Part shown: one piece after another, positions 1 through 34,334 of the stretch | Layout of the letters: the number at the start of each line of letters is the position of its first letter | How positions within the stretch are numbered: position 1 is the first letter of the stretch | Origin: Desulfobacteraceae bacterium | GTDB lineage: Bacteria; Desulfobacterota; Desulfobacteria; Desulfobacterales; ETH-SRB1 | Assembly: GCA_028571455.1 (NCBI GenBank) | Contig: JAPVVG010000168.1 | Location: 1 to 34,334 of the forward strand | Length of the DNA: 34,334 nt | Reading direction: 5' to 3' | The notes under the pieces: model-generated | Seen by the model: the letters and a program-made list of their open reading frames with translations, nothing else | The model's database searches: none | Told to the model about the DNA's origin: nothing | Position numbers and translations under genes: made by a program

Positions 1-1301
1 GGAATACCTGATAGCCGTGCGGCTCGTGCTACATTTCTACCATTGACTCCGAAGCCGATTATAATAAGGTGGTCTTTTTTACTCTTAACCTTTATCTCTG
101 AAACAGGATAAAAACCCGATATTAACCTTTTTGGTAGCGGCAACAATAGAATAATATCAGCTATTCGTGGCGCCAGGGTTATAATGAATGGTGTCGCGGC
201 CATGCTAAGCACAGAAAAAGCCAGAAACATCTGATAAATATTTCCGGTAAGCAAACCATGTTCAACACCGGTCTTGGATAAAATGAAAGAAAATTCACCA
301 ACCTGACTTAGTGCAAGGCCAACCAGGATTGAAGTACGAAAAGGGAATCCTAATAAAACTGTTGCAAAACAGGCAATGATGGATTTTATAACCAAAATTC
401 CCAAGGCAATCAGCGCAATGGTTCCCGGGTGCCGGAAAAGAAAGCCTACATCCAGCAACATGCCGATGGAAACAAAAAAGAAACTTGTGAAAACGTCACG
501 AAAGGGTAAAATGCTTCCGAGCGCCTGATGACTGTATTCGGATTCGGAAATAATCAATCCTGCTAAAAAAGCGCCAAGGGCAAGGGAAAGACCCGCGCTG
601 GAAGTTATCCACGCAACTGCGAGGCAAATTACAACTATGCTCAAAATGAAAAGTTCCCGGCTTCGTGTCCGGGCGATTTGATACAATACCTGTGGTACAA
701 TCCATTTAGCGCTGACGATCACCAACCCGATGATTCCGATCCCTTTGGCAATAAGAATAAGGACGGATTCGCCTGTACCCCCTGGTGCTCCGGCCAGTAA
801 AGGCGTAATCAATATCATTGGAACAATAATAATGTCCTGAAAAATCAAGATGCCAAGAGCAGTACGCCCATGGGGGCTATCAACTTCAGCTCTTTCCTGG
901 ATCAGTTTGAGAACAATGGCCGTGCTGGAAAGGGATATAAGAAATCCTATAAAGATTGAGTTGCCAACAGGTTGGCCCAGTTGCCTAACTATAACAAAAG
1001 TAACCAAAAATGTAAGCAACACCTGAATCGAGCCTCCCATGAGGACTGATTTCTTGATTTGCAGCAGCTTTTCAAGTGAGAGTTCGATTCCAATAGTAAA
1101 AAGCAATAACACAATACCGACTTCAGCTAAAAGTTCAACTTCATGAACCGCCTTTACCAGTCCAAGTCCGTAAGGCCCGGCCAATATCCCGGCAAGAAGA
1201 AATCCCACAATTGCCGGCACTCGAAGTCGATGGCATATAAAGAGAATAGCAATGGACAGCACAAATATGATAACAATGTCATTTAGCAGCGGTATTCCCA
1301 T
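1..1301 (-). CDS. Cation:proton antiporter, KefB/CPA2 type with C-terminal TrkA-N-like segment (partial, runs off left edge)
   Basis: Reverse-strand reading from ATG (complement of 1299-1301) gives MGIPLLNDIVIIFVLSIAILFICHRLRVPAIVGFLLAGILAGPYGLG..., typical of CPA2 antiporters. The left edge reads IIGFGVNGRNVARAARLSGIP, a Rossmann/TrkA-N motif. Not in the ORF track because it is open at the window edge. Confidence 0.9.
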   Translation of the reverse strand, partial: MGIPLLNDIVIIFVLSIAILFICHRLRVPAIVGFLLAGILAGPYGLGLVKAVHEVELLAEVGIVLLLFTIGIELSLEKLLQIKKSVLMGGSIQVLLTFLVTFVIVRQLGQPVGNSIFIGFLISLSSTAIVLKLIQERAEVDSPHGRTALGILIFQDIIIVPMILITPLLAGAPGGTGESVLILIAKGIGIIGLVIVSAKWIVPQVLYQIARTRSRELFILSIVVICLAVAWITSSAGLSLALGAFLAGLIISESEYSHQALGSILPFRDVFTSFFFVSIGMLLDVGFLFRHPGTIALIALGILVIKSIIACFATVLLGFPFRTSILVGLALSQVGEFSFILSKTGVEHGLLTGNIYQMFLAFSVLSMAATPFIITLAPRIADIILLLPLPKRLISGFYPVSEIKVKSKKDHLIIIGFGVNGRNVARAARLSGI

Positions 1302-1531
1302 ATTCTAATTTGCCTTCTGATTTTATAGAGCAAAATCGATTTGTTCATTAAAGTCACCAAGACCAAGAAAATTATATACTATTTTTCCTCTTGTAATTGC
1401 CAAAAATTTTACATTCTGTGATTGACAACAATTATAGTATCAATATAGTAAAACAATAAATTTTAAAATTCCTTTTAATTTAAATATATTATGAGGCAAA
1501 AATCAAATAATGTCAATAAATTTGGCTGTAT

Positions 1532-2533
1532 ATGGAAATTAAAGACCTTTCAAATGAACAATTAGCCGGGCAGCGCCTGATGGTCGGGTTTGACGGAACC
1601 GAGCTAAACAATGACCTTAAGTTGCTGATCGATACAATAAAGGTTGGAGGGATAATTCTTTTTGCCAGGAATTTATCTTCTCCAGAGCAAATCAAAGACC
1701 TGTGCTTATCCGCACAGGAATATGCATTAAAATGCGGGCAGCCGGCGCTATTTATATCCATCGATCAGGAAGGCGGACAGGTGGCCAGGCTGAAACCCCC
1801 CTTTACTCAGTTCCCTGGCAATCCAAAAATGAAAAGGGAAGAAGACGCAATCAACTTTGCACGGGTTACAGCAAAAGAGCTTAAAGGGGTTGGAATAAAC
1901 ATGAACATGGCTCCTGTCCTGGATGTGGCTCAAAAAGGAATAAACAGTGTAATGGCGGGCAGGGCCTTTGGCAGTAATCCTGCCTGGGTATCAAAACTGG
2001 GCGTTAAAGTAATAGAAAATTTGCAGCAAAATAAAGTTATGGCTGTTGCAAAACACTTCCCTGGAATAGGACGCACTACCTTGGATTCGCATCTTGATAT
2101 GCCGACTTTAAAAACAGATTTAATCTCTATGGAATCTGTTGACCTTTTGCCGTTTAAGGCCGCGATAAAGCATGATGTGGCCGGCATTATGCTGTCGCAT
2201 ATACTTTGCAAACAAATCGATCCTGATTGGCCTGCGAGTTTGTCGGGCCGTATCGCTGTCGACATTTTACGAAAACAGATGGGGTTTAATGGGATTGTTA
2301 TTACAGACGACCTGGACATGGGGGCAATAAAAAAGCGTTTTGACATCAAAACAATAATCACGCGGATTCTGGCGGCTGATATAGACATTGCCCTTATATG
2401 TCACAAAAGTCCAAATATTGAGCTTGCATTTAATGAAATATTAAATGGGCTTAAAGTTTCCAGCCAAATAACGGAAAAAGGCAAGGAATCTGTCAGGAAC
2501 ATATTGAATCTTAAAAAAAAGTATCTTAATTAA
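1532..2533 (+). CDS. nagZ: Beta-N-acetylhexosaminidase, glycoside hydrolase family 3 (NagZ-like)
   Basis: ORF with FISIDQEGGQVARL, KHFPGIGRTTLDSHLDMP and ITDDLDMGAI motifs of GH3 NagZ. Confidence 0.88.
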   Translation: MEIKDLSNEQLAGQRLMVGFDGTELNNDLKLLIDTIKVGGIILFARNLSSPEQIKDLCLSAQEYALKCGQPALFISIDQEGGQVARLKPPFTQFPGNPKMKREEDAINFARVTAKELKGVGINMNMAPVLDVAQKGINSVMAGRAFGSNPAWVSKLGVKVIENLQQNKVMAVAKHFPGIGRTTLDSHLDMPTLKTDLISMESVDLLPFKAAIKHDVAGIMLSHILCKQIDPDWPASLSGRIAVDILRKQMGFNGIVITDDLDMGAIKKRFDIKTIITRILAADIDIALICHKSPNIELAFNEILNGLKVSSQITEKGKESVRNILNLKKKYLN

Positions 2534-2556
2534 TAAAAGTTTAGGAGGTTTTACTA

Positions 2557-3546
2557 ATGCGGGCTATCATAACCGGAGTCGGACATTTTGTTCCAACTCG
2601 AAAACTAACAAATAAAGATTTAGAACAGATGGTGGAAACAAATGATGAGTGGATTGTCAGCCGTACAGGAATAAAGGAAAGAAGGATTCTGGGAAAAGAT
2701 AAAGGAACATCTTATATGGCCGTAAGAGCTGCGAAGAAAGTGCTTAAGCAGACAAATACTGCGCCAGATGAACTTGATTTAATCATTGTTGCAACATCAA
2801 CTCCGGATATGCTTGTTCCCCCAACAGCGGCATTTGTTCAAAGCAAACTCAATGCCTCTAAATGCTGGGGATTTGACATCAACGCTGCCTGCTCAGGGTT
2901 TGTTTACGGTTTAGCAACCGCTTCAGGCTTTATAGAAACCAAAAAACATAAAAAAATTATGGTGATTGGGGTCGATAAAATGAGCTCTATCATTAATTAT
3001 GAAGACAGAAACACCTGTCTTATATTCGGAGATGGTGGAGGAGCTGTTTTGATGGAACCATCAAACGAGGATGATCTCGGAGTGGAAGATTTTATTTTCC
3101 ATCTCGACGGCTCAGGCATAAAACACCTTAATGTGCCGGCTGGAGGCAGTTTAATGCCAGCCTCTCATGAAACCGTTGACAAAAAAAAGCACTGCATTTA
3201 TCAGGCCGGCAAAAAAATCTTTAAGTATGCTGTAACCGAGATGTCGGATATTTCTCTAAAAGTTATTGGCAAAAACAAACTCACAAGCAAAGATATCAAA
3301 CTGCTTATCCCGCATCAGGCCAACCGCAGAATAATCGATGCTGTATCAAAAAAGATAGGGCTTAGAGATGATCAGGTAATAATCAACATTGAAAAATACG
3401 GCAATACAACGGCAGGCACAATACCGATTGCCATGTCAGAAGCTTATCAAAAAGGGATGATGAGCAAAGGTGACTGGATACTTATTTCAACATTCGGCGC
3501 CGGTTATACCTCGGGGAGCTTGCTGCTTAAATGGGCTATGGATTAA
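2557..3546 (+). CDS. fabH: 3-oxoacyl-ACP synthase III (KASIII)
   Basis: ORF with WIVSRTGIKERR, NAACSGFVYGL (catalytic Cys), PHQANRRI and GNTTAGTIPIA; AGGAGG ribosome-binding site upstream. Confidence 0.95.
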   Translation: MRAIITGVGHFVPTRKLTNKDLEQMVETNDEWIVSRTGIKERRILGKDKGTSYMAVRAAKKVLKQTNTAPDELDLIIVATSTPDMLVPPTAAFVQSKLNASKCWGFDINAACSGFVYGLATASGFIETKKHKKIMVIGVDKMSSIINYEDRNTCLIFGDGGGAVLMEPSNEDDLGVEDFIFHLDGSGIKHLNVPAGGSLMPASHETVDKKKHCIYQAGKKIFKYAVTEMSDISLKVIGKNKLTSKDIKLLIPHQANRRIIDAVSKKIGLRDDQVIINIEKYGNTTAGTIPIAMSEAYQKGMMSKGDWILISTFGAGYTSGSLLLKWAMD

Positions 3547-3835
3547 ATAACCTTTTGATAATGAATGAATCTAAGGCAGTAGCGATTTTGCGGACAATAA
3601 AACTAACCCACCTCAAACAATTAACCTTTTAAAGCAACATAATAAATTTCTTTGGAATAGAGGTATAGTGTCGCAAAGGTATTTTTCATTACCTCTGTTG
3701 GCAGAACTTGCGGGACATCCATTAGTTTATAAGTTGACGTGGCAATTGAACTGAAGAATGCAGTTGACTGTGTTGAATAAGTCTGATGCGAAATTTCCAA
3801 GGAAGCGTCCACCGGGAGAAGGGGGAGGTTATAAA

Positions 3836-4366
3836 ATGGGTAAAGGTTATCTGGTGCTTGGTGAACTTGTCGATTTCATAACCGGCGAAACCATAAAAGA
3901 TACACATGACGAGCGCTATAAACAAAAATTAGCCCGTTTGCTTGTTGATGATAAGGGTTATCAAAAAAATGAAATCAAAGCCGGTTGTGAACTTCATGTA
4001 AAAGCTGGAGATAAAAGCGCAATTTTAATTGTTGATTTTATGGTTACCTTATCAGGAAAAATCTGCATGATAATTAAATATGCCCCGGGCTCCCTGGTAA
4101 CCAGATGCCGGCCCGCGCTTGCCGTATCAAGACTTGTTGCCGGTTATCAGGTGCCTGTCGTTGTTGTATCAAACGGAAAAGATGCAGAGATTATTGATGG
4201 TTCAACAGGAAAGGTAATTTCGCATAATCTTGAATCCATACCTTCAAAATCTGAAATCCTTTCTATTGCCGAACATACTGGTTTTACGCCAATTTCGGAA
4301 AAGCAAGCCATGATGGAAGCTCGAATTATTTATGCTTTTGAAATTAATGACAGTTGCCAAATATGA
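3836..4366 (+). CDS. HsdR N-terminal-like (type I restriction enzyme R N-terminal) domain protein, stand-alone
   Basis: The track ORF starts at 3758, but ATG 3836 has a GGGGGAGG ribosome-binding site (3821-3828). The ILIVDFMVTLSGKICMIIKYAPGSLVTRCRPALAVSRLVAGYQVPVVVVSNGKDAEIID segment resembles stand-alone HsdR_N-like proteins of deltaproteobacteria. Confidence 0.65.
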   Translation: MGKGYLVLGELVDFITGETIKDTHDERYKQKLARLLVDDKGYQKNEIKAGCELHVKAGDKSAILIVDFMVTLSGKICMIIKYAPGSLVTRCRPALAVSRLVAGYQVPVVVVSNGKDAEIIDGSTGKVISHNLESIPSKSEILSIAEHTGFTPISEKQAMMEARIIYAFEINDSCQI

Positions 4367-4457
4367 CGCGACTTATTTTTTTCTTGCATTTCTTAATGTT
4401 GTTATATATGCGATAGTTTTGCAAATAAGGATTTAAAATTAAGACTCACTACAGTTG

Positions 4458-4588
4458 GAGACCTTTGAATTTTGTCAGAAATAGTCTGAATCATCATTCC
4501 CGTGAAAACGGGAATCCAGTATTCTCAATTAGTTATAGATTCCCGCTTTCGCGGGAATGACAGGAAGGGGACGTTTTGCAAAGGTCTC
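4458..4588. mobile_element. MITE-like element A1 (TIR type A, core type 2), 131 bp, flanked by 8-bp direct repeat TACAGTTG
   Basis: GAGACCTTTG (4458-4467) and CAAAGGTCTC (4579-4588) are perfect TIRs. TACAGTTG occurs at 4450-4457 and again at 4589-4596. Core 2 is TCATTCCCG...CGCGGGAATGAC (4494-4561). Confidence 0.85.
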
Positions 4589-4625
4589 TACAGTTGATTA
4601 AACTGCAACATCAGGAGGTAAAGGC

Positions 4626-5165
4626 ATAGCAATATTCAGACATACAAACAGACCAGCCAGATCAAACAGAGTAAACATTAATAATAGGATAAGAGCAAAA
4701 GAGGTAAGGGTGATAGATCCTGACGGCAATCAGATCGGCATTATTCCAACTTATAAGGCGCTCGCAACGGCCGCTGATTTTGGTCTTGACCTGGTAGAAA
4801 TTTCTCCTAACGCAGACCCTCCTGTTTGCAAAATAATGGATTATGGGCGGTATAAGTATCAACTGACCAAGAAACTACAGGAAGCAAAAAAGAAACAAGC
4901 CTCATTCCAGGTAAAAGAGATAAAGATACGTCCAAAGACCGGAGATCATGATCTGCAGACCAAGATAGGTCATATAAAGAAATTTATCGGCAAAAAGGAT
5001 AAGGTCAAGGTAACCGTTGTTTTTAGAGGCCGGGAAATTACACTATCCCAGCGCGGCAGGGATTTACTGAAAAGAGTTGCTGAAGAAATCGACGATATAG
5101 CATTTGTGGAGCAGCATCCCAAATTTGAGGGACGCAGCATGGTGATGGTTCTATCGCCAAAATAA
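4626..5165 (+). CDS. infC: Translation initiation factor IF-3 (probable non-canonical start upstream of the track ORF)
   Basis: The track ORF starts at GTG 4710, but the same frame upstream encodes the conserved IF-3 N-terminus ...INNRIRAKEVRVIDPDGNQIG. AGGAGG at 4613-4618 precedes ATA at 4626. Confidence 0.85.
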   Translation: MAIFRHTNRPARSNRVNINNRIRAKEVRVIDPDGNQIGIIPTYKALATAADFGLDLVEISPNADPPVCKIMDYGRYKYQLTKKLQEAKKKQASFQVKEIKIRPKTGDHDLQTKIGHIKKFIGKKDKVKVTVVFRGREITLSQRGRDLLKRVAEEIDDIAFVEQHPKFEGRSMVMVLSPK

Positions 5166-5203
5166 TAACCGGAAACCAGATTAATAATAATTTCCTTAAT
5201 GAG

Positions 5204-5268
5204 ACCTTTTAAAAAAGGTTTCGATGGCGTGGGCTGGCATTTGTCGATTGCTCACGCCATCGATTTTT
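5204..5268 (+). terminator. Tandem hairpins with U-tract between infC and rpmI (candidate attenuator or leader structure)
   Basis: ACCTTTT-AA-AAAAGGT (5204-5219), then perfect 10-bp stem CGATGGCGTG (5222-5231) / CACGCCATCG (5253-5262) followed by ATTTTT. Confidence 0.7.
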
Positions 5269-5293
5269 GAGCTGCATAAGGAGAAAACATAAC

Positions 5294-5491
5294 ATGCCAA
5301 AGATCAAGACAAATAGAGCTGCTGCAAAACGTTTCAAAAAAACAGGCACAGGCAAATTCGTCTTTTCAAAATCGAATGCAAGTCATATACTAACTAAAAA
5401 GACCACCAAGCGTAAGAGGTCTTTGAGACAGGGCCAGATTATCGACAAATCCAACAAAAAGGAAATACGGCTGCTTCTTCCTAATACCTAA
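5294..5491 (+). CDS. rpmI: Large ribosomal subunit protein bL35
   Basis: [22 protein letters not shown]...[23 protein letters not shown] 5294 is preferred over the track start 5267, with AAGGAGAA upstream. Confidence 0.95.
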
Positions 5492-5676
5492 GATGAGCGA
5501 TTAGCTCTTAGTAATTAGCTGTTAGCTCTTATTATCTCAGGTGGTTACCAGCGATTAGATTTTCACCTCCGCCAACGGGCTCTGGCGGATTGACCTTTAG
5601 CAATATATTGAAATTATTTTGCTAACTGCTAAAAGCTAACTGCTAAAAGCTCAATTGAGGTAATAAGTTGAGTGGT
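5483..5676. repeat. Intergenic repeat G1 (TTATTACCT...GATTAGC type inverted repeat with CCGCCA/TGGCGG hairpin)
   Basis: Shares over 150 bp of near-identical sequence with 18507-18697 (GATGAGCGATTAGCTCTTAG...GGTGGTTACCAGCGATT...CCTCCGCCAACGGGCTCTGGCGGATTGACCTTTAGCAATATATTGAAATTATT). Ends are inverted (TAATACCT.../...AGGTAATAA). Confidence 0.8.
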
Positions 5677-5707
5677 AGCCGAACTTGAATATTTTCAGGA
5701 GTAAATT

Positions 5708-6058
5708 ATGCGCATTAAGAGAGGTTTTAAAGCAAGAAAACGTCGCAATAAGGTTTTGAAATTAGCCAAAGGATTTCGTGGAGGTCGCAGCAAATTATTT
5801 CGCACCGCTGCTGATGCAGTAGACAAAGCGCTTATGTATGCTTATCGGGATCGAAGAGTTCGCAAAAGGGATTTTCGCAGACTCTGGATTCTCAGGATTA
5901 ACGCAGCAGTCCGCATGAATGACATGTCATACAGTAAATTTATCCACGGGTTAAAAGTCGCGAACATCGAGCTTGACCGCAAGGTGCTTGCAGAGCTGGC
6001 GATATCCGATCCTTTAGCATTTACACAGATAGCCAACCTATCTGCGCAACAGATATAA
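5708..6058 (+). CDS. rplT: Large ribosomal subunit protein bL20
   Basis: [34 protein letters not shown]... typical bL20. Confidence 0.96.
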
Positions 6059-6064
6059 ATTTTG

Positions 6065-6149
6065 GTAAGCGTTCACGGTTGTCAGTTATACAGTTCACGG
6101 TTAACAGTTGATCAAAACATATAAAAAACTGTAAACCGTGAACGGTTAC
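6065..6149. repeat. Imperfect inverted repeat H (GTTCACGGTT...AACCGTGAAC)
   Basis: GTAAGCGTTCACGGTT and TTCACGGTTAACAGTT on the left; AACTGTAAACCGTGAACGGTTAC on the right. Confidence 0.7.
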
Positions 6150-6198
6150 AATTTTTGTATACCCTCCGACAAAAGTCTCAAGGAATGTAAAGTAACAA

Positions 6199-7206
6199 GT
6201 GGATAAAAATATTGAACAGATTCAACAAGAGGCGCTTAAAGAGCTTGAAGCCGCTTCTGACAGCAAAAAGATTAATGATCTTTCAGTAAGATATCTGGGG
6301 CGAAAAGGGGCTGTTACTCAATTCTTAAGAACTATTTCAAGCCTGCCACAGAAAAAAAGAGCAGACGCGGGAAAAAGGGCAAATGAAATAAAGAAGAGCC
6401 TGGATAAAGCCTTCAAGGAAGCATTAATACGGATAGAAGCCAGGTTAGCAGCAATTGAAGACAGCATTGATGTTTCGCTGCCCGGAAGAATTGTAAGCCA
6501 GGGTTCTTTGCATCCCATTACACAAATTACCCGGCAAATATGTGATATTTTTTCCAGGCTGGGTTTTGCTATAGCTGAAGGGCCTGAAGTTGAAACAGAT
6601 TATTATAATTTTGAAGCCCTTAACATCCCGAAAAATCATCCTGCCAGGGATATGCAGGATACCTTTTATATATCACGAAATATAGTTCTGCGCACTCATA
6701 CCTCTCCGATTCAGCCCAGAATAATGGAAAAACAGGAGCCCCCATTAAGGATTATTGCCCCCGGTAAGGTCTACAGGTGCGATTCCGATTTGACACACAC
6801 GCCGATGTTTCAGCAGGTGGAAGCCCTTCTTGTGGATAGGCAGGTGTCTTTCGGAGATCTCAAGGGGATACTTACCACCTTTATTCACCAGATTTTTGAC
6901 GACCAGACAAGCCTGAGATTTCGGCCCAGTTTTTTCCCTTTCACAGAACCAAGCGCAGAGATCGATATACGCTGCGTCATGTGCAAGGGAAAGGGGTGCA
7001 GGATCTGTTCTCAAACAGGATGGCTCGAAATAATCGGCGGCGGTATGGTTCACCCTGCTGTGTTTGAAAATGTCGGATACGACACATCCATTTTTACGGG
7101 ATTTGCCTTTGGAATGGGTATAGAACGGATTGCCATGCTGAAATACGGAATTGATGACATCCGCAAATACTATGAAAACGACATAAAATTTTTAAGGCAG
7201 TTTTAA
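6199..7206 (+). CDS. pheS: Phenylalanine--tRNA ligase alpha subunit (GTG start)
   Basis: Class II aaRS motifs (HPITQITRQICDIF, TDYYNFEALNIPKNHPARDMQDTFY, FGMGIERIAML); adjacent to pheT. Confidence 0.96.
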   Translation: MDKNIEQIQQEALKELEAASDSKKINDLSVRYLGRKGAVTQFLRTISSLPQKKRADAGKRANEIKKSLDKAFKEALIRIEARLAAIEDSIDVSLPGRIVSQGSLHPITQITRQICDIFSRLGFAIAEGPEVETDYYNFEALNIPKNHPARDMQDTFYISRNIVLRTHTSPIQPRIMEKQEPPLRIIAPGKVYRCDSDLTHTPMFQQVEALLVDRQVSFGDLKGILTTFIHQIFDDQTSLRFRPSFFPFTEPSAEIDIRCVMCKGKGCRICSQTGWLEIIGGGMVHPAVFENVGYDTSIFTGFAFGMGIERIAMLKYGIDDIRKYYENDIKFLRQF

Positions 7207-7207
7207 T

Positions 7208-9625
7208 ATGAAGGTTAGTTTAAGCTGGTTAAAAGACTATATCTCCATTGACATGAATATTGATGACTTAGCCGATTCCCTTACCATGGCCGGGCTTGAA
7301 GTCGAATATGTTTCAGATAGATACAGTTATCTCAACAGCGTTATGGTAGGACGTGTTGTCGAAGTCGAAACGCATCCCAATGCCGATAAACTTAAGCTTT
7401 GTCATGTGGATATCGGCAAACGGAGTATTCCTGTTGTTTGTGGTGCGCCGAATGTAAAAAAGGGTATTCTTGCGCCATGCGCTCTACCCGGCACTGTTTT
7501 TCCAAACGGAACCTTGCTGGAAAAACGCTCTATCATAGGAGAGGTATCGGAAGGAATGCTTTGCAGCGCTGTTGAATTAGGCCTTGGAGCAAACAGCAGC
7601 GGCATAATGGAGCTTAAAGAAAATCTTACTGTTGGAAATAAGCTTCATCAAGCCCTTGACCTGTCAGACCCTGTGCTTGAAATCGATCTTACTCCAAACA
7701 GGCCGGACTGCCTCAGTGTAATTGGGACGGCACGGGAAATTGCGGCATTTCAAAAAACAAAACTAACCTACCCGGTAATTAGCCTTCCTGAATCTGATGA
7801 AGATATTGCCGATTTTACCTCGGTTACAATATTAGATCCTGATCTTTGTCCCAGATACAGCGCACGACTTGTTTTCGATATTAAAATTGCGCCATCACCT
7901 TTCTGGCTGCAGGATCGCCTGATATCGCTCGACCTAAAACCTATAAATAATATTGTTGATATCACCAATTTTGTGATGATGGAAACCGGCCAGCCGCTTC
8001 ATGCCTTTGATTTTGACCGCCTTGCGAAAAACAAAATAGTTGTGCGAACAGCTAAAAAAGGTGAAACATTAACAACCATTGACCAGAAACAGCGCCTTCT
8101 TTCTCTGGAAATGCTCATGATCTGCGATGGTGAAAAACCGGTGGCTCTTGCAGGCATTATGGGCGGGCTCGATTCTGAAATTAGGCGGTCCACGACAAGG
8201 ATTCTGCTTGAAAGCGCATATTTTGACCCCGTCTGCATTCGTAAAACTTCTAAAAAAACAGGGCTTGCCTCAGATGCGTCCCATCGTTTTGAACGCGGAA
8301 CAGATCCCAACGGCACGATCACGGCATTAAATCGGGCAACGCAACTCATTGCAGAAATTTGCAACGGCAATATAATTGGCAATATAATTGATGAATATCC
8401 AAAACCTGTGTCTGACAGGGTAATCACCCTTAGCGTTGACTCTACAAATCGGAGGCTGGGTACCAAGTTAAGCCAAAATGATATTGAGCAATACTTAAGT
8501 TCTATTGAATTTAAGGTTGAAAAGATTGATGATGATCAACTTCGAGTTATTCCGCCATCTTTCAGGGTGGATATAAGTGGATTTGAAGACCTTACAGAGG
8601 AAGTTGCACGTCTTTACGGTTATAACCATATTGAAACAACCTTTCCGCTTATACCGGCCGAAGCTGTTAAACCGTCAAAAAAAATCGATTCAAGGTATCG
8701 TATCAAGCGCCTGCTTGTGGGTCTTGGTTTTACCGAAACGATAACTTATAGCTTTATCAACAAATTGTCATGCGATCGTCTCGAGCTTAAATCGGATGAT
8801 CAGAAAAGACGCTTAATGAATGTATTAAATCCTATTGCAGAGGATCAATCGGTTTTGCGGACATCGCTTATTCCAGGCCTTCTCGAAACAATGCATTACA
8901 ACATAACTATGCAGAATAAGAATCTTAAGCTGTTTGAAATCGGCAATGTCTTTTTCAATACCGGCAAAGAGGACAGCCAGCCTGATGAGGTTGAAATGTT
9001 GGCAGGCCTATGGACTGGAAAGAGGATGGATGACTCCTGGCTTTCCAGGGGAAAAAGCTGTGATTTTTATGACATAAAAGGGGCTGTTGAAGAGCTTTTA
9101 AGAAATCTGCGCATAACAAACATAAAGTTTACCCGCATGCGGCCTGAACACTGCTGTTATACAAAACCAGGATATACTGCCCAACTTGTTGTTGGAAATA
9201 AATCAATAGGCATTCTCGGAGAGGTTCTTCCTCAAGTACGTAAGAATTATGATCTAAAACAACAGGCGTATATTTTTGAACTTAATGCCGACAATTTCAT
9301 TGAACTTATACCTGATATTAAGTCGGCAAAACCGCTGCCAAAGTTTCCGTCAACATCCAGAGATGTCACCCTGATTGTCGATAAGGATATCGAGGCGTTT
9401 AATATTATAAAAAGTGTTGAAGTCCTTAACGAAGATCTGGTAGAAAGTTTATATTTATTTGATGTTTATAAAGGAAGTCCGATCCCGGCCGGCAAAAAAG
9501 GCATCTCACTGAGAATAACATACAGATCGGCCTTTGAAACACTTGAGGATAAAATGATAAATTCCCTTCACAAGGACATTACAGGCAGGCTGGCAAAGGA
9601 GTTTAATGCGATACTTCCTGTGTGA
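7208..9625 (+). CDS. pheT: Phenylalanine--tRNA ligase beta subunit
   Basis: 805-aa ORF with N-terminal tRNA-binding domain (VGRVVEVETHPNADKLKLCHVDIG) and B3/B4/B5/FDX-ACB style sequence (PKFPSTSRDVTLIV). Confidence 0.97.
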   Translation: MKVSLSWLKDYISIDMNIDDLADSLTMAGLEVEYVSDRYSYLNSVMVGRVVEVETHPNADKLKLCHVDIGKRSIPVVCGAPNVKKGILAPCALPGTVFPNGTLLEKRSIIGEVSEGMLCSAVELGLGANSSGIMELKENLTVGNKLHQALDLSDPVLEIDLTPNRPDCLSVIGTAREIAAFQKTKLTYPVISLPESDEDIADFTSVTILDPDLCPRYSARLVFDIKIAPSPFWLQDRLISLDLKPINNIVDITNFVMMETGQPLHAFDFDRLAKNKIVVRTAKKGETLTTIDQKQRLLSLEMLMICDGEKPVALAGIMGGLDSEIRRSTTRILLESAYFDPVCIRKTSKKTGLASDASHRFERGTDPNGTITALNRATQLIAEICNGNIIGNIIDEYPKPVSDRVITLSVDSTNRRLGTKLSQNDIEQYLSSIEFKVEKIDDDQLRVIPPSFRVDISGFEDLTEEVARLYGYNHIETTFPLIPAEAVKPSKKIDSRYRIKRLLVGLGFTETITYSFINKLSCDRLELKSDDQKRRLMNVLNPIAEDQSVLRTSLIPGLLETMHYNITMQNKNLKLFEIGNVFFNTGKEDSQPDEVEMLAGLWTGKRMDDSWLSRGKSCDFYDIKGAVEELLRNLRITNIKFTRMRPEHCCYTKPGYTAQLVVGNKSIGILGEVLPQVRKNYDLKQQAYIFELNADNFIELIPDIKSAKPLPKFPSTSRDVTLIVDKDIEAFNIIKSVEVLNEDLVESLYLFDVYKGSPIPAGKKGISLRITYRSAFETLEDKMINSLHKDITGRLAKEFNAILPV

Positions 9626-10011
9626 TCAATCTTGACGATTACGAGTTTATTGTTTTTTTACGTATGCAAAGTAACGGGCCATATCAAAAAGAATTACCGG
9701 ACAAACTATACTTTAAGATCGGAGAGGTCGGCGAAATTGCAGAGCTTCCAACATATGTATTAAGATTTTGGGAAACCGAGTTCACAAGGATAAAACCAAA
9801 GAGGACATCTTCAGGCCAGAGACTGTATAGCAAAAACGATGTTGAGCTTATCCTGAAAATCAAGCATCTTTTACATGACAGAAAATATACCATCCAGGGT
9901 GCAAAGCAGCAGCTTAAATCCAAAGAGCCTGAAAAAAAGGCGGATTCTTCGACAAACATACTCGGTGATATCCGATCAGAACTTAAAAACATCCGTGATC
10001 TTCTTGCCTGA
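9622..10011 (+). CDS. MerR-family transcriptional regulator
   Basis: KLYFKIGEVGEIAELPTYVLRFWETEFTRIKPKRTSSGQRLYSKNDVELILKIKHLL is a MerR winged-helix signature. GTG 9622 overlaps the pheT stop; ATG 9664 is an alternative start. Confidence 0.88.
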   Translation: MINLDDYEFIVFLRMQSNGPYQKELPDKLYFKIGEVGEIAELPTYVLRFWETEFTRIKPKRTSSGQRLYSKNDVELILKIKHLLHDRKYTIQGAKQQLKSKEPEKKADSSTNILGDIRSELKNIRDLLA

Positions 10012-10100
10012 TCCTTGATTTTCTTTCCCGTCCATTAGCCTTTCCCTTCTGACCGAGATTAACCAACCCCTTTCCGGGAGCAGCCCTGGCAAGCGGTACT

Positions 10101-10688
10101 GTGAGTGGTTACGTGAAATTTGAAGAGAAAAAAAAGAGATTGAGAGAGCTTTATAATAGGTTTGAAACAGAGGCTCAAGAATATAAAAAGCTGGCTGTCT
10201 GCAAACCCGGTTGCGCTTATTGCTGCATACATTTTGGATCAGTCGATATTATAACCCTTGAAGGGCTTATAATCAGGCAGCATATAAATAGTTTTGCAAA
10301 GCTTTTGAAAAGCGAGGTTAAGAAAAAAATCGCTCAAAACAGGAAGCTAAAGGAAAAACAGAAAATTGCTCAATGCCCTTTTTTGAAAAAAGACCAAACC
10401 TGTTTAATATATGATATACGACCTTTCAGTTGCCGGCAACTTTATTCCTTGCGAAAATGTGAAGGGCGTGGGCCTATGGTTCACCGTCAGGCAGTGGATT
10501 TAGCTCAAAATACTGTTAAAAAACTACAACACTTGGATTATACAGGATATTCTGGGCATATCAGCTTTATTTTACACCTTCTTGACAAACCGGAATTTAG
10601 AAAGCTTTACATGGCAGGAGGGGTCGATCCGGGTCAAATTATGGAGTTTGGAAAATCACACGGCATTATTATTAATTCCAGCAAATGA
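10101..10688 (+). CDS. YkgJ-family cysteine cluster protein
   Basis: CKPGCAYCCIHFGSVDIITLEG and CPFLKKDQTCLIYDIRPFSCR motifs of the cysteine-cluster (zinc/iron-chelating) family. Confidence 0.85.
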   Translation: MSGYVKFEEKKKRLRELYNRFETEAQEYKKLAVCKPGCAYCCIHFGSVDIITLEGLIIRQHINSFAKLLKSEVKKKIAQNRKLKEKQKIAQCPFLKKDQTCLIYDIRPFSCRQLYSLRKCEGRGPMVHRQAVDLAQNTVKKLQHLDYTGYSGHISFILHLLDKPEFRKLYMAGGVDPGQIMEFGKSHGIIINSSK

Positions 10689-10979
10689 GAACATTTTCTC
10701 TTTAAAAATTTATTTCAGCCTCTACTGCTTAAAGCTTTTGATAAATAAAATACTCAAGTTTCGCAACTTGAGTAACATAATCAAAAAAAAGTTAATGGCG
10801 TGCAACAGCTAAGGATGCGGGTTATCAATGGTTGTCAATTGTTTGTTGACACGCATTGCTTTTTATGATTTGAAAATTTTTTACAGCCTTGCTTTCAGGA
10901 GCGATTCGATCATAAGGAAGGCTGCTATTTTAGAATTTGCTCTCGTAGTTCATTTTATAGAAAATTTGAAAGGCAGCCA

Positions 10980-11453
10980 ATGAAACAAAAATATTTAATC
11001 CTTAAAAATGACGAAAAAAACGAGTTGATAATTAAAGAGTTCTTGGAAATAAATAAAGAAATGTTTTCACTTGTCTGCGAGGAGACATACGATAATAATG
11101 ATATAGAATCAGCTATTGCAAAAGATAAAAAGCATCTGGTCTCTGTATTGAGAACAAATAATATGTATCCTGTTTGGTTATATGCAGACAAATTAGCCGA
11201 ATCGATTATAACTATGTATGGCACAAAACATAAAGAGCCTATTAAACTTCTTTTTGATGATGCTGAATCGTTTTCAAAAACCCAGGAAAAGGTTGTAGCT
11301 TTAGAAGTGGTTGATGAAGATAAGGTGCCTGAGGATGATGAATTGCTTGAGGATGATTTTGATAGTCATAAAATATTAAAAAATAATTGTACCATTAAAG
11401 TGGCAGATGATGAGCCGGATGACGATGAGGTTGATCACGAAGAAGAAATATGA
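10980..11453 (+). CDS. Hypothetical protein with strongly acidic C-terminus
   Basis: 157-aa ORF starting MKQKYLILKNDEKNELIIKEFLEI, ending in a DEDKVPEDDELLEDDF...DDEPDDDEVDHEEEI tail. No family recognised. Confidence 0.6.
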   Translation: MKQKYLILKNDEKNELIIKEFLEINKEMFSLVCEETYDNNDIESAIAKDKKHLVSVLRTNNMYPVWLYADKLAESIITMYGTKHKEPIKLLFDDAESFSKTQEKVVALEVVDEDKVPEDDELLEDDFDSHKILKNNCTIKVADDEPDDDEVDHEEEI

Positions 11454-11468
11454 AGAAATCCTGATATT

Positions 11469-12558
11469 TCAGGAGAGAAGCACCCCCTCTATGAAAGGAT
11501 CAATCGCTCCGTCTAAAACATTATATACATTGCCGATTTCAAGATTTATCCGGTGATCCTTAACCATTTGATATGGTTGCAGAACATATGATCTGATCTG
11601 GCTTCCCCAGGCTATTTCATCTTTGCTTTCATGCAGCTCATGCATTTTTTCATCCTGCTTCAGCTTTTCAAGCTGGTAAAGCCTGGCTTTTAACACCTTC
11701 ATGGACATCTCTTTGTTCCTGTGCTGTGATTTTTCCTGCTGGCACTGAACAACAATCCCGCTTGGAAGGTGTGTAATACGGACAGCGCTGTTCGTTTTAT
11801 TGACATGTTGTCCTCCGGCCCCTCTCGCCCTGAAAACGTCTATACGCAAATCTTTATCACCAATATCGATTTTGATTTCTTTGTCAAGCTCCGGATAGAC
11901 AAATACAGAAGCAAAGGAGGTATGCCGTTTTCCGCTTGCATTAAATGGTGAAATTCTCACCAGGCGGTGCACCCCGTTTTCTGTCTTTAAGTAGCCGTAC
12001 GCATATTCTCCGTTTGCTGTAAAGGTAACACTTTTAATGCCTGCTTCATCACCAGGTTGATAATCGATTATATTGCTTTTAAAGCCTTTCCGTTCAACCC
12101 ATCTCGTATACATTCTAAAGAGCATCTCAACCCAGTCCTGGGCATCAGTTCCACCGGCTCCGGCGTTAATGGAAACAATGGCATTGTTCCGGTCGTCTGC
12201 AGCGCTTAAGGTCAGGTCGAGCGAGAATTTTTTGATTCTTTCCCCGACATCCTGAACTTGCTGGATTGCTTCTTCAATTGTATCAACATCTGATTCTTCC
12301 CTGGCAAGATCAAACAGGATTTTACTTTCTTCCAGGTCATTGCAGAGCCTGTTCCATCTTTCGATTTTATTGGTAATAGATGTTCGTTCTTTTAAAACAA
12401 GCTTGGTCTCTTCAGGATTGTCCCAAAAATCTTTTTTTGCAATTAGGCGCTCAATTTCCTTTAGCCTTTTTTCTTTGCCGGCAAAGTCAAAGATAGCCTC
12501 GCAATTGTTCTAATTTCAAAAAAAGTTCCTTTATTGTTTGCTCAAGTTCTATCGACAT
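11469..12558 (-). CDS. prfB: Peptide chain release factor 2, expressed through a programmed +1 frameshift at codon 24 (CTT TGA C, TGA at 12489-12487)
   Basis: Reverse strand: ATG (12558) MSIELEQTIKELFLKLEQLRGYL-TGA, then in the +1 frame DFAGKEKRLKEIERLIAKKDFWDNPEET... continuous with the track ORF 11469-12125 (GAGGTDAQDW, RARGAGGQHVNKTNSAVRITHLPSG). Confidence 0.95.
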
Positions 12559-12701
12559 ATTATTTCCTCCATTTTTTAGTTCAGCCACAAAGGCACTAAG
12601 ACACCAAAATTATAGTATAATTTGGGAATTTAGGGATTCGCCTCGCTTAATTGCGAATTTAGGGATTCAGGAATTAAGGAATTGAAGGTATCCTATTGAT
12701 T

Positions 12702-12757
12702 TCAATCCCTCAATCCCTCAATCCCTCAATCCCTCAATCCCTCAATCCCTCAATCCC
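12702..12757. repeat. Tandem 8-bp repeat (TCAATCCC)x7
   Basis: Seven exact uninterrupted copies, starting at 12702, 12710, 12718, 12726, 12734, 12742 and 12750. Confidence 0.95.
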
Positions 12758-14318
12758 TCAATTTTATATTATAAACATATTTTAACACAAAGCAAATAGC
12801 TGTTGCAACAACACAGGCTATTGCAAACATATCTCCGAAACGGGTATAAAAGGATGTCATACCTATTAAAGGCACAGAACGTGTAACCACCGCTTCCTTA
12901 AAAAGATCTGTTTTTTCGATAATTCTGCCAACAGGATCGATAAAGCCGCTTATTCCTGTATTTGCCGACCTGATAAGGGCCCGCCTGTTTTCTACAGCTC
13001 TGAATATTGCCATGGAAAAATGCTGATAAGGAGCGCTGGTTGTGCCAAACCACGCATCATTGGTAATATTTATGAGCAATGATGCATTATTTTTTGCCAT
13101 AGCTCTGGAAAGGTCTGGAAAAATAATCTCATAACAGATCTGCAAACCTAAACTATACTCCCCCCACTTAATGGTTTTGCCTTTAATACCAGGCTTGAAA
13201 TCACCAACCCCTTCCACCATTTTGCCGACAAATGGCAACCATTTATTAAAAGGGATGTATTCTCCGAATGGAACAAGATGCACCTTGTCATATTTGTCGC
13301 ATACCTTTCCATCCCGGCTGATCAGGTAAGCTGTATTGTAATGTTCAACAACCCCTTTTTTACGGACAAAGGAAGGGCTGCCAAACAGGAATGTTGTTCC
13401 TGCATCATTAATCCCTTTTTTAACCATGTTTGAGAGCCCGACATTATAAAGGAAATAAAAAGGGACGGCGGTTTCAGGCCAAACAACAATGTCGGGATTA
13501 TTTTTTTTTGATAAAAGTGAAAGCTTAATATATTTTTTTACAGTTAAGCGTTGAAATTCAGGATTCCATTTTACAGCCTGATCAATATTTCCCTGAACAA
13601 CTGCGGCTTTAATTGATGGAGAAGAGTAAACAAGTTTATCAATTGAATCTATTCGCCATTTGCCATAAGACAATACAAGGACAATAATCAGCGCAAAAAC
13701 AGATATTGATCCAAAAGCGACCCTTTTTGTTACGGCCTTCCTTTTCCAGTCTTTTCCCGCCAAATAAAGAACCGCCAGAAAAATTGTCGCATTTGATAGG
13801 ACAATTAAAAAGGATACGCCGTAAACTCCAAAGATGTCTGAAATCTGTATAAGAAGTAAATTGTTATATTGGGAATAACCGATAAGTTCCCATGGAAAAC
13901 CAAGAAAAAAAAGGCTGCGCATATATTCAAATGCGATCCATAAAACAGGAACTGCAAATATGCAAATCGCGGGCTTTGCACATAAATTTAATAGGGTTGC
14001 TGAAAATGCCGCCGGGTAAAGAGCAAGAAAGGCGGAGAGAAGAATGAGTATAAACGTGCCTAACAGCAGGGGAAGGTGGCCGTATGTATGCATTGTATAT
14101 ACAAGCCAGTACAAAAGTGTTAGATAATGAACAAGTCCTGCAATAAAGCCAAGGATAAAACCTCTTTTTGGAGAAAGGTTTCTTATTGCGATTAAGAGCG
14201 GAACAAGAGCGAACCAGGCAAACAAGCTAATACCGATTTTGGGAAAAGAACCGGTAAGGAGCAATCCGCTCAATATCGCCAGGCATAATTTTAGTTTGTT
14301 AATTTTTTGGGTTTGCAA
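12750..14318 (-). CDS. lnt: Apolipoprotein N-acyltransferase
   Basis: 522-aa membrane protein with carbon-nitrogen hydrolase domain: NPDIVVWPETAVPFYF, KVHLVPFGEYIPF, LQICYEIIFPDLSRAMAKNNASLLINITNDAWFG. Confidence 0.94.
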   Translation of the reverse strand: MQTQKINKLKLCLAILSGLLLTGSFPKIGISLFAWFALVPLLIAIRNLSPKRGFILGFIAGLVHYLTLLYWLVYTMHTYGHLPLLLGTFILILLSAFLALYPAAFSATLLNLCAKPAICIFAVPVLWIAFEYMRSLFFLGFPWELIGYSQYNNLLLIQISDIFGVYGVSFLIVLSNATIFLAVLYLAGKDWKRKAVTKRVAFGSISVFALIIVLVLSYGKWRIDSIDKLVYSSPSIKAAVVQGNIDQAVKWNPEFQRLTVKKYIKLSLLSKKNNPDIVVWPETAVPFYFLYNVGLSNMVKKGINDAGTTFLFGSPSFVRKKGVVEHYNTAYLISRDGKVCDKYDKVHLVPFGEYIPFNKWLPFVGKMVEGVGDFKPGIKGKTIKWGEYSLGLQICYEIIFPDLSRAMAKNNASLLINITNDAWFGTTSAPYQHFSMAIFRAVENRRALIRSANTGISGFIDPVGRIIEKTDLFKEAVVTRSVPLIGMTSFYTRFGDMFAIACVVATAICFVLKYVYNIKLRD

Positions 14319-14381
14319 TTTTTAACATCTTTCATGGTTGCGTAGCTATACGGCCTGATTTTTTAATACTCTATCATATTT

Positions 14382-14418
14382 TGACCGTTTCGTAAAAAGT
14401 CATTTTGCGAAATCATCA
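14382..14418. repeat. Core-less type B TIR pair (candidate deletion derivative)
   Basis: The reverse complement reads TGATGATTTCGCAAAATGACTTTTTACGAAACGGTCA, i.e. a degenerate left B TIR joined directly to a right B TIR (compare TGATGAACTCGTAAAAAGTC and GACTTTTTACGAAGCCATCA at 33552-33704). Confidence 0.55.
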
Positions 14419-14490
14419 ACCTTGAGTTGACATTTATTCCAGCCGTTTATAGTATTATTTTCAGGATCACTGCTGCAGGGTGAATTTAAG

Positions 14491-15339
14491 ATGCATGACA
14501 TCAAGGTTATTATTAGGGCAACAGAGATGCAGGAATATTCCGAGCGTATGCGGAGTGCCGGCAAAACTGTTGCCTTTGTGCCGACCATGGGGTTTCTGCA
14601 TAAAGGACACCTGTCCCTGATAAAGGAGGGACGCAAACTCGGGGATTATCTGGTTGTCAGCATTTTTGTAAATCCCTCCCAGTTTTCTCCAGGGGAAGAT
14701 TTTGAATCATACCCAAGAAATTTTGACAAGGATCTTAAGCTATTGCAAAAAGAGGGTGTAGATGTAATTTTTTCTCCAAATGAAGATGAGTTGTATCAGG
14801 ATGGCTTTCAGACATATGTAGAGCTAAAAAATCTTCCGAACCATCTTTGCGGAATTTCCAGGCCCATATTTTTTCGAGGGATTGCGACAGTTATTACAAA
14901 GCTGTTTAACATTGTAAGGCCGCATATTGCCATATTCGGTCAGAAAGATTACCAGCAGCTTGCAGTCATTCGCCGGATGGTGCGCGATCTAAATTTTAAT
15001 ATAAAAATTGTCGGATATCCGACAGTAAGGGAGCCTGACGGTCTTGCCATGAGTTCAAGAAACAGTTATCTTACTCCTGAGCAGAGAATTAATGCGCTCT
15101 CCCTTTATAAATCATTAAACCAATCTAAAAAACTTGTTGAAAGCGGAATTAAGGAGGCAAAAAGGATCATTGATGTGGCATATGCTTTGATCAAATCACA
15201 CCCGGAAACAACGATAGATTATATCGCCATCTGTGATCCTGAAACCCTTGCTGATATGGAAACAATCGACAGGCCGGCGTTGATGGCTCTTGCGGTGAGC
15301 ATCGGCAAAACCCGTCTGATCGACAACATGATACTATAA
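14491..15339 (+). CDS. panC: Pantothenate synthetase
   Basis: VAFVPTMGFLHKGHLSLIKEGRKLGDYLVVSIFVNPSQFSPGEDFESYPR, FGQKDYQQLAVIRRMVRDLNF. Confidence 0.96.
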   Translation: MHDIKVIIRATEMQEYSERMRSAGKTVAFVPTMGFLHKGHLSLIKEGRKLGDYLVVSIFVNPSQFSPGEDFESYPRNFDKDLKLLQKEGVDVIFSPNEDELYQDGFQTYVELKNLPNHLCGISRPIFFRGIATVITKLFNIVRPHIAIFGQKDYQQLAVIRRMVRDLNFNIKIVGYPTVREPDGLAMSSRNSYLTPEQRINALSLYKSLNQSKKLVESGIKEAKRIIDVAYALIKSHPETTIDYIAICDPETLADMETIDRPALMALAVSIGKTRLIDNMIL

Positions 15340-15455
15340 ACTTTTCAGATAAATAATTTCACGGCGTTATCGGTCGGACTTCTCGACGACGTACTAACAT
15401 GTACGCCTTACTCGAAGTCCTCCCTCTAGCCTTGTGAAATGAATTATCTGAAAGT
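15340..15455. mobile_element. TIR element D, 116 bp, with CTATA on both sides
   Basis: ACTTTTCAGATAAATAATTTCAC (15340-15362) versus the reverse complement of GTGAAATGAATTATCTGAAAGT (15434-15455). CTATA occurs at 15334-15338 and 15456-15460. Internal inverted repeats are GGACTTC/GAAGTCC and GACGTAC/GTACGCC. Confidence 0.72.
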
Positions 15456-15482
15456 CTATACAAACAAAGGAGATATTTTATT

Positions 15483-16652
15483 ATGAGCAAAGAACAATTC
15501 TTTTTTACTTCTGAATCTGTCACAGAAGGGCATCCGGACAAGGTGGCCGATACAATATCTGATGCTATACTGGACGCAATTATTAAAGACGATAAAAACT
15601 GCAGAGTCGCTTGTGAGACCTTGGTAACAACCGGTTTAGCTTTTATTGCCGGAGAGATCACAACAGAATGTTATGTTGATATACCACAGATCGTCAGGGA
15701 AACAATACAGGAGATAGGCTATCATTCGTCTCAGATGGGCTTTGACTGGCAAACCTGTTCGGTAGTAACCAGCATTGACCATCAATCGCCCGATATTGCT
15801 CAAGGGGTAAATATTGGAGAAGGGCTGTTCAAGGAACAGGGGGCCGGAGATCAGGGCCTTATGTTCGGATTTGCATGTGATGAAACCCCTGAATTAATGC
15901 CTATGTCTATAATGTATGCTCACAAACTGACCAAACGTCTCGCCAAAGTGCGAAAGAATGGAGCGCTTGACTTTTTAAGGCCCGACGGCAAAGCTCAGGT
16001 AACCATAGAATATGAAAACGGATCTCCCAAACGTGTTGATACAATAGTAATAGCAGCACAGCACAAGCCGGATATCACACATGCCGAATTAAAAGAAGCT
16101 ATTATAGAAGAGGTAATAAAAAAGGTAATTCCAAAAGAGCTGATAGATGGTGATACATGTTATTTAATAAATGCCACGGGCAAGTTTATTATCGGGGGAC
16201 CCATGGGAGACTGTGGACTAACCGGCCGCAAAATAATTGTTGATACCTACGGCGGCCAGGGAAGTCACGGTGGTGGTTGCTTTTCCGGCAAAGACCCTTC
16301 CAAGGTGGATCGAAGCGCATCTTACATGGGAAGACATATTGCAAAAAATATAGTTGCCGCGGGCCTGGCAAAAAAATGCGAGCTACAGATTGCATATGCA
16401 ATCGGCGTGGCACAACCTGTTTCCATCATGTTAGATCTTAAGGGCACGGGAATTCTTCCCAAACATCAAATTAAACAAATAATCACCGAGGTTTTCGACC
16501 TTAGACCGGCCGCAATGATCGAATATCTTGATCTTTTGCGGCCTATCTATAAAAAAACAGCCGCTTATGGGCACTTTGGAAGAAGTGAGCCGGAATTTAC
16601 ATGGGAAAAAACTAACATGGTTGATGTGCTCAGAGAAAAGGCCGGATTGTAA
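15483..16652 (+). CDS. metK: S-adenosylmethionine synthetase
   Basis: [59 protein letters not shown]. Confidence 0.97.
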
Positions 16653-16660
16653 CCCGTGGG

Positions 16661-16780
16661 CAGATGTCAGAAGTCGGAGGTCGGAGGTCAGAGGTCAGAG
16701 GTCAGAGGTCGGAGATCGGAGGTCGGATGTCAGAAGTCGGAGGTCAGATGTCAGAGAACCAGTAACCAGTAACCAGCAAC
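16661..16780. repeat. Heptanucleotide tandem array: (GGTCRGA)n followed by (AACCAGT)3
   Basis: CAGATGTCAGAAGTCGGAGGTCGGAGGTCAGAGGTCAGAGGTCAGAGGTCGGAGATCGGAGGTCGG... has period 7 for about 14 units, then AACCAGTAACCAGTAACCAGCAACC also has period 7. Confidence 0.9.
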
Positions 16781-16800
16781 CCTGAACTAAGGAGGATTGA

Positions 16801-18255
16801 ATGTCTGTTTTAAAAGCAATAAAGGAGGTAAAGGGGTTTTTAGAGATAGATCCCTCCCTTCCGTATAAGGTGGCCGACATTTCGCTTGCAGATTTCGGAT
16901 TCAGAGAGATGAAACTTGCAGAAAATGAAATGCCCGGCCTTATGGCGGTTCGGAAAAAATACGGTCCTGAAAAACCGCTAAATGGAATGAAAATTATGGG
17001 AAGTCTCCATACGACCATTCAGACCGCCATGCTTATTGCAACGCTCAAGGAGCTTGGAGCCGACCTACGCTGGGCTACGTGCAACATCTTTTCAACACAG
17101 GATCATGCTGCTGCTGCAATTGCCAAAGCAGAACTTGCGGCAGTCTATGCATGGAAAGGCGAAACTCTCGAAGACTTCTGGTGGTGTACGGAACAGGCCC
17201 TTACATGGCCCGACGGCAGCGGTCCCGATCTTATTGTTGATGATGGCGGAGACGCCACTCTATATGTGCATCAGGGCGCAAAAATAGAAAATGACCCTGC
17301 CCTTTTAGATAAGGCTTATGACAGCCGTGATATGCAATGTCTTATAGCGCGCCTGAAGGTGAGTTATGAACGGGATTCCAGGCGCTGGACAACAATCGCA
17401 TCAAAAATCAGAGGCGTTTCCGAAGAGACAACTACCGGTGTTCACAGGCTTTACCACCTTGCAAGAAGCGGCGAGCTGCTTTTTCCGGCTTTTAATGTAA
17501 ACGATTCGGTCACAAAATCAAAGTTTGACAACCTTTACGGATGTCAGGAATCGTTGGCAGATGGAATCAAACGTGCCACAGATATTATGCTTGCCGGCAA
17601 GATCGTAGTGATATGCGGGTATGGTGATGTTGGCAAGGGATGCGCAAAATCGATGAGCGGATACGGAGCGCGTGTGCTTATTACCGAGATCGATCCTATA
17701 TGTGCTCTGCAGGCTTCTATGGAAGGATATGAAGTTGTGACCATGGAGGACGCAGCGCCGGTCGGAGATATCTTTGTTACAGCCACAGGATGCTACCATG
17801 TGATTACCGGCGAGCATATGGAACAGATGAAAAATGAAGCAATTGTCTGCAACATCGGACATTTTGATAATGAAATTCAGATGACCCATCTGGATGATAA
17901 TCCAGATTGTAAAAAGGAGCAGATTAAACCACAGGTTGACAAGTGGACTCTTAAATCAGGGCGATCCATTATTGTGCTTGCAGAAGGGAGGCTGGTAAAC
18001 CTCGGATGCGCAACAGGCCATCCCAGCTTTGTAATGAGCAATAGTTTTACAAACCAATGTCTTGCACAGATGGAGCTTGCATTAAAGCAATACGAAAGAA
18101 AAGTATATACGCTTCCCAAAAAGCTTGACGAGGAGGTAGCCCGGCTTCATATTGGCAAGCTTGGCGTAAAACTAACAAAACTCAACCAGTTCCAGGCCGA
18201 TTACCTTGGAGTACCGGTTGACGGTCCCTATAAAGCGGACAACTACAGGTACTAG
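16801..18255 (+). CDS. ahcY: Adenosylhomocysteinase (S-adenosyl-L-homocysteine hydrolase)
   Basis: [69 protein letters not shown]-terminal [10 protein letters not shown]. Confidence 0.97.
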
Positions 18256-18341
18256 CCCGAATATTGAAACTACCTGCAGCCCCGCAACCTGCTAAAACAG
18301 AAAGGCCGCAACTCATTAGAATTACAGCATTTGTTTTAGTA

Positions 18342-18430
18342 TGGTGCCGAAGGGGAGACTCGAACTCCCACAGGCATACACCCACTAGACCCTGAACCTA
18401 GCGCGTCTACCAGTTCCGCCACTTCGGCAC
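18342..18430 (-). tRNA. tRNA-Leu (anticodon CAG), CCA encoded
   Basis: The reverse strand GTGCCGAAGTGGCGGAACTGGTAGACGCGCTAGGTTCAGGGTCTAGTGGGTGTATGCCTGTGGGAGTTCGAGTCTCCCCTTCGGCACCA folds as a class II tRNA with long variable arm. The anticodon loop is TTCAGGG. Confidence 0.95.
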
Positions 18431-18506
18431 AAAATTAAAATGATTGATTTTTTAACAGAATTAATTTAACTAAATTCTTTTTTGTTTGTTGTCAAGTTCA
18501 TTATTA

Positions 18507-18697
18507 CCTAAGATGAGCGATTAGCTCTTAGCAATTAGCGATTAGCTTTTATTATTTCGGGTGGTTACCAGCGATTCGATTTTCACCTCCGCCAACGGGC
18601 TCTGGCGGATTGACCTTTAGCAATATATTGAAATTATTGTGCTAATCCGCCAAAGGGCTCTGGCGGACTAACTGCTAAAAGCTCAATTAAGGTATTA
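18507..18697. repeat. Intergenic repeat G2 (same family as 5483-5676)
   Basis: Near-identical to G1 over most of its length, with a second copy of the AAAGGGCTCTGGCGGA module on its right side. Confidence 0.85.
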
Positions 18698-18723
18698 TTA
18701 ATAATAATTATTGGATAATATAA

Positions 18724-19659
18724 ATGAACATCATTGAAGATATTGAAAAGATTGATCATCCATATAAAAATGCGGTTATTACCATCGGCAACTTCGATGG
18801 CGTGCACATTGGGCACCGGGCCCTTTTCCATCAGGTAATAGAAAAGGCAAGGGCGCTTCAGGGCACCTCTATCGTCATGACCTTTGAGCCTCATCCAGTT
18901 AGGGTGTTAAAACAAAACAACCATCCACCCCTTATAACCCTGTATGAACAAAAAATAGAGCTCATCGAAAAGGCCGGAATTGATATTCTTATTTGCATAC
19001 ACTTTACACGAGAATTCGCCTCAATACCGGCAAAAGAATTTATAGAAGAAATTCTGGTTGATCGTATCGGCACGAAAGCCGTTGTTGTTGGAAAAGATTA
19101 TACTTTTGGCAAAAACCGTGAAGGTAACCTCGATTTACTTAAAACATATGGAAAACGGCTCGATTTTGAAGTAATCGTTGTCAGAGAAATTCAAATGTTA
19201 AACAATTCGGAAGATAAAATCAGCAGCACCGGGATACGTGAGCTTATATCAGATGGAAAAGTTGCTGAATCACAAAAACTTTTAGGCAGACACTACCAGA
19301 TAAGGGGCACAGTTATGACCGGACGAGACAGAGGGGGCAGGCTCCTTGGCTTTCCTACCGCCAATATAAACCTTTATGATGAACTCAGCCCTAAAACCGG
19401 TGTCTATGCGGTTACCGTTGAATGCAAAGGGAGTAAATATAAAGGGGTCGCCAATATAGGATACAGCCCGACTTTTGATGACCGCATCTTTACGGTTGAG
19501 GCTCATATCCTCGACTTTAATGATGATATATACAGACAGAAAATCCGTGTAAATTTTATAAAGCGGCTCAGAGATGAAAAAAAGTTTTTAAATATTTCAG
19601 AATTATCAAAACAGATTAAAAAAGACATAGATAAAGCGCGCGATATCATTTCATTATAA
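18724..19659 (+). CDS. ribF: Bifunctional riboflavin kinase / FMN adenylyltransferase
   Basis: AVITIGNFDGVHIGHRALFHQVIEKA, VVGKDYTFGKNREGN, GRDRGGRLLGFPTANINL, TGVYAVTV. Confidence 0.95.
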   Translation: MNIIEDIEKIDHPYKNAVITIGNFDGVHIGHRALFHQVIEKARALQGTSIVMTFEPHPVRVLKQNNHPPLITLYEQKIELIEKAGIDILICIHFTREFASIPAKEFIEEILVDRIGTKAVVVGKDYTFGKNREGNLDLLKTYGKRLDFEVIVVREIQMLNNSEDKISSTGIRELISDGKVAESQKLLGRHYQIRGTVMTGRDRGGRLLGFPTANINLYDELSPKTGVYAVTVECKGSKYKGVANIGYSPTFDDRIFTVEAHILDFNDDIYRQKIRVNFIKRLRDEKKFLNISELSKQIKKDIDKARDIISL

Positions 19660-19693
19660 TACCGGTATAAATTGTTCCTGCTGCCTTTATATT

Positions 19694-19896
19694 TGATGAA
19701 CTCGTAAAAAGTCGGATTTCTACCGTTTTGTCATTCCCGACCTGATCGGGGCACGTAGTGACACGAAGTGACACGAAGTGAAGCGTCAGCGCTAACCGTC
19801 AGCGCTAACCATTAGCGCTATCCAGTTCTTTCAAGCACTTATGGACTCCCGCCTTCGCGGGAGTGACTCGATTTTTGACTTTTTACGAGACCATCA
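19694..19896. mobile_element. TIR element B1 (TIR type B, core type 2), 203 bp, flanked by TATT
   Basis: TGATGAACTCGTAAAAAGTC (19694-19713) / GACTTTTTACGAGACCATCA (19877-19896). Core 2 runs from TCATTCCCG (19731) to TCGCGGGAGTGAC (19865). TATT flanks both sides. Confidence 0.82.
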
Positions 19897-19909
19897 TATT
19901 TTAATAGTT

Positions 19910-20989
19910 ATGAAAAAAAACATAAGCATTTATCTGACTCTGGGAATATTATTGTCCGCCTTAGCCCTTTATCTATCCTTTAGAAATGTTCCGTTTGCCG
20001 ATCTTGCAACTTATCTGACAACAATAAATTACTTTTGGATATTACCATCTGTATTTATCGCCCTGATTAGTTTTGTTATAAGAACTCTTAGGTGGCAGTT
20101 TATCCTTGGGGCGGCACACACAGTAAGCTTCCGGCAGGCATTTCATCCCCTGATGATTGGCTTTATGTTAAACTGCATCCTTCCCGGCAGGATCGGCGAG
20201 TTGGCAAGGCCTGCAATTCTACAGAAAAAGGATAATATTCCATTTTCTACCGGTCTTGCAACGGTTGCTGCTGAAAGGTTGTTTGACATAATTCTTCTGA
20301 TAATACTTTCAATAACTGTGTTTGCATCTGTTCATATAGATCCGGCGCTTGATATTTCCTTTGGCAAGTATCATCTAAACAGAGAAACACTGCTAACTAT
20401 TGGCGCAGGCATGTTTAAGCTAAGCGCTGTGCTAATTGCCGGAATAATAATAATCAACTTTTCAGCAATCCAAAAGGTTGTAAAAAGGTTGATCATGGCA
20501 ATGCCATCTATATTTTTTTTTGTGGGCAGTGATTTTAAAAACCGGATGCAGGAAAAAATTTGCACGCCCCTTATAGGTTTTTTAGAAAATTTTGCCTTAG
20601 GTTTTGCTCTGATTAAGAACCCAAGAAAGGTGGGTATTTGCATTGTGCTGTCAACTATTATCTGGAGCCTTGCAGCTTTATCATATTATGTAATGGCGCT
20701 TGGCTGTCCAGGCATACGGCTTTCATATTTTGAGATCACGGCGGTCATGATAATTATCTGTCTGTTTATCGCTCTTCCGTCAGTACCCGGTTTCTGGGGA
20801 CTCTGGGAAGCAGGAGGAGTGTTTGCCCTGTCTCTTTTCGGGATTTCGGCAAAGGAAGCCCTCGGCTTTACACTTGCAAACCATGTAATTCAAATAGTTC
20901 CTGTAATAATTATCGGTATTTTATCAGCAATGGCAATCGGTGTGAATATACTGAAGCTCCATGCAACAGACAAATTAAAAGATAGATAA
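19910..20989 (+). CDS. Lysylphosphatidylglycerol synthase transmembrane-type (UPF0104-like) membrane protein
   Basis: MKKNISIYLTLGILLSALALYLSFRNVPFADL... with GFMLNCILPGRIGELARPAILQ and VPGFWGLWEAGGVFALSLFGIS, typical of the flippase-like LPG_synthase_TM family. The track start 19841 lies inside element B1; ATG 19910 is preferred. Confidence 0.82.
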   Translation: MKKNISIYLTLGILLSALALYLSFRNVPFADLATYLTTINYFWILPSVFIALISFVIRTLRWQFILGAAHTVSFRQAFHPLMIGFMLNCILPGRIGELARPAILQKKDNIPFSTGLATVAAERLFDIILLIILSITVFASVHIDPALDISFGKYHLNRETLLTIGAGMFKLSAVLIAGIIIINFSAIQKVVKRLIMAMPSIFFFVGSDFKNRMQEKICTPLIGFLENFALGFALIKNPRKVGICIVLSTIIWSLAALSYYVMALGCPGIRLSYFEITAVMIIICLFIALPSVPGFWGLWEAGGVFALSLFGISAKEALGFTLANHVIQIVPVIIIGILSAMAIGVNILKLHATDKLKDR

Positions 20990-21014
20990 GACTCATTTTT
21001 AAAAGGATATTATT

Positions 21015-21524
21015 ATGTCGACACTAACTGTGCTAACATATCCGGACAAATTTCTTAGTCAATCTGCAAAACCTGTAGAAAATATCGATGGCGCAATCCA
21101 GAATATGATTGAAGGCATGTCTTCCACCATGTATGAATCTCCTGGCGTGGGGCTGGCTGCCATACAGGTGGGATTTGACCAAAGCATTATCGTTTACGAC
21201 ATTTCGCCAAGGGATGAAAAGCGGTCTTTACATGTTCTTATAAATCCAAAAGTTATCTCCAGTGAAGGAACTACTATTTCCGAAAGCGAAGGATGTCTGA
21301 GCGTTCCTGATTTTAGGGCTGATGTAAAACGCTCAGCCTCTATCCTGGTTGAAGGGTTTGACAGGAAAGAAAAACCATTGAGAATAGAGGCCCATGGACA
21401 CCTTGCTGTTGTCTTGCAGCATGAAATTGATCATTTAAACGGCATATTATTTATAGACCGGATAAGCAGTTTAAAAAGAGGTCTTTATAAAAGACGTATC
21501 AAGAAGATGTTAAAACAAAAGTGA
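21015..21524 (+). CDS. def: Peptide deformylase
   Basis: GVGLAAIQVG, EGCLSVP and QHEIDHLNGILFIDR motifs. Confidence 0.97.
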   Translation: MSTLTVLTYPDKFLSQSAKPVENIDGAIQNMIEGMSSTMYESPGVGLAAIQVGFDQSIIVYDISPRDEKRSLHVLINPKVISSEGTTISESEGCLSVPDFRADVKRSASILVEGFDRKEKPLRIEAHGHLAVVLQHEIDHLNGILFIDRISSLKRGLYKRRIKKMLKQK

Positions 21525-21681
21525 GCGATTAGCCATTAGCTTTTAGCTATTAGTCAAACTATATCAAGATGTTATTAAATAATAATCCGCCAGAGCCCAT
21601 TGGCGGAGGTGATTAATAAATAATTATACGAATGCATATTTCATAAGAGCCAACGGCTAATTGCTAACAGCTAATCGCTTA
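21522..21681. repeat. Intergenic repeat G3 (TGAGCGATTAGC...GCTAATCGCTTA inverted repeat)
   Basis: TGAGCGATTAGCCATTAGC at the left; GCTAATTGCTAACAGCTAATCGCTTA at the right. The internal CCGCCAGAGCCCATTGGCGG hairpin is the inverse orientation of the G1/G2 hairpin. Confidence 0.78.
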
Positions 21682-21698
21682 ACATAGGTAAGGCAAAA

Positions 21699-22655
21699 AT
21701 GACAAAGCCGGCGATAAAGAAAAAAATCAAAATCATATTTATGGGCACGCCGGATTTTGCCGTACCCGCATTAACTGCCCTTCACAACAATAAATATGAC
21801 GTGGTTTTAGTGGTAACCCAGCCTGACCGGCCAAAAGGAAGGGGCCGCAAGCCGGTTTCTCCCCCTGTTAAGCAGACAGCCGTGCATCTGGGATATGATG
21901 TAATTCAGCCGATATCGATCAAAACAGACGAGTTTGCAAACAATGTGATAAGATTAAAACCGGACATGTTTGTTGTGTCGGCCTTTGGTCATATTCTTCC
22001 AAAAAGGCTTCTAAAACTGCCAAAAATCGGCGCATTAAATATACATGCCTCACTCCTTCCAAAATATCGGGGGGCTGCGCCAATCCAGTGGGCTATCATA
22101 AACGGCGAAAAGGAGACCGGAGTTACCACCATGCTTATAGATGAAGGTCTGGATACAGGAGACATCCTCTTTACATCAAAAATTCAAATCTCTCATGATG
22201 ACACATCAGCCACCCTTCACGATCGTCTGGCCGATCTTGGAGCTGATCTTCTTATAAAAACCCTAAAAGCTATAGAGGCCGGCAATATAAATTCCATTCC
22301 TCAAGACCACACAATGGCCACGTATGCACCAAAACTTAAAAAAAAGGACGGCCATATAAACTGGGAGATGGCTGCAGATAAACTCGAGGCTTTTATACGC
22401 GGGATGACACCATGGCCAGGAGCATTTACTTTTTGCAAGAACACACGTCTCAAGATATTCAGTTCAACGCCAATCATGATACCTGTCGATAAAACCCCGG
22501 GCACTATATTAAAAGGGTTTCCTGATGAACTTCGCATTGCAACCGGAAAAGGGGCTCTGTCCATCCTGGAAATACAGGGAGAATCCGGAAAGCGCCTTTT
22601 GATTAAAGATTTTCTGCGCGGATTTAAACTGCCACCCGGCACTGTCCTAAATTAA
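21699..22655 (+). CDS. fmt: Methionyl-tRNA formyltransferase
   Basis: KIIFMGTPDFAVPALTAL, VTQPDRPKGRGRK, NIHASLLPKYRGAAPIQWAIINGEKETGVT. Confidence 0.97.
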   Translation: MTKPAIKKKIKIIFMGTPDFAVPALTALHNNKYDVVLVVTQPDRPKGRGRKPVSPPVKQTAVHLGYDVIQPISIKTDEFANNVIRLKPDMFVVSAFGHILPKRLLKLPKIGALNIHASLLPKYRGAAPIQWAIINGEKETGVTTMLIDEGLDTGDILFTSKIQISHDDTSATLHDRLADLGADLLIKTLKAIEAGNINSIPQDHTMATYAPKLKKKDGHINWEMAADKLEAFIRGMTPWPGAFTFCKNTRLKIFSSTPIMIPVDKTPGTILKGFPDELRIATGKGALSILEIQGESGKRLLIKDFLRGFKLPPGTVLN

Positions 22656-22656
22656 T

Positions 22657-24069
22657 ATGAAAGCTAATCCTCGCAAGACTGCGCTGTTTGTCTTGAATTC
22701 TCTGGATAAAGGACGTCATACTCTGGATAGGATACTGGAAGATATTCAAAACAAAGAGCTGTTTCTTTCAAGAAGAGATCAGGCTTTGTTTTATGCGCTG
22801 GTTTACGGGGTTTTAAGATGGCAGGGTCTCCTTGACTGGACAATAAATCATTTTTCAAAAACCAGCCTTAAAAAGATAGACCCCAGGGTTTTGAATATTC
22901 TTCGGCTTGGGCTTTTTCAAATAATTTATTTAAACAGGATACCTGTTTCTGCTGCTGTTAATACCTCTGTTGAAATCGCAAGGTCATTTGCATCTTCCCG
23001 TGCCGCCGGGTTTGTAAATGCTCTCTTGCGCAATGCTGCCGGAGAATATAAAAATATCCCTTTCCCTGACCCTGTTAAAAACTCTGTATACAGTCTGTCT
23101 GTTAGAAAATCGTTTCCAGAGTGGCTGATTAAGCGATGGGTAAATCAATTTGGGCTAAAAGAGACCGAAGAGCTCTGTGATGCAATAAATACAATTCCCC
23201 CAATTACCGTCCGTACAAACAGTCTCAGGACAACCCGTGATGATCTGGCTAAAAGCCTTGCATCTGATGTGCAGCAAATTGAAAATACAACTTACTCTCC
23301 TGACGGCATACGTTTTATTAAACCAGACAGATCAATTCCTGAAATAAAAGCCTTTAAGAACGGCTGGTTCCAGGTCCAGGATGAGGCTGCACAGCTTGTT
23401 ACCTGTCTATTAAATCCCCGGCCCGGAGATACTGTTTTAGACGCATGCGCAGGTCTGGGCGGCAAAACCGGACATATTGCACAGATGATGAAAAATACAG
23501 GCAGACTGTTAGCTCTGGATAATCAGGATAATAAACTGCAACGGCTTGAGTCTGAAATGAAAAGACTTGGAATCTCAATTGTAACAACCTGCGATTACGA
23601 TCTTACTATCCCGTTTGACAGGCAATTTTCATATATGGGCTTTTCCGGATTTGACCGTATTCTTTTAGACGCGCCATGTTCGGGGCTGGGCGTTTTAAGG
23701 AGAAACCCTGATGCAAAATGGTTAATATCAGCTAATAGATTCAATACTTACAAGACAAGACAGATAAACTTTCTAAGTAATTTAGCGCAGCTTGTCAAGC
23801 CGTCAGGCACCCTGGTTTATGCTGTATGCAGCACAGAACCGGAGGAAAATGAAGAGGTGGTTAAAGGGTTTTTGAATATGCATTCAGAGTTTGTTGTAAA
23901 TAATAAGCTTGAAGGTCTGCCAAAAAATGTATATTCTCTTATAAATAAAAACCGATATTTAAAAACTTATCCGCATATAAATAATATGGATGGTTTTTTT
24001 GCGGTTTGTTTTAAACGGATAGTAACTATTCAGGTAGGCACAGAGGGGCAAAGGCACAAAGAAAAATGA
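22657..24069 (+). CDS. rsmB: 16S rRNA (cytosine(967)-C(5))-methyltransferase
   Basis: NusB-like N-terminus plus DAAPGxG-like motif (VLDACAGLGGKTGHIAQMM), DRILLDAPCSGLGVLRRNPDAKW and YAVCSTEPEENEEV. Confidence 0.93.
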   Translation: MKANPRKTALFVLNSLDKGRHTLDRILEDIQNKELFLSRRDQALFYALVYGVLRWQGLLDWTINHFSKTSLKKIDPRVLNILRLGLFQIIYLNRIPVSAAVNTSVEIARSFASSRAAGFVNALLRNAAGEYKNIPFPDPVKNSVYSLSVRKSFPEWLIKRWVNQFGLKETEELCDAINTIPPITVRTNSLRTTRDDLAKSLASDVQQIENTTYSPDGIRFIKPDRSIPEIKAFKNGWFQVQDEAAQLVTCLLNPRPGDTVLDACAGLGGKTGHIAQMMKNTGRLLALDNQDNKLQRLESEMKRLGISIVTTCDYDLTIPFDRQFSYMGFSGFDRILLDAPCSGLGVLRRNPDAKWLISANRFNTYKTRQINFLSNLAQLVKPSGTLVYAVCSTEPEENEEVVKGFLNMHSEFVVNNKLEGLPKNVYSLINKNRYLKTYPHINNMDGFFAVCFKRIVTIQVGTEGQRHKEK

Positions 24070-24222
24070 AAACATATAGGAATGCTTCAATAAGTTGTAG
24101 AATTTCCGAGACGTTGAATTAAGCCGAGAAATAGAACGAATGCTTAGCAGTTTAATCAGGAAGTTAAGCAACAAATAGCAAGACAACTTTGTGCCTCTGT
24201 GCCTATTAACCTGAGTAGTTAC
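24022..24222. mobile_element. Long-TIR element F overlapping the rsmB 3' end, 201 bp
   Basis: GTAACTATTCAGGTAGGCACAGAGGGGCAAAGGCACAAAG (24022-24061) versus CTTTGTGCCTCTGTGCCTATTAACCTGAGTAGTTAC (24187-24222), imperfect inverted repeats of about 36-40 bp. Confidence 0.75.
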
Positions 24223-24291
24223 AATCCTATAACACCTAACACGTTTCGCAAAAAGTTCGAAAATATAAAGATATATTCTGGAAGGATTATC

Positions 24292-25224
24292 ATGAAACGA
24301 TTTTATTCTATTTTAATATTAATTGCGGTTCTTTTTTTCTTTGGATGCGCGGGTGGCAATGCTGTGAAGAAGAAGCCTGAGCATATTATCTCAGGCATGA
24401 AAGAAATACGGAAAGGAACCACATGGTATCAAAAAGGTTGTTACAAACGATCTCTGGAGCACTTTTTCAGGGCGCATGAACTTTTTGCCGCATCCGATCA
24501 ATTAGACGGAGTCGCCATGAGCATGAACAATATCGGAAATATTTACAGAATCATGGAAGACATTGACAGCTCCTTACTCTTTTTTGAAGAATCTATCACT
24601 ATATATCAGGATATCAAGGATTACAGCGGGTTAGTACAGGCTCTCTCGAACAAAGCCGCTGTGCTGATAGATAGCGACAGGCTAAAAGAGGCTGCCGCTG
24701 TGTTAAAGTCGGCTGAAGATATTGCGCAAAAAAATTCTATTCCCGCCAATCACATATTAAACAAGTGGGGCATCCTCTTTATCAGGCAAAAGGAATACAG
24801 CCGAGCGGAGGAGATATTGAACTCAGCCCTTGCTAATACTGATCCTGCTAACCATTCAGAATATGCAACAGTAAATTTTGCTCTGGGCACCCTGATGCGT
24901 GAAACCGGGCGCTATGAAAAAGCTATTTATTTCTTTAAGGCAGCTCTGGATACTGACCGCTTATCGGGATTCCACAAAGGGATTGCCGACGATCTTAGCG
25001 CTATTGGGGATATCAATTTTAGCCAAAGCAAATACGAACCAGCAGTGAATTTCTTTAAGCGGAGTATAAAGATTTATGCTCTTATCGAAAACAGAAAGAA
25101 AGTATCTGAAGTCATGGGCCGGCTTGTAAAGGCCGCGGAAAAAGCAGATCTGGATATCAGCATTACAAAACATTTTGTAAAAACCTGGATTGAGGGAAAA
25201 GCTTTTGAAAACCCATGCAAATAA
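24292..25224 (+). CDS. TPR-repeat lipoprotein
   Basis: ATG 24292 gives MKRFYSILILIAVLFFFGCAGG, a lipobox signal peptide, followed by several TPR-like units. AAGGA ribosome-binding site upstream. Confidence 0.75.
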   Translation: MKRFYSILILIAVLFFFGCAGGNAVKKKPEHIISGMKEIRKGTTWYQKGCYKRSLEHFFRAHELFAASDQLDGVAMSMNNIGNIYRIMEDIDSSLLFFEESITIYQDIKDYSGLVQALSNKAAVLIDSDRLKEAAAVLKSAEDIAQKNSIPANHILNKWGILFIRQKEYSRAEEILNSALANTDPANHSEYATVNFALGTLMRETGRYEKAIYFFKAALDTDRLSGFHKGIADDLSAIGDINFSQSKYEPAVNFFKRSIKIYALIENRKKVSEVMGRLVKAAEKADLDISITKHFVKTWIEGKAFENPCK

Positions 25225-26374
25225 CAGCGATATACATCGCCTTTTCTTTGAAGACAAGGAAATTACTCTTATAGGCACGGCTCACGTATCAAGAGAAAGC
25301 GCAAGGCTTGTAGCCTCTGTTATCGAAGAGGAAAAACCTGATACGGTCTGCATCGAACTTTGCCAATCCAGATACCAGTCTATCCGACAAAAGGACAGAT
25401 GGCAAAATATGGATATTGTCAAAGTCATCAAGGAGAAAAAAGCTTTTCTCCTTCTTTCCAACCTGCTTCTGGCATCATTTCAAAAAAGGATAGCTGAAAA
25501 ACTCGATATTAAACCAGGGGCGGAAATTATATCGGCCATTGAAACAGCGGAAAAGGTTGGAGCACAGATAAATCTTGCAGATAGAGATATTCGCATAACA
25601 CTGTCAAGGACCTGGCGCGTTATGTCTCTATGGAACAAGCTGAAAATACTGTTTCAACTTATTTTATCTGCGGGAGAAATTGATGAAATTTCCGAAAAAG
25701 ATATTGAAAAAATGAAACAGGAGGACATGCTGGAAACTCTTCTCGCAGATGTTAAAAAATCGCTTCCTGTTTTAAGAGATATCCTGATTGATGAAAGGGA
25801 CAGATATCTTGCTCATAAGATCAAAGCAGCGCCGGGCAAAAGAATAGTGGCGGTTGTCGGCGCAGGTCATGTGCCGGGCATAAAAAAATACTGGAAAGTA
25901 AATGCAGATATTAACGCTCTTGAAAAGATTCCTCCCAGGAGCATGTTCATGCGCATTTTTAAATGGATTTTGCCTTTATCTATACCGGTTCTCTTTATTT
26001 TAGGCTTTTTCTACGGCGGTTCTACGGCAGGCGCTCAGATGATAACCTGGTGGATAGTGGCAAATGGGGTGATGGCAGGACTTGGAGCGCTAATCGCTTT
26101 TGCCCATCCATTGACGATTCTATCTTCGATCCTGGCAGCTCCTTTAACATCCTTAAATCCAATGATTGCCGCGGGATGGGTTTCAGGGTTGGTTGAGGCT
26201 TTTTCAAGGAAGCCAAAGGTCAAAGATTTTGAAAGCCTTTCTGAGGACATTCTTTCCATAAGTGGTTTCTGGAAAAACAAGGTAACCAAAATCCTGCTGG
26301 TGGTAGCATTTACAAACTTGGGAAGCGCTATAGGCACCTTTATTGCTATTCCGCTTATGTTAAAAGTATTGTAG
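25190..26374 (+). CDS. TraB/GumN (pheromone-shutdown-like) family membrane protein
   Basis: EITLIGTAHVSRESARLVASVIEEEKPDTVCIELCQSRYQSI and KIKAAPGKRIVAVVGAGHVPGI, then a hydrophobic C-terminal half; TraB-family hallmarks. Confidence 0.85.
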   Translation: MREKLLKTHANNSDIHRLFFEDKEITLIGTAHVSRESARLVASVIEEEKPDTVCIELCQSRYQSIRQKDRWQNMDIVKVIKEKKAFLLLSNLLLASFQKRIAEKLDIKPGAEIISAIETAEKVGAQINLADRDIRITLSRTWRVMSLWNKLKILFQLILSAGEIDEISEKDIEKMKQEDMLETLLADVKKSLPVLRDILIDERDRYLAHKIKAAPGKRIVAVVGAGHVPGIKKYWKVNADINALEKIPPRSMFMRIFKWILPLSIPVLFILGFFYGGSTAGAQMITWWIVANGVMAGLGALIAFAHPLTILSSILAAPLTSLNPMIAAGWVSGLVEAFSRKPKVKDFESLSEDILSISGFWKNKVTKILLVVAFTNLGSAIGTFIAIPLMLKVL

Positions 26375-26610
26375 AAGCTATTTCAAAACCCCCGGGGCTT
26401 ATCCAATAGGTACCGTAGCCCTTACCATCAACACGGACTGGGGCAGATAACCGGTTTGCGATCTCCGCAGGTGCGGGATGGGGACGTCCTTGACTAATTA
26501 TACTAATTCCCTCATCGAGTTTGTGTTGTTGCGATCCATAACCCCCTCGAATTCACACCCGCCGTTTTGTCCAATTTGTCAAGGGCCCCCAAGGAGCCTC
26601 ATGATGAATA

Positions 26611-26773
26611 TATACCTCGGAAGGTCACAAATTGTGCTTTTTTCGGTGAGCAATGAGCATCAAAAGCAAGGCGCGAAGGCGCGGAATAGCAGGCTATTGC
26701 AAGTCTGAGCAACGCTGCTATTGTGATGTTCATGGCCAGCGAAAAATCGTTATTTGTGGCCTTCCGAGGTATA
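26611..26773. mobile_element. TIR element E, 163 bp
   Basis: TATACCTCGGAAGGTCACAAAT (26611-26632) versus the reverse complement of ATTTGTGGCCTTCCGAGGTATA (26752-26773), one mismatch in 22. Internal AATAGCAGGCTATT hairpin. Confidence 0.78.
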
Positions 26774-26837
26774 GAGCCTACGCATAAACTCAAACTGATC
26801 TTTGACACCGTATTTTTAAATCTTCTGTGAAAACAGG

Positions 26838-27797
26838 GCAATAGAGAACCTGATCTTTTCTCTCATATCCGGAGGGGGATCCGCCCTTCTTCCCTACCCC
26901 GGGGGAAATATCACTCTTTCGGACGAGCAGGAAATTACCCGGCAACTGCTCGTGTGTGGCGCAAGTATTAATGAGATAAATGCTGTCAGAAAGCACATGA
27001 CTTCTTCTAAAGGAGGACAGATGGCAAGGGCCGCCTTTCCGGCCACGGTTATTAACTTGATGCTCTCGGACGTGGTGGGAGACAAAATGGACGTGATCGC
27101 CTCAGGACCTTTTGTGCCTGACACCTCTACGTTTAAAGATGTTTGGGGAATCTTCAAAAAATATGATTTGAAGAATATCCCCGCTGTCATTCAAAACATA
27201 TGAAGGCGGGCCTGGACGGACAAATTCCTGAAACACCCAAAGAAAATGACAGGATATTCGACCGCGTCTTCAATTTTATCGTGGGGAGCAATATTTTAGC
27301 CTTGGAAGCGGCAAGTGAAAAGGCCAAAACGCTTGGATATGAAACAGTTATTTTATCCTCTATGGTGGAAGGAGAAACAAAAGAAGTCGCGCGGGTTCAC
27401 ACCGCCATAGCCAAGGAAATTATTAAAACCGACCGGCCGATACCTGCGCCGGCATGTATTATTTCAGGAGGCGAAACCACTGTAACGATTCGAGGTGATG
27501 GTCTTGGAGGAAGGAATCAGGAGTTCTGTCTGGCTGCATGCCTGGACCTTGTGGAGCTTCCGCCTCGGGTTGTCATACTGAGCCGGCGGCACGGACGGAA
27601 ATGACGGTCCCACAGACGCAGCAGGCGCTTTGGTAGATCCGTTCACGGTAACACGAGGAAAAGATGCCGGGATGGAGGCGGACGAGTTTCTGAACAGAAA
27701 CGATGCGTATCACTTTTTTGAAAAAACAAAAGATCTTCTCATGACCGGTCCGACCCATACAAATGTAATGGATGTCAGGCTTGTATTGGTGGGCTAA
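26838..27797 (+). pseudogene. Glycerate 2-kinase (DUF4147/MOFRL type), 5'-truncated and frameshifted
   Basis: Fragments in three frames: AIENLIFSLISGGGSALLPYPGGNITLSDEQEITRQLLVCGASINEINAVRKHMTSSKGGQMA...; KAGLDGQIPETPKENDRIF...CIISGGETTVTIRGDGLGGRNQEF; GTDGNDGPTDAAGALVDPFTV...MTGPTHTNVMDVRLVLVG*. No N-terminal domain found upstream. Confidence 0.85.
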
Positions 27798-27798
27798 A

Positions 27799-27943
27799 TA
27801 GTGTCCATCCATAAATGAGGATTTTGGTTCAAGATCAAGGCATGTGAAAAAAATAACCACAGGCATATGTTTAATATTCCGAGGATTATTTTTTGAACAT
27901 AACGCAGAGATTGGGCAAAAAGACCATTTATGGATGGACACTA
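27799..27943. mobile_element. TIR element C (TIR type C, core type 1), 145 bp
   Basis: Perfect 19-bp TIRs TAGTGTCCATCCATAAATG (27799-27817) / CATTTATGGATGGACACTA (27925-27943). Core 1 at 27827-27915. Confidence 0.85.
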
Positions 27944-28161
27944 ACTAAGGCTTCGCCTCAATTGCAATAACAGGTTACCGTAAAATTCCTCTTGACAGGA
28001 ATTAACTATATGAATTACATACTTCCAATCTCGCTCAAAGCGGGGCCAGCATTCCAATATTCCATTCTTTCATTCGAAGAGTATAATTAGGTTGCGGATT
28101 GGGTGTTTATGATTTCTATAAGTGATTGAATTTCCTAAAGGTTAATTATTGGAGGTGTAAG

Positions 28162-28569
28162 ATGCATAGGATAAGGTGTTCAGCCAGGTATGTAAGTTTT
28201 TTTATGACATTGACTATGGTATTTATGACCATCCCTCTTCAAACGGTTTGTGCAGCAATGGTCGGCACCGAAACGGTGTTTACGATTACAGAGACAGAAA
28301 CTGCGCGTGAAAATCTTATCGGGTTTCTTGAACGTGAGGATATAGAAGCCGTAATGATAGCCCAGGGGATTAATTCGCTCGAAGCCAAAGCCCGTGTTAG
28401 CAGTCTTTCTGATGCCGAGGTCATGCGAATTGCAAAAAAGATGGATCAGCTTCCTGCCGGAGGCGATGGGTTCGGCTTCTTGATAGGCGCTGCTTTGATC
28501 GTCTTTTTGGTACTACTCTTTACAGATATTGCGGGTTATACCGACATCTTTCCGTTTGTTAAACACTAA
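28162..28569 (+). CDS. PA2779-family small membrane/exported protein
   Basis: MHRIRCSARYVSFFMTLTMVFMTIPLQTVCAAMVGTE...ARENLIGFLEREDIEAVMIAQGINSLEAKARVSSLSDAEVMRIAKKMDQLPAGG..., with GGAGGTG ribosome-binding site. Resembles PA2779-like proteins. Confidence 0.75.
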   Translation: MHRIRCSARYVSFFMTLTMVFMTIPLQTVCAAMVGTETVFTITETETARENLIGFLEREDIEAVMIAQGINSLEAKARVSSLSDAEVMRIAKKMDQLPAGGDGFGFLIGAALIVFLVLLFTDIAGYTDIFPFVKH

Positions 28570-28582
28570 AAGTAAAAATAAG

Positions 28583-29524
28583 GTGGCAATCCGCCGGTTA
28601 CACCTGCTATTGTGTGGCGGTCTGTTGCTGATATGCCTGACCGGATGTGCCGGTCTTAAAAAATGGGAAATGCTGCAAAAAGCGGGTGATTTGCCACCCC
28701 GCTTTGAGCTTAAGACGGTACCATTTTTTCCCCAAAAGGCACATCAGTGCGGTCCTGCGGCTCTTGCAATGGCACTCAACTGGAGCGGGTTGCCTGTTTC
28801 CCTTGAAGACCTTACAGACGAGGTCTTCACCCCCACACGAAAAGGAAGCCTTCAAACCGCACTCATAAGCGCCGCCCGCCGCCACGGTAGAATCGCTTAT
28901 ATATCCACCGGAATGGACGTGATCTTCTCGGAAGTGGCTGCCGGTCATCCGGTAATCATTTTGCAAAACCTCGGGCTTTCCTGGTATCCTGTCTGGCACT
29001 ATTCGGTTGTTGTGGGGTATAATATACCGAAAAAATTTGTTATTCTTCGCTCCGGTGCCACCGCCCGCAAGATTATGGCTTCCCGGGTTTTCGAAAAAAC
29101 CTGGGCTCGCAGCAATTACTGGGGGCTATTAATTCTACGACCTGAGCAACTTCCTTCCATGGCCAAGAAGGACCTATTTCTGGAAGCGGTGCTGGGACTT
29201 GAAAAGGCCCGCCGGTTCCGCGCCGCGATCCATGGGTATAAAACAGCACTGACACGCTGGCCTCAAAATCTGACTGTCCTTATGGGTATTGGCAACTGCC
29301 ATTATGCACTCGGAGAATTAAAAGATGCCGAGTCGGCCTTCAGAGAAACTGTGCGGTTACATCCCAAGGAAGGTTCCGTTTTAAACAACCTGGCACAAAT
29401 TCTTTTTGAGCAGGGGCAAAATCAGGAAGCGCTGGAAGTTGCCAAAAAGGCGGTTTCTCTTGGCGGTCCGTTAACCGCTGTTTATCAAAAGACCCTTGAA
29501 GAGATTCAAGCCGGAGCGCCGTGA
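28583..29524 (+). CDS. PA2778-family cysteine peptidase (C39-like) with TPR, lipoprotein
   Basis: GTG 28583 gives VAIRRLHLLLCGGLLLICLTGCAGL (lipobox), then VPFFPQKAHQCGPAALAMALNWSG (C39-like Cys motif), WYPVWHYSVVVGY (His motif) and C-terminal TPRs. Confidence 0.8.
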   Translation: MAIRRLHLLLCGGLLLICLTGCAGLKKWEMLQKAGDLPPRFELKTVPFFPQKAHQCGPAALAMALNWSGLPVSLEDLTDEVFTPTRKGSLQTALISAARRHGRIAYISTGMDVIFSEVAAGHPVIILQNLGLSWYPVWHYSVVVGYNIPKKFVILRSGATARKIMASRVFEKTWARSNYWGLLILRPEQLPSMAKKDLFLEAVLGLEKARRFRAAIHGYKTALTRWPQNLTVLMGIGNCHYALGELKDAESAFRETVRLHPKEGSVLNNLAQILFEQGQNQEALEVAKKAVSLGGPLTAVYQKTLEEIQAGAP

Positions 29525-29541
29525 AATATTGTTAACTAACC

Positions 29542-29683
29542 GAGACCTTTGAAAAATATTCAATTTTGTTCAAGGCCAAGGAAGGCGAAAATTTTAACCA
29601 CAGGAATACATTGAGTATTTCAAGGATTAAAATTTGAGCCTGACGCCGGAATTGGGCAAAAGGGGACGTTTTTCAAAGGTCTC
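29542..29683. mobile_element. TIR element A2 (TIR type A, core type 1), 142 bp
   Basis: GAGACCTTTG (29542-29551) / CAAAGGTCTC (29674-29683). The right arm GGGGACGTTTTTCAAAGGTCTC matches A1. Core 1 at 29568-29656. Confidence 0.85.
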
Positions 29684-29686
29684 TAA

Positions 29687-31063
29687 CTATAAACGATAAC
29701 CTTTCTCGTTAAACAATCTCAGGCAGGCATCGACCACTTTGGAATCATAAGAGGATCCGCGGTTCTTTGAAATTTCATTTAACGCAAGATCAATTCCAAG
29801 GGCTGCCCGGTAAGGCCGGTGAGAAGCCATAGCCTCAACCACATCAGCCACTGCCAGTATTCTTGCTTCGATCAAAATATTATCACCTGAAATACCATCT
29901 GGATATCCGGAACCATCCATCCTTTCGTGATGCTGTAGTACAATTTGTGCAATCGGCCATGGGAAATCCACCGTCTTCAATATATTATAACCCACCCGGG
30001 GATGTTCTTTAATTATCCCAAATTCGTTTGCACCTATTTTGCCCGGCTTACTGAGAATTTCTCCGGGTACCGATATTTTACCGACGTCATGGATCACTCC
30101 TGCCAGTCGGATTCCTTGAATCTGATCTTCTGAAACTCCCATTTCTGTGGCTATGGCACGAGCAAGATTGCTGACACGACGCTGGTGACCGGCGGTATAA
30201 GGATCTCTGGTTTCGACTGTCAATGCCATGGCTTCAATGGTTCCCCCTAATGCTTTTCTCAATTCCTTCAGGGTTTTTTCAAGTTGTTTACGGTTTGACA
30301 CCAGCTCACTGATATCTCGAATTATGCCCTGGTATCCTATTACACTTTTATCTCTTGCCAGCCGAACCGTGGACGTGATCAAACAATCTATTTCAGTACC
30401 GTCTTTCTTACGCAGCTTTACCTCAAACTCCCTGACAGATCCTTTTTGTGCTATCTCCTCCTGCCACCTTCCATATTCATCAGGGTTTACAAAAACGTCC
30501 TTTGTATTAATCCCTAACATCTCTTCTCTGGAATAACCGAAGAGATCCAACGTCGACCGGTTAAAATTAATCAACCCACCTTCTTTATCGTTAAGATAGA
30601 TCGCATCTTTGGAGTCTTCAAAGAGGGTACGATATTTCTCTTCGCTCTTCCTTAATTGGATTACGGTATTCCTGCGTTCCTGCCGATTTTTGGCCTCGCG
30701 TAATTCCCGATCGATAGCAGAGCTCAGTCGCGCAAGATTGCTTTTCATGATGTAATCGTGTACACCGGCCTTCATGGCCACAACGGCGGTTTCATCTGCA
30801 ATAGTGCCCGATACGATGATGAACGGCAGATCGAGCCTTTTATCCTTATAAAGCTCCAGGGCGGAAAATGCATTAAAACCGGGCATAGAATTATCGCACA
30901 GGATTACATCCCATGTCTGTTTATCCAGGGCTTTGCTCATAGCTTCAGCCGTATCCACCTGCTCGTAAGTGGGGCTATAGCCTCCTTTCTTCAACTTCCT
31001 CAGAAGCAGCAAGCCATCGTCTTCAGAATCATCAACAATCAATACACGGATTGGTTTATCCAT
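29687..31063 (-). CDS. Response regulator with receiver, PAS and HD-GYP domains (putative c-di-GMP phosphodiesterase)
   Basis: Receiver (RVLIVDDSEDDGLLLL, ILCDNSMPGFNA), PAS (EEKYRTLFEDSKDAIYLND) and HD-GYP (HDVGKISVPGEILSKPG, HHERMDGSGYPDGISG). Confidence 0.93.
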   Translation of the reverse strand: MDKPIRVLIVDDSEDDGLLLLRKLKKGGYSPTYEQVDTAEAMSKALDKQTWDVILCDNSMPGFNAFSALELYKDKRLDLPFIIVSGTIADETAVVAMKAGVHDYIMKSNLARLSSAIDRELREAKNRQERRNTVIQLRKSEEKYRTLFEDSKDAIYLNDKEGGLINFNRSTLDLFGYSREEMLGINTKDVFVNPDEYGRWQEEIAQKGSVREFEVKLRKKDGTEIDCLITSTVRLARDKSVIGYQGIIRDISELVSNRKQLEKTLKELRKALGGTIEAMALTVETRDPYTAGHQRRVSNLARAIATEMGVSEDQIQGIRLAGVIHDVGKISVPGEILSKPGKIGANEFGIIKEHPRVGYNILKTVDFPWPIAQIVLQHHERMDGSGYPDGISGDNILIEARILAVADVVEAMASHRPYRAALGIDLALNEISKNRGSSYDSKVVDACLRLFNEKGYRL

Positions 31064-31073
31064 AAAATACTCC

Positions 31074-31511
31074 TTATACAGGCGGGGATTCGTTCAAAAC
31101 CAGCCAGTACAAACCGAGTTGCCGGATAGCTTCGGTAAACTGGACAAAGTTGACAGGTTTGCGAATATAACTGTTGGCTCCCAAACTGTAACTTTCAGTT
31201 AAATCCTGCTCTTCTTTAGATGAAGTAAGAACAACTACAGGGAGCAGTTTGGTCCGTTGATCATTACGAAGACGCCTTAACACTTCCAAACCATCTATTT
31301 TCGGCAGCTTCAAATCGAGCAGTATGATCTGGGGCATCTCACTCATGTCTCGGCCGGCATGGGCCCCGGTACCGAACAGATAGTCAAGGGCTTCGACACC
31401 ATCCCTTGCAACCACAACTTCATTCGAAATATTATTTTTTTTAAGAGCGCGAATGGCCAACAGTTCATCGTCGGGATTGTCTTCAACCAATAGTATTATT
31501 TTTTTGCTCAT
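31074..31511 (-). CDS. Single-domain response regulator (Rcp1-like receiver)
   Basis: ILLVEDNPDDELLAIRALKK, ILLDLKLPKIDGLEVLRRLRND, VVVLTSSKEEQDLTESYSLGANSYIRKPVNF. Confidence 0.93.
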   Translation of the reverse strand: MSKKIILLVEDNPDDELLAIRALKKNNISNEVVVARDGVEALDYLFGTGAHAGRDMSEMPQIILLDLKLPKIDGLEVLRRLRNDQRTKLLPVVVLTSSKEEQDLTESYSLGANSYIRKPVNFVQFTEAIRQLGLYWLVLNESPPV

Positions 31512-31546
31512 TTTATCCTTTCCAAATATTGATGATCTCGTAAATA

Positions 31547-33511
31547 TTAAAGCACAAAATAAAAACTAGCACCGCGATTTACATATCCCTCGGCCCAGAT
31601 ACGGCCTTCGTGACGGTTAATGATGCGCATCACCGTAGCAAGACCGATGCCGAAACCTTCAAAATCGGTGTCTTTATGCAAGCGCTGGAAGGCTCCAAAC
31701 AATTTGCCGGCATAAGCCATGTCAAATCCTGCGCCATTGTCTCGAACACAATAGCCAATCTCATTATCTTGCAAAACCGTATCGAATACTATCCACGGTT
31801 TTTCTTGCTTGGATGTAAACTTCCATGCATTGCTCAGCAGGTTCTCAAGCACAACCTCAATCAGGTTGGAATCGCAAATTGCAGTCACCTTATGGCCAAT
31901 AACAATATCTACCTTGCGATCCGGTTCTCTGTCTTGAAGTTTTGAGATTATTCTTTCAGCTATTACACTTAAATTGACTTCTTCTTTATGGAGCTCACGG
32001 CGCGATATCCTTGAGAGGGAAAGCAGATCATCAATTATTTGGCCCATGCGTTGGCTCGCGGAACGTACCCTCTTCAGGTAATCTTTTCCTTCTTCATCCA
32101 TCTGGTCATTATATTCTTCCAGCAAGGCCATACTAAATCCGTCAATACTGCGAAGAGGCGCCCTTAGATCGTGTGAAACCGAATAGGAAAATGCTTCCAG
32201 TTCCTTATTGGTAGATTCAAGCTGAACGGTCCGTTTCTTTACCCTATGCTCAAGTTCTTCATTAAGCTTGCGAAATTTCTCTTCCGCACGTATGCGGTCA
32301 CTGACATTTTCACAAATGATATATTCCTTTTCTGCTTCAAGAATAACCTGCCTGAAGATAATATTTTCTATATTTCCGTTCTTGTTTGTTACATTAAACA
32401 TACGAGGTTCCCTGTTTAACTTTTTTGCCTCGGACATGTCCTCTTGCCAGTGGGCAATAAAATCTCGCCGGTCAAAAACATTAGGGAAAATCTTATTATA
32501 CCACTCTGTAACGGTGGGTATATCTTCAAGCTGGTAACCAAAACTTTCAACAAATTCGGGATTTATGTATTCAACACGTCCGCCGGAATCCACCACAGTT
32601 ATGGGATAAGGCGAAATCTTTACAATCTTTTTAAGAAGTTTTTCAGATGATGAATATTTGTTCATATATCTTGTCGATAATATCACTCCTGTTAACAGTG
32701 CAATAAAAAAAGAGAGTCGCTCAAACAGGGCATACGGCGGAACTTTAAAAACGATTAAATCAAGAAGACTTTCAGTTCCCTGGGAAGTTATGGAATGAGA
32801 AAAATTCCTGAATATTAAACTAAAAATACCATCAATCACCCAAAAAACACAACAGATTAAAACAGCAGCACCAAGAAGATAATTGGATCTCTTTTGGTCT
32901 GCAATCTGTTTTAGCCCGAATATTTTCCGAATAGGTCCGAAAATTATCAAAACATCCGAAAGCAATAAGATAAGATAACCATTAACCACAGCTTGTATGG
33001 CGGTAATATTTACAAAGGTCGAAGAAACTGATGCGCCGGGAATTTTAGTCACCCACGCAGGGGGGGTAAATTGAAAAGCCCATCTAAATATTATATATAA
33101 TATTAGGATATTAAATAACCGAAACGGAATTTCAACTAAATAAGGATTCCATTTCTTATCTCCGGTGTTGCCGAATTTTTTTGCACACCATCCGTGCCAT
33201 ATAACCCAGAGTAGAAATATCAAAACCGTAACATCAGATATCTGCCCACCTTGAATCCACATGGTATTAAAGGCCAAACAGAATATGGCGGAAAGCAACC
33301 CATATCTCCATCCCCACCTAAGAGATACGATCATTGGGCATACCAGACCCGCCATGAACTTAATCTCGTAAGGTGGAAGTAAAAAAACAAATGGACGTAT
33401 GTTCAGACAAAACCCAATTAAGCCTAAAACAATAGAGATAAAAATTTTATATATATTCTCTTTGGTTATCATAGGGATTTGATACATAATTGAACGTTTC
33501 GCAATTTCCAT
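31547..33511 (-). CDS. Membrane sensor histidine kinase (N-terminal TM region, PAS, HisKA, HATPase_c)
   Basis: Multi-TM N-terminus, PAS (VKISPYPITVVDSGGRVEYINPEF), H-box (FSYSVSHDLRAPLRSIDGF), N/G boxes (VLENLLSNAWKFT, VRDNGAGFDM, GFGIGLATVMRIINRHEGRIWAEG). An alternative start is 33487. Confidence 0.92.
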   Translation of the reverse strand: MEIAKRSIMYQIPMITKENIYKIFISIVLGLIGFCLNIRPFVFLLPPYEIKFMAGLVCPMIVSLRWGWRYGLLSAIFCLAFNTMWIQGGQISDVTVLIFLLWVIWHGWCAKKFGNTGDKKWNPYLVEIPFRLFNILILYIIFRWAFQFTPPAWVTKIPGASVSSTFVNITAIQAVVNGYLILLLSDVLIIFGPIRKIFGLKQIADQKRSNYLLGAAVLICCVFWVIDGIFSLIFRNFSHSITSQGTESLLDLIVFKVPPYALFERLSFFIALLTGVILSTRYMNKYSSSEKLLKKIVKISPYPITVVDSGGRVEYINPEFVESFGYQLEDIPTVTEWYNKIFPNVFDRRDFIAHWQEDMSEAKKLNREPRMFNVTNKNGNIENIIFRQVILEAEKEYIICENVSDRIRAEEKFRKLNEELEHRVKKRTVQLESTNKELEAFSYSVSHDLRAPLRSIDGFSMALLEEYNDQMDEEGKDYLKRVRSASQRMGQIIDDLLSLSRISRRELHKEEVNLSVIAERIISKLQDREPDRKVDIVIGHKVTAICDSNLIEVVLENLLSNAWKFTSKQEKPWIVFDTVLQDNEIGYCVRDNGAGFDMAYAGKLFGAFQRLHKDTDFEGFGIGLATVMRIINRHEGRIWAEGYVNRGASFYFVL

Positions 33512-33551
33512 AACTTTTTAAAAAATAGTTAGTTAATGAGAAGTTACCATT

Positions 33552-33704
33552 GATGAACTCGTAAAAAGTCAAAATTGAGACGGCAAAGTAAAAAGTTCAA
33601 GTTCAAGGCGTTGCGAATTTCCTGGAATGAGGCGTACTGATGTACGCCGCAGTGAACACGAAATGAAGTGCAAGGCAGAAATTGGACTTTTTACGAAGCC
33701 ATCA
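33552..33704. mobile_element. TIR element B2 (TIR type B, core type 1), 153 bp, flanked by CCAT
   Basis: TGATGAACTCGTAAAAAGTC (33552-33571) / GACTTTTTACGAAGCCATCA (33685-33704). CCAT at 33548-33551 and 33705-33708. Core 1 at 33595-33685. Confidence 0.85.
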
Positions 33705-33851
33705 CCATTGATTTATACATCAGATAGTCTGATCGAGCCGTAACTGCCTTCTGCCATCCTTCTTTGCACGCAATAATTAGGCCGAATCGGTTAATTAGAG
33801 AATAATGAGCTTAGGTACTTCGCCACTATTGGATTGGTGGAATAATAGTGT

Positions 33852-33944
33852 AATGGAATGTTGGACTTGAAGGAGTTTTTTCCCCAATTAAAATGGGTTA
33901 TTTCCACCCAACTCCCCAATATTCCAGCATTCCAACATTCCATT
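33852..33944. repeat. Inverted repeat J with perfect 14-bp arms
   Basis: AATGGAATGTTGGA (33852-33865) / TCCAACATTCCATT (33931-33944). Confidence 0.75.
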
Positions 33945-34268
33945 CTGACGGTATAAATAGGTTTTTATTAAAAAACTTTTATCTTCAGAGGTTATAGAAT
34001 TCCCGAAACATATAATTATTTTAATGGAATGTATCAGCTAAAAAGCATTTAATCCCGATATTTTATGACAAAATCAACAAAACAAGTGACAAAAATTGTC
34101 ATCCTTAACGGACGGTGTTGCGGTTATGCTCAAGTTTGTTCGCGGAGACTTTAACTACCTTAAACCTTTGAACCTTGAACCCTGATCTAATAATGAAGTG
34201 GACCCCAAGTCAAGGACAATTTTCTCCTAAATTAAGGTGCGCTTCTTTTTGTCTTTTAACCGAATTAT

Positions 34269-34334
34269 TCATGCTGCCATTTGGGCAACTTCCTCTCCCC
34301 AATACACCTCAGCAGGTGTTTTTCCTGAGAACGA
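34269..34334 (-). CDS. C-terminus of an IS3/IS481-type integrase-fold transposase (partial)
   Basis: The reverse strand reads SFSGKTPAEVYWGEEVAQMAA*, similar to the C-terminal ...KTPAEVY... of IS3/IS481 transposases. The likely IS end lies near GTGGACCCCAAGTCAAGGAC (about 34198-34217). Confidence 0.55.
   Translation of the reverse strand, partial: SFSGKTPAEVYWGEEVAQMAA

Follow-up and report, generated by a model that had tools for sequence, protein, structure and literature searches.

Element A1, which lies in the leader of infC in a Desulfobacteraceae bacterium, is a non-autonomous MITE: it is short, it has TIRs, it contains no transposase gene, its copies are dispersed and its orthologous site is found empty. 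Apart from one peculiarity, a target duplication of 8 bp, the insertion is an ordinary one. Coordinates are given in Table 1, where the window is the whole stretch of 34,334 nucleotides that we have analyzed.

Table 1. Features of the infC leader and of elements A1 and A2 (positions in the window)
Feature	Position	Strand	Basis
Conserved block upstream of infC, promoter-like by eye	4372..4413	+	Window's genome and 8 family relatives, alignment
Left copy of 8-bp target duplication TACAGTTG	4450..4457	+	Single copy in G002/G003 empty sites
MITE A1, 131 bp, no ORF	4458..4588	+	
A1 left TIR GAGACCTTTG	4458..4467	+	
A1 right TIR CAAAGGTCTC	4579..4588	+	
Right copy of 8-bp target duplication TACAGTTG	4589..4596	+	Single copy in G002/G003 empty sites
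infC (translation initiation factor IF-3), apparent ATA start after AGGAGGT	4626..5165	+	
A2 left duplication TAACC	29537..29541	+	
MITE A2, 142 bp, TIRs as A1, body different	29542..29683	+	
A2 right duplication TAACT, 4/5 match	29684..29688	+	

The first-pass annotation had described an exact 8-bp repeat at both ends of A1, and the sequence confirms it. Both copies of TACAGTTG are exact and each lies directly against a perfect 10-bp TIR; when both strands of the whole window are searched, these are the only two occurrences. A1 contains no ORF of at least 80 amino acids. Its body has two ATTCCCG/CGGGAAT palindromes, which are also present without TIRs at many other places in the genome. The dRS3-like palindromes of Neisseria have the form ATTCCCN8GGGAAT, and the likeness of the ATTCCCG...CGGGAAT of the A1 body to them is a resemblance only.

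The DNA flanking A1 was searched in 58 genomes and was matched in six relatives of the same genus. Two of these, G002 and G003, have no element in the alignment upstream of infC and contain TACAGTTG once; their empty site reads CTACAGTTGATT, in one copy. The element is also absent from G006, where the site is a one-base variant, CTGCAGTTGATT, and from G005, G001 and G004, where it is more diverged. Empty sites with one TACAGTTG, which the annotation had proposed to look for upstream of infC, are thus present in G002 and G003 and show that A1 was truly inserted, with 8 bp of its target duplicated. Judging from these alignments, the insertion is specific to the lineage of the window among the genomes compared. 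The usual duplication of the family, 5 bp, might suggest that the two copies of TACAGTTG belong to the repeat itself or resemble each other by chance, and are no target duplication. This is hardly credible: the empty sites within the genus, with their single copy, contradict it, TACAGTTG does not flank the other copies of the element, and only 0.0036 exact 8-bp flanking matches would be expected from base composition anywhere among 114 elements.

The annotation had also taken the 8-bp duplication as the signature of these elements, and here our results differ. With one mismatch at most, GAGACCTTTGNAAAA matches the own genome at 110 TIR sites, 57 of them forward and 53 reverse, while a control with the reversed pattern gave 7 matches. 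In this genome 34 complete elements could be paired, 51–221 bp long. An exact duplication of 5 bp flanks 17 of them, against a mean of 0.8 and a maximum of 5 in 500 shuffles. The same is found in 42 of the 80 elements from relatives (shuffles: mean 0.9, maximum 6), so that 59 of 114 complete copies have an exact 5-bp duplication, against about 1.7 expected from shuffles. A duplication of 8 bp is found in A1 alone (1/34 in the own genome, 0/80 in relatives); the other 113 copies have a 5-bp duplication or no clear one. Elements with A1-type bodies also duplicate 5 bp: TATGT (L134), CTATT (L145) and AATCT (C102). The family, with the TIR GAGACCTTTG[CA]AAAA, is a high-copy MITE family with no ORF and with several unrelated palindromic bodies. 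Its rule is a 5-bp duplication, and the 8 bp of A1 is a one-off. A family with a fixed 8-bp duplication, for example of IS6, IS66 or ISL3 type, is rejected because 8 bp appears in only 1/114 copies. The lack of 8-bp duplications in other copies, which the annotation had named as evidence against itself, overturns the signature that it proposed for the family. The insertion of A1 with 8 bp duplicated, on the other hand, stands on the empty sites. One insertion is thus documented precisely, and the family signature is corrected from 8 to 5 bp.

A similar correction applies to A2, whose flanks had been read as a degenerate 8-bp repeat. This was partly wrong: they are the 5-bp duplication of the family with one mismatch. 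At least four unrelated palindromic bodies are found inside one kind of TIR: the A2 type, the ATTCCCG/CGGGAAT type of A1, a third with CATTGCGAG...CTCGCAATGAC and a fourth with CATTTCGA. Conversely, other TIRs, TAGTGTCCATCCATAAATG, enclose a body similar to that of A2 (74% over 98 bp) at 27799-27943 of the window. Since ends are shared by unrelated bodies and the A2-like body has other ends, TIR ends and bodies appear to have reassorted.

The transposase that moved A1 was probably an IS5-family enzyme of the NF033581 type, as suggested by elements in other genomes. In the own genome no IS5_4-type transposase was found above the search thresholds, in an assembly of 267 contigs which may miss repeats. 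In the related genome G013, a left TIR GAGAGCTTTGCATAAC lies upstream of an IS5-family transposase gene (L171), which scores above the NCBIfam cut-off for NF033581; the matching locus L189 belongs to Desulfobacteraceae bacterium isolate S3_36. In two homologues of this gene (L185 and L188), CAAAGGTCTC follows the stop codon at a distance of about 200 bp, and another one (L186) has the end CAAAGCTCTC. When the genomes of 84,980 species were scanned, 16 loci were recovered, most of them in Desulfobacterota, with Desulfosarcina among these. Many of the 16 loci have the left end GAGACCTTTGCA[TC]AAC, and GAGACCTTTGCA ends are present in L341, L190, L195, L198, L199, L201 and L202. L341, from a related genome, is a complete IS of 1436 bp whose reading frame runs through 402 codons without interruption; its transposase has 73% identity to that of L171 over 353 amino acids. 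The ends of this IS, GAGACCTTTGCATAA ... ATATTCAAACCTCTC, match the MITE TIRs, and an exact 5-bp duplication, AGTGT, is found on each side. A decayed copy in Desulfosarcina widdelii (L199) has ACAAC in both flanks. An exact 5-bp duplication is thus present in two of the nine autonomous copies in which both ends are seen, and the other seven lack it.

These Desulfobacterota IS (L341, L190, L199) share with the A1 family the TIR GAGACCTTTGCA[TC]AAC. Their duplication, seen in the two copies mentioned, has the 5 bp of the MITE family as a whole but not the 8 bp of A1 itself. Unlike A1, they are about 1.4 kb long and have a transposase. Internal TIR bases are slightly different, GCATAAC/GCACAAC in the IS and GCAAAAC/GAAAAA in the MITEs, so a transposase closer to the MITE ends may exist. 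Other candidates were discarded: most PF01609 transposases in the genomes of the family lack the TIR, an IS5-type group in G187 has different ends, AGACCTCCTGCAAAA, and the TIR of the G085 elements differs too. A MITE family that is abundant in this group of Desulfobacterota is now linked to a probable IS5-type mobiliser.

A1 joins a known group, the IS5-type MITEs with a TIR as in ISNme1 and BrickBuilt. The TIRs of two IS5-family elements are GAGACCTTTGCAAAA / TTTTGCAAAGGTCTC in ISNme1 and GAGACCATTGCA/TTCAAAGGTCTC in ISPg1 (PMC4596501). These are autonomous insertion sequences while A1 is gene-less, the likeness being in the TIR. BrickBuilt is a MITE of Porphyromonas gingivalis with TIRs most similar to those of the IS5-family ISPg1 and ISPg9 (PMC4596501). 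Like A1, it has TIRs, GAGACCTTTGCA/TGCAAAGGTCTC, which are shared or nearly so with full-length IS5-family elements, it has no transposase gene and a non-coding body, and its target duplication is known from comparison of empty and filled sites. Unlike the A1 family, BrickBuilt bodies consist of 23-nt tandem repeats, and its reported duplications vary (CT, GAAA, AAAAA; PMC4596501), whereas 5 bp is clearly the rule in the 114 copies of the A1 family. Our literature searches of openly available papers returned no description of MITEs in Desulfobacterales.

We are fairly confident of the following account as a whole. A1 would have been mobilised in trans by an IS5-family DDE transposase recognising the TIR GAGACCTTTGNAAAA, whose staggered cut of the target would usually give 5-bp duplications. 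In this strain, strand transfer into the infC leader would have occurred at positions 8 bp apart, and repair would have left TACAGTTG on both sides. The insertion, the single TACAGTTG of the empty sites, the 5-bp rule and the related-genome IS with such TIRs and 5 bp are observed; for the 8 bp themselves we infer an irregular stagger as the simplest account. A normal 5-bp duplication (AGTTG or TACAG) next to three bases which are the same by chance, for instance if foreign DNA of 3 bp was brought in or added at one end, would agree with every other clear duplication in the family, and three extra bases should match by chance in about 1/32 of cases, counting either side. We consider this very unlikely, as the addition of 3 bp would be unusual and the bases would also have to match by chance, while a single event is enough for the 8-bp reading, which agrees exactly with the empty site. 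Alternatively, A1 might have been moved by another transposase, one that cuts with an 8-bp stagger, in line with the proposal of the BrickBuilt authors that multiple transposases explain varying duplication lengths in one MITE family (PMC4596501). This is unlikely too: the nearest relatives of A1, with the same body and TIR, duplicate 5 bp, and our search for a second transposase with the TIR of this family found none.

The infC leader is lengthened by A1, which lies between the conserved block and the AGGAGGT ribosome-binding site. On the strand of infC, no promoter was recovered by a sigma-70 scan, in the strongly conserved block either. Eight related genomes share the apparent ATA start (4626-4628) after AGGAGGT; GTG 4710 is the start that ORF callers would choose. 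A1 RNA folds strongly (-54.9 kcal/mol, z -7.7), as expected from its nested inverted repeats. No intrinsic terminator was found in A1, so a role as a simple terminator before infC is not supported. Nor is a regulatory role of A1 supported by any evidence.

G007, which belongs to another genus, has an A2-type element in the interval upstream of infC, flanked by a duplication of 5 bp that reads AGTAT on the reverse strand. It is an independent insertion of the MITE family of A1 in the infC leader. A doubtful conjecture is that an IS5-type transposase of flexible stagger, with occasional 8-bp joins, inserts repeatedly in this leader (A1 and the element of G007), where the hairpins may tune infC. 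With and without A1, the leader of infC, an essential gene, forms a clean filled/empty pair that could be used to measure effects on expression.

Other repeats are also found in the window. The element at 27799-27943 is a second type of MITE, with 28-bp TIRs; CTAA is present in both flanks, which would fit a 4-bp duplication with the ends moved outward by one base. A third type, with TIR TGATGAACTCGTAAAAAGTC, has two copies (19694-19896 and 33551-33704), both with a 4-bp flanking duplication, TATT and CCAT. A longer repeat has three copies, one of them inverted (5482-5665, 18502-18697 and 21519-21693), and contains TCCGCCAA(C/A)GGGCTCTGGCGGA palindromes. A MITE-like element at 26611-26773 has a 32-bp inverted repeat pair, TATACCTCGGAAGGTCACAAAT, with no obvious flanking duplication. 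Finally, a tandem array of the 8-mer TCAATCCC occupies 12694-12770, at the 3' end of a minus-strand ORF (12750-14318).

Follow-up and report, generated by a model that had tools for sequence, protein, structure and literature searches.

In a 34,334-nucleotide stretch of DNA from a Desulfobacteraceae bacterium (contig JAPVVG010000168.1; here called the window), we found that two related hairpin repeats, elements C and A2, are both copies of a short mobile element, about 142 bp long and dispersed, that has terminal inverted repeats (TIRs) and target-site duplications. The TIRs enclose a core whose pairing is retained over great divergence and which recurs within many classes of ends. An earlier note on this DNA had described the core as a drifting hairpin; it was silent on the elements being duplication-flanked miniature inverted-repeat transposable elements (MITEs) and on a single core being common to many TIR classes. 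We think it somewhat probable that these are transposase-mobilized MITEs whose module is under selection for folding of a single strand, a fold that probably serves the propagation of the element itself.

Elements in the window

Element C (27799..27943, plus strand) has ISNCY-type TIRs (TAGTGTCCATCC...GGATGGACACTA) and an imperfect target duplication (TAAATA at 27795-27800, TAACTA at 27942-27947). Its core-1 (27823..27920, plus strand; 98 nt) folds as the plus strand and scores 100.5 bits against a 98-nt covariance model that we made from C, A2, and close copies. Element A2 (29542..29683, plus strand; TIR GAGACCTTTGAAAAA) lies between TAACC (29537-29541) and TAACT (29684-29688), which match at 4 of 5 positions, and its core-1 (29564..29661, plus strand) scores 115.7 bits. 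Element B2 (33551..33704, plus strand; TIR TGATGAACTCGTAAAAAGTC / GACTTTTTACGAAGCCATCA) is flanked by a 4-bp duplication, CCAT (33547-33550 and 33705-33708), and direct reading places in it a divergent core (33595..33685, plus strand; TTCAAGTTCAAGGC ... GGCAGAAATTGG) with rewritten stems, an architecture that recurs at related loci (e.g., L218, L260, and L270). These elements are 142 to 154 bp long, with inverted arms of 26 to 32 nt. We also found a fourth element, absent from the earlier note (26611..26773, plus strand; TIR TATACCTCGGAAGGTCACAAAT), with a divergent core of its own (26654-26732, plus strand; GCAAGGCGCGAAG ... TGAGCAACGC); its match to the covariance model (20 bits, E 0.01) is weak alone and is backed by common loop letters.

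The core of C (27827-27915) and that of A2 (29568-29656) align without gaps with 65 identities in 89 positions, exactly as had been counted by hand, and the compensations read from them are present: three successive U-A to A-U swaps in one stem, AGGC/GCCT to ATGT/ACAT in another, and C-G to U-A at the closing pair of the apical stem. That stem in C also contains a C/T mismatch (columns 42/56), which had been overlooked. The bulged A (core column 63) is indeed kept between C and A2, and in the own-genome copies the position holds either A or C (21 of 21). The pair TTGC/GCAA attributed to B2 exists in the sequence, but B2 is a looser relative that the model based on C and A2 misses. In RNA folding, the hairpin spans the entire element, TIRs included, so that C and A2 each form one long interrupted hairpin; the whole elements (27799-27943 and 29542-29683) have folding energies of -57.7 kcal/mol for C (z = -8.9) and -62.2 kcal/mol for A2 (z = -10.8), with 200 shuffles as reference, compared with -47.4 and -44.7 kcal/mol for their opposite strands.

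Directly ahead of element C lies a glycerate kinase-like gene remnant (26952-27797; DUF4147 and MOFRL domains) that is split over several frames. The left end of B2 (33551-33704) consists of two tandem TIR-like copies and the right end of one, which pairs with the inner left copy; many B-type loci among L193-L319 share this arrangement of two copies on the left and one on the right. Short inserts (TAGCGCTGATGCTTCACTTCGTG..., ATCCGCCTGAGGCGGAT) occur in seven A-type copies (L019, L022, L029, L032, L033, L034, and L038) and seem to lie in or close to the hairpin's internal loops.

Evidence for transposition

The window's own assembly (2.9 Mb in 267 contigs) contains at least 44 matches to A2 and at least 16 to C, some of which are self-matches or fragments. 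In other genomes, dozens of A2-like matches in unrelated surroundings terminate no more than a few bases from 29542 and 29683, and an empty-site comparison found the flanks of A2 not to be syntenic in sister genomes. Target duplications are far more frequent than in shuffles: for class A, an exact 5-bp duplication was present at 47 of 71 copies (1.2 in shuffles), and 4-bp duplications were present at 9 of 13 class E copies (2.1 in shuffles) and 6 of 25 class C copies (0.55 in shuffles). Class D is likewise flanked by 4-bp repeats; the 4-bp repeats of class B (53 of 211) are indicative only, since alternative end choices and double readings are included. As far as sequence can tell, these TIRs, boundaries, and duplications are what a miniature element leaves when it moves by DDE-type transposition. 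An identity as integron attC sites is unlikely, because the copies are dispersed, single, and flanked by target duplications.

Complete insertion sequences with the same ends exist for two TIR classes. A related genome (G037, locus L175) carries a 1.7-kb insertion sequence with C-type ends whose transposase matches the NCBIfam ISNCY family (NF033593) at 443 bits, and a survey with NF033593 of 94 relatives revealed more complete ISNCY elements with C- or E-type ends. Their target duplications (TAATTA, TAGGTA, and TAGATA) are of the same kind as those of the MITEs, and their interiors are without the core. Given this agreement in both ends and duplication kind, a DDE transposase acting in trans very probably mobilizes the MITEs. 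The window's own assembly has no ISNCY (NF033593) match, so its copy of C is an orphan in its own genome. For A- or B-type ends, no insertion sequence was found, PF01609 loci included, and none of the loci examined had a gene placed between the two halves of the core, as an autonomous version would. In the own genome, B-type TIRs also enclose unrelated hairpins, and the core is thus not essential for moving B-type ends.

Plasmid records held no match to A2 and phage records none to C. Nine IMG/VR viral contigs (L313-L321) hold the loop pattern described below; they are mostly of one similar subtype with B-type right ends. In three genomes (G037, G046, and G074), many core copies are found about 25 bases or less from the end of a contig, and the repeat therefore appears to break assemblies.

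Distribution of the core and exchange of its ends

The covariance model matched 71 of the 94 relatives (53 of 75 genera) and, in a sample of the window's class, 200 of 292 genomes (87 of 125 genera). A loop pattern with free stems was found in at least 120 stretches of genome contigs, which together with the nine viral contigs yielded at least 119 distinct cores; fewer than one chance match was estimated for the whole collection. This pattern fixes the outer loop by design, whereas the covariance-model search does not, and the latter also recovered copies with the same loop and rewritten stems. Those distant cores that we inspected form a similar interrupted hairpin with different stems. Carriers among the matches listed are mostly named Desulfobacterales or Desulfobacteraceae, with Desulfobulbales, Syntrophobacterales, and Desulfuromonadaceae also represented; Desulfobulbus rhabdoformis DSM 8777 is one of the cultured carriers. 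Two Bacteroidota isolates, Fulvivirga imtechensis AK7 and Marinilabilia salmonicolor JCM 21150, have the loop pattern, as do a few further groups solely in metagenome bins, where misbinning is possible.

The ends of 228 cores fall into ten recognizable TIR classes plus many that are unclassified. A tree of 180 cores requires at least 42 changes of TIR class, against 9 as the least possible. These are minimum changes on an uncertain tree, since its resolution is poor (it is built on 88 columns, and 105 of the 175 inner branches are weak). Even when the well-supported branches are taken by themselves, several changes are needed, in classes B, C, and F, and in the own genome a C-like core lies within D-type ends (L003). 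From these comparisons, one core has evidently been exchanged repeatedly among at least ten TIR classes.

Covariation and the folded strand

We aligned 109 highly diverged copies from 58 genomes. In this alignment, which was fitted to the structure and leans pair counts toward it, pairing is present in 96.4% of 3811 cells, and two-sided changes in 30 of the 35 pairs; two-sided cells number 530, versus 109 when shuffled and at most 104 with partners slid. Because shuffles ignore relatedness, we ran a tree-based test modeled on R-scape (our own script; G-statistic with average-product correction). For the null, 100 replicate alignments were simulated along a FastTree tree, the observed changes being assigned to columns at random. 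Eleven column pairs, and no others, reached E < 0.05: nine pairs of the structure plus 12:87 and 19:79, both of which adjoin helices. The remaining 26 structure pairs were not significant individually. Covariation was the check that the earlier note had named for its view that structure is maintained while sequence drifts, and with relatedness taken into account the view holds.

The pair 19:79 is non-canonical, being C.A in 60 copies, A.G in 47, and otherwise in 2, such that the two states covary in 107 of the 109 copies; its 5′ side switches state at least 5 times on the core tree. Internal loops (CAAGG / ACGC-G and neighbors) are conserved while the stems around them are rewritten. A kink-turn reading of the G.A pairs was tried by hand and rejected, as the C-stem does not pair.

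Mispairs in the stems are strongly asymmetric. With the three consensus wobble pairs excluded, G.T and A.C occur in a ratio of 101:22. A second set, chosen without regard to pairing, consisted of 46 A-type copies that were recognized from their ends and given an orientation from two loop motifs. In it the ratio was 52:10, and each of the five fixed wobble pairs is G.T. That G.T so far exceeds A.C argues that one defined strand folds.

Proposed mechanism and alternative explanations

We propose that the elements are non-autonomous miniature transposons that would be mobilized by a DDE transposase in trans. Within the TIRs, one strand of the core folds into a long interrupted hairpin whose stems drift compensatorily and whose internal loops are conserved. 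The core may be kept since this strand must fold, as single-stranded DNA (ssDNA) or as a short RNA, during the element's own propagation, and presumably not for regulating neighboring genes. The fold may be needed for a host factor to recognize the element, for the palindrome to survive replication, or for new ends to be copied symmetrically from arm to arm. A bolder proposal, which we offer tentatively, is that the core is a structure-selected single-strand module (RNA or ssDNA) that is recognized through its internal loops and passes from one unrelated transposon family to another by swapping terminal repeats, a single folded core thereby exploiting many different transposases across bacterial phyla.

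It is rather unlikely, in our estimation, that MITEs here spread a structured non-coding RNA, namely the core, which acts in trans or within transcripts. The tolerance of G.T and avoidance of A.C, the conserved internal loops with their non-canonical A.G/C.A covariation, and the better folding of the plus strand in 83% of 119 diverse cores (RNA energies) would all suit such a module. The plus-strand preference holds with DNA energies too, however (92% of the same cores), the cores match no Rfam family, and a tandem-gene test showed no sense bias to flanking genes (43 co-oriented versus 54 anti-oriented; p = 0.31). An excess of antisense downstream neighbors within 150 bp (74 versus 38) rests on crude gene calls and is not relied on. 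A replication-strand bias suggested by one genome (G085; 19 versus 35, p = 0.04) was rejected when four genomes, some with poor skew arcs, were pooled (93 versus 109, p = 0.29). Copies without consistent orientation to genes or replication argue against an ordinary mRNA role; we do not favor regulation within neighboring mRNAs, and a folding requirement internal to the element seems more likely. The earlier expectation, that the hairpin is either a functional RNA or a substrate in the form of ssDNA, is thus half borne out: the G.T excess and the non-canonical covariation point to selection for folding of one strand, which may be either RNA or DNA, while sense bias, consistent replication bias, and an Rfam match were all lacking; a preferred orientation relative to genes, which had been named as a further check, was not found.

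We consider it improbable that these are ordinary MITEs whose core and structure reflect common ancestry alone, without present function. Long stem-loop folds are frequent in bacterial MITEs according to the accounts in PMC2229807 and PMC10969869. Unconstrained pairing should nevertheless have been lost, yet 96.4% of cells still pair, and it is the loops that are kept while stems are rewritten.

Still less credible is a purely mutational origin, in which template switching or conversion within the palindrome keeps the arms complementary, making paired changes neutral and automatic with no selection on the fold. Quasi-palindrome correction is a known mutational process, and the arms of both TIRs and core do remain complementary despite total stem rewriting. 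Arm-to-arm copying in double-stranded DNA would, however, treat the strands alike and give no G.T/A.C asymmetry, contrary to the 101:22 and 52:10 ratios, and it should make mismatches vanish, yet loop motifs are conserved across genera and the C.A/A.G mismatch covaries.

REP-like or IS200/IS605-type elements with single-strand mobility through a Y1 (RAYT) transposase are very improbable, despite hairpins with conserved bulges and 13 Y1_Tnp matches in the window's genome (G000), as TIRs and target duplications, both of which our elements have, are not known to be Y1 products, and genomes lacking any core match (G082 and G025) hold 22 to 24 Y1 matches. A Y1 link was also rejected in the core-rich genome G066, which has 132 core matches and no Y1 match.

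Relation to known elements and significance

The elements resemble RUP, Correia/NEMIS, and QMITE in being shorter than 200 bp and intergenic, with TIRs, target duplications, and a stem-loop, and in lacking a transposase, as those families are described in PMC2229807 and PMC10969869. RUP shares its TIR with IS630-Spn1, much as classes C and E here share theirs with ISNCY. What sets our elements apart from these families is a single core found in many TIR classes, throughout a whole order and in other phyla, together with covariation that takes the tree into account, a non-canonical pair that covaries, and an asymmetry favoring one strand. The ISNCY-family (NF033593) insertion sequences themselves resemble MITE classes C and E in their TIRs (GTGTCCRTCC / GTGCCYGAACGAAAA) and TANNTA-like duplications, and differ in having a transposase and no core.

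Like our elements, ERIC/IRU of enterobacteria (127 bp) is an imperfect palindrome over its whole length and is dispersed between genes. PMC2229807 describes the effects of ERIC on mRNA as orientation dependent, whereas we found no orientation bias; this comparison is by description, and our named carriers are not enterobacteria. TIMEs are Tn3-derived miniature inverted-repeat elements that generate mosaic non-autonomous transposons (PMC4133298) and, as characterized there, derive from a single transposon family, unlike the core described here. Compared likewise by description, the multicopy palindromic families of Geobacter genomes, also former Deltaproteobacteria, are dispersed, intergenic, and of unexplained function; the accessible text of the two reports on them (PMC2700814 and PMC2996986) describes no shared-core or covariation analysis. 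A literature search with the element sequences gave no relevant paper among the matches listed, and the accessible open-licence literature contained no earlier description of a core common to several TIR classes, a prior description elsewhere being possible.

The usual view of bacterial MITEs is of degenerate insertion sequences whose interiors carry no meaning. In these elements, the interior is conserved and the ends are exchanged, and the evidence is strong that folding of one strand is required. Should the fold serve propagation, a so far unrecognized step or host factor would be implied in how miniature elements move. In addition, the covariance model can be used to annotate a very common, assembly-breaking repeat of Desulfobacterales.

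Finally, B-type ends (TGATGAACTCGTAAAAAGTC) in the own genome surround very different inner hairpins (window positions 19686-19904; loci L040-L062). These include GTCATTCC-type and GGCGGAT-type palindromes and thus form palindromes within palindromes. The 13 Y1_Tnp (RAYT-like) matches of the window's genome may be tied to those of the GTCATTCC type.
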